A stretch of 64,000 bases of DNA from Streptomyces sp. Tue 6430 (GTDB taxonomy: Bacteria > Actinomycetota > Actinomycetes > Streptomycetales > Streptomycetaceae), in contig JAKGSH010000010.1 in assembly GCA_021568835.1 (NCBI GenBank), positions 2,108,001 through 2,172,000 on the forward strand, written 5' to 3'. Positions 1 to 64,000 of the stretch are shown here, one piece after another; position 1 is the stretch's first letter; every line of letters begins with the position of its first letter. The notes beneath the pieces were generated by a model. The model ran no database searches. It had not been told where the DNA came from and saw only the letters and a program-made list of their open reading frames with translations. Both the position numbers and the translations under genes were made by a program.

Positions 1-266
1 CCGCGGGCCACGACCGGGGCCTGCACGCCCAGCCGCGGGATGTCCACGCGCTGCGGCAGCGCGGCGGTCAGCGGCCGGGCGGCGGGCGGCAGCTCTGCGT
101 CGGCGGGCCGGCCCACCGCGGCCACGTCACCCGTGGCGGTGGCGGCGGCTCCGGGCCGCACCTCGGTCGCCTCGCGGCCCCACAGCCACAGGCCGAGCAG
201 CAGCAGCGCCCAGAGCAGACCGCCGAGGAGCCGCCCGGAGCCGCGTTCCCGTTCGGACACGGTCAT
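1..266 (-). CDS. class F sortase, N-terminal part (cut by window edge)
   Basis: The 88 visible residues start at ATG 266 with a short charged N-terminus, one membrane segment (LLGGLLWALLLLGLWLWG, about residues 13-30), an Ala/Pro linker and then PQRVDIPRLGVQAPVV. That last stretch is the typical opening of the sortase barrel in actinobacterial class F sortases. The catalytic Cys/Arg lie beyond the window. The start codon overlaps the stop of the upstream secreted protein (ATGA at 263-266), so the two are translationally coupled. Class F sortases are extracellular, membrane-anchored transpeptidases of uncertain substrate. The family call rests on the N-terminal pattern only. Confidence 0.7.
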   Translation of the reverse strand, partial: MTVSERERGSGRLLGGLLWALLLLGLWLWGREATEVRPGAAATATGDVAAVGRPADAELPPAARPLTAALPQRVDIPRLGVQAPVVAR

Positions 267-811
267 TCCGTCCCCCGGCGGCGGCGCCGGGCCCCGCGCA
301 GCACCACGGCGACAGCGGCGGCGCCGGCCAGGAGCAGACCGGTGAGCGTGTGGGCGAGGCCGGGCCCTTCCACGCGGGAGTCGGCGGCGGCGGCCAGGGG
401 CGCCGCGCCGCCACCGCCCGCCTGGACCGGTGCGACCGGGGACGCGGGGGCGGTCGGCCGGGCGGCGGCCGCCACGACCTCGATCGTGCCCTTGACCTCG
501 ACATCGGCGCAGACGATCGTCACGGGGTGGGAACCGGGGGCGAGCGAGGTGCGGATCCGGGTCGCGCCGGACAGCGGGCCGCCCGGGCCTCCCGGACCGA
601 CCAGGCGCGCGTCGGAGACGAACGCCCGGGACCGCGCGGTGGCCTTCTTCCCCGAGCACCCGGTGACCTCGAGGACGACCTCGTCGCCGGGGGCCGGGGT
701 CGACGGGGTCACCGAGACCCCGCCCGCCGGGTTCGTGGCGTACGCCGTCGGGGTGAGGGTCGCGGCGAGGGCCGCGACCCCCGCACAGAGCGTGATTCCC
801 AGTGGACCCAT
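263..811 (-). CDS. small secreted, membrane-anchored protein paired with the sortase
   Basis: This 182-residue protein starts at ATG 811, preceded by GGGAGG at good spacing. An upstream in-frame ATG at 895 has no such site. Residues 1-25 form a Sec signal peptide ending in AYA. The middle resembles an Ig-like bacterial surface domain (TPSTPAPGDEVVLEVTGC, then a second Cys in IVCADV), probably with one disulfide. The C-terminus has an Ala/Gly/Val membrane segment followed by RGARRRRR, the layout of a sortase-type anchor but with no LPXTG motif that I can see. The coupling to the class F sortase suggests it is a partner or substrate of that enzyme; this is inference. Confidence 0.75.
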   Translation of the reverse strand: MGPLGITLCAGVAALAATLTPTAYATNPAGGVSVTPSTPAPGDEVVLEVTGCSGKKATARSRAFVSDARLVGPGGPGGPLSGATRIRTSLAPGSHPVTIVCADVEVKGTIEVVAAAARPTAPASPVAPVQAGGGGAAPLAAAADSRVEGPGLAHTLTGLLLAGAAAVAVVLRGARRRRRGTE

Positions 812-848
812 CGTGAACCTCCCAGTACCTGGAGGCTCTCTCCGGAGC

Positions 849-877
849 CGGCGCCCCGCATCTCCAGCGGGGCGCCG
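849..877 (-). terminator. stem-loop after the HAD phosphatase gene
   Basis: Perfect 11-bp stem (CGGCGCCCCGC against GCGGGGCGCCG) with a 7-nt loop and no U-tract, located between the HAD gene stop and the start of the secreted protein gene on the same strand. Probable terminator or attenuating hairpin. Confidence 0.6.
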
Positions 878-914
878 CTGCTCCGTCCGGGTCACTTCCG
901 CCCGGTGACGGGTT

Positions 915-1694
915 TCAGATCCGGTCGACGAGGTCCGCGATCGAGTCGACCACCTTCGACGGGCGGTACGGGAAGCCGTCCACGTCCTCGGGCCGGGTCA
1001 GGCCGGTGAGCACCAGGAACGTCTGCATCCCGGCCTCCATGCCGGCCAGCACGTCGGTGTCCATGCGGTCGCCGATCATCGCGCTGGTCTCGGAGTGGGC
1101 GCCGATCGCGTTCAGGCCCGTGCGCATCATCAGCGGGTTGGGCTTGCCCGCGAAGTAGGGCTGCTTGCCGGTCGCCTTGGTGATCAGCGCGGCCACCGCG
1201 CCGGTCGCGGGCAGCGGGCCCTCGGTGGAGGGGCCGGTCTCGTCCGGGTTGGTGCAGATGAAGCGGGCGCCGTCGTTGATCAGCCGGACCGCCTTCGTCA
1301 TGGCCTCGAAGGAGTAGGTGCGGGTCTCGCCGAGGACGACGTAGTCCGGCTCGTGGTCGGTGAGGATGTAGCCGATGTCGTGCAGCGCCGTGGTCAGACC
1401 GGCCTCGCCGATGACGTACGCCGAACCGTCGGGCCGCTGGTCGTCCAGGAACTGGGCGGTGGCCAGGGCCGAGGTCCAGATGTTCTCGATCGGCACCTCC
1501 AGGCCCATGCGGCGCAGCCGGGCGTGCAGGTCGCGCGGGGTGTAGATCGAGTTGTTCGTCAGCACGAGGAAGGGCCGGCCCGACTCGCGCAGCTTCTTCA
1601 GGAAGGAGTCTGCGCCGGGGATCGGAACGCCCTCGTGGATGAGCACCCCGTCCATGTCGGTGAGCCACGACTCGATGGGCTTGCGGTCTGCCAT
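915..1694 (-). CDS. NagD-like HAD-IIA family phosphatase
   Basis: The 259-residue product carries all HAD motifs. Motif I is DMDGVL with nucleophile D13 and acid/base D15. Motif II is TNNS near residue 46. A Lys lies in the AGKPNP stretch near 170, and motif III GDRMDTD is near 206. The substrate-capping domain lies between motifs II and III, which defines the IIA (NagD/PGP) subclass. These cytosolic enzymes dephosphorylate small phosphorylated metabolites; the exact substrate cannot be read from sequence. The gene stands alone between a surface-protein gene and the sortase pair, with a hairpin just after its stop. Confidence 0.88.
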   Translation of the reverse strand: MADRKPIESWLTDMDGVLIHEGVPIPGADSFLKKLRESGRPFLVLTNNSIYTPRDLHARLRRMGLEVPIENIWTSALATAQFLDDQRPDGSAYVIGEAGLTTALHDIGYILTDHEPDYVVLGETRTYSFEAMTKAVRLINDGARFICTNPDETGPSTEGPLPATGAVAALITKATGKQPYFAGKPNPLMMRTGLNAIGAHSETSAMIGDRMDTDVLAGMEAGMQTFLVLTGLTRPEDVDGFPYRPSKVVDSIADLVDRI

Positions 1695-1864
1695 GTGGTG
1701 CGTCTCCTGGCGTGCGTACGGGCGGTGCGGGCGCCGGAACCACGGCGTACCGACGCCCCCAGCCTAGCCAGGACCGCGCGATCCGGACCCGGCCGATCAC
1801 CAGGCGGGCCGGGCGGCACCCCGGCGGGGTCCCGGCCGCACCCCGGCGCTCCCGCGGCGATCCC

Positions 1865-2786
1865 TCAGCGGCGCTTGCGGAGCATGACGAGGGTGGCGCC
1901 CGCGGCGAGGAGACCGGCGGTGACGGCGAGGACGCCGCCCGGTGAGGAGAGACCGGTGAGGGCCAGTTCCTGGGCCTCGTCGGCGAGGGAGGGCGGGGCG
2001 GAGGGTGAGGGGAGGGAGCGGAGGGCGAGGTGGAGGGAGAGGCGTCCGGGGAGGTGTCGGGGGTCGGGGCGGGGGTGGAAGCGGCGGAGGTCGAGCGGGG
2101 GTCGCGGTCGGAATCGCGGCCGGGGGCGGTGGCGGTGGCGCCCTCGGTCGCCGGTGCCGGCTCCGTCTCCCTGCCCGCGTCCGTGTCCGTGTCCGTGTCC
2201 GTGTCGATGGTGAATCGGTAGTCGTTCGACTGTCCGACCCATTCGCCGTCGTCGCCCTGGCGCTGGACGACCGCCGCGTTGGCCGTGACCTGGTTGGGCA
2301 CGGTGTCCGAGGTGAACGACAGGCGCAGCTTCACGGTGAGGGTCCGGCCCGGGGGGACGCTGAAGCCGGGAAGGGGGCGGGCCGCTCCGCGGGCTCCGCG
2401 GACCGCGTCGCGCCGGGGGTGTCCGCGAGCGGTCCGACGAGTTCGTCCTCGTCGGTCGTCTCGAAGCGGACGGGGCGCGGGTGGCCGCCGGCGTAGAACT
2501 CCAGGTGGGGCTGGGACGGCTTCAGGGCGTGCGCGGAGTCGACGAGGACGACGACCGGGTGCACACCGGTGCAGGTGCGGCGGGTGGTGTTGGTGAGGTC
2601 GATGTACCAGGTGCCGTGGCCGCCCCCGGCACGGTAGGAGCCGGGCCCGCCGTGGAGGCGGGTGGTGAGCGGGAACTCCCCCGCGTCCGCCCCGGCACAG
2701 CTCGGCCCGGCTTCCGCCGAAGCGGGCCGGGGCAGCAGAACGGCGGCTGCGGCGAGGCAGAGGGAGAGGGGTGTGCACAGTCGCAT
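1865..2786 (-). CDS. cell-surface protein with signal peptide and C-terminal anchor (reading frame broken twice)
   Basis: Three frames must be joined. Frame one starts at ATG 2786 (signal peptide, cleavage after ASA) and carries an immunoglobulin-like region (GTWYIDLTNTTRRTC, HLEFYAGG). Near 2365 the homologous reading continues in a second frame (GFSVPPGRTLTVKLRLSFTSD, IDTDTDTDTD, then a Ser/Pro/Thr-rich stalk). Near 2005 it passes to a third frame ending LALTGLSSPGG, a hydrophobic segment and RKRR. The end resembles a sortase anchor: a TG motif, a membrane span and a basic tail. The Asp-Thr run is encoded by a GTGTCC-type repeat at about 2180-2205. Function unknown. The shifts match the assembly-wide pattern of lost single bases in C/G runs. 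Confidence 0.6.
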
Positions 2787-2909
2787 GAACACGTGAGCCT
2801 GCCGCAGGGGGGTGCCGAACGGGGGCTGCCCCACCGTACGGCCGTGCGAATGCATTCGTTCGGCGGAGGGGCGGGGACGGAGGGACGGGACGGAGGGGGC
2901 GGGCTGCCC

Positions 2910-4258
2910 TCATACGTCCGTCCGCCCGAACACCGGCCCCAGGAGCAGGTGGGCGGCGCCCTCCGCCACCCCGGCCGGGCCGCCGGACCCGCCGGGCGCG
3001 AGTCGTACGGGTACGGCGAGGTCCGGGGAGCCCTCGCGGGCGGCGCGCGCGGCGAGGACCGCCGCGGCCCCGGCCACGAAGGGGTCCGGGGTGGCGGCGA
3101 TCGTGCGGCCGCCGAGGAGGATCTGGTCGATGTCGAGCAGGCCGGCGAGGTTCGCGGCGGCGGCGCCCAGCACCCGGGCCGCCTCCGCCACGTCACCCCG
3201 GCCGATGGCCGCCAGGCACAGCGCCTCGACGCAGCCGCGGTCGCCGCAGGAGCAGGGCGGCCCGTCCAGCTGGATGACCTGGTGGCCGAACTCCCCGGCG
3301 CCGGTGCGCGTCCCGCGGTGCACCCGGCCGCCGATGACCAGGCCGGCACCGAGTCCCGTACCGAGGTGGAGGTAGGCGAAGGAGCCGCGTTCGCCGGCGA
3401 CGGCGAGGCCGAGGGCGGCGGCGTTGGTGTCCTTGTCGACGACCACCGGCACGCCCAGCCGACGCGCCAGCGCGTCCCGCAGGGGGAAGCCGTCCCACTC
3501 CGGGAAGCCGGTGACGCGGTGCAGGACGCCGCGGGTGTGGTCGAGCGGACCGGGCAGGGCGACGCCGACACCGAGCAGCCTCGAGACCCGCCCGCGCACC
3601 GGCTCCCGTTCCCGCACAGGCCCAGGCCCAGGCCCAGGCTCCCGCACCGGCCCCTCCGCCTCCCCCACCGTCCGGCCGACGCCCCGTTCCACCGCCCCCA
3701 GCACCGCCTCCGCCCCGGCCCCAGGTCGAGCGGGCCCCGGTGCTCCCGGACCACGCTTCCGTCGAGGTCCGTGAGGACGATCCGCAGTTCGTCGCGGTCG
3801 AGGTGGACGCCGACCGCGTGGGCGGCCTCGGGCACCAGCCGCAGCACGGTGCGCGGCTTGCCGCCGGTGGAGGCGCGGCGGCCGGCCTCCGCCGCGAGGC
3901 CCTCCTCCCGCAGCCGGGCGGTGATCTTGCTGACGGCCTGCGGGGTGAGGCCGGTGCGCTCGGCGAGTTCGAGCCGGCTGATGCCGTCCGGTCCGGCCGT
4001 GCGCAGCAGGTCGAGCACGAGCGCGGCGTTGTGACTGCGCACGGCGAGGAGATTCGCGCCGACGGCGCCGCCCACCGCGCCACCCGCCGCGCCACCCGTG
4101 CCGTCCGCCCCACCCGGCCCGCTCGCGCCGCTCGGACGGGGCGGGCCGCCCACCCTTCTCAGGCCGCCCATGCCGCCCACGCCGCCCACCCCGCTCGGGC
4201 GGCTCGCGCCGATCGCGCCGCCCCAGCCGCCTGTCGTGCCGCCGTTCGTCCTGTCCAC
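2910..4258 (-). CDS. ROK family transcriptional repressor (frameshift near 3720)
   Basis: From GTG 4258 the protein has a Gly-rich leader, then a winged helix (SRLELAERTGLTPQAVSKITARL) that binds DNA, then the ROK sugar-kinase-like domain. The ROK signature CSCGDRGCVEAL supplies the structural zinc ligands, and DKDTNAAALG is the phosphate-loop region. Continuity breaks at about 3720: the text reads LDLGPG in one frame and GAEAVLGAVE in the next. Adding one G to the GGGG run there rejoins them. The gene is divergent from a Gfo/Idh/MocA dehydrogenase, with a palindromic operator between them, so it probably represses both and releases DNA on binding a sugar derivative. The true start may lie inside the low-complexity leader. 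Confidence 0.8.
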
Positions 4259-4282
4259 GCGCCCATTCTCCCCCGCGCTTGC

Positions 4283-4307
4283 ACTTTGGCAACAGCGTTG
4301 CGAAAGT
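4283..4307. promoter_or_regulatory. palindromic operator between the ROK and dehydrogenase genes
   Basis: Left arm ACTTTGGCAAC at 4283-4293, spacer AGC, right arm GTTGCGAAAGT at 4297-4307: an 11-bp dyad with a single mismatch. It sits 8 bp before the dehydrogenase ATG and 25 bp from the ROK start. The position and the dyad fit autoregulation plus control of the divergent gene; binding itself is inferred. Confidence 0.75.
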
Positions 4308-4314
4308 AGGCCGT

Positions 4315-5382
4315 ATGACTGGTACCCCCCTCCGCGTGGGCCTGATCGGCTACGGCCTGGCCGGCTCCGTCTTCCACGCCCCGCTGATCGCCGCCACCGA
4401 GGGCCTCGTCCTCGACACGGTGGTCACCTCGAACCCCGAGCGGCGGGAGCAGGCCCGCGCCGGGTTCCCGGACGTACGCGTCGCCGGCACCCCCGACGAG
4501 CTGTTCGCCCGCTCCGCAGACCTGGACCTGGTCGTCGTCGCGTCCCCGAACAGGACGCACGTGCCGCTCGCCAGGACCGCCCTCGAGGCGGGCCTCGCGG
4601 TCGTCGTCGACAAGCCGGTCGCCGGTACCGCCGCCGAGGCGCGGGAGCTGGCCGGCCTGGCCGAGCAGCGCGGACTGCTCCTCTCCGTCTTCCAGAACCG
4701 CCGCTGGGACAACGACTTCCTCACCCTGCGCGCCCTCCTCGCCGAGGGCGCGCTGGGCGACGTGTGGCGCTTCGAGTCCCGGTTCGAGCGGTGGCGGCCG
4801 CGGCCGAAGGGCGGCTGGCGGGAGTCCGGCGACCCGGCGGAGATCGGAGGTCTGCTGTACGACCTCGGCAGCCATGTCGTCGACCAGGCGCTGGTCCTCT
4901 TCGGCCCGGTCACGCGGGTCTACGCCGAGGCGGTCGTCCGCCGCGCCGGCGCGGAGACCGACGACGACACGTTCCTCGCGCTCACCCACGCGAACGGCGT
5001 CCGCTCCCACCTCTACGCCTCCGCGACGACCGCCCAGCTCGGCCCGCGGTTCCGGGTGCTGGGCTCGGAGGCCGGCTACGTGAAGTACGGCCTGGACCCG
5101 CAGGAGGCGGCGCTGCGCGACGGCGGGCGGCCCGGCGCCGGCTGGGGCGAGGAGCCCGAGGAGCTGTGGGGACGCATCGGCTCCGGCGAGTCGCCGGTGA
5201 CCGGCGGCGGAGGGACCGTCCGGACCCTGCCCGGCGACTACCCGGCCTACTACGCTGCGGTGGCGAAGGCACTGACCGACGGCGGCCCCAACCCGGTGAC
5301 CGCCGCGGAGGCGGCCGCCGCGCTCGACGTCCTGGAGGCGGCCCGCCGTTCGGCACGAGACGGAGTGGCGGTGTCGCTGTGA
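4315..5382 (+). CDS. Gfo/Idh/MocA family NAD(P)-dependent oxidoreductase
   Basis: The 355-residue enzyme starts at ATG 4315. The N-terminal Rossmann fold shows GLIGYGLAGS (dinucleotide loop). VVDKPVAGT is the conserved Lys-Pro motif of the family near residue 102, and the GLLYDLGSHVVDQAL segment holds the catalytic His near 185. The C-terminal half is the mixed alpha/beta substrate domain. Members oxidise sugars, inositols or related polyols. Transcription starts just after the shared operator with the ROK repressor, so expression is probably induced by the sugar that the repressor senses. Its stop overlaps the next gene's GTG (GTGA), indicating a two-gene operon. Confidence 0.9.
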   Translation: MTGTPLRVGLIGYGLAGSVFHAPLIAATEGLVLDTVVTSNPERREQARAGFPDVRVAGTPDELFARSADLDLVVVASPNRTHVPLARTALEAGLAVVVDKPVAGTAAEARELAGLAEQRGLLLSVFQNRRWDNDFLTLRALLAEGALGDVWRFESRFERWRPRPKGGWRESGDPAEIGGLLYDLGSHVVDQALVLFGPVTRVYAEAVVRRAGAETDDDTFLALTHANGVRSHLYASATTAQLGPRFRVLGSEAGYVKYGLDPQEAALRDGGRPGAGWGEEPEELWGRIGSGESPVTGGGGTVRTLPGDYPAYYAAVAKALTDGGPNPVTAAEAAAALDVLEAARRSARDGVAVSL

Positions 5383-5889
5383 CCCACGAGATCACCCCAG
5401 GTTCACCCCGGAGATCGCTCCCACCCTGGAGGAGTTGCAGGCGCAGGAACGCCGCCTGGTGTTCCGGCGGTTCACCTTCGACGACGCCTGGGCGCTCGGC
5501 TCGCTGCTGGTGGAACTGGCCCGCGAACGGCAGGCCCCGGTGGCCGTCGACATCCACCGCGCCGGCCAGCAGCTCTTCCACGCGGCCCTGCCCGGCTCGG
5601 CCCCGACAACGACGCCTGGATCGCGCGCAAGCGCCGGGTGGTGGAGCGCTACGGCGCCTCGTCCTACCTGGTGGGCTCGCGCCACCGCGCGAAGGGCACG
5701 ACGTTCGAGGAGTCCTCGCGCCTGGACCCCGACACGTACGCGGCCCACGGCGGCTCCTTCCCGATCACCGTCGAGGGCGTCGGAGTGGTCGGCGCGGTGA
5801 CAGTCTCGGGCCTGCCGCAGCTGGAGGACCACCGGTTCGTGGTCGAGGCCCTGGAACAGTTCCTGGAGAAGGACCCGGACCCGCGCTGA
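5379..5889 (+). CDS. UPF0303 family protein (two single-base frameshifts)
   Basis: Starting at GTG 5379, the text reads VTHEITP, then FTPEIAPTLEELQAQERRLVF in another frame (shift near 5397). It runs to HAALPGSAP and continues as DNDAWIARKRRVVERYGASSYLVG after a second shift near 5605. Restoring one C at ACCCC(C)AGG and one at GCCCC(C)GAC gives a continuous protein of about 170 residues. Family hallmarks are the PVAVDI-x-GQQLFH-ALPG segment and the KGTTFEES and HGGSFPI motifs. UPF0303/HbpS-like folds are thought to handle heme or small ligands, but no activity can be assigned. It is co-translated with the preceding dehydrogenase. Confidence 0.8.
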
Positions 5890-5907
5890 GACGCGCCACG
5901 GGGACGC

Positions 5908-5936
5908 GGGGCGGAGCCGGTGCACGGCTCCGTCCC
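5908..5936. terminator. bidirectional terminator hairpin
   Basis: CGGAGCCG (5912-5919) pairs perfectly with CGGCTCCG (5925-5932), and flanking GGGG/CCCC extends the stem past a one-base bulge. It lies between the convergent UPF0303 and FAH-family genes. Confidence 0.65.
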
Positions 5937-5946
5937 CGGCGGAGCG

Positions 5947-6804
5947 TCACGCGTCCTTGAACTCCTGCCGCTGCCGCCCCAGGCCCTCGATCTCCAGCTC
6001 GACCACGTCCCCCGCCCGCAGGTACGGCTTCGGCTCGAGCCGGCCGAAGGCGACCCCGGCCGGCGTCCCCGTGTTGATGACGTCACCGGGGTACAGCACC
6101 ATGAACTGGCTGACGTAGCGGACGACTTCGCCGACGGGGAAGATCTGCTCGGCGGTCGTGCCGTCCTGCTTCAGCTCGCCGTTGACCCACAGCCGCAGCC
6201 CCAGCGCCTGGGGGTCGGGCACCTCGTCGGCCGTCACGAGCCACGGGCCGAGCGGGTTGAACGTCTCGCAGTTCTTCCCCTTGTCCCACGTGCCGCCCCG
6301 GTCCATCTGGAACTCCCGCTCGGAGACGTCGTGCGCGACGGCGTACCCGGCGACGTGCGCGAGCCCTTCCTCCGCCGACTCCAGGTAGCGGGCGGTGCGC
6401 CCGATGACGACCGCCAGCTCCACCTCCCAGTCGGTCCTCGTGGACCCGCGCGGCACGAGCACCGTGTCGTACGGCCCGACGACCGTGTCCGCCGCCTTGA
6501 AGAAGACGACAGGCTCGGCGGGCGCCGCGGACCCCGTCTCGCGGGCGTGGTCGTGGTAGTTCAGCCCGATGCACACGACCTTGCCGATCCGCCCGACCGG
6601 CGGGCCGACCCGCAGCCCGGTCGCGTCCAGCGCGGGCAGTTCCCCGGACTCGCCGGCGGCGCGGATCCGGCCGAGCGCGTCGACGTCGGCGAGCAGGGCG
6701 CCGTCGATGTCGTCCACCAGGCCCGCCAGGTCCCGCAGGGTCCCCCGGGCGTCGAGCAGCGCGGGACGCTCCGCGCCCGCCGTACCGACTCGCAGCAGCT
6801 TCAT
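5947..6804 (-). CDS. fumarylacetoacetate hydrolase (FAH) superfamily protein
   Basis: The 285-residue protein starts at ATG 6804. An N-terminal DUF2437-like segment (MKLLRVGTAGAERPALL) precedes the FAH domain. The domain has the GLNYHDHARETG loop with a catalytic His, EVELAVVIGR (metal-binding Glu residues, near 130), an AHDVSERE loop and the C-terminal GDVINTGTPAGV motif. Such enzymes hydrolyse or decarboxylate beta-diketo acids using Mg2+ in aromatic or sugar-acid catabolism (ureidoglycolate lyase-like and 2-hydroxyhepta-diene-dioate isomerase-like members exist). The substrate is not determinable here. It stands as a single gene. Confidence 0.88.
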   Translation of the reverse strand: MKLLRVGTAGAERPALLDARGTLRDLAGLVDDIDGALLADVDALGRIRAAGESGELPALDATGLRVGPPVGRIGKVVCIGLNYHDHARETGSAAPAEPVVFFKAADTVVGPYDTVLVPRGSTRTDWEVELAVVIGRTARYLESAEEGLAHVAGYAVAHDVSEREFQMDRGGTWDKGKNCETFNPLGPWLVTADEVPDPQALGLRLWVNGELKQDGTTAEQIFPVGEVVRYVSQFMVLYPGDVINTGTPAGVAFGRLEPKPYLRAGDVVELEIEGLGRQRQEFKDA

Positions 6805-6960
6805 GATCACAGTCTCCCTCGCTCGCGGGCGTCCGCCGACGGGTGCGACCGCCGGAGGACCGGTCGATCCTCCAAGCCGCGCGTCCACTCCGCAAGACCC
6901 GGTTCACGTACTGGACCGCCACCACGGCGCCGTCGCCACGGGGCCGTCACCACGGTCTCG

Positions 6961-7758
6961 TCACCGGTGGAGCAGCGCCCGCTCGGCCACGCTCCAGGCC
7001 GTGCTGGTGACGACGTACAGCGCGGCGGCCAGCGGTACGACGGCGACGGTGACGAGGGTGAAGAAGGACAGGAACGGCATCACCCGGGTGACCGCGCCCA
7101 GGCCGGGCACCTGCTCCCCGCCCGCCGTCGGGCTCACGGTCGCCGTGTTCACGGCCGTCGCGTTCATGGCTGCCGCGTTCATGGCCGCCGCGCGCCGGGC
7201 GAGGCGGTAGCCGGCAGTGGCGACGGCCGCGACGACGGCGAACAGCGCCAGGTAGACCAGCCCGGCCCCGCCGAACACCCCGCCGGCGGCGAGGGCGTCG
7301 GTCCAGCGGTCGCCGAGGGGCGCGTCGAGGAGCCGGTGGGTGAGCAGGCCGTTGGTCTCGCCGCCGATCGTGGAGTGCGAGAAGACGTAGTAGAGGAGGA
7401 GGAAGGCGGGCGCCTGGAGGAGGCCGGGCAGGCAGCCGGACAGCGGGGACACCTGCTCCCGGGCGTGCAGTTCCAGCACGGCCCGCTGAAGCTTCTCCGG
7501 GTCGCGGGCGTGCCTGCCGCGCAGTTCGGCGATCCGCGGCTGGAGCGCCGCCCGCGCCTTCTGGCCGCGGGCGGCGGCCCGTGACAGCGGGTGGACGAGC
7601 AGCCGTACGAGCGCGGTGAACAGGACGATCGCGGCGGCGGCCGCGGAGGCGTGGAAGAGGGGTTCGAGCAGGTCGGCGAGCCGCTCGACGAGGTGGACGA
7701 AGCCGGAGAAGAAGACAGCGGGGACAGAGGTGACAGAGGGGGCGGAGAAGACGGACAT
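6961..7758 (-). CDS. YidC/Oxa1-type membrane insertase paralogue
   Basis: The 265-residue protein starts at ATG 7758, after a GGAGGG site. It has an early hydrophobic segment, a second span (AAAAIVLFTALVRLLVHP) carrying the conserved hydrophilic-groove Arg, a cytoplasmic loop, then LLQAPAFLLLYYVFS and two further spans (LVYLALFAVVAAVATAGYRLARR, PFLSFFTLVTVAVVPLAAALY). This is the five-span core of YidC without a periplasmic domain. The loop at about residues 188-205 contains the repeat MNAAAMNATAVNTATV, encoded by tandem GTTCATGGC-type units. It is a secondary YidC copy rather than the rpmH-rnpA-linked one, and the DUF6412 gene lies just upstream on the same strand. Confidence 0.85.
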   Translation of the reverse strand: MSVFSAPSVTSVPAVFFSGFVHLVERLADLLEPLFHASAAAAAIVLFTALVRLLVHPLSRAAARGQKARAALQPRIAELRGRHARDPEKLQRAVLELHAREQVSPLSGCLPGLLQAPAFLLLYYVFSHSTIGGETNGLLTHRLLDAPLGDRWTDALAAGGVFGGAGLVYLALFAVVAAVATAGYRLARRAAAMNAAAMNATAVNTATVSPTAGGEQVPGLGAVTRVMPFLSFFTLVTVAVVPLAAALYVVTSTAWSVAERALLHR

Positions 7759-7885
7759 GAGTACGGGGCCCTCCGGGGGTCTCGTCGTGCCGGGACGTGG
7801 ATACGGCGGCATGACGGCCCGCGCGGGGGCACGCTGTGGTCAGCGGTGTGACCCGGGTGGTGACGTGGGTGGTGACCTGGGTGCC

Positions 7886-8221
7886 CTACGCGACGGCCGT
7901 CGGGAGGGCGTGTCCGGGCGCCCTGGGCCGGGGCCGTCCGGAGGCGTCGGGATCGCGCTGCGGCAGGAAGGCGGTACGGCGGTCACGGTCGCGGACGGCC
8001 GTCCGCACCCGGGTGCGCGGCACGGCGGGGGCGCAGCGCGCGGCGACGAGCGAGCAGAGCGCGAGGGCGGCCCCGGCGGCGGCGGTCGCGGCGAGGGCGA
8101 CGGTCGAGGAGAGGCTGCCCGCGTCGATCAGGCCGGCCAGGGCGAGCCCGAGGACGGTGAGGAGGAGGGCGACCGCGGGCCGGCGCCGCAGGAGAGGGGT
8201 GTCGAGCATGGCGCGGATCAC
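7886..8221 (-). CDS. DUF6412 small membrane protein
   Basis: 111 residues from GTG 8221, chosen because AGGAGGGG lies 6 bp before it; ATG 8209 is an alternative. Two hydrophobic spans (AVALLLTVLGLALAGLID and STVALAATAAAGAALALCSLVAA) are followed by a basic tail with RTAVRDRDRRTAFLPQRDPDA, the recognisable DUF6412 signature. No function is known. It precedes the YidC paralogue on the same strand with a 127-bp gap, and the pairing recurs in Streptomyces as far as I recall. Confidence 0.75.
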   Translation of the reverse strand: MIRAMLDTPLLRRRPAVALLLTVLGLALAGLIDAGSLSSTVALAATAAAGAALALCSLVAARCAPAVPRTRVRTAVRDRDRRTAFLPQRDPDASGRPRPRAPGHALPTAVA

Positions 8222-8529
8222 CGTGGCCCCTCCTGTTCGCGTCGCCGTTCGCGTCGCCGTCCTTGTTCGGTTATACCCGAACGGGCCGGGGCGTGGGACG
8301 GCGCCCGGTCGGTCAACCACCCGCGAGTGCGGGCCTGTTCGTCCCGTCGAACCTTCCTCCGCGGGTTTGAGAAAGGGCTGTCGGAACCCTCGACAACACC
8401 ACGCGCCGCCCTCGATGCTTCGTGACGCGCGTACGCACTCACGTCCCCGCACGAGCCACGGGTGACGGTGTCCGGTCGGGACGACCGACCCGTCCCCGGT
8501 CGAGCTCGGTCGAGCGAAGCGGAGAAGCA
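8222..8529. other. intergenic region between DUF6412 and the GH30 gene
   Basis: Divergent promoter region without coding signal. It contains a 12-bp tandem duplication (GTTCGCGTCGCC at 8235-8246 and 8247-8258). It also contains a 6-bp dyad GTTCGG-6-CCGAAC (8265-8270 / 8277-8282) enclosing a -10-like TATAAC on the minus strand, a possible operator for the DUF6412-YidC pair. Confidence 0.45.
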
Positions 8530-10004
8530 ATGATCCGACGCAGAACCCTGCTGGCCGCCACCGGTGGCGCCCTCCTCGGCACCGGCCTGGCGGCCGGCAC
8601 GGCCCGCGCCGACGCGACGATCGGCGTCAACCCGTCCACGAGCCACGGCACTTGGGAGGGCTGGGGCACCTCCCTCGCCTGGTGGGCCAACGTCTTCGAC
8701 GCCCGCGACGACTTCGCCGACCTCTTCTTCACGACCAGGTCGGTGGCCTACGGCGGCCGGACGCTCCCCGGCCTCGGCATGAACATCGCCCGCTACAACC
8801 TGGGCGCGTGCAGCTGGAACAGCGTGGGCGGCGAGTCGATGGCGGTCTCCCCCAACATCCCCGCGTTCAAGCAGATCGAGGGCTTCTGGCAGGACTGGAA
8901 CAACGAGGACCCCGCCTCCTCGGCGTGGAACTGGTCGGCGGACGCCAAGCAGCGGGCCATGCTGACGAAGGCGACCGCGCGGGGCGCGACCACCGAACTG
9001 TTCGCCAACTCCCCCATGTGGTGGATGTGCCAGAACCACAACCCCTCGGGCGCGGCGGGCGGCGGCAACAACCTCCAGTCCTGGAACTACCGCCAGCACG
9101 CCTCCCACCTGGCCGCCGTCGCCCTGTACGCGAAGAACAACTGGGGGGTGGACTTCGCGACGGTCGACCCCTTCAACGAGCCCTCCTCGTCCTGGTGGAC
9201 GGCGACCGGCACCCAGGAGGGCTGCCACATGGACGCGAGCGTCCAGGCGGCCGTACTGCCTTATCTGCGCAGCGAGTTGGACAAGCGCGGCCTGACCGGC
9301 ACTCGTATCTCCGCCTCGGACGAGACGAGTTACGACCTGGCCCGCACGACGTGGAACTCCTTCGGCGCGTCCACGAAGGCCCTGGTGAGCCGGGTCAACG
9401 TGCACGGCTACCAGGGCTCGGGCGGCCGCCGGGACCTCCTGTACACGGACGTGGTGACGACGTCCGGCAAGGCCCTGTGGAACTCCGAGACCGGCGACAA
9501 CGACGGCACCGGCCTGTCCATGGCGAGCAACCTGCTCTACGACTTCCGCTGGCTGCACCCGACGGCCTGGGTGTACTGGCAGGTCATGGACCCGTCGACG
9601 AACTGGGCGATGATCGCGTACGACGCGGCCACCCTCCAGCCCGGCGCGGTCACCACGAAGTACTACGTGATGGCCCAGTTCAGCCGCCACATCCGCCCCG
9701 GCATGACGATCCTCGACACGGGCGTCAGCTATGCGGTGGCCGCGCTGGACAGGGCCGCGCGGCGCCTGGTGATCGTCGCCGCCAACACCTCCTCGTCGGC
9801 CCAGACCCTGACCTTCGACCTCTCCCGCTTCACCACCGCGACCGGCGGCTCGGGCGGCCTGGTCCCCGCTGGAACACGGTGACCTCGGGCGGCGGCGACC
9901 TGTACACGGCCCGCTCGGACACGTACCTGTCCGGGAAGACGGTCAGCGTGCCGTTCGCGGCGGGCGCGGTGCAGACGCTCCAGGTGGACGGGGTGACGGT
10001 CTAG
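8530..10004 (+). CDS. secreted GH30-family glycoside hydrolase, endo-beta-1,6-galactanase-like (frameshift near 9868)
   Basis: ATG 8530 begins a Tat signal (RRRTLLAATGGALL, cleavage near ARADA). The catalytic barrel follows: HGTWEGWGTSLAWWA at the start, general acid/base E217 in DPFNEPSSSWW and nucleophile E320 in WNSETGDND. These are the two Glu residues expected for clan GH-A family GH30, and the galactanase-like subgroup is the best fit. The small C-terminal beta domain is split: after GGSGGLVP the frame runs to a premature stop at 9882, while RWNTVTSGGGDLYTARSDTY continues in another frame to 10004. Adding one C to the CCCC run repairs it. The enzyme probably degrades plant arabinogalactan side chains outside the cell. 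Confidence 0.85.
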
Positions 10005-10050
10005 GGGATCCGGGGCCCTGGGGAATCCGGGGCCCCGGGGATCCGGGACT

Positions 10051-10080
10051 CCCGGGGCGCCCCCTCCCCGGCGCCCCGGG
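10051..10080 (+). terminator. terminator after the GH30 gene
   Basis: Perfect 11-bp stem CCCGGGGCGCC / GGCGCCCCGGG with an 8-nt C-rich loop, 47 bp after the glycosidase stop. A second inverted repeat (GCCGCAGGCC / GGCCTGCGGC, 10080-10122) follows directly. Confidence 0.75.
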
Positions 10081-10162
10081 CCGCAGGCCGGCCTCCCCTT
10101 CCCCGTCCCCCTGGCCTGCGGCTGTCTCCTCTTCGTCACCGGTCGGCAGTACGGTGTCACCC

Positions 10163-11182
10163 ATGCGCCCCGACACGCCTGCCGAGAACGTCGACCACAC
10201 CGCCGAAGCGGCACGCCTGGAGCGGACCGCCGGCCTGTACCCCGAGGACGCCGAGGCCCTGCTCGTCCAGGCCGCGGCCCACCTGGAACTGTCCGGCGAC
10301 CGCCCCGCCGCGACCACCCTCTACGACCGCCTGCTGTCGTCCCCGGCCGGCCTGGACGCCCCGCACCTGGTCCGCGCCCTCAAGGCCTCGAACCTGTGGG
10401 AGTACGGCCACGAGGCCGAGGCCCGCGCGATCATCGACGGCATCCGCGCGGCCGCCCCGCGGGACCCGGCCCCCTGGGTGATCGTCGCGGAGTCCCTGGA
10501 GGCCCACGACGAGCTGGAGGCGGCGGAGGCGACGTTCACGGAGGGTGCGCGCCTGCTGCTGACGGACGTGGCGGAGCCGCCGTACGCCACGCACCCCCTC
10601 CTCTTCGGCCGCCACCGCGTCCGCCGCATGCTGGGCGCGGCCCACGACGACTGGGACACCCTCGCCGACACCGTGAACTCGTCCCCGGTCTCCCTGGACG
10701 AACTCCACGACCCGAAGCGGGTCTGGTCCCTCGGGTCCGACAACCCGCTGGAGCTGGAGGCCGAGATCTCCCGCCTCCGCGCCGAACTGGGCACCTTCCG
10801 GGAGGCCCTCTCCCGCCCCTTCCCGGTGGCGATCCTGCACTGGCCGACGGGCGAACTGGCGGAGCTGCTGTCGGCCTACCCCGCCCTCGCGGACGAGTAC
10901 CCGTCCCACGAGACCCACCTCGCGGTGATAGAGGCCTCCCTGCGCGAACTGTCCGCCTCCGGCACGGGCAACCTGGGCATCGTCACGGGCACGGTCCCCT
11001 CGTACGAGGCGTTCGCGGCCTCGGAGGGCACGTCCCCCGCGGACGCCGACCTGCTGCCGCAGTACGCGACGATCCTGGCGGCGCGGGGGAGGGCGGTGGC
11101 TTGGCCGCCGGAGCGGGGGGCTTCGTGCTGGTGCGGGTCGCAGAAGGCTTATGGGGAGTGTCACGGGGCCCCGGTGGCCTGA
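10163..11182 (+). CDS. SEC-C motif protein with TPR-like repeats
   Basis: 339 residues from ATG 10163; a GTG at 10154 is possible, and neither has a clear ribosome binding site. The N-terminal half is helical and resembles degenerate tetratricopeptide repeats (YPEDAEALLVQAAAHLELSG, ASNLWEYGHEAEARAIIDGI, ESLEAHDELEAAEATFTEGA). The C-terminus ends in CWCGSQKAYGECHG, the zinc-binding SEC-C motif (C-x-C-8-CH) first described in SecA. No catalytic motif is visible. Stand-alone SEC-C proteins are widespread in Streptomyces with unknown function. It is the last core-like gene before the accessory island. Confidence 0.8.
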   Translation: MRPDTPAENVDHTAEAARLERTAGLYPEDAEALLVQAAAHLELSGDRPAATTLYDRLLSSPAGLDAPHLVRALKASNLWEYGHEAEARAIIDGIRAAAPRDPAPWVIVAESLEAHDELEAAEATFTEGARLLLTDVAEPPYATHPLLFGRHRVRRMLGAAHDDWDTLADTVNSSPVSLDELHDPKRVWSLGSDNPLELEAEISRLRAELGTFREALSRPFPVAILHWPTGELAELLSAYPALADEYPSHETHLAVIEASLRELSASGTGNLGIVTGTVPSYEAFAASEGTSPADADLLPQYATILAARGRAVAWPPERGASCWCGSQKAYGECHGAPVA

Positions 11183-11585
11183 GGTCTCCCCGCCCCGTTC
11201 TGGGACGATGCCGACTCTCGTGGAAGAAATAGCTGTTGAGGCTTGCTTCGGCTACAGAACCAGGGCGGGGCTGCATGATCGGTTCGCGGCACAGATGCAT
11301 GTGGCGTCTGCTGCCACAAGCACGACGCCCCTTGCCGTGACGGCTGCGGGGTACACCATCAGCGACATATGGGCCGCTCTTGTCCTCAGCGTATGAGTTC
11401 CTTCTCCTTCCACGACGGACTACCGGGGTTCCGAAGGGTGATCGGCGCACCCAGAAGCGGGCAAGAAACTACTTGCCAACCACGCATGTACCGGCTTACG
11501 CCGAGTAAGTATTCTCGCTTAGCTTGACATAGTTGCAGGTCAACCCCTGATCGACATATTGCCAACCCACACGAAAGAGCGCCCC
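11183..11585. other. gene-free, lower-GC stretch at the island's left edge
   Basis: No open frame here has Streptomyces codon bias or a ribosome binding site. GC drops visibly (for example 11470-11560). A short inverted repeat CTTAC-GCCGA-GTAAG lies at about 11495-11509, followed by a -35-like TTGACA at 11525, a possible promoter for the small gene at 11586. No integrase or attachment site was recognised. Confidence 0.4.
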
Positions 11586-11828
11586 ATGGCCTTGATTAAG
11601 GAATTTCAGCCTGTCTCCTCTGATACTCAAAGGATGCACGGGCAGGTCACTTGTGGCTACCGTACGTTCACTGCGAACGGTCAGCGCATCCTACAACTGG
11701 ACACCTACGGGTCCACAGAACGAATGATTCTCGACAAAATCAGCCAAAGCATCCAATTGGATGCCGACGCGGCCCGTGAGCTGCTCAAAATCATTGAGGC
11801 CTCGTTCCCCGACCTCGCCCACCGATAA
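11586..11828 (+). CDS. small hypothetical island protein
   Basis: 80 residues from ATG 11586, with GAAAGAG upstream. The sequence is soluble and mixed alpha/beta (VTCGYRTFTANGQRILQLDT near residues 22-41; DADAARELLKIIEASF at the C-terminus). I recognise no catalytic motif. Its codon usage is more AT-rich than the core genes, with third positions of A/T common, as is the surrounding DNA, which points to acquisition. It is followed 105 bp later by a DUF397 gene on the same strand. It could be a small regulator or the partner of a nearby toxin-like pair, but no function is assigned. Confidence 0.6.
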   Translation: MALIKEFQPVSSDTQRMHGQVTCGYRTFTANGQRILQLDTYGSTERMILDKISQSIQLDADAARELLKIIEASFPDLAHR

Positions 11829-11933
11829 CTGCGCGCCCTTCGCCTCGCTCAGCCGCCGAAGGCCAGGCAACCTACGGGCGCCACATCGTCTTTGAATCCA
11901 CGATCGAACTCATCGACCGAATCACAAGGAGCC

Positions 11934-12131
11934 TTGATACGACACATCCAGAGCCCCACTGGTTCAAGCTACAGCGGCGGCAGCGGAACAGAATGCGTTG
12001 AATGTGCGGAAGTCGACGATGGCACGCTCATACGTGACTCAAAGCGGCTGGAAGGTCCTGCGGTTGGGGTCCGGCGTGAGGCATGGCACATGCTTCTAAT
12101 GACCTTGGCGCACGACGCGCCTAAGAAGTAA
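11934..12131 (+). CDS. DUF397 domain protein (first copy)
   Basis: About 65 residues. The DUF397 hallmark is intact: SSYSGGSGTECVECA, then TLIRDSK and a VGVRREAWHMLL end. The start is uncertain. TTG 11934 follows AAGGAG with only 2 bp between, and TTG 11892 would add 14 residues. DUF397 proteins are the small partners of XRE-DUF5753 regulators (Scr1/Scr2, WhiJ-type pairs), and deletion studies link such pairs to sporulation and antibiotic control. No XRE-DUF5753 gene stands directly upstream here, so this copy is an orphan. Confidence 0.7.
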   Translation: MIRHIQSPTGSSYSGGSGTECVECAEVDDGTLIRDSKRLEGPAVGVRREAWHMLLMTLAHDAPKK

Positions 12132-12147
12132 GCACAGGACAACTGAA

Positions 12148-12180
12148 GGAAGGGCCCACCTCATCCAGGCAGGCCCTTCC
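12148..12180. terminator. terminator between convergent island genes
   Basis: 9-bp perfect stem GGAAGGGCC / GGCCCTTCC with a 15-nt loop, followed on the plus strand by TGAAAAATC. It lies between the orphan DUF397 gene and the converging DGQHR-like gene. Confidence 0.65.
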
Positions 12181-12219
12181 TGAAAAATCGGCACTACGCC
12201 TACCGGGTATCCGGCGACC

Positions 12220-13026
12220 TCACCCCTCAATCCGGTTAGCCGGTCGACGCCCCTTGTTCCACGCCTCCAGAACAAACCGGTAAGCAACGCTAATCCGGGA
12301 CCCAGTGCCACTGTTGTTGAAGCCCCCGTTGGACGAGGCGCTCAAAATTTGAGACCGCCACTTTGAGGCTGTACCGGTACGCTCAAGTTTCTTCGCGAGC
12401 TCCGAGTCATTGACGAGGTCACCATGGCGACCGAGGAACATCCCGATGCCGCCCAGGAGCATGCCGTCCCAGGATTCAGCGGAGCGTCCCCAAGCCTCTT
12501 CCGCGATGGTAAGTGTGCGGTCAAGCACGTCCGCTCCATACCTGTCCGTAATCTGCAGTACGCCCGACACGGCACCGACGCTGTTGGTTGAGGAGGACCC
12601 CAGGCTGAGCTGGTGAGACTTCAAGACGCGGTCAGTGTCGACGAACAGCGGCACACCTCCGGTGAGACCGACGTGGTATTCGTCGATCGGACGAGGCTTG
12701 TGTGACTCGCGGTTCTTGATCAGGAAGAGGATAGCCTCCTGCTCCTGAGTAAGTCCGTAGTGAATATCCGCTCTAATGGTCTCCAGCCCCGCCAACTCAG
12801 AGGCACGCTTACGGTGCTGACCATCTACGATGTAGCGAGAACCGTCCTCACGCTGGGAGACGATGATGGTTCCGATTGCCTCACGGACGAGGTTGTTAGC
12901 AATCGTCTGGGCGCGACGCTCGTTCAAAGTGCGTTGCGCCTGCCTGTCGATGAGAAGATCGGCGATCTTCACTTCCACGCCATGATCGACTTCATGCTTG
13001 GGCAGGTCGTAGCTGTACTTGGGCAT
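12220..13026 (-). CDS. ParB/DGQHR-like nuclease-fold protein
   Basis: 268 residues from ATG 13026, with an AGGAGG ribosome site. Residues 18-110 look like a ParB N-terminal fold: VEVKIADLLIDRQAQRTLN, then IGTIIVSQREDGSRYIVDGQHRKRASELAG. The VDGQHR motif is the nucleotide/DNA-handling loop shared by ParB, Srx and DGQHR proteins. The remainder is helical with EQEAILFLIKNRESHKPRPI and ends in a basic segment. No helix-turn-helix typical of chromosomal ParB is visible and no ParA lies nearby, so chromosome partition is unlikely. Related proteins occur in integrative elements and phages. Its role here is unknown. Confidence 0.65.
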   Translation of the reverse strand: MPKYSYDLPKHEVDHGVEVKIADLLIDRQAQRTLNERRAQTIANNLVREAIGTIIVSQREDGSRYIVDGQHRKRASELAGLETIRADIHYGLTQEQEAILFLIKNRESHKPRPIDEYHVGLTGGVPLFVDTDRVLKSHQLSLGSSSTNSVGAVSGVLQITDRYGADVLDRTLTIAEEAWGRSAESWDGMLLGGIGMFLGRHGDLVNDSELAKKLERTGTASKWRSQILSASSNGGFNNSGTGSRISVAYRFVLEAWNKGRRPANRIEG

Positions 13027-13216
13027 GACGAACCTCCTGACGCCACGTCAAGGGATGTTGGGCTTCTGCCGGATTGGGGGATGGGCGTCGATGAACGAGT
13101 TAATCATCTCATCGCACACGCAGCAGCAGAATTTTCCACGCTCGTGGCCAGTCAAGAGGCGAGGAGCGAGACGGCAACAGCCCGCCACATCAACCTCACG
13201 AGCTCGCGCACGGTAG

Positions 13217-13822
13217 GAACTCGCCGCACTCCGGAGGCAGCATGCCTTCCGCAGTGAGCTGCGCCAGGTACTGGCGTACAACCTCGCCCGCACCGAGCAC
13301 GTGCCCATCCCCCTTCTCAGCGGAACCGGCGCCACGGGTGTCCCGCTGACGGTGCACGCCTCATACAGCCGCGAAGAGATCCTTCCAGCTCTCGGCCAGG
13401 CCGACATCGGGGGCTTCCTGCCCGGTGACTTTCGCGAGGGCGTGAAGTGGTGCGAGGCTGCGAAGACGGACGCACTCCTCATCACTCTGGAGAAGGACGA
13501 GAAGGACTTCTCCCCTCAGACCCGCTACCGCGACTTCGCGCTGAGCGAGACCCGCTTCCACTGGGAGTCCCAGAACCAGACCTCGGCGACCTCCCCGACG
13601 GGCCTGAGGTACCAGCACCACGTCGAGCAGGGCAGCCAGGTGTTGCTGTTCGTCCGCCGCTACAAGACCACCGACATAGGCGGCGCCCAGCCGTGGATGT
13701 TGCTGGGCCCTGCCAGGTACGAGAAGCACGAGAGCAGCAAACCGATGGCGATCACCTGGAAACTCGAGCACCCGATCCCGGCGGACGTGCTGACGTACGC
13801 CAAGGCCGTGGCGGCGGGCTGA
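13217..13822 (+). pseudogene. C-terminal remnant of a DUF3427 helicase-like protein
   Basis: From just after an in-frame TAG (13214-13216) the frame reads ELAALRRQHAFRSELRQVLAYN and then PLTVHASYSREEILPALG, EGVKWCEAAKTDALLITLEK, YRDFALSETRFHWESQNQTS, SPTGLRYQHH, LLFVRRYKT and PMAITWKLEHPIPADV. This is the DUF3427 domain found at the C-terminus of large PLD/DEAD-type helicases of defence islands. No helicase motifs lie upstream, because a minus-strand gene occupies that DNA. A GTG at 13301 could allow a 173-residue fragment to be made. I read it as debris of a former phage-defence gene. Confidence 0.7.
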
Positions 13823-13911
13823 CTTTCCCCACGCGGGAGTTCGGCCCGGTTGATCGATTCGGTCCCGGTCTCTCCGCGCGGCGAGGGAGCCGCGCGGAGA
13901 GACACTGGCGC

Positions 13912-14532
13912 CTAGGCGGCGCTCGCCTCCGCTTCGTAATGCATCTGGACCCGGTCAAGGAAGTCGTCCGGATCGTGGCCTCGGGCGGCGGTCCAGTGGA
14001 GAAGGTCCGCCATCAACTCGATCGCGGACTCCTCGAGCTCCCTCGCCCGAAGGTTCGGCCCGCCGCGAGTGCCTTGGTAGGCCTCCAGGGCCCCCGTCAC
14101 CCGTTCGACGCGTCGGCAACCACGCTCGGCGCTCAGTGCGATCTCGCACCAGACGGCCTTGCCCGCCGCCGTCAGCAGCGTGCCCCAGTCCACGGCCAGC
14201 GAGGCGAGCAGGTGAAGACCGCGTCCGCATTCCTGCTCGCAGTCCACCGGCCTGAGCGACGGACTGACGGTGCTCCTGTCGTGGACTTCAAGCCGCAGCC
14301 GCTCTCCCCGCCATTCGAGGATCAAGGTCGCCGACGCGCCCTCGCCGACGTGTTTGACCACGTTGGTGGCCAACTCCGTGACGAGTAGCTCCGCTTCGTC
14401 GACCGCGACAGGCGCGTTCCAGCGGTCCAACTGCCTGACCACCGCCTTGCGCAACAAGCGCACTTCCGCCGGTGCCGCCTCGAAGGGCAAGACGCAGCGA
14501 AGTCTCGGTTCAGTGACTTCGTAGCCGGGCAT
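13912..14532 (-). CDS. anti-sigma-factor-like ATP-binding protein (HATPase_c)
   Basis: 206 residues from ATG 14532, preceded by GGAGGAG. The GHKL fold shows the N-box ELLVTELATNVVKH (near residues 47-60), the G1 box LEVHDRS and the G2-type GRGLHLLASLAVDWG. There is no sensor or dimerisation domain, as in RsbW/SpoIIAB-like kinases common in Streptomyces. A C-terminal extension of about 60 residues beyond the ATPase fold is longer than usual. It is divergent from the XRE-DUF5753 gene (219-bp gap). The trio ATPase, XRE-DUF5753 and DUF397 matches the recurring abaA/whiJ-type clusters that tune development. Confidence 0.85.
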   Translation of the reverse strand: MPGYEVTEPRLRCVLPFEAAPAEVRLLRKAVVRQLDRWNAPVAVDEAELLVTELATNVVKHVGEGASATLILEWRGERLRLEVHDRSTVSPSLRPVDCEQECGRGLHLLASLAVDWGTLLTAAGKAVWCEIALSAERGCRRVERVTGALEAYQGTRGGPNLRARELEESAIELMADLLHWTAARGHDPDDFLDRVQMHYEAEASAA

Positions 14533-14751
14533 GACCGACTCCTCCCTCCCGGGCCACGCACATGCTGCGCCTGCCGTATCCGTACGACTGCACTGCGTAG
14601 CGATCCGAGAGAGAGCATGGGCACGGAGAAGTCTCGCTATGTAACTTCTCACCAGACTCCATCGAGTGAATCCGATGGTCGGGCCCCCTCCCGCTGCCTA
14701 GCCTGATGGGATCTCCGGGCTCCGTCGCCCGGCGTATGGCGAAGGAGCCAC

Positions 14752-15597
14752 ATGTCCGACCGGACCACTACCCGTCGGCGCCAACTCGGCGCGACGATGC
14801 GCAAGTTGCGTGCCCGCAAAGGGCTCACTCTCGAAGAGGCCGGGCGTCTCGTCGGTGTGTCCAAAGCGACGGTCAGCCGATACGAGACACAGGCCGGCCC
14901 GGTCAAGTGGCTGGTGGTCGACGCCCTGTGCCGCGAGTACGACGCAACTGAAGCCGAGCGCCGGGCCGTCGTCGCCATCGCCAAGAACGCCAGGCAGCAG
15001 GGCTGGTGGAGTTCTTTCTCCGACTCCATCCCGGAGAGCATGAACCTGTTGCTTACGCTGGAGGACGAGGCGGTGCGCGAGAGCCACTTCTCGTGCGTCT
15101 ACGTCCCCGGACTCCTGCAAACACGCGCCTACAGCACTGCGCTGCAGAAGGCCAACGAGATCCCGCTGGAGGCGTCGGAGATCGACCGCCTGGTCGACAT
15201 CCGCATGAAGAGGCAGGAGATCCTCACCCGCCCGAAGCCCCTCCGCCTGTGGGCCATCCTCGACGAGTCGGTGATCCGGCGAGTGGTCGGATCACCTCAG
15301 TTGATGCGGGACCAGCTCGACCGCCTACTTGAGGCGAACGAGTCTCCTCACATCACGCTTCAGGTACTGCCCTTCGCCAAGGGCGCCCACACCGCGGCAC
15401 TGGGAAGCTTCGTCATCATCGGCGGCGCCGAGCCGTCCCTCGACGTGGTCTACATCGACTTCCACACGGGATCCCTCTTCCTGGAGGAGGACGAGGAACT
15501 CGATCGATACAGACTTGCGTTCGAGTACCTCCGGGCGCAAGCGTTGGACATGGAGGCTTCCTCGTCCCTGATCCACCGCGCCCGCAAGGAGCTGTGA
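14752..15597 (+). CDS. XRE-family regulator with DUF5753 (Scr1/WhiJ-type)
   Basis: 281 residues from ATG 14752. The N-terminal helix-turn-helix is complete (LGATMRKLRARKGLTLEEAG, LVGVSKATVSRYETQAG, residues 12-50). The DUF5753 domain follows (QGWWSSFSDSIPES, LEDEAVRESHFSCVYVPGLLQT, QEILTRPKPLRLWAILDESV, HITLQVLPFAKGAH). The stop codon abuts the ATG of the DUF397 gene (TGAATG), so the two are co-translated. In S. coelicolor such pairs are described as toxin-antitoxin-like or developmental regulators, with the XRE protein as DNA-binding antitoxin or repressor. Its sensor domain probably receives the DUF397 partner. Confidence 0.92.
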   Translation: MSDRTTTRRRQLGATMRKLRARKGLTLEEAGRLVGVSKATVSRYETQAGPVKWLVVDALCREYDATEAERRAVVAIAKNARQQGWWSSFSDSIPESMNLLLTLEDEAVRESHFSCVYVPGLLQTRAYSTALQKANEIPLEASEIDRLVDIRMKRQEILTRPKPLRLWAILDESVIRRVVGSPQLMRDQLDRLLEANESPHITLQVLPFAKGAHTAALGSFVIIGGAEPSLDVVYIDFHTGSLFLEEDEELDRYRLAFEYLRAQALDMEASSSLIHRARKEL

Positions 15598-15795
15598 ATG
15601 CCCGCCACCCCGCAGTCTGCGTCCGATCCCGTGTGGTTCAAGTCCTCGTACAGCGGCGGTAACACGACGGAGTGCGTGGAGGCGGCTTTCGCGCCCTCAG
15701 GTGTGCTTATACGCGATTCCAAATCTCCAGGCGAGTCCCATGTCGCGGTATCGGCCGAGGCGTGGCAGAGGTTCGTGGGAGCCTTCGTGCGCTGA
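15598..15795 (+). CDS. DUF397 partner of the XRE regulator
   Basis: 65 residues from ATG 15598, immediately after the XRE stop. Canonical DUF397 features are WFKSSYSGGNTTECVEAAF, GVLIRDSK and VAVSAEAWQRFV. Immediate adjacency and the shared strand mark it as the cognate small protein of the XRE-DUF5753 regulator (the Scr2-like member). Predicted cytosolic, with no membrane segment. Confidence 0.92.
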   Translation: MPATPQSASDPVWFKSSYSGGNTTECVEAAFAPSGVLIRDSKSPGESHVAVSAEAWQRFVGAFVR

Positions 15796-15839
15796 CGGCT
15801 GCCTCGTCCACTGCGAGGCAGCAGAGATCGCCCGCAGTG

Positions 15840-16130
15840 CGCCCTCCACGGGCGAAGCCCAACCGATGCAGGAAGCCGATATCTACGCCCTCGGCGCAGC
15901 CCTACTCATCTGCCCCACCAGCCGGCGAGCGGTCAAAACTCGAACAACGCCCAACGTCTCGTTCAGCGAGAGCCCGTGGCGAACGGTCGACGTCACTCGT
16001 TGAAGACGGCAGGCGCGTTGAACCAAACCGTCGACGCGATACTCAGCCACGCACCCGGAGATAGGCCGACCATCCGTGAAGCGCCCGAGGCCCTCGGCTG
16101 CCTCGGGTACTTGCTTCACCGATCCGGTTC
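15840..16130 (+). pseudogene. possible protein-kinase C-terminal remnant
   Basis: In one frame the text MQEADIYALGAALL (about 15866-15907) resembles the D-x-YALG-A motif of Hanks-type kinases. In another frame VDAILSHAPGDRPTIREA (about 16030-16085) resembles the conserved end of a kinase domain (P-x-DRP-T). The stretch between is out of frame and short. This could be a decayed kinase fragment between the XRE/DUF397 pair and the lone DUF5753 gene, or a chance match. Confidence 0.3.
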
Positions 16131-16161
16131 ATCGGCCCATTGGCGAGAGAGGGAGAGAACC

Positions 16162-16773
16162 ATGACCCACGCCACCCCCTGGCAGCAGCGGCTGTCCACC
16201 GGCACGGAAGACATCCAGGACGAGGTAATCGGCTGGTACCGGCGGAGCCGGTACGGCAAGGCGTTCGTTCCCACCATGATCTGGGGCACGCTGCAGACCG
16301 AGGCGTACGCCACCGTGATCCTGCGGCAGGTCGTCGAGTTCCTCGGGGTTCCCGACGATGTGCCGGCCGGAGTCGCCAAGCGGATGGAGCGGCAGCAGGT
16401 CCTCTACGACGGGGAGCACCGGTACGACGTCGTCATCGGTGAGCAGGGGCTGTACACGAACATCGGTGGGCCGTCGGTCATGCGCGGGCAGATGGAGCGG
16501 CTCCTTCGGGACCTCGGCCTTCCTTCACTGAACCTCGGGATCCTTTCCCGCACCGCCGCGATGACAGTGATCCCCAAACCGGCGTTCAGCATCTTCGAGA
16601 CGGACGAAGGACGCCGTGCCGACTACGAACTCGTCTCCCGAGGAGTGGACATCACCGATCCGTCCGAAGTCGCCCTCCACGACAAAGCCTTCGACGCCAT
16701 CAGCGACGCGGCCTCCTACGGGGGTGCGGCCGAGGAACTGATCTCGAAGGCCCTCGACCACTGGAGCCGGTGA
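16162..16773 (+). CDS. stand-alone DUF5753 protein lacking its HTH
   Basis: 203 residues from ATG 16162, with GGGAGAG upstream. It matches only the DUF5753 part of XRE-DUF5753 regulators: WYRRSRYGKAFVPTMIWGTL, LQTEAYATVILRQ, VAKRMERQQVLYDGEH, VVIGEQGLYTNIGGPSVM, then a conserved acidic end. No helix-turn-helix codons precede it; the upstream 366 bp contain only the kinase-like remnant. It may be a decayed regulator, or a sensor-only protein that competes for a DUF397 partner. The next gene converges on it. Confidence 0.75.
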   Translation: MTHATPWQQRLSTGTEDIQDEVIGWYRRSRYGKAFVPTMIWGTLQTEAYATVILRQVVEFLGVPDDVPAGVAKRMERQQVLYDGEHRYDVVIGEQGLYTNIGGPSVMRGQMERLLRDLGLPSLNLGILSRTAAMTVIPKPAFSIFETDEGRRADYELVSRGVDITDPSEVALHDKAFDAISDAASYGGAAEELISKALDHWSR

Positions 16774-16920
16774 CTCGCCCGGTGAGGGCGGTGCAGCGGG
16801 CCTTGGCATCAAGCGGCCCACGGCCACCCGGCCTTGCCCAGCGTGGCGGTTCCGGGGCGAGGTTCAGTTTGCCGCCCAGGCTCTCGTCGTCGCGGCGCCG
16901 CACCTGCCGGGGGACGCCGG

Positions 16921-17298
16921 TCAGGAGGCGGACGGTTCGGTCTCACCCGCGAAGACGATGATCTGGTCGATGAGGCTCCGCCGCAGATGGACGACGTCCG
17001 TTCCCGCCAGGCGGGGGCCTCCGTCCGGCGTGGTGAAGACCCACCGGTACCGGGCCCACTCGTCCGGCATGTCCACCGCCGAGCAGCGCACCATCGTGCC
17101 GGTCCCCGCCGGGTGGCGCCGGATGTCCCGTACGAACCGCTCGACCGCCTCGATCCCCTCACTGCGGCCCAACGGCCCCCAGAAGACCACGTCCGAGGTG
17201 AGGGCCCGGGCGAGCAGCTCGGTCACATGACCGTCGTCCGAGGCGTTGAACGCGGAGATGAACGTGTCGATCGCGGACCGTGCGGTCTCTTCCTGCAT
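16921..17298 (-). CDS. SnoaL-like / NTF2-fold protein
   Basis: 125 residues from ATG 17298. The pattern is a helical start (MQEETARSAIDTFISAFNASDD), SDVVFWGPLGRSEGIEAVERFV and then curved-sheet strands (YRWVFTTPDGGPRLAGTDVVHL, IDQIIVFAGE). That is the cone-shaped SnoaL/NTF2 fold. Enzymatic members are cyclases or isomerases, but many are ligand-binding proteins of unknown role, and no residue here identifies a substrate. Single gene at the right edge of the accessory stretch. Confidence 0.75.
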   Translation of the reverse strand: MQEETARSAIDTFISAFNASDDGHVTELLARALTSDVVFWGPLGRSEGIEAVERFVRDIRRHPAGTGTMVRCSAVDMPDEWARYRWVFTTPDGGPRLAGTDVVHLRRSLIDQIIVFAGETEPSAS

Positions 17299-17461
17299 GC
17301 ACCACTAATACCAGTCGCCTCGCGGCGGCATGCCCCGTTCCTCCGAGCCCCGTCCTGTACGTCCGGTGGCAGTCGGTCACGCCGGCCTCTCCTCCGGCCC
17401 GCTGCCGCCGCCGGCGGATTTGCCGTAGCCGGCGGCGGCCCCGTAGACGAGGGGGACGTGG

Positions 17462-17980
17462 TCAGGCCGTGCGGGACGCCAGTTCCGCCCGGCCGAACAG
17501 CAACGCGTAGCCCGGCGGGAGTTGGGCGAGTACGCGGTCGGTCAGGGTGTCGCCGATCCGGGGTGGCAGGGCGCCGAGGACCGAGCCGGCGTGCCAGCGG
17601 GCCGTGGCGGGGGTGGCGCCCTCGATGCGGGTGGCGATCGTGTCGACGAACTCCCGCGCCGAGTGGGGGCGGGGTGCGGGGACCTGGGAGGCGATCAGCG
17701 CGGCCGCCTTCCCCGGGAGCGTGCGGGCCAGGGCGACGCGTTCCTCGCCGGTCACCTGGCCGCCCAGTGCGGTCAGGACCGTGCGGGTGACGTGTTCGGC
17801 CTCGGCGGTGGTCGGGTACCGGCCCGACTCCCGCACGGCCGCGATCAGTTCGCTCCAGTCACTCCAGCCGTTGCGGTCGCCGTGGTCGTCGTGGTCGACG
17901 GCCGTCGCGCGTACGGACCGCTGCGGGGCCGGGATCACCGTTCTCGGCGTCTGCGCGGTGGTCGTCGCGGTCGTCGTCAT
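17462..17980 (-). CDS. DUF2267 domain protein
   Basis: 172 residues from ATG 17980, with GGAGGAG at good spacing. After a Thr-rich leader (MTTTATTTAQTPRTV), the DUF2267 core spans about residues 45-165: ELIAAVRESGRYPTTAEAEHVTRTVLTALGGQVTGEERVAL as one half and EFVDTIATRIEGATPATARWHAGSVLGAL as the second. DUF2267 proteins are soluble, often stress-linked, and frequently sit beside small heat-shock genes, as here: the hsp20 gene lies directly upstream on the same strand. A very stable hairpin at 18045-18083 separates them and may reduce readthrough. Confidence 0.85.
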   Translation of the reverse strand: MTTTATTTAQTPRTVIPAPQRSVRATAVDHDDHGDRNGWSDWSELIAAVRESGRYPTTAEAEHVTRTVLTALGGQVTGEERVALARTLPGKAAALIASQVPAPRPHSAREFVDTIATRIEGATPATARWHAGSVLGALPPRIGDTLTDRVLAQLPPGYALLFGRAELASRTA

Positions 17981-18044
17981 CGTTCGGGCTCCTCCTCCAG
18001 GTGCGGGCCGGTGGGATGCGGTGTGGTGCGGCGAGGGGCGGGCG

Positions 18045-18083
18045 CGTCCCGTGGCCCCGGGGCGGACCCGGGGCCACGGGACG
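18045..18083 (-). terminator. 16-bp perfect hairpin between hsp20 and the DUF2267 gene
   Basis: CGTCCCGTGGCCCCGG (18045-18060) is exactly complementary to 18068-18083, with a 7-nt loop and no U-tract. It lies just after the hsp20 stop and is a likely terminator or attenuator of an otherwise co-directional pair. Confidence 0.8.
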
Positions 18084-18096
18084 GGGGGCGGGGGCG

Positions 18097-18539
18097 TCAG
18101 CCGCTGATCTGCTTGCGGCCGCCGTCGCCGCCGGAGATCTGGATGCGGCGCGGCTTGGCCTGCTCGGCCACGGGGATGCGCAGGGTCAGGACGCCGGCCT
18201 CGTACGAGGCGTCGATCCGCTCCGTGTCCAGAGTGTCGCCGAGGAAGAGCTGGCGGGTGAAGGTGCCCGCCGGGCGTTCGGCGACGATCAGCTCCGCGCC
18301 CTCGGGGCGGGGGTGCGGCGCTCGGCGCGGACGCTGAGGACGTTGCGTTCGACGTCCAGCTCGATCGTCTCGGGGTCGATGCCGGGAAGGTCGAAGTGGA
18401 CGAGGAAGTCGTCCCCCGAACGGTAGGCGTCCATCGGCATGGCGGCGGGGCGGTTGCCGGTCCCCGTGGCGGCGTTGGTACCAAAGACCTGCTGCGCGAG
18501 TCGGTCGAATTCGCGGAAGGGGTCGGTACGCATGAGCAT
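18097..18539 (-). CDS. Hsp20 / alpha-crystallin family small heat-shock protein (frameshift near 18300)
   Basis: ATG 18539 gives [20 protein letters not shown], the standard start of Streptomyces Hsp18-like proteins; GTG 18542 is less likely. The alpha-crystallin domain begins [20 protein letters not shown]. It is broken after AERRTPAP near 18300 and continues in another frame with [23 protein letters not shown], ending in the GVLTLRIPV motif and a basic tail (KPRRIQI). Restoring one C to GCCCC gives about 148 residues. Small heat-shock proteins are ATP-independent holdases. A strong promoter with a HAIR-like element lies upstream. Confidence 0.88.
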
Positions 18540-18590
18540 CACAGTCCACTCCTCTCGTCAGAACTGTCGGTGCGATGCCCTACGACTTCT

Positions 18591-18632
18591 TATATAGCCC
18601 GAAGGAGGAAACTTGACAAGCCTCGACTCAGG
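18591..18632 (-). promoter_or_regulatory. housekeeping-type promoter of hsp20 overlapped by a HAIR-like element
   Basis: On the minus strand TTGTCA (18614-18619) and TATATA (18591-18596) are separated by exactly 17 bp, close to the ideal HrdB consensus. Overlapping the -35 is CTTGACA-7-ACTCAGG (18612-18632). It differs at four positions from the HspR-associated inverted repeat CTTGAGT-N7-ACTCAAG. The layout suggests repression by HspR; the promoter is well supported, the HAIR assignment is inference. Confidence 0.7.
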
Positions 18633-18713
18633 TTGAGGGTGATCCATGGTGCGCGCACTAGCCTTCAGGTGACTTCAGGTGGCTTCGGGGGGACGTGATT
18701 CGTGGAGGCAGTG

Positions 18714-19015
18714 ATGGCGAAGGTTCCCAGTTCGGTGATCGCCGCGGGCGGGCTCGTCGGCGGGTACGGCGTGGCCCGGTGGACGAAGAAGCGGCCGCTC
18801 GGCGGGGCCGTGCTCGCCGTGGCGGGGCCGCGGCGGCGCGGCAGTGGCGGCAGCGGGCGGGCGGCAAGGCCGCGGGCGCGCTGGGCGTGGCGTACGTCGC
18901 CGCGTTCGCCGGGTCGCATCCGCTGGCCAAGAAGGTGGGCGCCTGGCCGTCGGTGTTCGGGGTCGCGGGCGCCGTCGCGCTGGCCTCCTGGGCGGTCGCG
19001 GACCGCCGGGGCTGA
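18714..19015 (+). CDS. small conserved membrane protein (frameshift near 18830)
   Basis: ATG 18714 has GGAGG 6 bp upstream. The protein reads MAKVPSSVIAAGGLVGGYGV and RWTKKRPLGGAVLAVAG. After restoring one G near 18830 it continues AAAARQWRQRAGG, KAAGALGVAYVAAFAGSHP and KKVGAWPSVFGVAGAVALAS. That gives about 100 residues with three or four hydrophobic spans and short basic loops. I recall this as a conserved Streptomyces membrane protein without assigned function. It is divergent from hsp20 and shares its upstream region. Confidence 0.7.
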
Positions 19016-19065
19016 CCCCACCGGCCCCAGCCCCCACCCCGCAAAACCCCTGCCCCGCAGGACCC

Positions 19066-20051
19066 CTACCCCGCCTGCGCCGCCGCCCCCGGTCCCGTGC
19101 CGGTCCCCGACCGGAACGCCCGTCGGTACCCCTGCGGGCTCGTCCCCACCACCCTGCGGAAGCGTTCGCGGAAGGCCGTCGGGGAACCGAAGCCCGTCTG
19201 TGCGGCGATCCGTTCGACGGAGTGCGCGGTCGTCTCCAGCAGGTACTGGGCCCGCCGCACCCGCGCCCGGTGGAGCCACTGCAGGGGTGTCGTGCCGGCC
19301 TGTTCGCGGAAGCGGCGGTTGAGGGTGCGGGTGCTCATGCCCGCCCGGTCCGCGATCTCGTCCAGGGTGAGGTCGCGGGCGCAGTGCTCCTCCATCCAGC
19401 GCAGGACGGGTTCCAGGGTGGCCCCGGACGGGGCGGGCGGCAGGTCGTGGACGATGAACTGGGCCTGGCCGCCCTCGCGTTCGAGGGCATGACCGACATG
19501 CGGGCGGCCTGTGCGGCGACGGCCGAACCGTGGTCCCGGCGGATCATGTGCAGGCACATGTCGAGGGCCGCGGCGGCGCCCGCCGAGGTCAGGAACTGGC
19601 CGTTGTCGACGTAGAGGACGTTCGCGTCGACCGTGATCTCCGGGTGGCGTTCGGCCAGTTCGCGGGCGGCGATCCAGTGGGTCGTCGCGCGCAGGCCGTC
19701 GAGCAGGCCGGTCGCGGCGAACAGGAACGCGCCGACGCAGATCGACGCGATGCGGGTGCCGTTCGCCGCCGCCGCGCGCAGCGCCTCCGCGACGCCGTCC
19801 GGCAGCGGGTCCCGCGGTTCGCGCACGCCGGGCAGGATGATCGTGTCCGCCTCCGCGAGGGCCTCCGGGCCGTACGGCGCCCGCACCGTGAACGCCCCCG
19901 CGCTCACCTCGCCCGACGGGTACGGCGAGCAGACCCGCACCCGGTACGCCTCCCGGCCGTCGGGCAGCCGGGCCCAGCCGAAGGCGTCGATCGGGGCGGA
20001 CAGGTCGAAGGGGATGACCCCGTCCAGGGCCAGGATGACGACGGTGTGCAT
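19066..20051 (-). CDS. GlxA-type AraC family regulator (frameshift near 19487)
   Basis: From ATG 20051, a DJ-1/PfpI-like amidase domain comes first (MHTVVILALDGVIPFDLSAP, SICVGAFLFAATGLLDG with the nucleophile-elbow Cys, THWIAARELAERHP, AGAAAALDMCLHMIRRDHG). The C-terminal AraC DNA-binding domain follows, with two helix-turn-helices (TLDEIADRAGMSTRTLNRRF and VERIAAQTGFGSPTAFRERF). The two halves are in different frames; adding one C at ATGCCC(C)TCGAA near 19487 joins them into about 328 residues. GlxA-like regulators control catabolic or developmental genes. A palindrome lies upstream. Its target is probably itself or the divergent membrane gene. Confidence 0.85.
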
Positions 20052-20090
20052 GGCGAGAGGGTAGGGGTACGACGGGATGTCGCCAACCGC

Positions 20091-20110
20091 TCTTGCCGGG
20101 AACGGCAAGA
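20091..20110. promoter_or_regulatory. 20-bp palindrome upstream of the GlxA-type regulator
   Basis: Perfect dyad: TCTTGCCG (20091-20098), spacer GGAA, CGGCAAGA (20103-20110), located 40 bp upstream of the regulator start and within the region shared with the divergent gene. Its symmetry suits a dimeric regulator, though AraC proteins usually prefer direct repeats, so another factor may bind here. Confidence 0.6.
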
Positions 20111-20222
20111 CCTCGTCGGCCGCCTCTCCCCTTTACCGGCCGTGAACAGCCTGGCGAGAATCCGTCGACCCCTGGCACTCCCGCCACTTCTGCGGGACCG
20201 GCCGGACGCCTACCGTCGGCCC

Positions 20223-20744
20223 GTGACCAAGTTCCTCCTCGCCGTCCACGTCATCGCCGCCATCGTCGCGATCGGTCCCGTCACCGTCGCCGCGAGCATG
20301 TTCCCGCCCGCCGCGCGCCGGGCCCTGGCCACCCCGGAGGACGTCCGGGCGGCCGGGACCGTACGGCTGCTGCACCGGATCTGCCGGGTGTACGCGGCCG
20401 TCGGGATCACCGTGCCCGCCTTCGGGTTCTTCACCGCGAGCGCGATGGGAGTGCTCGGCGACACCTGGCTGATCGTGTCGATCGCGCTGACCGTCCTGGC
20501 CGCGGTCGTCCTCGTGGTGCTCGTGCTGCCCGGTCAGGAGGTGCTCGTGGAAGGCAGCGACGCCCTCGACACCGGCGCCGGCACCAGTACCGAGAGCACC
20601 GCGGGCGGCACAGGCACCGGCACACGCACCGTGACCCGTGAGGCGACCGTGCGGCTCGCCATGTTCACCGGGATCTTCAACCTGCTGTGGGCGACGGTCA
20701 CCGTCCTGATGATCGTCCGGCCGGGGTCGACGACGGGGGCGTAG
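20223..20744 (+). CDS. DUF2269-like integral membrane protein
   Basis: 173 residues from GTG 20223. There are four membrane spans: FLLAVHVIAAIVAIGPVTVAA, AVGITVPAFGFFTASAMG, LIVSIALTVLAAVVLVVLVLP and MFTGIFNLLWATVTVLMIV. A hydrophilic Gly/Thr-rich loop (residues about 115-140) sits between spans three and four. The LHRICRVYAAVG stretch and overall layout fit DUF2269. No function is known. It is divergent from the GlxA-type regulator, and a hairpin follows at 20767-20809. Confidence 0.75.
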   Translation: MTKFLLAVHVIAAIVAIGPVTVAASMFPPAARRALATPEDVRAAGTVRLLHRICRVYAAVGITVPAFGFFTASAMGVLGDTWLIVSIALTVLAAVVLVVLVLPGQEVLVEGSDALDTGAGTSTESTAGGTGTGTRTVTREATVRLAMFTGIFNLLWATVTVLMIVRPGSTTGA

Positions 20745-20766
20745 ACGGGGGCCTAGACGGGACGAC

Positions 20767-20809
20767 GCCTCCGCCCCGCCCCCGGCGGACCGGGAGCGGG
20801 GGCGGAGGC
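20767..20809. terminator. terminator hairpin between convergent genes
   Basis: 11-bp perfect stem GCCTCCGCCCC (20767-20777) / GGGGCGGAGGC (20799-20809). Immediately after it, three imperfect copies of GTCAGGCCGT plus a variable tail (about 20830-20886) run into the 3' end of the MFS gene. Confidence 0.7.
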
Positions 20810-20870
20810 AGGAGCGGTCGGTGGCCGCCGTCAGGCCGTGGCCGCAGTTGTCGTCAGGCCGTAGTCGTCG

Positions 20871-22433
20871 TCAGGCCGTGGCCGTCGTCGGCCCCTGCGG
20901 CGGCTGCGGGCCCTTCGGGCCCCCGGACTTGCCCGCCGGGGCGGCCGCCCCGGCCCCCACCTTCGTACGGGCCGTCGTCGTCGCCGCCGTCAGCGGCTTG
21001 GCGATGTCCTCCAGGGAGCGTCCCTCGGCCTTGACCGCGAGGAACGCGGCGACCAGGCCCGCCGCGCACATCAGGGCCGCGCCGATCTGGAAGGCGAGGA
21101 CCGTGTCGCCGACCTTGCCCGTGCCGGTGAGGTCGGCGAACAGCAGGGGGCCGCTGATGCCGCCCGCCGCGGTGCCGAGGGCGTAGAAGAAGGCGATGGA
21201 CATGGCGCGGGTCTCCATCGGGAAGATCTCGGAGACCGTGAGGTAGGCACTGGAGGCGCCCGCGGAGGCGAAGAACAGCACCGCGCACCAGCAGGCCGTC
21301 ATGGTGGTCGCGCTCAGCGCGCCGCGGTCGAACAGCCAGGCCGTGGCGAACAGCAGCAGGCCGGAGAGCAGGTACGTCGACGAGATCATGATCCGGCGGC
21401 CGACCGTGTCGAACAGCTTGCCCAGCAGCAGCGGGCCGAAGAAGTTGCCGAGGGCGATCACGGCGAAGTAGTAGCCGGTGTGGCCGGTCGGCACGTCGAA
21501 GAAGGTGGTCAGGATCGCGCCGAAGCCGAAGGTGATCGCGTTGTAGAGGAAGGCCTGCCCGATGAAGAGGGAGAAGCCGAGGACCGCGCGCCGGCGGTAG
21601 TCGGAGAAGACCGTGCGGGCGATCTCGAGGAAGGAGACGCCGCGGCGCTGGTGGATGGTGAGTTCGCCCTCGGCCGCCGGCAGCGAACCGCCCCGCTCGG
21701 CCTCGATCCGCCGCTCGATGGAGGAGACGATCTCCTCCGCCTCCCGGTCCCGGCCGTGGATCAGCAGCCACCGCGGGCTCTCCGGGACGTGGCGCCGTAC
21801 GAGGAGGATGACCAGGGCGAGGACGGCGCCGAGCGCGAACGTCAGGCGCCAGCCCACGTTCGCCGCGAACAGGTCCGTGTTCAGCGCGACGATCGACAGC
21901 AGCGAACCGCCGACCGCGCCCAGCCAGAAGCTGCCGTTGATCATCAGGTCGACGCGGCCCCGGTACTTCGCCGGGATCAGCTCGTCGATCGCGGAGTTGA
22001 TCGCCGCGTACTCGCCGCCGATGCCGAAGCCGGTGAGGAAGCGGAAGAGCAGGAACCACCAGGTGTCGAAGGAGATCGCGGTCAGCGCGGTCGCCGCCAG
22101 GTAGACCGCCAGCGTGATCATGAAGAGTTTTTTGCGCCCCCAGCGGTCCGTCAGGCGCCCCCAGATCAGCGCGCCGAGACAGGCACCCGCCACGTACAGG
22201 GCGGCGGCGATGCCGGTGACCTGCCCGGAGGTGATGGGCAGGCCGCTGCCGGGCTCCGACAGCCGCCCGGCGATGTTGCCGACGACCGTGACCTCGAGAC
22301 CGTCGAGGATCCATACCGTGCCGAGACCGATCACGATCGTCCAGTGCCAGCGCGACCAGGGGAGGCGGTCCAGGCGGGCGGGGATGTTCGTCGTGATGGT
22401 GCGGCCGGGCTCGGCCTGTGCGGCTGTGGTCAT
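20871..22433 (-). CDS. MFS transporter, sugar/metabolite:H+ symporter type
   Basis: 520 residues from ATG 22433 with GAGGAGGGAG upstream. Twelve membrane spans are expected. Diagnostic motifs are LGALIWGRLTDRWGRKK (the MFS motif A loop between TM2 and TM3), IGGEYAAINSAIDELIP, PESPRWLL before the central loop (typical of sugar/aromatic-acid porters) and a second motif-A-like KLFDTVGRRIM. The C-terminus is Ala/Gly/Pro-rich and repetitive. The substrate cannot be set from sequence; organic acids or sugars are likely. It lies 53 bp downstream of the DUF445 gene on the same strand and may be co-transcribed. Confidence 0.88.
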   Translation of the reverse strand: MTTAAQAEPGRTITTNIPARLDRLPWSRWHWTIVIGLGTVWILDGLEVTVVGNIAGRLSEPGSGLPITSGQVTGIAAALYVAGACLGALIWGRLTDRWGRKKLFMITLAVYLAATALTAISFDTWWFLLFRFLTGFGIGGEYAAINSAIDELIPAKYRGRVDLMINGSFWLGAVGGSLLSIVALNTDLFAANVGWRLTFALGAVLALVILLVRRHVPESPRWLLIHGRDREAEEIVSSIERRIEAERGGSLPAAEGELTIHQRRGVSFLEIARTVFSDYRRRAVLGFSLFIGQAFLYNAITFGFGAILTTFFDVPTGHTGYYFAVIALGNFFGPLLLGKLFDTVGRRIMISSTYLLSGLLLFATAWLFDRGALSATTMTACWCAVLFFASAGASSAYLTVSEIFPMETRAMSIAFFYALGTAAGGISGPLLFADLTGTGKVGDTVLAFQIGAALMCAAGLVAAFLAVKAEGRSLEDIAKPLTAATTTARTKVGAGAAAPAGKSGGPKGPQPPQGPTTATA

Positions 22434-22486
22434 GGGCTCCCTCCTCGTCCAGCGGAACCACCACCGGATGCCCCGAGGACGTGCCG

Positions 22487-23797
22487 CTACGCCCCCAGCG
22501 CCCGCGCCACCGTGTAGATCAGCAGGCCCGCCAGCGAGCCGACCACCGTGCCGTTGATGCGGATGAACTGCAGGTCGCGGCCGATGTTCGCCTCGATCTT
22601 GCGGGTGGTGTGCTCGGCGTCCCAGCCGGCCACGGTGTCGGTGATCAGCAGGGTGATCTCCTTGCGGTACGTCGACACCACGTGCACCGCCGCGCTCTCC
22701 ACCCAGCCGTCGACCTTGCCCTGCACCTTCTGCTCGGTCGCCATCCGGGACCCCAGCGACAGCAGCGCGGCCCGCACCCGCAGCCGCAGCTCGCTGCGCT
22801 CGTCCTCGGCCGCGGAGACGATCATCGCGCGGACGGCCGTCCACACGGACGCGATCAGGTCCTGGACCTCGCCGCGGCCCAGCACCTCGCCCTTGAGCCG
22901 CTCCACCTTCGCGCGGGTCTCGGTGTCGGACTGGAGGTCGGCGGCGAAGTCGCGCAGGAAGCGGTCCAGGGCGCCGCGGGCCGGGTGGGAGGGCATGTCC
23001 CGCATCTCCACGCAGAACCGCAGCAGCTCCTTGTAGACCCGCTCGCCGATCCGCTTGTCGACGAACCGGGGCGTCCAGCCGGGCGCGCCGCCCTGCACGG
23101 CGTCCATCACCGAGTCGGAGTGCAGCACCAGCCAGTCGTGCGCCCGCCCCACCACCAGGTCGACGGCCCGCCGGTGGCCGCCGTCCGCGACGACCTTCTC
23201 CAGCATCTTGCCCATGCCCGGCGCGATCTCCTGGGCGTTCGCCCGGCGCGTGATCGCCTCCCCGACCACCGCCTGCACGTCGGAGTCCCGCAGCACGGTC
23301 AGCGCGCCCCGCAGCGCCGTCGCCAGCTCCGCCGTCACCCGCTCGGCGTGCTCCGGCTGCGCCAGCCAGGTCCCCAGCCGGCTGCCGATGCCGACCGCGC
23401 GCAGCCGCTGCCGCACGACCTCGCCGGACAGGAAGTTCTCGCCGACGAACTCGCCCAGGGAGACGCCCAGCTGGTCCTTCTTCGTCGGGATGATCGCCGT
23501 GTGCGGGATGGGCAGGCCCAGCGGATGCCGGAACAGGGCGGTGACGGCGAACCAGTCGGCGAGCGCGCCCACCATGCCCGCCTCGGCCGCCGCCGCCACA
23601 TAGCCCGCCCAGGGACCGGCGCCCCGGTGGGAGGCCCACTCGGCGAGGGCGTACACCACCGCCACGAACACCAGCAGCCCGGCCGCGGTGAGCTTCATGC
23701 GCCGCACGCCGCGTTGGCGCTCCTCGTCGGCGGCGCTGAAGACGTTCATGGTGCGCGCCGCGGGCGTCGCCCCGTCCTGTGTTCCCTTGCGTTCCAT
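22487..23797 (-). CDS. DUF445 family membrane protein
   Basis: 436 residues from ATG 23797. An N-terminal hydrophobic pair (LTAAGLLVFVAVVYALAEWA and the following span with AAAAEAGMVGALADWFAVTALFRHP) contains the DUF445 signature GALADWFAV-LFRHPLG-PIPHTAIIP. A long helical cytosolic or extracytosolic region follows, and one C-terminal span ends the protein (GTVVGSLAGLLIYTVARAL). The middle (VQAVVGEAITRRANAQEIAP, repeated DL/KVERLKGEVL helices) is coiled-coil-like. Family function is unknown; YjiN is an E. coli member. Confidence 0.88.
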   Translation of the reverse strand: MERKGTQDGATPAARTMNVFSAADEERQRGVRRMKLTAAGLLVFVAVVYALAEWASHRGAGPWAGYVAAAAEAGMVGALADWFAVTALFRHPLGLPIPHTAIIPTKKDQLGVSLGEFVGENFLSGEVVRQRLRAVGIGSRLGTWLAQPEHAERVTAELATALRGALTVLRDSDVQAVVGEAITRRANAQEIAPGMGKMLEKVVADGGHRRAVDLVVGRAHDWLVLHSDSVMDAVQGGAPGWTPRFVDKRIGERVYKELLRFCVEMRDMPSHPARGALDRFLRDFAADLQSDTETRAKVERLKGEVLGRGEVQDLIASVWTAVRAMIVSAAEDERSELRLRVRAALLSLGSRMATEQKVQGKVDGWVESAAVHVVSTYRKEITLLITDTVAGWDAEHTTRKIEANIGRDLQFIRINGTVVGSLAGLLIYTVARALGA

Positions 23798-23991
23798 CCG
23801 CTCCACCCGTTCCCGGTCCCCCGTGACCCGCACGCCGCCATTGTCCCCACCCGTCCGGTGTCCCACCCGTTCGACTCCTGGAACGAAACAGGAGTTCCCG
23901 GCGTCTGTCAGGTGGGGGAGTTCAACGGTGATCTCCCGCAATGTCCTGCCGGAGCCTCGCCGCTCCCTCGTCCGAGGAGACACACACCCGC

Positions 23992-25406
23992 ATGACCAGG
24001 CACGACGGCGGGGGTCCCGGGGTGCCCCCTGCCCGCCACAGCATTCGTCTCCACACCCGTCTCCACACCCGTCACCGTGCCCGTCACCACGCCCTCCTGT
24101 CCGCGGTCCTCGCCGTGGTCGTGGGCCTCTCGGCCGCCATATACGCCGGGGTCGACGCCGGGGACGGCGGGCGCCGCCACGACGACGTCCTCGCCGCCTC
24201 CCGCACCGGCCCCCACTCCGCCGCGGCCGCCTCCACCGGCGTGTGGGTCGGCAGCTGGGCCGCCGCCCCGACCGGCCGCGAACCGCTCACCGAAACCGAC
24301 GGCACGGCGGGACGCACGGTGCGCAACGTCGTGCACACCAGCGTCGCGGGGACGAGTGCCCGCATCACGCTGTCCAATCTCTACGGCACCGGCCCGCTGA
24401 CCGTGAGCGCCGCCACCCTCGCCGTCGCGGCGGACGACGACGGCCCGGCCGCCGACCCCGCCACCCTGCGCCGGCTCACCTTCGGCGGCCGCCCGGCGGT
24501 CACGGTCCCGGCGGGCGGACAGGCCGTCAGCGACGCCGCCCGCTCGCCGTCCCCGGCGACACCGACGTCCTGGTCAGCCTCCACACGCCGTACTCCGCGG
24601 GCCCGGTCACCTTCCACCACCGGGCCCGGCAGACGAGCTACGTCGCCGAGGGCGAGCACACCGGCGACGTGACCGGAGCCCCGTACACCGGGCAGATCAC
24701 CTCCTGGCGCTACGTCACCGCGCTGGACGTCCTCAACGACGGGGCCGACGGCACCGTCGTCGCCCTCGGCGACTCCATCACCGACGGTTCCACCTCCACC
24801 CCCGGCGCCGACCGCCGCTGGCCCGACGTCCTCTCCGACCGGATCCACGCCGCCCTCGCCGACGGCGGGGACGCCCCGCGCTACGGCGTCGTCAACGCGG
24901 GCATCAGCGGCAACCGCGTCCTCGCCGGCGGGCCGGGCCGGCCCGCGGCCAACCCCAGCGCCCTCGACCGCTTCGAACGGGACGTCCTCGGCAGGCCGAA
25001 CGTCCGGGCCGTCGTCATCGACCTCGGCGTCAACGACATCCTCCGCGCCCGCACCACCGCCGACCCCGACGCCGTCCTCGACGGGCTGCGCGCCCTGGTC
25101 CGCCGCGCCCACGCCCACGGCGTCAAGGCCGTCGGCACCACCCTGCTCCCCTTCCGCGGCTTCCGCGGCTACACCGACGCCCGCGAGGACGTGCGGCAGG
25201 AGATCAACGCGGCGATCCGGTCCGGCTCGGTGTACGACACGGTCGTGGACGTCGACCGGGCGATGCACGACCCGTACGACCCCCGGCGACTGCGCTCGGA
25301 GTACGACTCCGGCGACCACCTCCACCCCAGCGACCGGGGGTACCGCAAGATGGCCGAACTGATCGAGTGGGAGCAGCTCAGGGGTGCGGGACGGGCGGAT
25401 TCGTAG
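23992..25406 (+). CDS. secreted SGNH/GDSL lipase-esterase (frameshift near 24541)
   Basis: ATG 23992 starts a His/Arg-rich N-terminus and one signal-anchor span (ALLSAVLAVVVGLSAAIYAG). An N-terminal beta domain (TGVWVGSWAAAPTGREPL, SARITLSNLYGTGPLTVSAA) precedes the SGNH domain. Block I is VALGDSITDG (nucleophile Ser), block III is VNAGISGNRV, and block V is SGDHLHPSDRGYRKMA with the catalytic Asp and His. The frame changes at about 24541 (VSDAAR to LAVPGDTDVLVSLHTP); one lost G in CCCGG explains it. Total is about 470 residues. The domain arrangement resembles secreted rhamnogalacturonan acetylesterase/GDSL lipases of Streptomyces. Confidence 0.85.
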
Positions 25407-25450
25407 CCCGCGGCCGGGGCGGAGCCGCAGCCGGCTCGGGCGAGGTCGCG

Positions 25451-25599
25451 GCGGGGGTCCGGCGCAGGCCGACGGGGGCGCGAGACGGAGCGGCGGAGGA
25501 CGCGGCGCGGGCCGACAGAGGCGCAGCGCAGGTCGGCGGAGACGCAGGTCGGCGGGGGTCCGGCGCAGGCCGACGGGGGCGCGAGACGGAGCAGCGGAG
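25451..25599. repeat. 48-bp direct repeat, 101 bp apart
   Basis: The sequence at 25451-25498 (GCGGGGGTCCGGCGCAGGCC and onward) recurs at 25552-25599 with one mismatch. Between them are shorter related units (GCAGGTCGGCGGAGAC type). This fills the gap between the lipase gene and the convergent DUF1707 gene. Confidence 0.85.
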
Positions 25600-25621
25600 A
25601 AGCCGGCGCGGGTGGGGCGTC

Positions 25622-26300
25622 TCAGTGCCCCAGATGGCGCCGTCCGTCCCGGCCCCGGGGCGGCTTCCGCTCCCCGCGGTCCCGCCGGGGCTTGCGTTCG
25701 ACACCGACCCCGCCCCAGAAGGCGAACCCGGTGATCACCACCCGGGGGCGCCCGGCGTGGCCGGCACCCCCTCTTCCCGGTGGTCGAAGCCGCCCATGAT
25801 CCCGATGCCCCGCACCACGACCTCGACGCCGGGCGGCACCACGACGTTCACTCCGCCCATGACGGCGACGCAGTTGATCACGACCTCCCCGGCCGCGAAG
25901 TCCGCCTCGCGCAGGTCGAGCTCGCCGCCGCCCCAGAAGGCGAAGGCGGTGAACCGCCGGGGCACCGTCCACCGCCCCTTGCGCTGGAAGCCGGACATGA
26001 CGGCCACGGCCCACGCGGACGACCCCTCGCCGCCCGTGATCCGCCCCGCCCACTCCCCCTCGCCCCGCTCCTCGGGCTTGTGCAGCGACACGGCGGGCGG
26101 CACGGCGGCCCCGCGGCCGGCAGGTCACGCGTGAGCGGCGTCAGCTCCCCGTAGGTACGCGCCCGGTACGCCGCGTCCAGCCGCTCCTCGAACTCCGCCA
26201 TGTCGAGCCGGCCCTCGGCGAGGGCGTCCCGCAGGACCTCGGCGACCCGCTCACGGTCGGCGTCGGAGGCGCGGAGGTCCGGGACTGCGTCGTCGGTCAT
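25622..26300 (-). CDS. DUF1707 SHOCT-like membrane-stress protein (two frameshifts)
   Basis: ATG 26300 begins the DUF1707 domain (DLRASDADRERVAEVLRDAL, GRLDMAEFEERLDAAYRART). The protein continues in a second frame after RDLPAAG near 26115 (AVSLHKPEERGEG, then FTAFAFWGGGELDLREADF, INCVAVMGGVNVVVPPGVEV). It passes near 25742 to a third frame (RVVITGFAFWGGVGVERKPR). One G and one C restored give about 226 residues. The C-terminal repeats of F-x-FWGG / VMGG belong to the LiaF-like beta-helix domain. DUF1707-LiaF proteins are thought to sense envelope stress. Function inferred only from the family. Confidence 0.8.
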
Positions 26301-26310
26301 GCACGGCAGC

Positions 26311-27297
26311 CTACGAGTTCCCCGTGCCCGGCACCACGGTCTCCCGGCCCGCGTACATGCGGCCGATCACCGCCTCGATGTCGGGCTCGCGCACCGACAG
26401 GTCCACCAGCGGGTACCCGGCCGCGATCCGCGCCACCAGCGGGGCCGCCGACACGGACGCCGGGAAGGCCAGCCACTGGCGCGGCCCCTCCACCCGCACG
26501 ACCCGCGCCTCGGGGCCCGCGTCCACGGGCGGCAGCTCCCGCTCCAGGTCCACGACCAGGGTCCGTTCGCTCTCCCCCGCCTCGTGCAGCCCCGCGAGCG
26601 GACCGTCGTACATCATCCGCCCGTGGTCGACGACCATCACGCGGGAGCAGAGCCGCTCGATGTCCTGGAGGTCGTGGGTGGTGAGCAGGACCGTCGTGCC
26701 GCGCCCGGCGTTCAACTCGCCCAGGAACTCCCGCACCCTCGTCCTGGACACGACGTCGAGTCCGATCGTCGGCTCGTCGAGGTAGAGGATCTCGGGGTCG
26801 TGCAGCAGCGCCGCCGCGATGTCGCCGCGCATCCGCTGGCCGAGCGAGAGCTGCCGCACCGGCACGTCCAACAACGCCTCCAGGCCGAGGAGTTCGACGA
26901 GCCGGTCGAGGTTCTCCCGGTAACGGGCGTCCGGGATGCGGTACATGCGGTGCGCGAGCCGGTAGGAGTCGATCAGCGGGAGGTCCCACCACAGCGACGT
27001 CCGCTGCCCGAACACCACCCCGATGCGGTGCGCGAGCCGGGTCCGCTCGCGGGCGGGGTCGATGCCCGCCACCCGCAGCCGGCCGCCGCTCGGCGTGAGG
27101 ATGCCCGTCAGCATCTTGACCGTCGTCGACTTCCCGGCGCCGTTCGGCCCGATGTACCCGACCATCTCGCCGCGCGCCACGGTGAACGACAGCCCGTCCA
27201 CCGCCCGTACCCGCCGCCGCTCCCGGCGCAGGAAACCGGTGCGCCTGCGCACGTCGAAGACCTTCTCCACACCGTCGAGTTCGATGAACGCGTCCAC
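26311..27297 (-). CDS. ABC-2 type exporter ATP-binding protein
   Basis: 328 residues from GTG 27297, with GGAGG at 5-bp spacing. Walker A is GPNGAGKST, the Q-loop is GVVFGQRTSLWWDLP, the ABC signature is LSLGQRMRGD, Walker B is EILYLDEPTIGLD and the switch is TTHDLQD. The long C-terminal extension (VVDLERELPPVDAGPEARVV onwards) is typical of ATPases paired with DUF990-type permeases. It is the third gene of an operon with two permeases immediately upstream; the stop of the middle gene is 11 bp away. The substrate is unknown; daunorubicin/antibiotic-type export or lipid export are the usual guesses. Confidence 0.92.
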   Translation of the reverse strand: MDAFIELDGVEKVFDVRRRTGFLRRERRRVRAVDGLSFTVARGEMVGYIGPNGAGKSTTVKMLTGILTPSGGRLRVAGIDPARERTRLAHRIGVVFGQRTSLWWDLPLIDSYRLAHRMYRIPDARYRENLDRLVELLGLEALLDVPVRQLSLGQRMRGDIAAALLHDPEILYLDEPTIGLDVVSRTRVREFLGELNAGRGTTVLLTTHDLQDIERLCSRVMVVDHGRMMYDGPLAGLHEAGESERTLVVDLERELPPVDAGPEARVVRVEGPRQWLAFPASVSAAPLVARIAAGYPLVDLSVREPDIEAVIGRMYAGRETVVPGTGNS

Positions 27298-27308
27298 CGC
27301 GACCTCCG

Positions 27309-28285
27309 CTAGTTCCCCGTGCTCCGATACGACCTCAGCCCCGCCCGCCAGGCCAGCCCCGCCGCCGCGCAGCAGACCGCCGCCACCAGCGGCGGTGCGT
27401 ACGCCGTCCACCCCGGCAGGCCCAGCGGATACGGCCGCCCCAGCACGTACGCCGCCGGCACCCAGTTCACGAAGGCCAGCGGGAACAGGAACGTCACCGC
27501 GCGCACCAGTTCCTTCCCGAACACCGTCGGCGGGTACTGCAGCAGCGTCTGGCCGCCGTACGTGAACGCGCTCTGCACCTCTGCCGCGTCCTGCGCGACG
27601 AACTGGAACGCCGCCCCCGCCACCAGCACCGCGCCGAAGATCACCGCACCGCCGGCCAGCGTCACCGGCACCAGCAGCACCCTGTCCGCCGTCCAGTCGA
27701 CGTCCACCGCCGCCAGCGCGTACCCCAGCACCAGCACCCCCTGGGCGATCCGGGAGAGCCGGCGCAGCGCGAACCGGTCCGCCGCCACCTGCGCCAGCAC
27801 CGGCGCCGGACGCACCAGCAGCGTGTCGAGCGTGCCGTCGCGCACCCGCGAGCCCAGCCGGCCCGCCGAGCCGATCGCCAGGTCCGCGATCCCGAACGAG
27901 GTCGCGGACAGGCCGTACAGGAAGGCCACCTCCGGCAGCGTGTAGCCGCCGAGCACGTCGATCCGCGAGAACATCAGCAAGATCGCGACAAAGTCCAGGC
28001 CCGTCACCAGCAGCCCGCTCAGCAGCGTCATCGCGAACGACAGCGGATAGACCATCGTCGAACGGATCCACATCCCCGCGATCAGCTGGTACGCCCGCAG
28101 CCCCTCCCGCACCCGCCCGGCCTCCCCCGCCGGCCACGCCTCGTCCGCCGGTCCCGCCTCCCACGCCGTCCGCGCCTCCCACGCCCTCGGTGCCTCCCCC
28201 GCCGTCCCCGCCGGTCCCGCCTCCCCGTGGGTCCCGCCTCCCCCATGGGTCCCGCCTCCCCCGTGGGTCCCGTCGTCTCACCCAC
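27309..28285 (-). CDS. ABC-2 type permease with repetitive N-terminal linker (frameshift near 28224)
   Basis: The membrane part starts MREGLRAYQLIAGMW near 28112 and has six spans (SFAMTLLSGLLVTGLDFVAI, VLLVPVTLAGGAVIFGAVLV, PLVAAVCCAAAGLAW among them). Upstream, GTG 28285 overlaps the stop of the first permease. It opens VGETTGPTGEAGPMGEAGP, continuing after one lost base as AGTAGEAPRAWEARTAWEAG, ADEAWPAGEAGRVREG, directly into the membrane frame. One of the three tandem repeat copies has CCCC where its sister copies have CCCCC, which pinpoints the missing base. So the protein carries a Gly/Glu/Ala/Pro cytosolic linker of about 58 residues before TM1. Confidence 0.8.
28215..28270. repeat. 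tandem 17-18 bp repeat inside the permease 5' end
   Basis: Three copies of GTCCCGCCTCCCC(C)xTGG and a partial fourth. They encode the GEAGP repeats of the permease leader on the minus strand. The copy at 28215-28231 is one C shorter than its sisters. Confidence 0.85.
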
Positions 28286-29078
28286 CCTGGACCACCACCC
28301 GCCGCGTCGCCGCCGCCTGCACCACCCGCCCCAGCACCAGCAGCACCACCGCCCAGCCCGCCTGGAAGACGTACGTCCCCCACGCCCCGGCCTCTCCCAT
28401 CAGCAGGTCCGCCGGCAGCTGGAGCATCGCCGACCACGGCAGCGCCCGCACGATCTGGCCCAGCGGCTCCGGGAACGCGTTCAGCGGCAGCGCCATGCCC
28501 GTGCAGAACATCCCCGTCACCACCAGCATCTGGAGCGCCCCCGTGCCGTCCAGCAGCCAGAAACCGCTCAGCGCCACCAGGAACCGGATGCCGAAACTCA
28601 CCACCATCGCCAGCAGCAGGGCCACCAGGAACCGCAGCCACGACCAGGGATCGGCGGGCAGCGCCGTCGGGAACACCAGCGTCCCGAACACGAACGGAAC
28701 CACCCCCCGGCCCAGCAACTGGAACACCGAGCGCCCCAAGTCGGCGGCCAGCCACCACAGCTGGAGATCGACCGGGCGGTACAGGTCGACCGCCACCGCA
28801 CCCGAGCGAATGCGCTCCATCAACTCCGCCTCGAAACCGCCGCCCTGCATCGCGAGCGTCGCGAACAGCGCCTGCCCCAGCCAGACGTACGTCACCGCCT
28901 GCGCCTGGTCGTAGCCCCCCAACTGCGGCCGCTCGTCCCACAACGCCAGATACGTGTAGACGAGGATCAGGCCGAAAACCGTGTTGGTGAACACCCCCGC
29001 CGCCGTCGCCGCGCGGTAGGTCGCGTACCTTCTGAAACCCCCCGCCGCCACGGCCGCGTACAAGCGCACCGAACCCAC
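28278..29078 (-). CDS. ABC-2 type permease (first gene of the export operon)
   Basis: 266 residues from GTG 29078, preceded by AGGAGGG at 8 bp; GTG 29096 in the same frame would place that site inside the gene. Six spans are predicted (AATAAGVFTNTVFGLILVYTYLAL, AQAVTYVWLGQALFATLAMQ, FVLALLLA-type segments, WAVVLLVLGRVVQAA). MERIRSGAVAVDLYRPVDLQLWWLA is the conserved loop of this permease family. It overlaps the second permease by 8 bp. The operon is divergent from the penicillin-binding protein gene. Confidence 0.88.
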   Translation of the reverse strand: MGSVRLYAAVAAGGFRRYATYRAATAAGVFTNTVFGLILVYTYLALWDERPQLGGYDQAQAVTYVWLGQALFATLAMQGGGFEAELMERIRSGAVAVDLYRPVDLQLWWLAADLGRSVFQLLGRGVVPFVFGTLVFPTALPADPWSWLRFLVALLLAMVVSFGIRFLVALSGFWLLDGTGALQMLVVTGMFCTGMALPLNAFPEPLGQIVRALPWSAMLQLPADLLMGEAGAWGTYVFQAGWAVVLLVLGRVVQAAATRRVVVQGG

Positions 29079-29339
29079 GGCACCAGCCCTCCTCACCCGC
29101 GGCGATCCCGCGCCCGTCCCGCCACGGCGGCGAAGCGCAGGAGCCTAGTGGGCGGGCTTCCTCGCGCGCCACGCGATTTCCGGGCACCCGTCCGGCGCGT
29201 GCGGCACGGGGCGCGTGCGGCACAACACGCGCCGATTGCCGGGAACGGAACGCATGGTGCGAGAGTCTTCAACAGGGGGCGCAGAACGCGTACGACACGT
29301 ACGGCCACGTACGAGGCGAATCAGGAGTCCGAGCAACAC

Positions 29340-32300
29340 ATGAGCGACGAGCCGCAGCCGAAGCCGAAGCAGCCCACCGGGGACCGGGCGACCGGTGCCC
29401 CCGAGGCGGCCGGCACACCCGAGGCTGCCGGTCCACCGGAGGCGCCACAGGAAACCGGAGCCGCGCGGGAAACCGGGGCCGCGCGGAAACCCGGAGCGGC
29501 ACGGGAAACCGGGGCCGCACGAGAAACCGGAGCGGCACGGAAACCCGGAGCGGCGCGAGAAACCGGAGCGGCACGGGAAACCGAGGACGCCCGGGAAGCC
29601 CAGGACAGCCGAGGGCCCGAGGCGACGCGTGAACTCCGGGCCGTACGAGAACCCCGGGAACCCCGGGCGGCGCGGAAAGCCGGGGACGCGCGGGAAGCCG
29701 ACGACGCGCGGGGGCCCGAGGTGACACGTGAACTCCGGGCCGTACGAGGCCCCGGCGCGGCCCGCGCTTCCTCCGGGGCCGCTCGTGCCCCCGAGGCGGC
29801 CGGTACCTCCAAGGCGGCCGGTGTCCCCGGGGCGGCACGCACCCCCGAGGCCGCCGGTGTCCCCGAGGCTCGCCGGGCCGCCGACGCGGCCCACCGGCCC
29901 AAGGCCGCGCACACCCCCGGCCCGGCCCGCGTCGGCCCGCCCCCCGCCCCCCGAGCGGCCGGCGCACCCGAGGCGGCCCGCACACCCGAGGCGCCCGACG
30001 CCCCCCGGGCGGCAAGCCCAGCCGGCACCCCCGACCACGCCGACACGACCGACACGGTCAACGCGGCCGACGCCGTCGACGGGCCCAAGCGCCCGAAGCG
30101 GCCCAAGCGCACCGGCTGGCGCCGCCTCTTCCCCACCTGGCGCATGGTCCTCGGCACCTTCGTCCTCGGCGTGCTCCTCGTCGTCGGCCTGTTCTTCGTC
30201 GGCTACTCCATGGTGAAGATCCCGTCGGCCAACGCCCTCGCCACCAAGCAGAGCAACGTCTACCTCTACGCCGACGGCACCGAGATCGCCCGCGACGGCA
30301 CCGTCAACCGCGAGAACGTCGACCTCTCCCAGATCTCCGAGGACGCCCAGCACGCCGTCCTGGCCGCCGAGGACCGCGACTTCTACACCGAGTCCGCCAT
30401 CGACCCCAAGGCGATGCTCCGGGCCGGCTGGAACACCGCCCTCGGCAAGGGCAAGCAGTCCGGCTCCACGATCACCCAGCAGTACGTGAAGAACTACTAC
30501 CTCGCCCAGGAACAGACCGTCACCCGCAAGGTGAAGGAGTTCTTCATCTCCATCAAGCTGGACCGCGAGACCTCCAAGGACGACATCCTCGAGGGCTACC
30601 TCAACACCAGCTACTTCGGCCGCAACGCCTACGGCATGCAGGCCGCCGCCAAGGCCTACTACGGCGTCGACGCCGCCGAGCTCACCGCCGCCCAGGGCGC
30701 CTACCTCGCCGCCCTGGTCAACGCGCCCAGCGAGTACGACGTCATCGCCCACCCCGAGAACCGCAAGGCCGCCGAGGCCCGCTGGAACTACGTGCTCGAC
30801 GGCATGGTCACCAAGGGCTGGCTCGACCGGGCCGACCGCACCGGACTGACCTTCCCCAGCCCCAAGGAGACCTCCGGCGCCGACAACGGCATGTCCGGCC
30901 AGCGCGGCTACCTCGTCACCGCCATCAAGGACTACCTGCGCACCAACAAGATCGCCACGACCGAGGAACTCGAGGCCGGCGGCTACCGCATCACCACCAC
31001 CCTGGACAAGAAGAAGCAGAACGCCTTCGTCAAGGCAGTCGACGACCAGCTGATGGACAAGCTCGACCCGAAGAACCGCAAGGCCGACACCTACGTCCGC
31101 GCCGGCGGCGCCGCGGTCGAACCCAAGACCGGCAACGTCCTAGCCCTCTACGGCGGCATCGACTACGTCAAGCAGTACACCAACAACGCCACCCGCCGGG
31201 ACTTCCAGGTCGGCTCCACCTTCAAGCCCTTCGTCCTCACCTCGGCCGTCGAGAACGAATCCGAGACCCAGGACCGCCGCCGCATCACCCCCAACACCGT
31301 CTACGACGGCACCAACAAGCGCCCCGTGCAGGGCTGGAGCGGCGAGACCTACGCCCCCGAGAACGAGGACTACGTCAACTACGGCAACATCGACGTCCGC
31401 ACCGCCACCGACAAGTCCGTGAACTCCGTGTACGCGCAGATGGCCGTCGACGTCGGCCCGGAGAAGGTCAAGCAGACCGCCGTCGACCTCGGCCTGCCCG
31501 GCGAGACCCCCGACCTCAACCCCTACCCGTCGATCGCCCTCGGCACGGCCACCGCCAGCGTCCTCGACATGGCCGAGGCCTACGCCACCCTCGCCAACCA
31601 CGGACGGCACGGCACCTACACCCTCATCGACAAGGTCACCAGGAACGGCGTCGACGTCTTCGACCTTCCCGAGCGCAAGACCTCCCAGGTCATCAGCCGC
31701 GAAGCCGCCGACACCACCACCTCGGTGCTCCGCAGCGTCGTCCAGAACGGCACCGCCACCGCGGCCCTCGCCGCCGGCCGCCCCGCCGCCGGCAAGACCG
31801 GCACCGCCGAGAAGGACACCGCCGCCTGGTTCGCCGGCTACACCCCCGACCTCGCCACCGTCGTCGCCGTCATGGGCCAGGACCCCGTCACCGCCGCCCA
31901 CAAGCCGCTCTACGGCGCGATGGGCCTGCCCCGCATCAACGGCGGCGGCGCGCCCACCCAGATCTGGGCCCAGTTCACCAGGAACGCCCTCAAGGGCACC
32001 CCCGTCAAGGACTTCACCCTCCGGCTCCAGGAAGGCTCCGAGGAAACCGCCCTTCCCTCCTCCGAGCCCTCCGCGGGCGAGCCGAGCACGAGCGACGAGA
32101 CGGACGGCTCCACCGGCGGCCAGAACACCCGGACCCCCGGCACGACCCCGGGCGGGACCGACGGCGGCACCACCGGAGGCAGCACCGGCGGCACGACGAC
32201 CGGCGGCACCCCCACCACCGGCGGCACCACCGACGGCGGCAGCACGGGCGGGAACACCTCCACCGGCGGCACCCCCACCACGGGCGGCACCACCGGCGGC

Positions 32301-32444
32301 AGCACGGGCGGCAGCACGGGCGGCAGCACCGGCGGAGACACCTCCACCGGCACGACCACCGACGGAAGCACCACGGACGGCGGCACCGGCACCCTGGGCG
32401 GCACCTTCCCCCAGCTCGCGAACCGCCGGCCGATCGAGGAGTGA
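29340..32444 (+). CDS. bifunctional class A penicillin-binding protein with repetitive tails
   Basis: 1034 residues from ATG 29340. Residues 1-265 are a hydrophilic, low-complexity cytosolic region with tandem RETGAARKPGAA units. A basic stop (GPKRPKRPKRTGWRRLF) precedes the single span near 268-292. The GT51 transglycosylase has AAEDRDFYTES (catalytic Glu near 343), GSTITQQYVKN and the helices after it. The transpeptidase has S626TFK, SVN (KSVNSVYAQ) and K819TGTAE. The last 120 residues are Gly/Thr/Ser repeats (GGTTGGSTGG type), possibly a wall-spanning tail. It polymerises and cross-links peptidoglycan on the outer membrane face. The cytosolic region is unusually long for the family. Confidence 0.92.
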   Translation: MSDEPQPKPKQPTGDRATGAPEAAGTPEAAGPPEAPQETGAARETGAARKPGAARETGAARETGAARKPGAARETGAARETEDAREAQDSRGPEATRELRAVREPREPRAARKAGDAREADDARGPEVTRELRAVRGPGAARASSGAARAPEAAGTSKAAGVPGAARTPEAAGVPEARRAADAAHRPKAAHTPGPARVGPPPAPRAAGAPEAARTPEAPDAPRAASPAGTPDHADTTDTVNAADAVDGPKRPKRPKRTGWRRLFPTWRMVLGTFVLGVLLVVGLFFVGYSMVKIPSANALATKQSNVYLYADGTEIARDGTVNRENVDLSQISEDAQHAVLAAEDRDFYTESAIDPKAMLRAGWNTALGKGKQSGSTITQQYVKNYYLAQEQTVTRKVKEFFISIKLDRETSKDDILEGYLNTSYFGRNAYGMQAAAKAYYGVDAAELTAAQGAYLAALVNAPSEYDVIAHPENRKAAEARWNYVLDGMVTKGWLDRADRTGLTFPSPKETSGADNGMSGQRGYLVTAIKDYLRTNKIATTEELEAGGYRITTTLDKKKQNAFVKAVDDQLMDKLDPKNRKADTYVRAGGAAVEPKTGNVLALYGGIDYVKQYTNNATRRDFQVGSTFKPFVLTSAVENESETQDRRRITPNTVYDGTNKRPVQGWSGETYAPENEDYVNYGNIDVRTATDKSVNSVYAQMAVDVGPEKVKQTAVDLGLPGETPDLNPYPSIALGTATASVLDMAEAYATLANHGRHGTYTLIDKVTRNGVDVFDLPERKTSQVISREAADTTTSVLRSVVQNGTATAALAAGRPAAGKTGTAEKDTAAWFAGYTPDLATVVAVMGQDPVTAAHKPLYGAMGLPRINGGGAPTQIWAQFTRNALKGTPVKDFTLRLQEGSEETALPSSEPSAGEPSTSDETDGSTGGQNTRTPGTTPGGTDGGTTGGSTGGTTTGGTPTTGGTTDGGSTGGNTSTGGTPTTGGTTGGSTGGSTGGSTGGDTSTGTTTDGSTTDGGTGTLGGTFPQLANRRPIEE

Positions 32445-32474
32445 CCGCTCGGGGCCTGCCGGACAGGACAGGTC

Positions 32475-32581
32475 CTGGGTGTATCGATCACGAGCGTTGT
32501 CAACACCTGGCGCTCGGGCTGCTCAAGGCGAAGACCTCCGGTGCGGTGGAGCTGTCCAGGACAGCACCGCACCGGAGGTCT
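32475..32581. repeat. left copy of a ~100-bp inverted repeat flanking the SPFH gene
   Basis: By eye, two blocks (about 33 and 40 bp) are more than 80% identical to the reverse complement of 33605-33706, most differences being transitions, and GGAGGTCT ends both. The SPFH gene lies between the copies. No target-site duplication or transposase was seen. Confidence 0.75.
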
Positions 32582-32584
32582 TCG
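32529..32584. terminator. very long hairpin between PBP and SPFH genes
   Basis: 20-bp perfect stem (32529-32548 against 32565-32584), with a nested CTGTCC-A-GGACAG hairpin in the loop. It lies between convergent genes and so probably ends both transcripts. It is part of the left inverted-repeat copy. Confidence 0.8.
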
Positions 32585-32637
32585 TGTCCCGCCGTCATGC
32601 CCGGCCGACCGTTCTCCCGGCGTCGCCGCCGGCGCCC

Positions 32638-33525
32638 TCAGTTGCGGCTGTTGTCGACGATGACGGGCGTGCCGCCCGAGTCGGTACCGCACGGCACCAC
32701 GTACACGGGGTTGGCCTTCGCAGCCTCCTTGTACGCCTCCAGGCACTGGTTGTACAGGACCTTGTCGCTCAGCGACCTTTCGATGATCTTGTTGGCGCCG
32801 GCGGTGCCCTCCGCCTCGATCCTCTTGCGTTCCGCCTCCGCCTTGGCCGTCCGCGCCGCCTCGGTGGCCCGCTCGGTGGCCTGCTCCTGCTGAATCTTCT
32901 TGTCGATCTGCTCCTGCAGCTTCTCCGACGGCCTCACGTTGCGCAGGTTGACGGTGGTGATGTCGATCCCGCGTGGTGCCAGGCGCTTCTTGACGAGGTC
33001 GGCGATCTCCGCGCCGATCTGCTCGCGTGCGGAGGCGTAACCCTCCTCGCTGGTGTGCTTCGCGAAGACGTTGCGGATGATCTCGCGGCTGTCCGGCAGC
33101 ACCAGACGCTCCTCGACGGTTTCCTCGCTGCCCGCCAGCCGGTAGAGGTCGACCGCCTTGGCCGGCACCACGGCCCACTTGATCGTGACGTCCGCGTACA
33201 GCACACCGCCCTGCGAGGAGCGAACCTCGACCACATCCTTGTCGTTGAGGTTGAGGTCCACCGGACGGGTGGAGAAGGGCATGACGTCGGTGAACGGTGA
33301 CTTGAAGTGGATACCCGAGGTCAGCGGCTCACCGACCTTGCCGAAGGTCACCGGCACGCCGACCTCGTAGGCACTCACGACGTTCACACAGGCGAAGGCC
33401 CCTGCCAGCACGCCCGCCACGGCACTGAGCGCCGCTCCGAGTTTCCAGCCCGGGGTGGCGCGGCCACGGCCGACGACGAAGAGCACCACAGCGGCTATGA
33501 GCAGCAGGATGGACAGCACGAACAC
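32638..33525 (-). CDS. SPFH/prohibitin-family membrane protein
   Basis: 295 residues from GTG 33525, with GGAGGGG at good spacing. Two N-terminal hydrophobic segments (VFVLSILLLIAAVVLFVVG and LGAALSAVAGVLAGAFACVNVVSA) anchor it. The SPFH domain follows (YEVGVPVTFGKVG, FSTRPVDLNLNDKDVVEV, ADVTIKWAVVP), and then a long coiled coil (EKLQEQIDKKIQQEQATERA, KAEAERKRIEAEG). Such proteins form membrane microdomain scaffolds. The C-terminus ends PVYVVPCGTDSGGTPV. It is bracketed by ~100-bp inverted repeats and has no evident operon partner, which is unusual for this family. Confidence 0.85.
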   Translation of the reverse strand: MFVLSILLLIAAVVLFVVGRGRATPGWKLGAALSAVAGVLAGAFACVNVVSAYEVGVPVTFGKVGEPLTSGIHFKSPFTDVMPFSTRPVDLNLNDKDVVEVRSSQGGVLYADVTIKWAVVPAKAVDLYRLAGSEETVEERLVLPDSREIIRNVFAKHTSEEGYASAREQIGAEIADLVKKRLAPRGIDITTVNLRNVRPSEKLQEQIDKKIQQEQATERATEAARTAKAEAERKRIEAEGTAGANKIIERSLSDKVLYNQCLEAYKEAAKANPVYVVPCGTDSGGTPVIVDNSRN

Positions 33526-33604
33526 GGGTATTCCCCTCCAGAACGTCCGCGCCCCCAGGCGCGGCCCCGGCGCATCGTAGCGACCACACATGTCGGGGCG
33601 GTTC

Positions 33605-33706
33605 AGACCTCCGTGCGATGCAGTTCTGGACAGCTCCACCGCGTCGGAGGTTTTCGCCGTGTTCAAGACCGCCAGTGCCGACAACGCCCGTGATCAACAC
33701 ACCTAG
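33605..33706. repeat. right copy of the inverted repeat flanking the SPFH gene
   Basis: Reverse complement of this stretch matches 32475-32581. Its outer end coincides with the stop codon (33703-33705) of the SMR exporter gene, and its inner end is 80 bp upstream of the SPFH start. The internal palindrome is more degenerate than in the left copy. Confidence 0.75.
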
Positions 33707-34023
33707 TGCCCCGAGGTCGCCTTCAGCCCGACCACGGCGACCAGCAGCAGACACACGAAGAAGATCCGGGCGGCGGTCGCCGGCTCCCCCAGCACCGCCA
33801 TGCCGAACACCGCCGCCCCCGCCGCCCCGATCCCCACCCACACGCCGTACGCGGTCCCGATCGGCAGCGAACGGGCGGCGTACGACAGCAGCAGCATGCT
33901 GGCGACGATCCCCGCACCGGTGAACAGGCTCGGCACCAGCCGCGTGAACCCGTCGGTGTACTTCATCCCGACCGACCAGCCCACCTCCAGCAGACCGGCG
34001 ACGACCAGCAGGACCCAGGCCAT
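33703..34023 (-). CDS. sugE: SMR-family guanidinium exporter (SugE/Gdx-like)
   Basis: 106 residues from ATG 34023, after a GGAGGTG site. Four spans: MAWVLLVVAGLLEVGWSVG with the essential Glu13, LVPSLFTGAGIVASMLLLSYA, PIGTAYGVWVGIGAAGAAVFG and IFFVCLLLVAVVGLK. The GTAYGVWVGIGAAGA motif matches the Gdx/SugE branch rather than EmrE multidrug pumps. Members export guanidinium in exchange for protons as a dual-topology dimer. The 5' leader carries what looks like a guanidine-III riboswitch, which supports the substrate. The C-terminus GLKATSGH is of normal length. Confidence 0.88.
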   Translation of the reverse strand: MAWVLLVVAGLLEVGWSVGMKYTDGFTRLVPSLFTGAGIVASMLLLSYAARSLPIGTAYGVWVGIGAAGAAVFGMAVLGEPATAARIFFVCLLLVAVVGLKATSGH

Positions 34024-34058
34024 GACAGCACCTCCGGGAAACGAGCGCTCGACGACAA

Positions 34059-34112
34059 CGGTGCGTCGTCCTTGCCTTCGTCCACCCCGGTACGGCGCGT
34101 CTCGTCGGGGTC
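34059..34112 (-). promoter_or_regulatory. guanidine-III (ykkC-III) riboswitch candidate
   Basis: The leader RNA contains CCCCG-ACGAG-AC-GCGCCGU-AC-CGGGG, matching from memory the guanidine-III core (P1 stem, ACGAG, then GCGCCGUAC). Downstream GGCAAGGACGACGC could form the pseudoknot with GCGCCGU with one A-C mismatch. It lies 36-89 nt before the exporter ATG, with the ribosome site just downstream, as in other actinobacterial SugE leaders. Ligand binding untested. Confidence 0.65.
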
Positions 34113-34147
34113 CCTCCACGCCAGCAAAGCACACCGAAGCAGACGGA

Positions 34148-34181
34148 AAAAGGGCTGGTGACCATGGTCACCAGCCCTTTT
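34148..34181. terminator. 34-bp perfect palindrome, bidirectional terminator
   Basis: AAAAGGGCTGGTGACCA (34148-34164) is followed directly by its complement TGGTCACCAGCCCTTTT (34165-34181), giving a stem with A/U flanks in both directions. It ends the GroES-like transcript before the riboswitch leader. Confidence 0.9.
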
Positions 34182-34201
34182 CACCCGCTGCTTCACCGCT
34201 G

Positions 34202-34558
34202 TCAGAGATACAGGCCCGTCGAGTCCTCCGACCCCTCGAACCGGTCCGCGGCCACCGCGTGCAGATCACGCTCGCGCATCAGCACGTACGCGACGCCCCG
34301 CACCTCCACCTCGGCCCGGTCCTCCGGGTCGTACAGCACCCGGTCGCCCGGCTCGACGGTCCGCACGTTCTGGCCGACCGCCACGACCTCCGCCCACGCC
34401 AGCCGACGGCCCACGGCCGCCGTCGCCGGGATCAGGATCCCGCCACCGGAACGCCGCTCACCCTCACCGGTCTCCTGGCGCACCAGTACCCGGTCGTGCA
34501 GCATCCGGATGGGGAGCTTGTCGTCGTGGCCGCTGTGCCCGCTTCTGTTACCGCTCAC
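34202..34558 (-). CDS. stand-alone GroES/Cpn10-like protein
   Basis: 118 residues from GTG 34558. Residues 15-110 show the Cpn10 fold: IRMLHDRVLVRQE, SGGGILIPATAAVGRRLAWAEVVAVG, EPGDRVLYDPEDRAEVEV and YVLMRERDLHAV. The mobile-loop region is ERRSGGGILIP, and the usual hydrophobic IVL tripeptide is replaced by GIL. There is no groEL next to it, unlike the groES-groEL1 operon. It may be a second co-chaperonin or a structural homologue with another role. It is followed by a strong terminator. Confidence 0.82.
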   Translation of the reverse strand: MSGNRSGHSGHDDKLPIRMLHDRVLVRQETGEGERRSGGGILIPATAAVGRRLAWAEVVAVGQNVRTVEPGDRVLYDPEDRAEVEVRGVAYVLMRERDLHAVAADRFEGSEDSTGLYL

Positions 34559-34601
34559 GCCACGAACCTACCTGCCTCCGCCCGGCGGCGACGCCTCCGG
34601 G

Positions 34602-34940
34602 TCAGCCCTTGCGGCGCCGGGTACCGAACGTGAGCAGCCCCACGACCCCGATCACCACGAGGGCCACCGGCACCACCCGCTCCAGGCGCGGCGCGCCCTC
34701 CTCGTCCACGAACTGCGCCCGCACATCGCTCACCATCCGGTTGACCTGCACATAGGCCCTCCCGAGGGTGTGATCGACATTGGCCGCGACCTTCGCCTTG
34801 GCATCGCCGACGATGGTCTTCGGGTGCACCCGCACCCCGATCTCGTCGAGCGTCTCGGCCAGCACGTCTCGGCGGCGCCTGATGTCCGCCTCGATCTGCG
34901 CCGGGGTTCTGGTGTCCGACGTGTCCGACGTGTCCGCCAC
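34602..34940 (-). CDS. DUF3618 membrane-associated protein
   Basis: 112 residues from ATG 34940. The start carries the DUF3618 motif RTPAQIEADIRRRRDVLAETLDEIGVR, with a helical HPKTIVGDAKAKVAANV repeat and one C-terminal span (VVPVALVVIGVVGLLTFG) closed by RRRKG. This family is common next to phage-holin-like DUF1269/DUF948 proteins in actinobacteria. The function is unknown, possibly cell-envelope stress. It is co-directional with the GroES-like gene, 43 bp upstream of it. Confidence 0.85.
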   Translation of the reverse strand: MADTSDTSDTRTPAQIEADIRRRRDVLAETLDEIGVRVHPKTIVGDAKAKVAANVDHTLGRAYVQVNRMVSDVRAQFVDEEGAPRLERVVPVALVVIGVVGLLTFGTRRRKG

Positions 34941-35041
34941 GGTGGGGCCTCCGAAGTGAGCCGACGTTTCCTGCGTGTTCTGGACAGTCTGTCAGTTCCC
35001 CGCGCGCCCGCACTGTCAGGACCCCCGGTTACGCTGGCCCG

Positions 35042-35508
35042 ATGAGCGAGCGACTCCAGCCCGGGGACGTGGCCCCCGCCTTCACCCTCCCCGACGCCGA
35101 CGGCCACGAGGTGTCCCTGTCGGACCACAAGGGCCGCAAGGTCATCGTCTACTTCTACCCGGCCGCCCTGACCCCCGGCTGCACGAAGCAGGCCTGCGAC
35201 TTCACCGACAACCTCGACCTCCTCGCCGGCGCCGGGTACGACGTCATCGGCATCTCCCCGGACACCCCGAGAAACTGGGGAAGTTCCGCGAGAAGGAGTC
35301 TCTCGAGGTCACCCTGCTGGCCGACCCCGACAAGAAGACCCTCGACGCCTACGGCGCCTTCGGCGAGAAGAAGAACTACGGCAAGACCTACCTGGGCGTC
35401 ATCCGCTCGACGATCGTCGTCGACGAGGACGGCAAGGTCGCACACGCCCTCTACAACGTCCGGGCGACCGGCCACGTAGCGAAGATCATCAAGGACCTGG
35501 GCATCTGA
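35042..35508 (+). CDS. bcp: thiol peroxidase Bcp-type peroxiredoxin (frameshift near 35268)
   Basis: ATG 35042. The peroxidatic site is YPAALTPGCTKQACDF (C47; candidate resolving Cys C52). The frame breaks after GISPDTP, where CCCCGAG should read CCCCGGAG, and continues EKLGKFREKESLEVTLLADP and then YGKTYLGVIRSTIVVDEDGK to 35508. Corrected length is 155 residues, normal for Bcp/PrxQ. The enzyme reduces hydroperoxides using thioredoxin in the cytosol. It is a single gene, followed by a hairpin at 35526-35557. Confidence 0.92.
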
Positions 35509-35525
35509 GTCCCCGCCCCTCCCCC

Positions 35526-35557
35526 GCGGCCCGCACCGGAACGCCGGCACGGGCCGC
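35526..35557 (+). terminator. terminator after bcp
   Basis: GCGGCCCG (35526-35533) pairs with CGGGCCGC (35550-35557), with a short inner CCGG-4-CCGG helix in the loop. It starts 17 bp past the peroxiredoxin stop. Confidence 0.6.
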
Positions 35558-35644
35558 TTCCCTTTCCGGGCGTGACTGTCCGACAAACGTTTCGTTACTC
35601 CGTACGAGACCACGAACGGGTGGTCGGGGACGGAGGGGGTCCGG

Positions 35645-36646
35645 GTGGGGACCGACACGTACACGAGGGAGCGGCTCGCGCCGGAGGTCGCCGAGGCCCG
35701 CAACTGGGCCGACCTGATGCGGCGGCTCGGCCTCGAACCGAGCGGTGGCCGACGTCGGGTCCTACAGGAGCGTGTGGCACAGCACGGGCTCGACACCAGC
35801 CACTTCGTGAAGCGCAGCCCGTGGCGCAAGTACCCAGACGCCGCCATCGAGGAAGCCGCCGCCTCCTCGTCGTCGCTGCGAGAAGTGGCGCTGAAGCTGG
35901 GTGCGACACCGGCCACGGGAACCCTCTCGCACATCCGGCGCCGTCTCGACGCGGCGGGCATCGACATCCGTCACTTCCCCGGCGTCGACCGTCCCCAGGT
36001 GGACCTCCCTTTCACCCCGGAAGAACTCCGGGCGGCCGCCGAGGCAGCCACGAGCGTACGGGGCGTGGCACGAGCGCTGGGCGTTCCCGACGACGGCCGG
36101 TCCCGGGCGGCACTCCGTCGCATGCTGACCGCCGAGCGCATCGAGATCAGCCACTTCACCCACCGACGTGTCGTGATTCCGGAGGACGTGCTGCGCAGTC
36201 TGGTGGAGACGTCCACCAGCTACGCCGACGTCATGCGCGGGCTCGGCATGGACGTCACCGACACCCATCACCGGCGCGTGCGGCGCGCGGTGTCACGCCT
36301 CGGCCTCGACACCGGTCACTTCAAACGCCGGTCCTGGGGGCGCCCCGAGCGGCCCTCATCCCCACCGATCGCACAACGGGTGCTGGTCGTCCTGCCGGAG
36401 CAGGCCGGACGAACGAACAGGGACCGGCTTCACCGGGCCCTGGCGGAACTCGGGGTGCCCTACGCGTGTGCGGAGTGCGGCAACCCCGGTGAGTGGCGAG
36501 GTCGGCCGATCACCTTGCAGATCGACCACGTCAACGGGAACTGGCGGGACAACCGCCGGGAAAACCTGCGATATCTGTGCCCCAACTGCCATTCGCTGAC
36601 GGGGACGTGGTGCCGTCGGAAAGGCAGGGGCGCACTCGCCGGGTGA
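35645..36646 (+). CDS. HNH endonuclease with four tandem HTH-like modules
   Basis: 333 residues from GTG 35645. Residues 10-235 are four repeats of about 50-60 residues. Each has a helical pattern (EARNWADLMRRLGLEPS, SSSSLREVALKLGATPA, AATSVRGVARALGVPDD, TSTSYADVMRGLGMDVT), then an arginine-rich helix, and ends in D-xx-HF (DTSHF, DIRHF, EISHF, DTGHF). Each unit looks like a small homing-nuclease-associated HTH. The C-terminal HNH domain has CAECGNPG, the core ITLQIDHVNGNWRDNR-ENLRYLCPNCHS with paired Cys for zinc, and IDH as the catalytic His. It precedes the tRNA-Leu gene by 100 bp. Confidence 0.85.
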   Translation: MGTDTYTRERLAPEVAEARNWADLMRRLGLEPSGGRRRVLQERVAQHGLDTSHFVKRSPWRKYPDAAIEEAAASSSSLREVALKLGATPATGTLSHIRRRLDAAGIDIRHFPGVDRPQVDLPFTPEELRAAAEAATSVRGVARALGVPDDGRSRAALRRMLTAERIEISHFTHRRVVIPEDVLRSLVETSTSYADVMRGLGMDVTDTHHRRVRRAVSRLGLDTGHFKRRSWGRPERPSSPPIAQRVLVVLPEQAGRTNRDRLHRALAELGVPYACAECGNPGEWRGRPITLQIDHVNGNWRDNRRENLRYLCPNCHSLTGTWCRRKGRGALAG

Positions 36647-36746
36647 CCCGGCGTCCGCGTTCCCCCCATGCCATCGGTCGAGGGTCGTGGCCGACGGGGA
36701 GCGTTCCCCACGCCGGGGCCGTCGGCCCGCTACCATGACGGGGCCG

Positions 36747-36829
36747 GCGGCCGTTGCTGAATGGTATAAGCAGAGGTTTTAGGTGCCTCGGGGCATTTGC
36801 CCATGTGGGTTCGACTCCCATCGGCCGCA
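36747..36829 (+). tRNA. tRNA-Leu (anticodon UAG)
   Basis: Acceptor GCGGCCG (36747-36753) pairs with CGGCCGC (36822-36828), with discriminator A. The anticodon stem GAGGT/GCCTC encloses loop TTTAGGT, giving anticodon TAG (CUA codons). A GGGC-ATTT-GCCC long variable arm and the TTCGACT loop mark a class II leucine tRNA. CCA is not encoded. A terminator follows at 36839. Confidence 0.93.
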
Positions 36830-36838
36830 CCCTTCGAA

Positions 36839-36862
36839 GGGGCCACCCTGCCGGGTGGCCCC
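36839..36862. terminator. terminator between tRNA-Leu and rdgB
   Basis: 10-bp perfect stem GGGGCCACCC / GGGTGGCCCC with a 4-nt loop, 9 bp after the tRNA and just past the rdgB stop on the opposite strand, so it serves both. Confidence 0.9.
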
Positions 36863-36873
36863 TCTCCCGTGTC

Positions 36874-37476
36874 TCAGCCCAGCAGCTCCCGCACCACCGG
36901 TACCAGTTCCCGGAAGGCCTTGCCCCGGTGGCTGATGGCGTTCTTCTCCGCGGGGGTCAGTTCCGCGCAGGTGCGGGTCTCGCCGTCCGGCTGGAGGATC
37001 GGGTCGTAGCCGAAGCCGTTCGTGCCGGCGGGGGTGTGGCGGAGCACGCCCGTCAGCCGGCCCTCGACGACGCGTTCCGTGCCGTCGGGGAGGGCGAGGG
37101 CGGCCGCGCAGGCGAAGTGGGCGCCCCGGTGTCCGTCGGCGATGTCGGAGAGCTGGGCGAGGAGGAGGTCGAGGTTGGCCTTGTCGTCGCCGTGGGTGCC
37201 GGCCCAGCGGGCCGAGAAGATGCCGGGGGCGCCGCCCAGGACGTCGACGCAGAGGCCGGAGTCGTCGGCGATCGCGGGGTGTCCGGTGGCCCGGGCGAGG
37301 GCGTGGGCCTTGAGGAGGGCGTTCTCGGCGAAGGTGACGCCGGTTTCCCTGACGTCGGGGACGTCGGGGTGGGCGTCCGCGCCGACGAGGTCGTGGGGCA
37401 GTCCTGCGTCGGCGAGGATCGACCTGAGTTCGGTGATCTTTCCGGCGTTGCGGGTGGCGAGGATCAGGCGGGTCAT
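36874..37476 (-). CDS. rdgB: dITP/XTP pyrophosphatase (Ham1/RdgB family)
   Basis: 200 residues from ATG 37476. Signature elements: LILATRNAGKITELRSIL (N-terminal nucleotide-binding T/SxNxxK), GVTFAENALLKAHALA, AIADDSGLCVDVLGGAPGIFSARWAG (catalytic Asp and Ser), NGFGYDPIL and the end EKNAISHRGKAF. It removes deaminated purine triphosphates (dITP, XTP) from the nucleotide pool. Its 5' side carries a tandem repeat and a lipoprotein gene; rph lies further upstream on the same strand, the common rph-rdgB neighbourhood. Confidence 0.95.
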   Translation of the reverse strand: MTRLILATRNAGKITELRSILADAGLPHDLVGADAHPDVPDVRETGVTFAENALLKAHALARATGHPAIADDSGLCVDVLGGAPGIFSARWAGTHGDDKANLDLLLAQLSDIADGHRGAHFACAAALALPDGTERVVEGRLTGVLRHTPAGTNGFGYDPILQPDGETRTCAELTPAEKNAISHRGKAFRELVPVVRELLG

Positions 37477-37485
37477 GTGCCCAGT

Positions 37486-37581
37486 ATCCCGACCGGCCGG
37501 TGTCCCGACTGCCCGGTGTCCCGACCGGTCGGGTGCCCCGACCGGCTGGTGTCCCCACTGCCCGGTGTCCCGGCCCGCGTG
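37486..37581. repeat. 16-17 bp tandem repeats upstream of rdgB
   Basis: Six imperfect units of TCCCGACCGGCCGGTG type, filling the gap between the lipoprotein stop and the rdgB start. The units alternate GACCGG and GACTGCC variants. Confidence 0.85.
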
Positions 37582-37588
37582 CGGGGTG

Positions 37589-37998
37589 CTACGGGGTGCA
37601 GACCTTGGTCAGTTCGCCCGCCGCGTCGGTGACGGGGCTGAGGTCGGGGTGTTGTCGCCGTTCTCGAGGGCGGTGCGGACGTTGGTGACGGCCTCGCGGA
37701 GGTCGTCGACCGCCTTGTCGACGTCGGCGTTGTCGGTCTTGTCACCTATCTTGTCGAGGTTCTTCTCGATGGAGGTGAGGGACTCCTGGGTCTGCGTCGG
37801 GTCGTCGGCGGCGTTCTCCACGGCCTGCTGGAGGTCGGTGACGCTGTCGGCGATGGAGTCGGCGGTCTGGACGCAGTCCAGTGCCTTGTTCACGGCGTCG
37901 CAGCCGGTGGTCGTGAGTCCGAGGGTCAGCGCGACGGCCGCGGTGGCGGCGGCGACGGTGATGCGGCGGTGTCGGTGACGGCCGGCGGACTGGGACAT
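37589..37998 (-). CDS. small lipoprotein, helical (frameshift near 37646)
   Basis: ATG 37998 with GAGGAAC upstream. A basic start (MSQSAGRHRHRR), hydrophobic core and lipobox LTTTGC (Cys near 33) mark a lipoprotein. The rest is a single amphipathic helical region (ALDCVQTADSIADSVTDLQQ, SLTSIEKNLDKIGDK, VDKAVDDLREAVTNVRTALE), likely a coiled coil. After GDN the frame shifts; restoring one C gives TPDLSPVTDAAGELTKVCTP and a stop at 37589. Corrected length is about 136 residues. The paired Cys residues (near 44 and the C-terminus) might bond. Unknown role. Confidence 0.7.
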
Positions 37999-38043
37999 GA
38001 CGGTGTTCCTCCCCTTGTGCAGGCCCCCCCGGGAGGCCCCGTT

Positions 38044-38140
38044 GTGTACGGCCCGGTGCGGACCGCGTGTACGGCCCGGATGCGAGCCGCGTGTACGGCC
38101 CTGGTGTGGGGCCGCCTGCACGGCCCTGGTGCGCGGACCG
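38044..38140. repeat. four 23-25 bp tandem repeats upstream of the lipoprotein gene
   Basis: Units of GTGTACGGCCCGGTGCGGACCGC type at 38044, 38067, 38091 and 38116, drifting progressively. They lie in the 261-bp gap before rph; the remaining gap shows no coding signal. Confidence 0.85.
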
Positions 38141-38259
38141 TACGGGGGGCCGTCGTCCGGGCCGCCCGTGGGTGCGGCCGCGCGGGGCCGTCGTACTGCG
38201 CAAGACGCAGGGGCGGACGGCGGGGTTGCCCGCACGTCCGGCCCTGTTTGGCATGCTCT

Positions 38260-38995
38260 TTACTTTTGCAGGACGGTGTCAAGTGCCGCGCGTTGCAGGG
38301 AGGCCAGCTCCGTGCAGCCCGAAACGGCCAGGTCGAGGAGGGAGTTGAGTTCGTCGCGGGCGAACGGCTCGGCCTCGGCGGTGCCCTGGACCTCGACGAA
38401 GCGGCCGTCGCCGGTGCAGACGACGTTCATGTCGGTCTCGGCGCGGACGTCCTCCTCGTAGCAGAGGTCGAGGAGGGGACGCCGCCGACGATGCCGACGG
38501 AGACGGCGGAGACGGTGCCGGTGAGGGGCTGGCGGCCGGCCTTGATCAGCTTGCGGCCCTGGGCCCAGGTGACGGCGTCGGCGAGGGCGACGTAGGCGCC
38601 GGTGACGGCCGCGGTGCGGGTGCCGCCGTCGGCCTGGAGGACGTCGCAGTCGAGGACGATGGTGTTCTCGCCGAGTGCCTTGTAGTCGATGACGGCGCGC
38701 AGGGACCGGCCGATGAGGCGGGAGATCTCGTGGGTGCGGCCGCCGATCCTGCCGCGGACGGATTCGCGGTCGCCGCGGGTGTTGGTGGCGCGGGGAGCAT
38801 GGAGTACTCCGCGGTGACCCAGCCTTCGCCGCTGCCCTTGCGCCAGCGGGGGACGCCTTCGGTGACGGAGGCGGTGCAGAAGACCTTGGTGTCGCCGAAG
38901 GAGACGAGGACGGAGCCTTCGGCGTGCTTGCTCCAGCCGCGTTCGATGGTGACGGGGCGGAGCTGTTCGGGGGTGCGGCCGTCGATGCGAGACAT
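38260..38995 (-). CDS. rph: ribonuclease PH (two frameshifts)
   Basis: ATG 38995 begins [20 protein letters not shown] and then [20 protein letters not shown]. The frame breaks at 38795 after EYSMLP (continuing [55 protein letters not shown]). It breaks again near 38480 (GIVGGV to [20 protein letters not shown]). It ends [15 protein letters not shown] at 38260. Both gaps are explained by one lost C in a CCCCC run. Corrected length is about 245 residues. RNase PH is the phosphorolytic 3' exonuclease that trims tRNA 3' ends; the phosphate-binding Arg pair lies in RTAAVTG. It is essential-type housekeeping, so true inactivation would be surprising. Confidence 0.95.
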
Positions 38996-39085
38996 GGCGT
39001 CGAGCCTAGCGGCAGGTGCGCGAGGGGCCCCTCCCGCGGGTGCGGTGGGGCCCCTTCGGGTGAGCGGTGGGGCTCACGCCACGGC

Positions 39086-39319
39086 TCACATCATGTCTTC
39101 GATCTCCCCGGCGATGGGGTCGGCGTCGGTGCCGATGACGACCTGGACGGCGGTGCCCATCTTGACGACGCCGTGGGCGCCGGCGGCCTTCAGGGCGGCT
39201 TCGTCGACCTTGCTCGCGTCGATGACCTCGGTGCGCAGGCGGGTGATGCAGCCTTCGACTTCTTCGATGTTGTCGATGCCGCCGAGCCCGGCGACGATCT
39301 TCTCAGCCTTGCTGGCCAT
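39086..39319 (-). CDS. nagF: PTS glucose/N-acetylglucosamine EIIB component
   Basis: 77 residues from ATG 39319. The EIIB fold shows [25 protein letters not shown] with the phosphorylated Cys in VEGCITRLR and [19 protein letters not shown]. It transfers phosphate from EIIA(Crr) to GlcNAc bound by the EIIC permeases. It is divergent from the nagE1 gene with a DasR-type site between them, and matches the S. coelicolor nagF position beside rph. Confidence 0.93.
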
Positions 39320-39506
39320 GTCCTTCTCCCTGGAGTCCCTGAAGCCTTTGGAGTGCCTGGGTTGCCCGGGTGCCCGGGTCGCCCGGTCGGCTCGGTGCGA
39401 TCCGGCCGGAACCGCCTTGTCGCAGTAACCCACAGTTGGCCCATCTTTGCGAGCGATTGCGTCGGATGTGCCGAAGGATGACGCCACAGCCACGAAATCG
39501 TCCGTA

Positions 39507-39522
39507 GCTGGTCTACACCACC
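39507..39522. promoter_or_regulatory. DasR responsive element (dre) between nagF and nagE1
   Basis: GCTGGTCTACACCACC contains the dre core TGGTCTACACCA. DasR is the GntR repressor of GlcNAc/chitin genes, released by GlcN-6-P. One site serves the divergent nagF and nagE1 promoters. Confidence 0.88.
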
Positions 39523-39542
39523 TGACAGGCGGTCGCCAAACC

Positions 39543-40844
39543 ATGAGTGCCGAGAGCGCCGACACCACGGTCGGTCCCGGGCGGGCCCGCTGGAACAACC
39601 TGTTCCAGGCGCTGCAGAAGATGGGGCGCAGTCTGCAGCTGCCGATCGCGGTGCTGCCGGCCGCGGGCATCCTCAACAGGCTGGGCCAGCCGGACGTGTT
39701 CGGGGCCGACGGGCTGGGCTGGACGGACGTCTCGAAGGTGATGGCGGGCGCGGGTGGTGCCCTGCTCGACGGTCAGCTGGGTCTGCCGCTGCTGTTCTGC
39801 GTCGGGGTGGCCATCGGGATGGCGAAGAAGTCCGACGGGTCGACGGCGCTGGCGGCGGTGGCGGGTTTCCTCGTCTACTACAACGTGCTGCGGCAGTTCC
39901 CGGAGGACTGCGGCGAGGGGTTGAAGGCCGTGCCGGGCATCGGCTGCCAGGGGGCGGAGGACGGCACGGTGGTGGCGTTCACGTACCAGAACCCCGGTGT
40001 CTTCGGCGGCATCGTGATCGGTCTGCTGGCGGCCTACTTCTGGCAGCGGTTCCACCGCACGAAGCTGGTGGACTGGCTGGGCTTCTTCAACGGGCGCCGG
40101 CTGGTGCCGATCGTGATGGCGTTCGTGGCGATCGCCTTCGCGGCGTTGTGCCTGTGGGTCTGGCCGCCGATCGGTGACGCGCTGGAGAGCTTCAGCGACT
40201 GGCTGGACGGTCTGGACGCCTGGGGCGCGGGCATCTTCGGGGTGGCGAACCGGGCGTTGCTGGTGATCGGTCTGCACCAGTTCCTGAACGTGCCCATCTG
40301 GTTCCAGTTCGGCTCGTACACCAAGCCGGACGGGACGGTGGTGCACGGTGACATCAACATGTTCCTGGCGGGCGACCCGGACGCGGGGCAGTTCACCTCG
40401 GGCTTCTTCCCGATCATGATGTTCGCGTTGCCGGCGGCGGCCCTGGCGATCACGCACTGCGCGCGGCCGGGCCGTCGCAAGGAGGTCGGGGGCCTGATGC
40501 TGTCGGTGGCGCTGACGTCGTTCGTGACGGGCATCACGGAGCCGATCGAGTACTCGTTCCTGTTCGTGGCGCCGGTGCTGTACGCGATCCACGCGGTGCT
40601 GACGGGTGTGTCGATGGCGGTGACGTGGGGGCTGGGGGTGCATGACGGTTTCAGCTTCTCGGCGGGTCTCATCGACTACGTCATCAACTGGGGTCTGGCG
40701 ACGCGGCCGTGGGCGATCATTCCGATCGGCCTGGGTTTCGCTCTCCTCTATTACGCGATCTTCCGCTTCGCGATCACCCGGTTCGACCTGAAGACGCCGG
40801 GCCGGGAGCCGGAGGAGGAGCGGGAGGACATCACCAAGGCCTGA
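39543..40844 (+). CDS. nagE1: PTS N-acetylglucosamine/glucose EIIC permease (NagE1-like)
   Basis: 433 residues from ATG 39543. Ten hydrophobic segments are typical of the EIIC glucose/NAG superfamily. Signature pieces: LQKMGRSLQLPIAVLPAAGI, GVAIGMAKKSDGSTALAAV, LVDWLGFFNGRRLVPIVMAF, GVANRALLVIGLHQFLNVPIW and SVALTSFVTGITEPIEYSFL, in which ITEPIE is the substrate-binding Glu motif. It has no EIIA or EIIB fusion, so it needs NagF and Crr. A paralogue (nagE2) follows 260 bp downstream. In S. coelicolor NagE2 is the active transporter and the role of this copy is unclear. Confidence 0.92.
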   Translation: MSAESADTTVGPGRARWNNLFQALQKMGRSLQLPIAVLPAAGILNRLGQPDVFGADGLGWTDVSKVMAGAGGALLDGQLGLPLLFCVGVAIGMAKKSDGSTALAAVAGFLVYYNVLRQFPEDCGEGLKAVPGIGCQGAEDGTVVAFTYQNPGVFGGIVIGLLAAYFWQRFHRTKLVDWLGFFNGRRLVPIVMAFVAIAFAALCLWVWPPIGDALESFSDWLDGLDAWGAGIFGVANRALLVIGLHQFLNVPIWFQFGSYTKPDGTVVHGDINMFLAGDPDAGQFTSGFFPIMMFALPAAALAITHCARPGRRKEVGGLMLSVALTSFVTGITEPIEYSFLFVAPVLYAIHAVLTGVSMAVTWGLGVHDGFSFSAGLIDYVINWGLATRPWAIIPIGLGFALLYYAIFRFAITRFDLKTPGREPEEEREDITKA

Positions 40845-40869
40845 GAAGGGGCTTGGGGGCGCGGCATCC

Positions 40870-40897
40870 GGGCTCTCGGACCATCGGTCCGGGGCCC
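40870..40897 (+). terminator. terminator after nagE1
   Basis: CGGACC-ATC-GGTCCG with flanking GGGC/GCCC pairs past small mismatches, 26 bp beyond the nagE1 stop. Confidence 0.65.
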
Positions 40898-40994
40898 TTC
40901 GTCATGCCTGGCGGGGCCGCCTCGACGGGCACCGTGCGTAGCGCTCCGGTCGCAGTTCTGACGGGTTCCTCATCTCGCCTCCATCGTGCTAGAA

Positions 40995-41027
40995 ACAGGT
41001 CTACACCACCAAGTGGTTTAGACCAGA
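40995..41027 (+). promoter_or_regulatory. two tandem dre sites before nagE2
   Basis: CAGGTCTACACCACCA at 40995-41010 and AGTGGTTTAGACCAGA at 41012-41027, one base apart, both close to the DasR consensus. They lie 76-109 bp before the nagE2 GTG. The doubled operator suggests tighter repression of nagE2 than of nagE1. Confidence 0.88.
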
Positions 41028-41103
41028 GACGCTGCCGTCCCTTCCTTTTTCCCGGGCGGCGCCTTGCCCTCCCCGGCCCCGGCCGGGGTCCCAGGAGGAA
41101 ATT

Positions 41104-42369
41104 GTGACCACGGCCAGCGCCGCTCCCGCGGCCGAGAAGAAGAAGGGCGCCGGTGTGATGGCTGTGCTCCAGCGCATCGGGCGCAGCCTGATGCTGCCGG
41201 TGGCCGTCCTGCCCGCCGCCGCCCTCCTGGTGCGCCTGGGCAACGCCGACATGCTCGGGCGCCCGTCGTTCCCCACCTTCCTCACGAAGATCGCGGGGTT
41301 CATGGCGGCGGGCGGCAACGCGATCCTCGACAACATGGCGCTGCTGTTCGCCGTGGGCATAGCGATCGGCTTCGCGAAGAAGTCGGACGGCTCCACGGCG
41401 CTCGCCGCGGTCGTCGGTTATCTGGTCTTCAAGAACGTGCTCGCCACGTTCACCGACAAGAACCTGCCGAAGGTGGCACAGGCCGTCGACGGCAAGGTCG
41501 TCATGGTGGACGCGCCGGTCGACGCCAAGGTGCTCGGCGGTGTGGTGATGGGCCTCGTGGTCGCGCTGCTCTACCAGCGGTTCCACCGCACCAAGCTGCC
41601 GGACTGGGCGGGCTTCTTCGGCGGCCGCCGGCTCGTGCCGATCCTGTCGGCCTTCGCGGGCCTGTTCATCGGGATCGTCTTCGGCTACGTCTGGCCCGTC
41701 CTGGGCACCGGTCTGCACAACTTCGGTGAGTGGCTGGTCGGTTCGGGCGCCGCGGGTGCCGGTGTCTTCGGTGTCGCCAACCGCGCGCTGATCCCGATCG
41801 GCATGCACCACCTGCTGAACTCGTTCCCGTGGCTGCAGGCGGGCGAGTACCACGGCAAGAGCGGCGACATCGCGCGCTTCCTGGCCGGCGACCCGACCGC
41901 GGGCCAGTTCATGACGGGATTCTTCCCGATCATGATGTTCGGTCTTCCGGCGGCCTGTCTGGCGATCGTGCACTGCGCTCGTCCGGAGCGCCGCAAGGTG
42001 GTCGGCGGCATGATGTTCTCGATCGCGCTGACGTCGTTCGTCACGGGCGTGACCGAGCCGATCGAGTTCACGTTCATGTTCATCGCGCCGGTCCTGTACG
42101 CCATCCACGCGGTGCTCACCGGTGTCTCGCTCGCACTGACCTGGGCGCTGGGCATGAAGGACGGCTTCGGCTTCTCGGCCGGCGCGGTCGACTTCTTCCT
42201 GAACCTGGGCATCGCGACGAATCCCTGGGGTCTGATGCTGGTGGGCCTGTGCTTCGCGGCGGTCTACTACGCGGTCTTCCGCTTCGCCATCGTCAAGTTC
42301 GACCTGCCCACTCCGGGGCGCGAGTCCGACGAGGAACTGGCGGAGATCCAAAAGGCCGAGGCCAAGTAG
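41104..42369 (+). CDS. nagE2: PTS N-acetylglucosamine EIIC permease (NagE2-like)
   Basis: 421 residues from GTG 41104, with AGGAGG 6 bp upstream. The EIIC pattern is the same as in nagE1: LQRIGRSLMLPVAVLPAAAL, GIAIGFAKKSDGSTALAAVV, PDWAGFFGGRRLVPILSAF, VANRALIPIGMHHLLNSFPW, and VTGVTEPIEFTFMF with the substrate Glu. It lacks the extra Cys/Gly-rich loop of NagE1 (ECGEGLKAV region). It takes up and phosphorylates GlcNAc with HPr/EI, Crr and NagF, feeding the DasR signal GlcN-6-P. A strong terminator follows. Confidence 0.94.
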   Translation: MTTASAAPAAEKKKGAGVMAVLQRIGRSLMLPVAVLPAAALLVRLGNADMLGRPSFPTFLTKIAGFMAAGGNAILDNMALLFAVGIAIGFAKKSDGSTALAAVVGYLVFKNVLATFTDKNLPKVAQAVDGKVVMVDAPVDAKVLGGVVMGLVVALLYQRFHRTKLPDWAGFFGGRRLVPILSAFAGLFIGIVFGYVWPVLGTGLHNFGEWLVGSGAAGAGVFGVANRALIPIGMHHLLNSFPWLQAGEYHGKSGDIARFLAGDPTAGQFMTGFFPIMMFGLPAACLAIVHCARPERRKVVGGMMFSIALTSFVTGVTEPIEFTFMFIAPVLYAIHAVLTGVSLALTWALGMKDGFGFSAGAVDFFLNLGIATNPWGLMLVGLCFAAVYYAVFRFAIVKFDLPTPGRESDEELAEIQKAEAK

Positions 42370-42404
42370 GAGATCTTCCCGGCTCAGCCGCCCTCCGCAC
42401 GGCG

Positions 42405-42441
42405 GAATCTCCCCGAACCGATCGACGGTTCGGGGAGATTC
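42405..42441 (+). terminator. 15-bp perfect terminator after nagE2
   Basis: GAATCTCCCCGAACC / GGTTCGGGGAGATTC with a 7-nt loop, 36 bp past the nagE2 stop. Its right arm contains GGGGAG 6 bp before an ATG (42443). Confidence 0.92.
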
Positions 42442-42442
42442 G

Positions 42443-42973
42443 CATGCCCGGAATCATGGGCTGAACCGGCTCTCCAGAGCCGCGGAACCGGACAGTCCGG
42501 AGTGGGTCCACTACGGGATCCGGGACGGACGCGACTACCGGACGGCGTCCCGGCAGGACCTGACGGCCGCGTTCGCGGAGCTGGCGGCGGCCACCCCGGA
42601 CGCCGTGCCCGCCGGGGCCCCCGACCACCGCTGCGAGCGGATCGTCGACGCGATCTCCCCGGCGGAGGCGCACGAGGAGCCCGCCAACCGCCGTCTCATG
42701 GCCGGGCTGTTCGCACTCCCGTCGACGCTCGCCCTCGCCGGCGGCCGCTACGAGGCGGTGCTGCCCGCCTACCGGAAGGCGGTCGCACGGGGCGCCGGGG
42801 ACAGCGCCGGCACGGACTTCGAGATGCTCCGGCAGCTCCTGTCCGGCCTGGGCACCGGTCCCGCACGAGGGCCGGTGCCCGGGCCGGGCGAGGACGTCAG
42901 ATCTCGTACGTCGTCCCCGGCGCCGCCACTTCCACCGGTCCGTCGAACACCGCGCGGGCGTCCGCGAGGTTGA
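42443..42973 (+). pseudogene. hypothetical protein without a clean start
   Basis: A plus-strand frame with normal codon bias reads LNRLSRAAEPDSPEWVHYGI, RTASRQDLTAAFAELAAATP, AHEEPANRRLMAGLFALPST and YEAVLPAYRKAVARGAGD, and ends at 42973. Its upstream part has no ATG/GTG in frame. ATG 42443 would lead into it if one base were added near 42460. Otherwise GTG 42605 starts a 122-residue version. It overlaps the converging MBL gene by 77 bp. No domain is recognised. Either a real gene with another sequence error or a truncated remnant. Confidence 0.4.
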
Positions 42974-43649
42974 CCCGCGGGTCGGTCCACGGGGGGATGT
43001 GGGTGAGGACGAGGCGGCGGGCGCCTGCCCGGGCCGCCGTCTGTCCCGCCTCGCGGCCGTTGAGGTGCAGGTCGGGGATGTCTTCCTTGCCGTACGTGAA
43101 CGCGGCCTCGCACAGGAACAGGTCGCTGTCGCGGGCGAGTTCGTCGAGGGCCGGGCTGACTCCGGTGTCGCCGGAGTAGGTGAGCGTCCGCCCGCCGTGC
43201 TCGATGCGGATGCCGTACGCCTCGACCGGGTGGGCCACGCGTTCCGTGTGGACCGTGAACGGGCCGATCTCGAAGGTGGAGGGCTTGACGGTGTGGAAGT
43301 CGAAGACCTCGCTCATGGAGGAGGCCGAGGGGGTGTCGGCGTAGGCCGTGGTGAGGCGGTGTTCGGTGCCCTCGGGGCCGTGGACCGGGATCGGGGCGCA
43401 GCGGCCGCCGTCGTGGCGGTAGTAGCGGGCCACGAAGTACGCGCACATGTCGATGCAGTGGTCGGCGTGCAGATGGCTCAGGAAGATCGCGTCGAGGTCG
43501 TAGAGACCGCAGTGGCGCTGCAGCTCGCCCAGGGCGCCGTTGCCCATGTCGAGAAGCAGCCGGAAGCCGTCGGCCTCGACGAGGTAGCTCGAGCAGGGCG
43601 ATTCCGCGGACGGGAACGACCCCGAGCAGCCGACGACGGTGAGCTTCAT
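42897..43649 (-). CDS. metallo-beta-lactamase fold hydrolase (RNase Z-like)
   Basis: 250 residues from ATG 43649. The start MKLTVVGCSGSFPSAESPCS and the zinc motif SHLHADHCID (HxHxDH), followed by HPVEAYGIRIEHGGRTLTYS, SGDTGVSPALDELA and LTHIPPWTD, are the RNase Z / AtsA-like subclass of the MBL fold. It probably acts on a small-molecule or RNA substrate; lacking the full exosite of RNase Z, it is unlikely to be the tRNA 3' endonuclease. It is a single gene between the unclear frame and a MazF-like gene. Confidence 0.88.
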   Translation of the reverse strand: MKLTVVGCSGSFPSAESPCSSYLVEADGFRLLLDMGNGALGELQRHCGLYDLDAIFLSHLHADHCIDMCAYFVARYYRHDGGRCAPIPVHGPEGTEHRLTTAYADTPSASSMSEVFDFHTVKPSTFEIGPFTVHTERVAHPVEAYGIRIEHGGRTLTYSGDTGVSPALDELARDSDLFLCEAAFTYGKEDIPDLHLNGREAGQTAARAGARRLVLTHIPPWTDPRVNLADARAVFDGPVEVAAPGTTYEI

Positions 43650-43897
43650 GGAGCAGAAACCTCCGCTGGCGGGGACCGGGAAGTACCGGGGAAGTTCGGA
43701 AGACGGACGGTCGTGAAAAGAGGACGACAGGGGTCGTGCGGTCCGTCGAGCGTAAGGCGCGAAACCTTCGGTCGCTCCTCCACCAGGGGCTGTTGTGGGG
43801 GAACTCACCTGTGCTGTCACCGGTTCGGCTGGACCCGGAGCGCGGGGGCGTGCGGAAGGGCGCGCACGGGGGAACGCGCCCCGGTACGGTCGTGCGT

Positions 43898-44398
43898 ATG
43901 GACACGTCCTGGTGGCTGGCTCTCGTGGCGGTGGTGCTGCTCGCACTGGTCGCCACGCTCGTCGACGGCTGGGGGCGCGGCCGGCGTCCGGGTCGGCGTC
44001 CGGTGGGGCGCGGGTCCCGGCCGCCGGGGCGGCCCGGACGGGAACGGCCGCCGGGACGGCCGGAGCGGGAGCGCGGGCGGGACGCCGGGCGGCCGCGGCC
44101 GGCGGAGATCTGGTGGGCGAACGTGCCGTTCGAGGACGGGCCGGGTGCGAAGGACCGGCCGTGCCTGGTGCTGGCGGTGCGGGGGAACCGGGTGACCGTC
44201 GTGAAGATCACCAGCAGGCGCCACGACGAGCGGGCCGGGGTGATCCCGCTGCCGCCGGGCTCGGTCGGGGACGCGCGGGGCCGGGCGAGCTTCCTGGAGA
44301 CGGACGAGCTGCGCCAGGTGCCGCTGGGCGACTTCCGGCGCCGGGTGGGTGTGGTGGACCCGGCCCTGTGGGACCAGGTCCGTCACCTGACGGCATAG
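43898..44398 (+). CDS. membrane-anchored PemK/MazF-family protein
   Basis: 166 residues from ATG 43898. Residues 5-24 are a membrane span (WWLALVAVVLLALVATLVDGW). An Arg/Pro-rich linker (GRRPGRRPVGRGSRPPGRPG and similar) leads to a MazF/PemK-like domain (PAEIWWANVPFEDGPGAKDR, PCLVLAVRGNRVTVVKITSR, FLETDELRQVPLGDFRRRVG). The fold is that of a MazF ribonuclease toxin. No antitoxin gene lies next to it, and the N-terminal anchor is atypical for MazF toxins. It may be an RNA-processing enzyme at the membrane rather than a toxin. Confidence 0.78.
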   Translation: MDTSWWLALVAVVLLALVATLVDGWGRGRRPGRRPVGRGSRPPGRPGRERPPGRPERERGRDAGRPRPAEIWWANVPFEDGPGAKDRPCLVLAVRGNRVTVVKITSRRHDERAGVIPLPPGSVGDARGRASFLETDELRQVPLGDFRRRVGVVDPALWDQVRHLTA

Positions 44399-44437
44399 CG
44401 GGCCGGGCGGGCGGACCGGCTGGTCAGGCCGGCCCGC

Positions 44438-44438
<1 letters not shown>
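44397..44438. terminator. terminator between MazF-like and cysM genes
   Basis: AGCGGGCC (44397-44404) / GGCCCGCT (44431-44438) across the stop codons of the two convergent genes, with a 26-nt loop containing a further CCGG element. Moderate support. Confidence 0.5.
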
Positions 44439-45677
<1,239 letters not shown>

Positions 45678-45778
45678 GGCTCAGGGCTCCTGTTCGGAAG
45701 GTGTGGGCAGCGCGGGACAAGGCGGGACAAGCGTGCGAGGGCGCCGCGGCGCACGGCCGTACGGCGGCAGGGCCGGCG

Positions 45779-45874
45779 TCAACAGATGGCGCTGGCGAGC
45801 CTGCACAGGTCGACGTGCAGCCGCGCCACGAGCAGGGCGCCCGGCGTCTTCTCGCTCACGTCAGGGAGAACCAT
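45779..45874 (-). CDS. cysteine-regulated leader peptide of the cysO-cysM operon
   Basis: A 31-residue peptide from ATG 45874 to TGA 45779, ending RLHVDLCRLASAIC. That tail is the actinobacterial putative leader peptide found before sulfur and cysteine genes. Two Cys codons lie near its end, and 101 bp separate it from cysO. Ribosome stalling on Cys codons probably attenuates or terminates cysO-cysM when cysteine is plentiful. Known family features are the RLHVDLC motif and placement; the mechanism is inferred. Confidence 0.88.
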   Translation of the reverse strand: MVLPDVSEKTPGALLVARLHVDLCRLASAIC

Positions 45875-45962
45875 GGGCTCATCGTATCGATTCCCGATCC
45901 GGGTCCTGGAGGGTGATCCCACATGATGGATGCTTTCCGACCGGATGCCGGGATCTGCGGGG

Positions 45963-46385
45963 TCAGTACGCCTCGACGACCTTGATCTCCTCCTCCGTGA
46001 CCTGGCCGTCCACGATCCGGTAGGAGCGGAACTGGAAGGGGCCGGCGTCGTCGGTGTCCGCGGTGGAGACGAGGACGTAGTGGGCGCCGGGCTCGTTGGC
46101 GTAGGAGAGGTCCGTGCGCGAGGGGTAGGCCTCGGTGGCGGTGTGGGAGTGGTAGATGATCACCGGCTCCTCGTCGCGGTCGTCCATCTCGCGGTAGAGC
46201 CTGAGCAGGTCCTGCGAGTCGAACTCGTAGAAGGTGGGCGAGCGGGCCGCGTTGAGCATGGGGATGAACCGCTCGGGGCGGTCCGAGCCGGCGGGGCCCG
46301 CGACCACGCCGCACGCCTCGTCGGGGTGGTCCTCGCGGGCGTGGGCGACGATCTGGTCGAACAGGGCCTGGGTGAGGGTCAGCAT
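45963..46385 (-). CDS. mec: M67 (JAMM) metallopeptidase, Mec-like
   Basis: 140 residues from ATG 46385. JAMM residues: Glu23 in HPDEACGVVAG, HSHTATEAYPSRTD (HxH-x8-SxxD zinc and catalytic motif). The remainder is the standard Mov34 fold without additions. In Mycobacterium and Streptomyces this protein cleaves the CysO-cysteine adduct to release cysteine. It is on the same strand, 88 bp upstream of the leader peptide. The gene may also trim the Met-Ala extension of CysO. Confidence 0.9.
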   Translation of the reverse strand: MLTLTQALFDQIVAHAREDHPDEACGVVAGPAGSDRPERFIPMLNAARSPTFYEFDSQDLLRLYREMDDRDEEPVIIYHSHTATEAYPSRTDLSYANEPGAHYVLVSTADTDDAGPFQFRSYRIVDGQVTEEEIKVVEAY

Positions 46386-46405
46386 GGTCGCCAGGATAAG
46401 CAGAG

Positions 46406-46442
46406 GGGCCGCGCCGTACCGAAGGGCGGTACGGCGCGGCCC
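46406..46442. terminator. 15-bp perfect terminator
   Basis: GGGCCGCGCCGTACC (46406-46420) / GGTACGGCGCGGCCC (46428-46442) with a 7-nt loop, between the permease gene's 3' end and the mec start. Confidence 0.88.
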
Positions 46443-46515
46443 GTATGCCGGACGTCCTGAGCGGCGGCCGCGGGGGGCGCCACGAGTGCTCCCCGCCTGC
46501 CGGACGTCCTCGGGG

Positions 46516-47949
46516 TCAGCCCACCTCGTCGAGTTCCGGCCGGCGGTCTTGGGCGATCTGCGGGCTGCGGGACTTCAGCACGGCCCAGCCGACGCCGAGG
46601 GCGGCGGCCCAGCCGGCCATCACGTAGAGGCAGACGCGGGAGTCGGCGTCGTAGGCGATGAGGCCGGTGACGAAGAGGAGGAAGGCGATGGCGACGTAGC
46701 TGCACTTCGCGCCGCCGGGTGCCGGGAAGGGCGAGGCGGGCAGGCGGCCCGCGTCGACCGCGCGGCGGTAGAGGACGTGGCTGATCAGGATCATCAGCCA
46801 GGTCCAGATGCCGGCCGCGGTGGCGACGGAGGTGACGTAGCCGAAGGCCTTCTCGGGGACGACGTAGTTGAGGACGACGCCGATGCCCATGAAGGCGACG
46901 GAGACGGCGATGCCGAGGGCGGGCGTCTTGGTCGCGGACAGCTTGCGGAAGGCGGCGGGGGCCTCGCCGCTGTCGGCGAGGTTGCGCAGCATGCGGCCGG
47001 TGGAGTACATGCCGGAGTTGCAGGAGGACAGGGCGGCGGTGAGCACGACGAAGTTGACGATGGCGGCGCCGGCCGGGATGCCGATCTTGGCGAAGGCGGC
47101 GACGAAGGGGCTCACGCCGGGCGCGAACTCGGTCCACTTGACGACGCAGAGGATGACGGTGAGCGCGCCGACGTAGAACAGCGCGATGCGCCACGGCAGC
47201 GTGTTGATGGCCTTGGGGAGGGTCTTCTCCGGGTCCTCGGACTCGCCCGCGGTGACGCCGACCAGCTCGACGGCGAGGTAGGCGAACATGACGCCCTGGA
47301 GGGTCATGAGGGAGGAGCCGACGCCCTTGGGGAAGAAGCCGTCGAAGGCCCACAGGTTGGAGACGGCGGCGGTGTCGCCGGCCGAGCTGAAGCCGAAGGT
47401 GAGGACGCCGAGGCCGATGACGATCATGCCGATGAGCGCGGTGACCTTGACCATGGAGAACCAGAACTCCAGCTCACCGAAGAGCTTGACGGAGATCAGG
47501 TTGACCCCGAAGAGGACCACCAGGAAGACCAGGGCCGTCACCCACTGGTGGATGGACGGGAACCAGTAGTTGACGTAGATCGCGGCGGCCGTCAGTTCGG
47601 CCATGCCGGTCACGACCCACATCAGCCAGTACGTCCAGCCGGTGAAGTAGCCGAAGAACGGGCCGAGGAACTCGCGGGAGTACTCCGCGAAGGACCCGGA
47701 GACCGGGCGGTAGAGGAGCAGCTCGCCGAGCGCCCGCATGATGAAGAAGATGATCACGCCCGCGAGGGCGTACATGAGGATGAGGCTGGGGCCGGCCTTG
47801 GCGATGTTCGCCCCGGCTCCCAGGAAGAGGCCGACGCCGATGGCGCCGCCGATCGCGATCATCTGGACCTGGCGGCTGCCGAGTCCGCGCTCGTAGCCCT
47901 CCTCCGAGCCCTCGGGGGCCTTCTCCGTGTCGACCTGAGCGGAGGTCAT
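46516..47949 (-). CDS. APC-family amino-acid permease
   Basis: 477 residues from ATG 47949. Twelve spans, opening with RGLGSRQVQMIAIGGAIGVGLFLGAG, whose GGAIGVGLFLG is the AAT/APC signature for substrate and ion coordination. Others include FIMRALGELLLYRPVSGSFAEYSREFLG, VELVGVTAGESEDPEKTLPKAIN (cytoplasmic loop) and CNSGMYSTGRMLRNLA. Features fit GabP/AnsP/Lys-specific permeases of the AAT family. The exact amino acid cannot be told. It forms a single transcription unit closed by a strong terminator. Confidence 0.88.
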   Translation of the reverse strand: MTSAQVDTEKAPEGSEEGYERGLGSRQVQMIAIGGAIGVGLFLGAGANIAKAGPSLILMYALAGVIIFFIMRALGELLLYRPVSGSFAEYSREFLGPFFGYFTGWTYWLMWVVTGMAELTAAAIYVNYWFPSIHQWVTALVFLVVLFGVNLISVKLFGELEFWFSMVKVTALIGMIVIGLGVLTFGFSSAGDTAAVSNLWAFDGFFPKGVGSSLMTLQGVMFAYLAVELVGVTAGESEDPEKTLPKAINTLPWRIALFYVGALTVILCVVKWTEFAPGVSPFVAAFAKIGIPAGAAIVNFVVLTAALSSCNSGMYSTGRMLRNLADSGEAPAAFRKLSATKTPALGIAVSVAFMGIGVVLNYVVPEKAFGYVTSVATAAGIWTWLMILISHVLYRRAVDAGRLPASPFPAPGGAKCSYVAIAFLLFVTGLIAYDADSRVCLYVMAGWAAALGVGWAVLKSRSPQIAQDRRPELDEVG

Positions 47950-48365
47950 GTGTGGTGCGCCTTTCTCCATGCCGAACCGGGCCTTCGTCGGCCGCGGATC
48001 GGGTCTCGATCCCCCCCGGATTGATGGAGCGTTGTGCCTGGCCGGCGATCCGTCGGCTCGGTGGCGCACCCGGCGGGCATACGGGTGGTGCACGCCGGGC
48101 GGTCGTGAAGATTTATCACGCCCGTCATCCTGGCCGTCCGGGCGGCGTGTGGCGCATCACACAAGAAGAAGCGGCCAAACTGGACACAAAAGGGGCACAG
48201 TCGGCCGCGCCGGTGACGTGATCGTTATCCGGATTTGAGCGTCCTCTGAGCGAACACCCGATCGTCACGGATCACGTCATACCGGTCGATACCGGCGGAC
48301 CCGGCGGACCCGACGACGGCCCGGTGACTCGGCAAACCCGACGAGGGTCGGCAGGCCCGGCGGGC
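47950..48365. other. intergenic region upstream of the permease gene
   Basis: 416 bp. Lower GC around 48110-48250 suggests promoter DNA, and no open frame with codon bias is present. Near the 3' side of the DUF2017 gene are CGGCGGACCC tandem copies and a small GACGAGGGTCGG hairpin. No operator of note was recognised. Confidence 0.5.
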
Positions 48366-48967
48366 TCAGCCCATGAGGGTGGTCACGAGCGTCTCCTGGA
48401 GGCCGCCCAGCCACAGGTACGCCATCACCATCGGCTTGCGCGGGTCCTCGTCCGGCAGCCGGTAGAGGAGGTCGGTGTCGTCCTCGGCGGTGATGTCCAG
48501 CCGGGAGCCGATCGCCAGCCGCAGGTCGTTGAGCGCGCCGAGCCACTGCCGGGAGTCCTCGGGCGACAGCTCGAGGACCGCCACGCCGTCGTCCCCGGCG
48601 ACCAGCGCGTCCAGGGAGCGCACGACCGCGAGCGCGTTCTCGCGCTTGCCGGCCCTGAGGTCGTTCTCGGTGAAGCGGCGGAACTCGGCGGAACGGGAAC
48701 GCCGTTCCTTCTCCTCCCGGGGCCCGGGGCGGCCTCGGGGTCGACGTAGGCGTCGGGGAAGAGGCGCTTGAGGACCGGGTCGGCGGGCGGTTCGCTCGGG
48801 CCCTCGGCGAACAGTCCCGCGAGCGGGTCGGCGGAGGCGTCCTCGGCGGGGCCGGGGCCGATCAGCTCCAGGAGCTGGACGGCCAGCGACCGGATGATGG
48901 AGATCTCGACGTCGTCGAGGGCGACGGCCGCGCCGCCGCCGGGGATCGGTTCGAAGTGTCCGGGCAT
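48366..48967 (-). CDS. DUF2017 family protein (frameshift near 48725)
   Basis: ATG 48967. The first part reads PGHFEPIPGGGAAVALDDVE, SIIRSLAVQLLELIGPGPAE and VLKRLFPDAYVDPEAAPGP. After restoring one C near 48725 it continues REEKERRSRSAEFRRFTEND, ALAVVRSLDALVAGDDGVAV and LSPEDSRQWLGALNDLRLAI, ending at 48366. Corrected length is about 200 residues, all helical. DUF2017 commonly lies next to clpS in actinobacteria, as here. Unknown function. Confidence 0.85.
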
Positions 48968-48978
48968 CGGTGAGGTGA

Positions 48979-49296
48979 CTACTTCCGGTCCTGCTGGAGG
49001 GTGGCCCACAGTCCGTAGCCGTGCATCGCCTGCACGTCGCGTTCCATCTCCTCGCGGCTTCCGCTGGAGACGACCGCCCGGCCCTTGTGGTGGACGTCGA
49101 GCATGAGCTTGGTGGCCTTGTCCTTGGAGTAGCCGAAGTACGTCTGGAAGACGTACGTCACGTAGCTCATCAGGTTGACCGGGTCGTTGTGGACGATCGT
49201 GACCCAGGGGACGTCCGGCTCCGGTACGGCGAAGACCTCCTCCGCCGACTCGGTGCGTTCGATCTCAAGGGGAGCGGGTGACGTCACACAGCCCAT
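48979..49296 (-). CDS. clpS: ClpS adaptor for ClpAP/ClpCP
   Basis: 105 residues from ATG 49296; GTG 49284 is possible. The ClpS core is [20 protein letters not shown], with the HNDPVNLM motif and the [12 protein letters not shown] loop that bind N-degron residues. It delivers N-end-rule substrates to the Clp protease. It is followed 11 bp later by the DUF2017 gene, the usual order, and is divergent from pncB. Confidence 0.95.
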
Positions 49297-49433
49297 GCTG
49301 CCATGCGTCCTGGAAATCGTCACACCGACGAAAAGGGAGTACGATCCCTGCCGTGCGACGCGCTCCGGGGGCACGCCCCCCGGAGCCCCGGCCCGGCCGG
49401 GGCACCCGGAGAGTCATGGACTAGGTGAGGCAA

Positions 49434-50779
49434 GTGGACGTAGCGGATCTCGGGCTGCCGGTGGATGTTCCCTCGACGGCGCTCTTCACGGACCAGTACG
49501 AGCTGACGATGCTGCGGGCCGCGCTGGAGGCGGGCACCGCCGGGCGGCGCAGCGTCTTCGAGGTCTTCACCCGGCGCCTGCCCGAGGGCCGGCGCTACGG
49601 CGTGGTGGCCGGCACCGGACGCGTCCTGGACGCCGTCGAGAACTTCCGCTTCGACGCGGACGTCCTCGGCTTCCTGCGGGAGCGGGAGATCGTCGACGAG
49701 GCCACCCTGGAGTGGCTGGCCTCCTACCGCTTCTCGGGTGACGTCTGGGGCTACCCGGAGGGCGAGGTGTACTTCCCCGGTTCGCCGGTCATGCGGGTCG
49801 AGGGCTCCTTCGCCGAGTGCGTGCTGCTGGAGACCGTGATCCTGTCCATCCTCAACCACGACTCCGCGATCGCGGCCGCCGCCTCCCGGATGTCCTCGGC
49901 GGCCGGGGGCGCCCGCTGATCGAGATGGGCGCCCGCCGCACTCACGAACTGGCGGCGGTGGCCGCGTCCCGCGCCGCGTACGTCGGCGGCTTCGCCACCA
50001 CCTCCGACCTGGCGGCCGGTTTCCGCTACGGCATCCCCACGGTGGGCACCAGCGCGCACGCCTTCACCCTCCTGCACGACACCGAGCGCGACGCCTTCCG
50101 CGCCCAGGTGGAGTCGCTGGGCCGCGGCACCACCCTCCTCGTGGACACCTACGACGTGACCGAGGCCGTCCGCACGGCCGTGGAGGTCGCCGGGCCCGAG
50201 CTGGGCGCGGTGCGCATCGACTCCGGCGACCTGCTGCTCGTCGCGCACCGGGTGCGCCAGCAGCTGGACGAGCTGGGCGCGACGGACACGAAGATCGTCG
50301 TGACCTCGGACCTCGACGAGTACGCCATCGCCTCCCTGGCCGCGGCGCCCGTGGACGCGTACGGCGTCGGCACCCAGCTGGTGACCGGCTCCGGGCATCC
50401 GACGGCCTCCATGGTCTACAAGCTGGTCGCCCGCGCCGAGTCCGACGACCCGCGGGCGCCGCTGGTGCCGGTGGCGAAGAAGTCGTCCGGCGGGAAGACG
50501 TCGATCGGCGGCCGCAAGTGGGCCGCGCGCCGCCCGGACGCGGACGGCGTCGCGGAGGCCGAGGTCGTCGGCACCGGCCAGGTCCCCGCCGAGCTGGCCG
50601 GCCACCAGTTGCAGGTCGAGCTGGTCAAGGGCGGCGAGGTCGTCGGCCGTGAGCCCCTGGACGTGGTCCGCGACCGGCACGCGGCCGCCCGCGCCGGACT
50701 GCCGCTGTCCGCCGCCCAGCTCTCGCGCGGGGAACCCGTCCTCGCGACGGAGTACGTCCAGGGACGCTCGGGTAGCTAG
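49434..50779 (+). CDS. pncB: nicotinate phosphoribosyltransferase (frameshift near 49908)
   Basis: GTG 49434 gives VDVADLGLPVDVPSTALFTD; GTG 49425 adds three residues. YELTMLRAALEAG and RRLPEGRRYGVVAGTGRVLD are the N-terminal core. The frame breaks after MSSAAGG; one restored C gives RPLIEMGARRTHELAAVA (active-site loop), AYVGGFATTSDLAAGF, FRYGIPTVGTSAHAFTLLHD (with the autophosphorylated His of the family, HAF) and RIDSGDLLLVA. Corrected length is about 448 residues. It converts nicotinate and PRPP to NaMN in the cytosol. The adjacent pncA supplies nicotinate, so the pair is a salvage module. Confidence 0.93.
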
Positions 50780-50905
50780 AGCGCGACGTCCCCGGGACGG
50801 GACGGGTCGCGCCCCTCCCCTACCGCCGCCGAAGTCTCTAGGCTCGATTACTTCACCCTCTCCCGGTCTCGAGAGAACCGGGGCTCCCATCGAAGGACAC
50901 CCACC

Positions 50906-51493
50906 ATGCGCCGCGCCTTGATCGTCGTAGACGTGCAGAACGACTTCTGCGAGGGGGGCAGCCTCGCGGTGTCCGGCGGTGCCGACGTCGCCGCCGCCAT
51001 CACCGAGCTGATCGGGCAGGCCCCCGCCGGGTACCGCCACGTGGTGGCCACCCGCGACCACCACATCGCCCCCGGCGGTCACTTCGCCGACAACCCCGAC
51101 TACGTGCACTCCTGGCCCGCGCACTGCGTCGCGGGCACCGAGGGTGTCGGCTTCCACCCGAACTTCGCCCCGGCGGTCGCCTCCGGCGCCGTCGACGCGG
51201 TCTTCGACAAGGGCGCCTACGCCGCCGCGTACAGCGGGTTCGAGGGCGCCGACGAGAACGGCGTCACGCTGGGCGACTGGCTGCGGACCCGCGGCATCGA
51301 CGAGGTGGACGTGGTGGGCATCGCCACCGACCACTGCGTGCGGGCCACGGCGCTGGACGCGGCCCGGGAGGGCTTTCGCACCCACGTCCTGCTCGACCTG
51401 ACCGCCGGGGTCGCCGCGGAGACCACCGAGCGGGCGCTCGAGGAGCTGCGCGGGGCGGGCGTGGAACTGTCGGGCAAGCCGGTCGTGCTCTGA
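50906..51493 (+). CDS. pncA: nicotinamidase
   Basis: 195 residues from ATG 50906. The catalytic triad is D9 (IVVDVQNDF), K102 (FDKGAY) and C144 (DHCVRATA). The metal site is in ATRDHHIAPGGHF. It hydrolyses nicotinamide to nicotinate for PncB upstream on the same strand, 126 bp away. A strong terminator follows at 51529. Confidence 0.95.
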   Translation: MRRALIVVDVQNDFCEGGSLAVSGGADVAAAITELIGQAPAGYRHVVATRDHHIAPGGHFADNPDYVHSWPAHCVAGTEGVGFHPNFAPAVASGAVDAVFDKGAYAAAYSGFEGADENGVTLGDWLRTRGIDEVDVVGIATDHCVRATALDAAREGFRTHVLLDLTAGVAAETTERALEELRGAGVELSGKPVVL

Positions 51494-51528
51494 GCCCGCA
51501 GGGCCCCCGGAGGGCCCCGGAGGGCCTG

Positions 51529-51571
51529 CGTCCGTGACCGGACCGGACCGGGCGCGGTCCGGTCACGGACG
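51529..51571 (+). terminator. 16-bp perfect terminator after pncA
   Basis: CGTCCGTGACCGGACC (51529-51544) / GGTCCGGTCACGGACG (51556-51571) with an 11-nt loop, 36 bp past the pncA stop. Confidence 0.92.
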
Positions 51572-51613
51572 GGGTGGCCGGGGGTGGCCGGGGTGGCCGG
51601 GGTGGCCGGGGGC
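51571..51613. repeat. 9-10 bp tandem GGGGTGGCC repeats
   Basis: Four units of GGGGTGGCCG type directly after the pncA terminator, in a gap without genes up to 51678. Confidence 0.8.
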
Positions 51614-51678
51614 GGATCGGGAGGGCCGGCGGCCGCGGGCCCGGCCCCGCGTCTCCGGCGTGATCCGCCGGACGGTCC

Positions 51679-52032
51679 CTACGTCCCGGTGGCCGCCGGG
51701 CGGCGGAGCAGGGCGCGGATCGGGCGCCACGGTTCGGGGACGCCGATCAGCGGGGTGACAGCGTTGTCAGCGCTGTCGGGGGCCGTTCGCCATATCAGGC
51801 CGTCGGGGTGGTGCAGGACCGCGGTGATCTCGTCCGGGCTGGGCGGGGCGGCGTTGCCCCGCAGGTAGACGGCGCGCAGGCCCAGGTTGCGGAGCCTGGT
51901 CAGGGCTCGGGCGCGGTTCTGGGCGACGACGAGGAAGCGGACGGCGGCGCCACCGTCGGCGGCGGGACTGGGCAGGTTCAGCGCCACCACCACCGAGCCG
52001 TTCGGCAGTTTGCAGAAACCTCCTGCGGCCAT
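51679..52032 (-). CDS. hypothetical protein
   Basis: 117 residues from ATG 52032. It opens MAAGGFCKLPNGSVVVALNL and contains AAVRFLVVAQNRARALTRLR, NLGLRAVYLRGNAAPPSPDE, and HHPDGLIWRTAPDSADNAVT near the end. No domain is recognised. Codon use is normal. It follows the M6 protease gene after a terminator at 52118, so it has its own transcript. Confidence 0.65.
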   Translation of the reverse strand: MAAGGFCKLPNGSVVVALNLPSPAADGGAAVRFLVVAQNRARALTRLRNLGLRAVYLRGNAAPPSPDEITAVLHHPDGLIWRTAPDSADNAVTPLIGVPEPWRPIRALLRRPAATGT

Positions 52033-52117
52033 GCGGTCACACCCCCGCGCGTGTCGGTGCCGGAGCGGTCGCCCCCGGGACTGTCAATAAGAAGAGCACA
52101 GGAGGCACCTAAACACG

Positions 52118-52150
52118 ATCGGCGGCAACCCGCCAGGGGTTGCCGCCGAT
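52118..52150 (-). terminator. terminator after the M6 protease gene
   Basis: 14-bp perfect stem ATCGGCGGCAACCC / GGGTTGCCGCCGAT with a 5-nt loop, 27 bp beyond the protease stop. Confidence 0.92.
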
Positions 52151-52176
52151 ACGCTTCTGACCTGCCAAAACGTCGA

Positions 52177-54522
52177 CTACTTGGTCGACGGACCCACCTT
52201 CACGGTGACCGTCGAGCCACTCAGGGGCTCGTTGACGATCTTGATGGAGGTGTTGGTGTCAGTGATCTTGACACCCGCGGCCGGGTTCGACGCGTCGTAG
52301 TAGGTCGACCTGCCGTCGTCGAAGACCGGGACGCCCGAACGGGCCTTGATCTTCGTGGCGACGTCGGCCTTGTGCAGCGTGATCGCGTCGGTCGGGTACC
52401 AGCTGAAGGGGGAGTCGAAGGCCTGGACGCGGTTGCGCATCAGGGTGCCGTCGGACCACTTCAGCGGGGTCGGGTGCGAGTCGACCGGGAGGATCAGGCC
52501 CTCACCCGGGTGCTGGCTGGTGTTGTCGTCGGCCTGGGAGGTGTCCCACTTCCAGATCAACAGACCGTTCTGGTACGGGTAGTGCTCCACCCAGTCCGGA
52601 CGGGTCGTCGAGAAGCCGTAGTTGTACGGGCCGACCTTGAGGACCTTGTCGTACGAGACGTACTGGCGGTTCTCGGCGATGTAGTACTGCGCGTAGTCGT
52701 CCGTGATGGCGGAGCCGATGCGGCTGAAGCCGTTGGCCGTCCACGCGGCGTCCGCGCTCTCCGCGTCGTCGGAGAACAGGGCGGCGCCGTCCGCGGTCAC
52801 CGTGATCTCGTCGGCCGCGAAGCCCTTCTGGGCCACGCCGCCGTCGGTGGCGTAGCGGAAGCGGACGTCGATCTTCTGGCCCGCGTAGGCGTCCAGGGAG
52901 TACGTCAGCTTCTGGTAGGCGTCGACCGTGCCGGTGAGGGCGGGCTTGCCGCTGCCGTCGCGCGGGACGGCCGAGCCGTCGGCGAGCTTGCCGTCGATCG
53001 GCGTCCAGTTGGAGCCGTCCGTGGACACCTCGGTGTAGAGGTAGTCGTAGTCGGCCTCGATGTCCCACCAGCCGTCCAGCGACAGCGCCGCCGTCGACCT
53101 GCCGGTCAGGTCGACCGAGCGGGTCAGGGTGTTGCGCAGGTCGTCACCGCTGCCGCTCCACCACTGCGTGGCGCCCTGGGCGGGCGCGACGACCTCGGTG
53201 GTGACGGTCTTCTCGGGCAGGGAGACGATGAGGGCCTGCGGGTTCGCGGTGTTGTACTCCGCGACGCCCAGCGTGTGCCGGGACTTCACGCCCGCCTTGG
53301 CGACCTCGTAGTCCAGCCAGCCGAGCTGGAGCTTGTCCCAGGAGTTCATGTCGCCGGGCAGGTCGCCGATGGAGTCCTTGCCGGTGCCGAGCCAGGAACC
53401 GGAGGACATCAGCGTCCAGAAGCCGGTGGAGTTCTCGCCGCCCGCCGTGTCGTACTCGTCGGGCAGGCCGAGGTCGTGGCCGTACTCGTGGGCGAAGACG
53501 CCCAGGCCGCCGTTCTCCGGCTGGATGGTGTAGTCGCCGACCCAGACGCCGGTGTCGCCGATCTGGGTGCCGCCGAGCTTGTTGGTGTCCGGGCCGGTGG
53601 AGCCGGCGTCGGTGCCGAAGGCGTACCAGCGGTGGGCCCAGATGGCGTCCGCGCCCTGGGCGCCGCCGCCCGCGGACTCGTCCTCGCCGGCGTGCACGAT
53701 CTGGAAGTGGTCGATGTAGCCGTCGGACTCGTTGAAGTCGCCGTCGCCGTCGAAGTCGTAACGGTCCCACTGGTCGTACCCGGCCAGTTCGGCCTTGATC
53801 TCGGCGGCGGTGGCACCGGCGGCCTCGCGCTCGGCGACCCACGCGTTGACGCCGTCCTGCACGGCGTACCAGGCGCCGGTGGAGGCGTCGTTGGAGCCGT
53901 AACGGGCCTCGTTGTAGGGGACCTTGACCCAGTCGGTGACCTCACCGTCGACCGAGTAGCGGCCCGAGGACTGCTTCTCGTAGTACTTCTTCAGGGACTC
54001 GGTGCCCGCGGCGGTGCCGAAGTACAGGTCCTGGAAGTGCTTCTGGTCGTAGTCCGCCTGCCAGGCGGTGCTGTTGTCCTTGGTGCGGTCCGGCTGCGCG
54101 ATCTGGTTGTGCAGCGGGCCGGGGGTGCCGCCGTAGCGGCTGTCCACCTGGTCGCCGAACTCGACGAGGATCGTGAAGATCTTGTCGGTCTTCTCGCGGC
54201 CGAGTTCGACGTACTTGCTCTCGCCCCTGCGGCTGTCGAGCTGGACGACCTTGGAGCCGTCCCGGTTCTTGACCGTGGCTTCGCCGGATATGACCTGCTC
54301 GAGGGCTTCCTCGCGCTGGGCGTCCTGCGTCTTGCTGAGCGGCCCGTCGAAGTCGTGTTCGCGGGTGTCGGCCGGCTGCGGGTCGTGCCGGTCCACCGCC
54401 GGGGTGTCGGCCGGCGCGTTGTCGGCCGCCTGTGCCACGGCGAACGTCGAGAACGTCGCCGAGGCCGCCGCGAGGGCGACGACCGTGGCGGCCGTCCTGA
54501 ACGTCCAGGATCTGCTGGTCAC
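52177..54522 (-). CDS. secreted immune inhibitor A-type M6 metalloprotease
   Basis: 781 residues from GTG 54522 with GGGGAGG upstream. Signal peptide about residues 1-33 (TFSTFAVAQAA). A propeptide region (NKDGS-type, REEALEQVISGEATVKNRDG) precedes the catalytic domain, with the zinc motif HEYGHDLGLPDE (His345, Glu346, His349). Long beta-rich regions follow (SRSVDLTGRSTAALSLDGWW, a MAM/jelly-roll type). GDFNESDGYIDHFQIVHAGE resembles the Ca-binding insert. It is exported to degrade proteins in the environment or remodel the surface. A promoter with an inverted repeat lies upstream at 54592-54627. Confidence 0.92.
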   Translation of the reverse strand: MTSRSWTFRTAATVVALAAASATFSTFAVAQAADNAPADTPAVDRHDPQPADTREHDFDGPLSKTQDAQREEALEQVISGEATVKNRDGSKVVQLDSRRGESKYVELGREKTDKIFTILVEFGDQVDSRYGGTPGPLHNQIAQPDRTKDNSTAWQADYDQKHFQDLYFGTAAGTESLKKYYEKQSSGRYSVDGEVTDWVKVPYNEARYGSNDASTGAWYAVQDGVNAWVAEREAAGATAAEIKAELAGYDQWDRYDFDGDGDFNESDGYIDHFQIVHAGEDESAGGGAQGADAIWAHRWYAFGTDAGSTGPDTNKLGGTQIGDTGVWVGDYTIQPENGGLGVFAHEYGHDLGLPDEYDTAGGENSTGFWTLMSSGSWLGTGKDSIGDLPGDMNSWDKLQLGWLDYEVAKAGVKSRHTLGVAEYNTANPQALIVSLPEKTVTTEVVAPAQGATQWWSGSGDDLRNTLTRSVDLTGRSTAALSLDGWWDIEADYDYLYTEVSTDGSNWTPIDGKLADGSAVPRDGSGKPALTGTVDAYQKLTYSLDAYAGQKIDVRFRYATDGGVAQKGFAADEITVTADGAALFSDDAESADAAWTANGFSRIGSAITDDYAQYYIAENRQYVSYDKVLKVGPYNYGFSTTRPDWVEHYPYQNGLLIWKWDTSQADDNTSQHPGEGLILPVDSHPTPLKWSDGTLMRNRVQAFDSPFSWYPTDAITLHKADVATKIKARSGVPVFDDGRSTYYDASNPAAGVKITDTNTSIKIVNEPLSGSTVTVKVGPSTK

Positions 54523-54591
54523 TTGATTGCCTCCCCTAACGCGTGCCGGAGGCGCGGAAGGGGGATCCATGTCAAGGGAAGTCCGCGCGCG

Positions 54592-54627
54592 GTTATACGC
54601 GTGTAGTCAAGTGACGCCATTTGACTA
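54592..54627 (-). promoter_or_regulatory. inverted-repeat operator at the M6 protease promoter
   Basis: TAGTCAA (54604-54610) and TTGACTA (54621-54627) form a 7-bp dyad with a 10-bp spacer, directly upstream of a minus-strand -10-like TATAAC (54592-54597) and spanning where the -35 should be. The rest of the gap (54523-54874, 352 bp) shows no other clear signal or gene; a small helical plus-strand gene begins at 54875. Confidence 0.6.
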
Positions 54628-54874
54628 CTGCTTCACCGGAAAAGACAGACCTTGACTTGAACAGGTCAACGCATTATTGGAAGCCCACGTTCGCATTGCG
54701 GACACGTGACGATCATGTGGCGGGCGCGCGGCCCCGTCCGGCAGGTGGACGCCATGACTCCGTGCGCCCCCCGTGCACCGGCACCGTGTGTCAGCTCACG
54801 CTTACCGCTCGTTCCCGTCGGGCATGCAGCCGAATAGAGTCGAGACCGCCCCCGCTTCCGAGGACACGATTGCC

Positions 54875-55150
54875 ATGCCTCGTCCGACTGTCGCACAGCT
54901 CGCGTACGGTTCCTGCACCGTCATCCTCTCGACGCTCGTCATGCTGCTGCTGTCACGGGCGAGTTCGGGCTCGCTCGTCGCGGTCATCGCCGTCACCGCG
55001 CTCGCCCTCGGCGTACTCGTCGCCATGACGCTCCCGGCCCCGCGCCGCCAGGCCGTCGGCGTCACCGTGGCACGCTCCACCGTGGACGAGCCCGTACCCG
55101 CCCCGGTCGCCGCGGCGCCCGGGCCGGTCCGGGAGCCGTCGGCACGCTGA
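54875..55150 (+). CDS. small two-span membrane protein
   Basis: 91 residues from ATG 54875; ATG 54824 in the same frame would add 17 residues. Two spans (AYGSCTVILSTLVMLLLSRA and LVAVIAVTALALGVLVAMTLP) and a charged tail (RRQAVGVTVARSTVDEPVPA). No domain recognised. Divergent from the M6 protease. Confidence 0.6.
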   Translation: MPRPTVAQLAYGSCTVILSTLVMLLLSRASSGSLVAVIAVTALALGVLVAMTLPAPRRQAVGVTVARSTVDEPVPAPVAAAPGPVREPSAR

Positions 55151-55213
55151 ACGGCACGACGGGAGGGCCCGCGCCGGTACGGAGCGGGCCCTCACCGTCG
55201 CGGTGACGCCCCG

Positions 55214-55939
55214 TCAGTCGGCGCTGACGACGACCGTCTTGGCGGCCTTGTCGTGCAGTCCCTGCTTGTAGGGCTTGTCGAAGAAGCTCCAGCCGCCGCA
55301 GATCGCCGTCCACAGACAGGCGCAGCAGAACGCGAACGGCACCCACAGCACGAGGGCGCGCACCAGCGAGGTCTGCACGGAGGGCGTGGAGCCGTCGTCG
55401 AGGTCGGCCACGCGCAGGCCGAGCCACTTCTTCCCCAGCGTGCGACCGGACCTGGCGGTCATGAAGGTGTCGTAGGCGATGTACAGCACGGCGGCCACGA
55501 CGGACTGGGCGAATGACCTGCCGACCTGGACGTCGCCCGCGCCGTACTCGTTGACCCCGAAGCCCCACGTCAGCAGCCACACGACGACGGCCACCAGGAT
55601 CATGTCGATGATCCGCGCCAGCGTGCGCCTGCCGCTGTCGGCGAGCGGGGGCATCCCGGAGAGCGGGTCCGCGGGGTAACCGCCGTAGGGGTCACCGCCG
55701 TAGGGCCCGCCGCCGCCGAACGGCGGCTGCTGCCCGCCCCCGTGCGGCGGCTGCCGGCCACCTCCGTATGGCGGCTGCTGTCCACCTGAACCGCCGCCCG
55801 AACCGCCGTGCGGGCTGTCGTACGGCGAACCCTGTGGGCCTTGCCCCGGTCCGTGCGGGGGCTGCTGCGGGGGCTGCTTCCTGAACGGATCGTCCTCCGG
55901 CGGCTCGCCGCCGGACCCGGGTGGCGGTTCGGTCGTCAT
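55214..55939 (-). CDS. RDD family membrane protein
   Basis: 241 residues from ATG 55939. A Gly/Pro/Gln-rich cytosolic leader of about 95 residues (QQPPHGPGQGPQGSPYDSPH and similar) is followed by the RDD domain (RRTLARIIDMILVAVVVWLL, ARSGRTLGKKWLGLRVADLD, GLHDKAAKTVVVSAD). Three spans are expected. RDD proteins are membrane proteins of uncertain function, some linked to transport of small molecules. A second RDD gene lies directly upstream on the same strand. Confidence 0.88.
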   Translation of the reverse strand: MTTEPPPGSGGEPPEDDPFRKQPPQQPPHGPGQGPQGSPYDSPHGGSGGGSGGQQPPYGGGRQPPHGGGQQPPFGGGGPYGGDPYGGYPADPLSGMPPLADSGRRTLARIIDMILVAVVVWLLTWGFGVNEYGAGDVQVGRSFAQSVVAAVLYIAYDTFMTARSGRTLGKKWLGLRVADLDDGSTPSVQTSLVRALVLWVPFAFCCACLWTAICGGWSFFDKPYKQGLHDKAAKTVVVSAD

Positions 55940-56029
55940 GGCCCGAGTCGAACGCGAACCGCCCGCCCCCGCATCCGGCGAGCGGCCGTCCGGGGGTACG
56001 GGACGCGCGGGCCGGTCGCGGCGGGGCCG

Positions 56030-57752
56030 CTACCCCGCCACGAACGTGTGCGCCGCCTTGTCGTGCCAGCACTGGCGCCACGGCCTGTCGAACAGGCCCC
56101 ACACGATGCCGATGATCCCGACGGCGAGGAGACCCGGGACGCTGTAGACGAGCCAGCGGCGCAGGGCGAGGCCGAACGACGGGGGCTCGTGGCCCTCGAT
56201 GTCCCGCACCTGCAGACCGAACAGCTTCTTGCCCAGGGTCCGGCCCCATCTGGCGGTCGGCAGCGCCTCGTACACGACGCCGAAGCAGATCAGGACGGCC
56301 AGGACCACGCCGAGGTACGCCGACGTGGTGCCGTCCAGCAGCCAGACCGTGACGGTCTCGCCGCTGAGTTCGGCCGCGTCGATCTTGTCGTTGACGTGCT
56401 CGACCGCCTTCAGGCCGAGCGGGACCGCCGCCGCGCCGGTGACGGCCGCGAGGACGAGCGTGTCGACGAGCCGCGCGCCCAGCCTCCGGCCGAGCCCGGC
56501 GGGGCGCGCCGCCGCCTGCCGGCGGGCGGCGGCCTGGAACACGTCGTCCACCGGCGGCTTCCACGGCACCACGGGCTGGTCGTCCCCGGCGCCCGCGAGC
56601 CGGTGCACCTGCTGCGCCCAGGACTGCTGTCCGCCTCCGGGACCCACAGCCATGGGCGCACCGCCGGCGCCCGGGCCGGCCGCCGGGGACCCGTCGGCCT
56701 GCCCGGGGAGGCCGGGGGCGCCCGGAGTGCCGGAAAGGGGCCGGGCGCCCTGTGCGGGAGCGGCCTGCGGGGCCGGAGCGGGAGCGGCCTGCGGGGCCGG
56801 GGCGGGGGTGGGCTGCGGGGCCGGGGCGGGAGCGGCCTGCGGGGCCGGAGCGGGCATGGCCTGCGGGGCCGGAGCGGGCATGGCCTGCGGGGCCGGAGCG
56901 GGGGCACTCGGGGCGGGCATGGCCTGCGCCGCCGCGGCACGGTCGGCGGCGGCCTTGCCCGCGCCGAATCCGGGCTTCCCGGGAGCGGCGGGCGCACCGG
57001 CCGCGGCCGGACCCGCCGCACCGAAACCGGGACCGGGACCGGGATCGCCCGGCCCCCCGGAACCCGGCGGGCCGAAGACCCCCGCGCCGGGTTCGCCGGT
57101 GGCGGAGCCGCCCACGCCCACCGGGCCCTGGGGGCCGGCGCCCGCCTGCTCCGGGGCGCGCGGGGACGGCGTACGGAAGGTCATCGTGCCCTCGTCCCTG
57201 GCCGCGGGGCCCACGGTCGGGCGGCGCGACATGAAGGTGGCGTCCGGCGCGGCGTCGGGCGGTGCCGTGCGGGGGTCCGGGGTCCGGGGGCCCGGCTGGG
57301 GGCCCGGCTGGGGCCCGGCTGGGGCCCGGCTGGGGGCCGCCCCAGGAGACGCGGCGGTCCTGGTCGCCGCCGAAGCCGGACTGCCGGGAGCGGTCGGCGC
57401 CCCAGGCGGAGGCCGGCTCGGGCCGACCCCCGTACTGCTGCGGATCCTCGTCGAAGAAGTGCGGGCCCGTCTCCTCGACGGAGGCCGGAGCCGGGACCGG
57501 AGCCGGGGCCTGGGGCTGGGCCGATGCCGGGGCGGGGGACGAAGCCGGGGCCGGGGCCGCTCCCGGAGCGGGGGACGAAGCCGGGGCCGCTCCCGGAACG
57601 GCGAGCGGTTCGCCGCCGGACGGCGCGGGCCGGCTGGTGCCGGGCACCCAGGAGGAGCCGTTCCAGTACCGGACGTAGCCGGGGATGGACGGGTCCGGGT
57701 AGTACCCCTCGCGGGGGCTGTCGTCGCCTGGTGCCGGGGTTGGGGCGCTCAT
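56030..57752 (-). CDS. RDD family protein with DUF2510 and long Ala/Pro linker (frameshift near 57310)
   Basis: ATG 57752. The N-terminus MSAPTPAPGDDSPREGYYPD and VRYWNGSSWVPGTSRPAPSG is a DUF2510-type W-x-W-containing binding motif. A Pro/Ala/Gly linker of some 300 residues follows with tandem APAPQAMPAPAPQAAP repeats. Within it the frame changes near 57310, in a CCCGGCTGGGG repeat. The RDD domain is at the end (LGRRLGARLVDTLVLAAVTG, TARWGRTLGKKLFGLQVRDI, QCWHDKAAHTFVAG). Encoded 90 bp upstream of the shorter RDD protein, on the same strand. Ala/Pro linkers of this length usually span the cell wall. Confidence 0.82.
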
Positions 57753-57977
57753 GTCCGTCGTCCCGTATCTGCTCGGGGGTGGGATGGGGCCTCCACATCT
57801 ACCAGACGGGCGCAACTCCCATCGCCGGTCCGGCCGGACCCACTCCTTTCCGGGCAACGGTGGGCACGCGACGCACATGTTCGGACCGTCCGCGAAAAAG
57901 TTCCCCGAACCCGCGTAACGGTCGAATCCGAAGTCGCTCTCCCTCACGTACGCATCCACAGCGAGAGGAGAACGGAC

Positions 57978-58499
57978 ATGCACCACACCGTGGTGGAACG
58001 GGAGCTGGAACTGCGGCTGGTCCTGTCGCCGGAGCACAGTGTCGCGGTGCCGGCGCGGCTCGGCTACCGCAGCGACGACCCCTTCGCCGTCCACGTCAGC
58101 TTCCACATCGACTCGGAGTGCCCCGTCCACTGGACGTTCGCCCGCGAACTCCTCGTGGAGGGCGTGTTCCGGCCCTGCGGGTACGGGGACGTGCGGGTGT
58201 GGCCGACGAAGGCGGACGGGCGCGGCGTCGTGCTGATGGCGCTCAGTTCACCCGACGGTGACGCGCTGCTGGAGGCGCCCGCGGAGCAGGTGTCGGCCTG
58301 GCTGGAGCGGACGCTGCGGGCGGTGCCCCCGGGGACCGAGGGCGGGCGGCTCGACGTCGACGAGGCGCTGGCCGGGCTGCTCGCCCCGCTTCCGGCGGAC
58401 GAGCTGCGGCCGTGCGAGCCCGGGCCGTACGACCCGTGGCCGTACGACCCGTGGCCGTGCGACCCGTGGCCGTCGGACGAGCCGAAGGACGGCGAATGA
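57978..58499 (+). CDS. ssgG: SsgA-like sporulation protein
   Basis: 173 residues from ATG 57978 with GAGAGGAG upstream. The SALP fold shows VERELELRLVLSPEHSVAVP, DPFAVHVSFHIDSECPVHWT and FARELLVEGVFRPCGYGDVR with the P-W/T motif. The C-terminus has tandem GPYDPWP/YDPWPCDPWPSDEP units. SsgA-like proteins localise the septum and cell-wall machinery during sporulation. Position beside rph/hppD suggests ssgG (from memory of the S. coelicolor gene order); the symbol is not certain. Confidence 0.85.
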   Translation: MHHTVVERELELRLVLSPEHSVAVPARLGYRSDDPFAVHVSFHIDSECPVHWTFARELLVEGVFRPCGYGDVRVWPTKADGRGVVLMALSSPDGDALLEAPAEQVSAWLERTLRAVPPGTEGGRLDVDEALAGLLAPLPADELRPCEPGPYDPWPYDPWPCDPWPSDEPKDGE

Positions 58500-58530
58500 C
58501 GGGGCGTGACGGCGCGTGACGGGGCGCGGC

Positions 58531-59931
58531 TCAGAACAGCTTGCCGGGGTTGAGGATGCCCAGCGGGTCGAAGACCTGCTTGATCCGCCGCTGCATCTCC
58601 AGGCCGACGGGGCCCAGTTCGCGCGCCAGCCACTCCTTCTTCAGCACGCCCACGCCGTGCTCGCCGGTGATGGTGCCGCCCAGTTCCAGGCCGAGTGCCA
58701 TGATCTCGTCGAAGGACTCGCGGGCGCGCCGTGCCTCGTCGGGGTCGGCCGCGTCGAAGCAGACGGTGGGGTGGGTGTTGCCGTCGCCCGCGTGGGCGCA
58801 GACCCCGATGGTGAGGCGGTGCTTGTCGGCGATGCGCTCGACGCCCTCGAGCATGTCGCCGAGGCGGGAGCGGGGCACGCACACGTCGTCGATCATCGTC
58901 GTGCCCTTGACCGCCTCCAGGGCCACCAGCGCGGACCGCCGGGCCTGGAGGAGGAGTTCGGACTCGGCGGCGTCCTCGGCGGGGACGACCCGGGTGGCGC
59001 CGGCGGCCTCGCACAGCGCGCCGACGGCGGCGAGGTCGGCGGCCGGGTCCGGGGTGTCGAAGGCGGCGAGGAGGAGGGCCTCGGTGGTCTCCGGCAGGCC
59101 CATGCGGGTCAGTTCGTTGACCGCCCTGACCGTCGTACGGTCCATCAGCTCGAGGAGGGAGGGGACGTGGCCGCCGGCCATGATGCGGCAGACGGCGTCG
59201 CAGGCGGCGCCGGCGGAGGCGAACTCGGCGGCCAGGACCAGCTGCCGCGGCGGCCGCGGCTTCAGGGCCAGGGTGGCGCGGACGACGACGCCGAGGGAGC
59301 CCTCGGAGCCGACGAACAGGCGGGTGAGGTCGTACCCGGCGACGCCCTTCGCGGTGCGGCGGCCGGTGGACATCAGCCGTCCGTCGGCGAGGACGACGTC
59401 CAGGCCGAGGACGTACTCGGCGGTGACGCCGTACTTCACGCAGCACAGGCCGCCGGAGGCGGTGCCGATGTTGCCGCCGATCGTGCACGTCTCCCAGCTG
59501 GAGGGGTCCGGCGGGTAGTACAGGCCGTGTTCGCCCACCGCGCGGGACAGCACGGCGTTGACGACTCCCGGTTCGACGACGGCGACGCGGTCGACGGGGC
59601 TGATCTCCAGGATGCGGTCCATCTTCGTCAGGGAGAGGACCAGGCAGCCGTCGGAGGCGTTGGCGGCGCCCGACAGGCCGGTGCGGGCGCCCTGCGGAAC
59701 GACCGGGACCCGCAGCTCGGTGGCGGTGCGCAGGACGTGCTGGACCTGTTCGACCGTGCGCGGCAGCACGACGGCGGCCGGGGTGCCGGCCGGGCAGAAG
59801 CTCGCCATGTCGTGGGCGTAGGAGGCCGTGACGTCGGGGTCGGTGAGGACCGCCTCGGCGGGCAGGCCGTCGAGCAGTCGGTCGAGGAGGTTGCCGGTCA
59901 CCTCGTCGCGAGGGGCTTCGATGCGGCTCAT
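58531..59931 (-). CDS. FAD-linked oxidase (GlcD/lactate dehydrogenase family)
   Basis: 466 residues from ATG 59931; GTG 59937 also possible. The FAD-binding PCMH domain (VVLPRTVEQVQHVLRTATEL, GARTGLSGAANASDGCLVLS, GNIGTASGGLCCVKYGVTAE) precedes the GlcD-type C-terminus (GICVGAHAGDGNTHPTVCFD with the HAGDGN motif, GGTITGEHGVGVLKKEWLAR). It oxidises 2-hydroxy acids such as glycolate or lactate and passes electrons on. The family also includes D-lactate dehydrogenases and 4-phosphoerythronate-like members. Single gene, convergent with the ssgG gene. Confidence 0.9.
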   Translation of the reverse strand: MSRIEAPRDEVTGNLLDRLLDGLPAEAVLTDPDVTASYAHDMASFCPAGTPAAVVLPRTVEQVQHVLRTATELRVPVVPQGARTGLSGAANASDGCLVLSLTKMDRILEISPVDRVAVVEPGVVNAVLSRAVGEHGLYYPPDPSSWETCTIGGNIGTASGGLCCVKYGVTAEYVLGLDVVLADGRLMSTGRRTAKGVAGYDLTRLFVGSEGSLGVVVRATLALKPRPPRQLVLAAEFASAGAACDAVCRIMAGGHVPSLLELMDRTTVRAVNELTRMGLPETTEALLLAAFDTPDPAADLAAVGALCEAAGATRVVPAEDAAESELLLQARRSALVALEAVKGTTMIDDVCVPRSRLGDMLEGVERIADKHRLTIGVCAHAGDGNTHPTVCFDAADPDEARRARESFDEIMALGLELGGTITGEHGVGVLKKEWLARELGPVGLEMQRRIKQVFDPLGILNPGKLF

Positions 59932-60029
59932 GATCACAGCGTCGCACCCGCCGCCATCGGTGTGAACCCCGCCTGCGGCACCCGGCCGACACCGGCGCGC
60001 GGTCGTCGCCCTGGCGCACAGTGAGCGCC

Positions 60030-61520
60030 ATGGAGAGCGCTGCCGAGACCGCCGAAGCCCCCGCCGACGCCGAGACTCCCGCCGACGCCGCAGCCGACGC
60101 CGCGGCCGCCGCAGCGCGGTCCGGGGCGGGGAAGGCCCGCTCCCGGCTGCGCCGGCGGATGTCGGCCGGCTCGGTGGCCGGCGCCCTCGTGCTGGGCGGG
60201 GTCCTGTGGTGCCTGCCCGGCGAGGAGGCGGGCCGGCCGGCGCCGGGGCCCGCAGCGGGGGCGCAGGCGCAGGCGGCGGTGCGGACCGGGACGGCCGCCG
60301 CGCTGCCCGCTCTGGAGGCGCTGATCGGCGAGCGCGAGGCGCGGGTGCGCGCCCGTCCGCGGGACGCCCGCTCCTGGGCGGTCCTCGGCGCGGCCTACGT
60401 CGAGCGCGGCCGGCGCACCGCCGACGCGGCCGTCCTCTACCCCGAGGCCGAACGGGCGCTGCGGACCTCCCTGTCGGTGCGCCCCGCGGGGAACGCCGAG
60501 GCCCTGGTCGGGCTGGCCGCCCTGGCCAACGCCCGCCGGGACTTCCCGGCCGCGCGGTCCTGGGGCGAGGCCGCGCGCGAGCGGGCCCCGAAGCGCTGGA
60601 CGGTGTACCCGCAGCTGATCGACGCCTACACCGGGCTCGGCGACCACAGGAAGGCGGCGACCGCGCTGGACCGGCTGCTGGAACTGCGTTCGGGACCGGT
60701 GGCGCTGGGGCGGGCGGCGGCCGTCTACCGGGACCAGGGCCGGCGCGAGGACGCGGCGGCGGCGCTGTCGGACGCGGCGGCCGGGGCGGCCGCTCCCGCC
60801 GAACGGGCGGCCTGGCTGGAGCGGGCGGGGCAGCTCGCCTTCGAGCGCGGTGACCGGGAGCCGGCGCTGCGGCACTTCCAGGAGGCGGTGCGCCTCGACC
60901 CCGACCAGCGGGCCGCGCAGGCCGGGCAGGGGCGGGCGCTGGCGGCGCTGGGCCGGACGACGGAGGCGCTGACCGCGTACCGGGCGGCCCTGGCCGGGCA
61001 GCCGCTGCCGCAGTACGCGCTGGAGCTGGGCGAGCTGTACGAGTCGCTGGGGATGCCCGGGGCGGCGGGCGTGCAGTACGACCTGCTGCGCGAGCGGGTC
61101 CGGCGGGAGGCGGCGGGCGGGGTGGACGGGGCGCTGGTACTGGGCCGGTTCGAGGCCGACCACGGCGATCCGGAGGCGGCCGTGCGGCGGCTGCTGGCGG
61201 AGTGGCGGCGCCAGCCGGGGATCGAGGTCGCCGACGCGCTGGGCTGGGCCCTGCACCGGGCCGGGCGGCACGAGGAGGGGCTGCGGTACGCCGTGATCGC
61301 CACCGACCGGGCGCACGAGGGCACGGTGCGCAGCGCGCCGTACCTCTACCACCGGGGCATGATCGAGCGGCGGGTGCGGCGGGAGGGGGCGGCGCGGCGG
61401 CATCTGGAGGAGGCGCTGCGGATCAACCCGTACTTCTCCCCGCTGCACGCGCGGACGGCCCGCACGGCGCTGGTGGCGCTGGGCGAGCCGTCGGTGGCGC
61501 GGGTGCCGGACTTCTCGTGA
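60030..61520 (+). CDS. tetratricopeptide-repeat membrane protein
   Basis: 496 residues from ATG 60030; GTG 60021 is an alternative. An N-terminal Ala/Pro region and one span (AGSVAGALVLGGVLWCLPGE) lead to at least eight TPR units (AVLGAAYVERGRRTADAAVL, ALVGLAALANARRDFPAARS, RAGQLAFERGDREPALRHFQ, EAVRLDPDQRAAQAGQGRAL). The repeats bind proteins. It is divergent from the FAD oxidase gene and convergent with hppD. Function unknown. Confidence 0.8.
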   Translation: MESAAETAEAPADAETPADAAADAAAAAARSGAGKARSRLRRRMSAGSVAGALVLGGVLWCLPGEEAGRPAPGPAAGAQAQAAVRTGTAAALPALEALIGEREARVRARPRDARSWAVLGAAYVERGRRTADAAVLYPEAERALRTSLSVRPAGNAEALVGLAALANARRDFPAARSWGEAARERAPKRWTVYPQLIDAYTGLGDHRKAATALDRLLELRSGPVALGRAAAVYRDQGRREDAAAALSDAAAGAAAPAERAAWLERAGQLAFERGDREPALRHFQEAVRLDPDQRAAQAGQGRALAALGRTTEALTAYRAALAGQPLPQYALELGELYESLGMPGAAGVQYDLLRERVRREAAGGVDGALVLGRFEADHGDPEAAVRRLLAEWRRQPGIEVADALGWALHRAGRHEEGLRYAVIATDRAHEGTVRSAPYLYHRGMIERRVRREGAARRHLEEALRINPYFSPLHARTARTALVALGEPSVARVPDFS

Positions 61521-61541
61521 CCGGCGGCCGGCAGCAGGCTG

Positions 61542-62741
<1,200 letters not shown>

Positions 62742-62809
62742 TCATCATGTGCAGTGACACGGCGGTCGCGGCGGCTTTTCTGTACAGGGTGACCATCTCG
62801 GAGGCGGGC

Positions 62810-63304
62810 GTGGCGATCGATCATCTGGACGGGCGGATCATCGTGCTGCTGGCGCGGGAGCCGCGGATCGGCGTGCTGGAGATGTCACGGCGGCTGGGGG
62901 TCGCCCGGGGGACGGCGCAGGCGCGGCTGGACCGGCTTCAGTCGAACGGAGTCATCCGCGGGTTCGGCCCCGAGGTGGATCCGGCGGCGCTCGGCTACCC
63001 GGTCACCGCGTTCGCCACGCTGCAGATCCGGCAGGGCCAAGGCGCCGACGTGCGCGCCCACTTGGCGTCGGTGCCGGAGGTGCTGGAGCTGCACACCACC
63101 ACCGGCACCGGGGACATGCTGTGCCGTCTGGTGGCCCGCTCCAACGCCGATCTCCAGCGGGTCATCGACCGGGTCGTCGGCTTTGATGGCATTGTCCGGG
63201 CCTCCACCGCGATCGTGATGGAGAACCCTGTGCCCCTGCGGGTCATCCCGCTGGTGGAGCAGGCCGCGGACGATCGGGAAGGGCCTGGCCGGACGACGGG
63301 GTGA
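62810..63304 (+). CDS. Lrp/AsnC-family regulator of hppD
   Basis: 164 residues from GTG 62810 with GGAGG 4 bp upstream. The winged helix is IDHLDGRIIVLLAREPRIGV, EMSRRLGVARGTAQARLDRL, and the RAM ligand domain is VTAFATLQIRQGQGADVRAH, EVLELHTTTGTGDMLCRLVA. It probably represses or activates hppD from the shared intergenic region and responds to an amino acid. A longer GTG/ATG start at 62747 is possible. Its stop is 6 bp before the next gene. Confidence 0.85.
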   Translation: MAIDHLDGRIIVLLAREPRIGVLEMSRRLGVARGTAQARLDRLQSNGVIRGFGPEVDPAALGYPVTAFATLQIRQGQGADVRAHLASVPEVLELHTTTGTGDMLCRLVARSNADLQRVIDRVVGFDGIVRASTAIVMENPVPLRVIPLVEQAADDREGPGRTTG

Positions 63305-63310
63305 GGGCGT

Positions 63311-63958
63311 GTGAGCTTCTGGGAGTACCTGGGCAACCGGCATCAGCAGCTGCTCACCGACGCCTACCAGCACGCCAGCGTCGTCTTCCAGTGCATGGTC
63401 CTGGCCACGCTGATCGGCGTGCTGCTCGGGGTCGCCACCTACCGCAGCGACTGGGCCGGCGACCTCGCCACCACGGCCACCTCCACCGTCCTCACCGTCC
63501 CGTCCCTGGCCATGATCGGTCTGCTGATCCCGGTGGTGGGCCTGGGCGTGCCGCCGACGGTGATCGCGCTGACGCTGTACGGGCTGCTGCCGGTCGTGCG
63601 GAACTCCGTCGTGGGGCTGCGGGGTGTCGACCCGTCCCTGGTGGACGCGGCCAGGGGCATCGGGATGTCCGGCGTGATGCGGCTGGCGCGGGTCGAGCTG
63701 CCGCTGGCCTGGCCGCCGATCCTGACGGGCATCCGGGTCTCCACCCAGATGCTGATGGGCATCGCCGCCATCGCCGCCTACGCCTCCGGGCCGGGCCTCG
63801 GCAACGAGATCTTCCGCGGTCTGGCCTCCCTGGGCAGCAAGAACGCGCTCAACCAGGTGCTCGCGGGCACGCTCGGCATCATCGTGCTGGCCCTGCTGTT
63901 CGACGCCGCCTACGTCGTCGTCGGCCGGCTGACGATTCCGAGGGGGATCCGTGCCTGA
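63311..63958 (+). CDS. ABC transporter permease, osmoprotectant type
   Basis: 215 residues from GTG 63311. Six spans and the conserved EAA-like loop (GVDPSLVDAARGIGMSGVMR, VELPLAWPPILTGIRVSTQM) match OpuCB/ProW permeases of glycine betaine/carnitine/choline importers. Its stop overlaps the start of the next gene, the ATPase, by 8 bp. Encoded directly after the Lrp regulator, so the whole module may be one operon. Confidence 0.88.
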   Translation: MSFWEYLGNRHQQLLTDAYQHASVVFQCMVLATLIGVLLGVATYRSDWAGDLATTATSTVLTVPSLAMIGLLIPVVGLGVPPTVIALTLYGLLPVVRNSVVGLRGVDPSLVDAARGIGMSGVMRLARVELPLAWPPILTGIRVSTQMLMGIAAIAAYASGPGLGNEIFRGLASLGSKNALNQVLAGTLGIIVLALLFDAAYVVVGRLTIPRGIRA

Positions 63959-64000
63959 GTCCCACGGCGCCGCGATCGAGCTGGAGAACCTCACCAAGCG
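63951..64000 (+). CDS. ABC transporter ATPase, N-terminus (cut by window edge)
   Basis: Only 16 residues are visible from GTG 63951 (VPESHGAAIELENLTKR). The AAIELENLTK start and the 8-bp overlap with the permease gene mark an OpuCA/ProV-like ATP-binding protein. Walker motifs lie beyond the window. Confidence 0.75.
   Translation, partial: MPESHGAAIELENLTK

Follow-up and report, generated by a model that had tools for sequence, protein, structure and literature searches.

The window analysed here, a 64,000-nucleotide stretch of the Streptomyces sp. Tue 6430 genome, carries on its minus strand a sugE (gdx) gene for an SMR-family exporter, and the question raised by this locus is whether the leader of the gene contains a guanidine-III (ykkC-III) riboswitch, as an earlier note made from the sequence letters had suggested, and how such an element would control the exporter. 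The ykkC-III motif, as described in PMC2864571, precedes emrE and speB genes of Actinobacteria and delta-Proteobacteria. As judged from its sequence, the sugE leader at 34112-34059 of the minus strand is a guanidine-III (RF01763) aptamer, and we consider it highly probable that the sugE (gdx) mRNA begins with a guanidine-III riboswitch, which acts by the translational ON mechanism proposed below. Naming the aptamer extends what is already known of its class to a further locus, and the element is an ordinary member of that class.

The SMR exporter that the earlier note had placed downstream of the leader is borne out by the protein sequence, which scores 88.5 bits against PF00893 and 126 bits against the SugE model of NCBI, NF008512, exactly the cut-off of 126 for that model, and the sugE reading frame is intact. 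The nearest solved structure is 6wk5 (and four further entries). 6WK5 is Gdx-Clo, a guanidinium transporter, and in PMC7695847 the Gdx binding site is described as E13, W62, S42 and W16, of which W16 is conserved in Gdx and is Gly or Ala in Qac proteins. E13, W16, S42 and W62 are all found in the SugE translation from the window and, by these four binding-site residues, the protein is predicted to be a Gdx-type guanidinium exporter.

Features of the leader are collected in Table 1. Its elements follow the order P1 5′ strand, ACGAG, AC, GCGCCGU, AC, P1 3′ strand, loop, GACGACGC and ACC, so that the CCCCG/CGGGG stem around ACGAG and two further bases noticed earlier is present with all of its named parts and at the position stated in the note. 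The conserved guanidine-III core (ACGAG, and CGUAC at 34094-34090) is enclosed by P1, with four of four core pairs in all 51 rows of the lineage alignment A1, and the 4-pair CCCG/CGGG core of P1 is kept in 81/81 leaders (80 relatives and the window). The H-type pseudoknot helix P2, bases 12-18 with 35-41, is also present; its downstream strand, for which a pseudoknot with one mismatch had been anticipated, is GACGACGC, which pairs with GCGCCGU at six of seven positions in standard fashion, the sole exception being C.A at 15/38 (34095/34066). A perfect P2 is not required by the guanidine-III family, since other aptamer groups likewise form 5 or 6 of the 7 pairs, with pair types that differ between groups. 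Among the 51 Streptomyces rows there is no covariation in P1 and P2 because both helices hardly vary. The loop of the window leader, from CGGG to ACGACGC, has 15 bases, the commonest value among leaders being 12, and 28 bases separate the end of P2 (34063) from the first base of GGAGG (34035), with the SMR gene downstream. The P1 of the T. fusca aptamer is CCGG/CCGG, whereas the window has CCCG/CGGG, a third strand AC and C15.A38 in place of C15-G38. In other respects the leader resembles the T. fusca guanidine-III RNA as described in PMC5696562: both have P1, ACGAG, CGUAC, a P2 with third strand, a nearby ribosome site and an SMR gene. The same paper gives the guanidine-III core as >97% conserved.

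Table 1. Positions of the exporter gene, the aptamer and neighbouring elements in the window.
Feature	Position	Strand	Basis or remark
sugE/gdx, SMR-family exporter, 106 aa	33703-34023	minus	PF00893, NF008512, nearest structure 6wk5
sugE start codon	34023-34021	minus	sequence
Shine-Dalgarno GGAGG	34035-34031	minus	sequence
P1	CCCCG 34110-34106 with CGGGG 34089-34085	minus	sequence, 5 pairs
ACGAG core	34105-34101	minus	sequence and relatives
Third strand AC	34100-34099	minus	A34100 = base 10 in T. fusca numbering
P2 5′ strand GCGCCGU	34098-34092	minus	then AC 34091-34090; C34095 = base 15
GCGCCGUAC	34098-34090	minus	sequence
P2 3′ strand GACGACGC	34070-34063	minus	A34066 = base 38, facing C34095; ACC next
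Covariance-model matches, total extent	34059-34134	minus	RF01763 34134-34060; lineage model R1 34109-34059
Competing hairpin GACGACG/UGUCGUC	34070-34064 with 34057-34051	minus	minimum-energy fold of window leader
Probable extended -10 element TGCTGGCGT	34126-34118	minus	relatives: TGNTANNNT
Perfect palindrome AAAAGGGCTGGTGACCATGGTCACCAGCCCTTTT with T run	34181-34148		sequence; terminator-like
Proposed platform	34024-34064	minus	GCACC 34064-34060 with GGUGC 34032-34028
Proposed platform, second part		minus	GAC (34067-34065 or 34070-34068) with GUC 34026-34024, directly before start

With permissive settings, RF01763 matched the leader with 30.3 bits (E 1.2e-4 for 401 bases), short of the Rfam gathering cut-off of 36 bits, which is a reporting threshold and no structural feature. 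The earlier note had recommended this covariance check and had named a score below threshold as one half of what would speak against a guanidine-III RNA; on that half the leader does fall short, with 30.3 bits under 36, and yet it is the best place in the genome. In a search of 8.18 Mb (completeness estimate 85.5%) it ranked first of 22 RF01763 matches at E<=10, with E 6.1e-4, and the second match reached 20.5 bits. A lineage covariance model, for which 51 of the 80 named Streptomyces leaders served as input (unique, loop <=18 bases, window left out), gave the window leader 63.6 bits, with E 5.5e-13 in the window and 7.0e-11 genome-wide, and its second-best match in the genome scored 20.5 bits. 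The 80 retained sugE relatives (the best 80 of 427, from named genomes) are all Streptomyces, with 90-98% protein identity, and ACGAG, two bases, GCGYCGUAC and ACGACGC occur in the leaders of all 80 and of the window. Although the Rfam score below the cut-off could be read as a chance resemblance, the leader is the best of 8.18 Mb by both models and the element stands in the same place in 80/80 retained relatives, so that the probability of this explanation is negligible. The lineage score together with these relatives settles the guanidine-III identity and confirms the candidate before sugE.

At gathering thresholds the only Rfam match of the window was one tRNA, and no guanidine-IV riboswitch was matched. 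Guanidine-IV, as presented in PMC7736828, likewise precedes sugE-type genes, in Actinobacteria as well as in other groups, but has another fold and acts on a transcription terminator. Near the leader, 28 matches to other Rfam families (E 2e-4 to 8, mostly microRNA models) were rejected, all being far below their cut-offs and nearly all lying on the terminator palindrome.

Two features probably account for the sub-threshold Rfam score: an upstream hairpin in the model, which here falls on the probable promoter, and the longer loop. This hairpin, for which the window would have no room, occupies roughly the first 25 positions of the RF01763 model. TGNTANNNT is found 7-13 bases before the P1 CCCG in 77/81 leaders versus 0/242 stretches further upstream, and the mRNA start, as predicted from this promoter-like element, is probably close to P1, which would leave no space for the upstream hairpin. 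With the model hairpin on the probable promoter and a longer loop, the 36-bit threshold is too strict for the lineage of the window. The riboswitch was missed by standard annotation by 6 bits and is now added; we suggest as the reason for the miss that it belongs to a lineage without the Rfam upstream hairpin and with a conserved C.A in the pseudoknot. Four leaders, the window among them, depart from the promoter pattern, the window having a -10 box TGGCGT (34123-34118), with G for A, where its relatives have TANNNT, and this may be a real promoter change or an assembly error. Two other exceptions, L051 and L073, keep TANNNT and lack TGN, which indicates that the -10 element tolerates some change. 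Compared with the 80 Streptomyces sugE leaders as a whole, the window shares the core, the gene, the promoter-like element and the start-region complementarity, and differs from them in the TGGCGT box, in a loop longer than most and in a competing hairpin.

The adjacent terminator of the earlier note exists in so far as there is a perfect palindrome with a T run (Table 1), and similar palindromes are seen by eye at the same place in many relatives; a simple terminator scan listed no site in 33600-34700. The palindrome is upstream of the aptamer and of its probable promoter, and a transcriptional (terminator) platform was rejected because of its position upstream of the aptamer. It looks like the end of the transcript of the GroES-like gene, separating two genes, and no part of the switch. 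This upstream gene (34558-34202) is a divergent GroES-like (Cpn10) gene, with 67.8 bits against PF00166, below all listed NCBIfam GroES cut-offs.

The C.A pair in P2 and the third strand set the window apart from the solved structure. In the T. fusca aptamer, according to PMC5696562, P2 is formed by bases 12-18 with 35-41, and the triples are C16-G37.G9, C15-G38.G10 and G14-C39.U11. The corresponding bases of the window are A at 38 (34066), C at 15 (34095), A at 10 (34100) and C at 11 (34099). Because bases 10, 11 and 38 are thus unlike those of T. fusca, a variant riboswitch sensing another compound through a guanidine-III-like aptamer has to be considered; the core that surrounds the binding site, ACGAG and CGUAC, is kept, however, and the gene is that of a predicted guanidinium exporter by its four binding-site residues, which leaves this explanation highly improbable.

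To place the C.A pair among other aptamers, 275 sources were scanned with a parser that is biased towards well-formed aptamers, as it required ACGAG and CGUAC, a 1-3-base third strand, at least 3/4 P1 pairs and at least 5/7 P2 pairs; it returned 233 of them. C15.A38 was found in 116/233, every one with the third strand AC (116/116), whereas C15-G38 was present in 92/233, none with A at the first third-strand position (0/92). The 16 aptamers with U15-A38 included five with A at this position (four AC, one single A), and none of those with U15-G38 (7/233) or G15-C38 (2/233) had it. Of the 42 sources without a parsed aptamer, seven (L002-L008) are chance matches in the genome that the window belongs to and 35 are others. 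From these 35 a looser pattern recovered three in which A10 and C.A recur with a longer P2 (L142, L151 and L153), five other core or spacing variants (L146, L165, L170, L188 and L223) and one chance match (L127), the remaining 26 giving no match. Among the Streptomyces sugE leaders C15.A38 occurs in 77/80, and L088, L089 and L109 have U-A; U15-A38 also occurs in L017. The AC and C.A form is also found outside Streptomyces, at 13 loci (12 unique leaders) of families f16, f42, f89 and f105, with P1 CCGG/CCGG. A pattern search in which the third strand was left free hit 20 of 396 phylum genomes, versus three for the reversed control pattern; with P1 and GACGACGC as the guide, 16 of the 20 were judged aptamers (11 of the genus, five others) and four were judged chance. 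The third strand begins with AC in 16/16 of those judged aptamers, and the five from outside the genus score above the Rfam cut-off, with 41.3-55.4 bits. In three of these five, L321, L322 and L326, a 9-pair P2 is possible, with the same C.A.

From this distribution, C34095/A34066 is a conserved trait of the lineage and no defect of the window copy. The Rfam alignment leaves C.A unmarked as a bad pair, suggesting that the Rfam seed may already contain C.A sequences. Nearest-neighbour energies for P2 are -5.3 kcal/mol with C.A, -10.4 with U-A and -12.5 with C-G, a cost of about 7 for the C.A pair. In counts taken aptamer by aptamer, the AC and A38 changes go together, as a triple would require. 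We tentatively suggest, as a possibility that falls short of an even chance, that base 38 would be doubly used: A38 would be needed as the strand must also pair with the start region (GAC-GCACC with GGUGC-N-GUC), the G10 to A change would compensate for the lost C15-G38 pair by forming an A10-A38-C15 triple, and the weaker P2 would set the switch point. Such a triple may need a protonated A+.C pair. If double use of base 38 proved true, there would be a structural guanidine-III variant in at least five actinobacterial families. In the literature covered by our searches, which included PMC12186494, PMC7736828, PMC2864571, PMC8492726, PMC5696562 and PMC7695847, we found nothing on a C.A pair in the guanidine-III pseudoknot or on experiments with guanidine-III in Streptomyces. 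Novelty is possible both for the coupling of A10 with A38 and for the particulars of the start-region pairing, though either could already be described elsewhere in print.

The translational control put forward in the earlier note is the best-supported reading, given that the P2 3′ strand is complementary to the region before the start codon, and the sequences suggest a switch of the translational ON type. For this leader we infer guanidine binding, an exchange between two folds, an ON direction and the size of the effect as follows. Guanidinium binding would lock the H-type pseudoknot, with P1 and the P2 triple helix. If guanidine is absent, the P2 3′ strand together with the nucleotides after it (GACGACGCACC, 34070-34060) would pair with GGUGC and GUC, and this pairing, which would extend from the end of the Shine-Dalgarno sequence to the start codon, would hinder translation. 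With guanidine, the P2 3′ strand would be held in the aptamer, the start region would be open and the Gdx-type exporter would be made. In PMC5696562 the T. fusca leader is described as able to form another secondary structure, with binding probably exposing the ribosome site, and according to the review PMC12186494 an action of guanidine-III on translation had been predicted and the RNA also guards mRNA against RNase E. The A10/A38 coupling and the covarying start-region pairing turn what is a general statement in the literature into a mechanism testable by point mutants.

Both complementary segments, GCACC/GGUGC and GAC/GUC, are intact in the window. Across the group of aptamers with third strand AC (120 loci, corresponding to 112 unique leaders because named and other genomes overlap), full pairing of bases 40-44 within the 16 bases that precede the start is seen in 99/112 unique leaders, with 4/5 pairs in 11 and 3/5 in two of the remainder, compared with full pairing in 7.9% of shuffled pre-start stretches; for this count the start codon was re-set by hand at three loci (L070, L213 and L214). 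Five unique leaders, all of family f89, carry a compensatory swap from GCACC/GGUGC to GCUCC/GGAGC. For the swap and GUC tests, 213/233 loci passed the start-site filter. Over 22 groups the own strand on average pairs better than strands swapped between groups (Wilcoxon p 0.008) and better than with shuffled sequence (p 3e-5), the exceptions being five of 22 groups in which own pairing is weaker than swapped and three of 22 in which it is weaker than shuffled; within the AC group, 39% of swapped strands pair equally well or better. GUC stands directly before the start in 91/114 AC-group leaders and 42/99 other leaders versus 8/165 background starts, the background being mechanical ORF starts with a Shine-Dalgarno-like motif from the 80 named loci, drawn from few gene families. 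A pairing of the aptamer CGAGACG with a CGUCUCG-like stretch before the Shine-Dalgarno sequence, seen by eye in some relatives, was dropped as a rule.

When 115 of the 120 AC-group leaders were folded, the P2 3′ strand was expected to form 3 or more pairs with the start region in 89/115, versus 22% of 345 shuffles. A general freeing of the Shine-Dalgarno site was not seen in these leaders, mean unpaired values being 0.30 both in the free fold and with the aptamer blocked, and the site being more open with the aptamer blocked in only 60/115; general Shine-Dalgarno exposure was thus not supported by folding over the 115 leaders. In the window leader, blocking the aptamer bases raises the unpaired value of the Shine-Dalgarno site from 0.16 to 0.50, and in the free fold the start region pairs with the 5′ part of the aptamer (11.15 expected pairs) and hardly with the P2 3′ strand (0.02), which prefers the hairpin with 34057-34051. 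That ribosome-site exposure is not general by folding, and that the mRNA probably starts next to P1, fits an element that would act mainly on mRNA stability, by keeping RNase E from scanning the transcript, with translation affected in second place, as is reported for guanidine-III in PMC12186494, citing Richards and Belasco (2021). This would leave the conserved and compensated start-region pairing unexplained; both effects could hold, and we regard stability as the main target as rather unlikely.

The competing 7-bp hairpin is found in the window leader and is absent from five other leaders folded alongside. As it ties up the P2 3′ strand in the minimum-energy fold, the switch might be guanidine-III by ancestry and yet be impaired or disused in this strain, to which the TGGCGT box, set against the 77/81 leaders fitting TGNTANNNT, and an A-to-G change before GACG (CAAGGACG), found only in the window and L101 among the leaders compared by eye, would also contribute. 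We give such a weakening or disuse a slim chance, since the aptamer core, the Shine-Dalgarno sequence and the platform letters are intact, as is the sugE frame, the lineage score is as high as 63.6 bits and the -10 element tolerates change in L051 and L073.

RF01763 matches are frequent in the samples searched, being found at E<=0.01 in 256/295 genomes of the genus (242/295 above the cut-off), at E<=0.001 in 175/394 genomes of the class and at E<=0.01 in 62/396 genomes of the phylum, so that the element is common and the window copy is one of its low-scoring representatives. Some Streptomyces genomes, for example G074, G187, G188, G227 and G269, have two or three matches, of at least two types: the sugE type with AC and C.A, and a type with GG and C-G before another SMR gene. 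The second type (L009-L014) belongs to the same class and scores 60-69 bits, above the cut-off, but, unlike the window, it has a CCGG P1, a third strand GG, C15-G38 and an upstream hairpin, and its pseudoknot directly adjoins the ribosome site.

Other genes are also found downstream of such aptamers. In family f16, AC and C.A aptamers above the Rfam cut-off directly precede a gene of PF06695 (Sm_multidrug_ex, 'putative small multi-drug export protein') at L321 (G303; 47.5 bits) and L323 (identical to L124, G585; 52.2 bits), and the protein downstream of a further AC and C.A aptamer of this family, L322 (identical to L142, G513), resembles these by look. From this position it is possible that PF06695 is a further guanidine exporter family; a literature search with the PF06695 name and guanidine found nothing. 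At L201 and L221 the guanidine-III aptamer is followed by a short hydrophobic frame (MYDVV...), where the stretch analysed ends, and the 48-residue piece of L201 had no Pfam match. The guanidine-III-like leaders L170, L188 and L146 have ACGAU for ACGAG, a change at base 9 of the strongly conserved core. Finally, a guanidine-III aptamer precedes an arginase-family gene at L119 (PF00491, 256 bits) and, by eye, at L169, L174, L176, L177 and L183, in agreement with the speB association given in PMC2864571.
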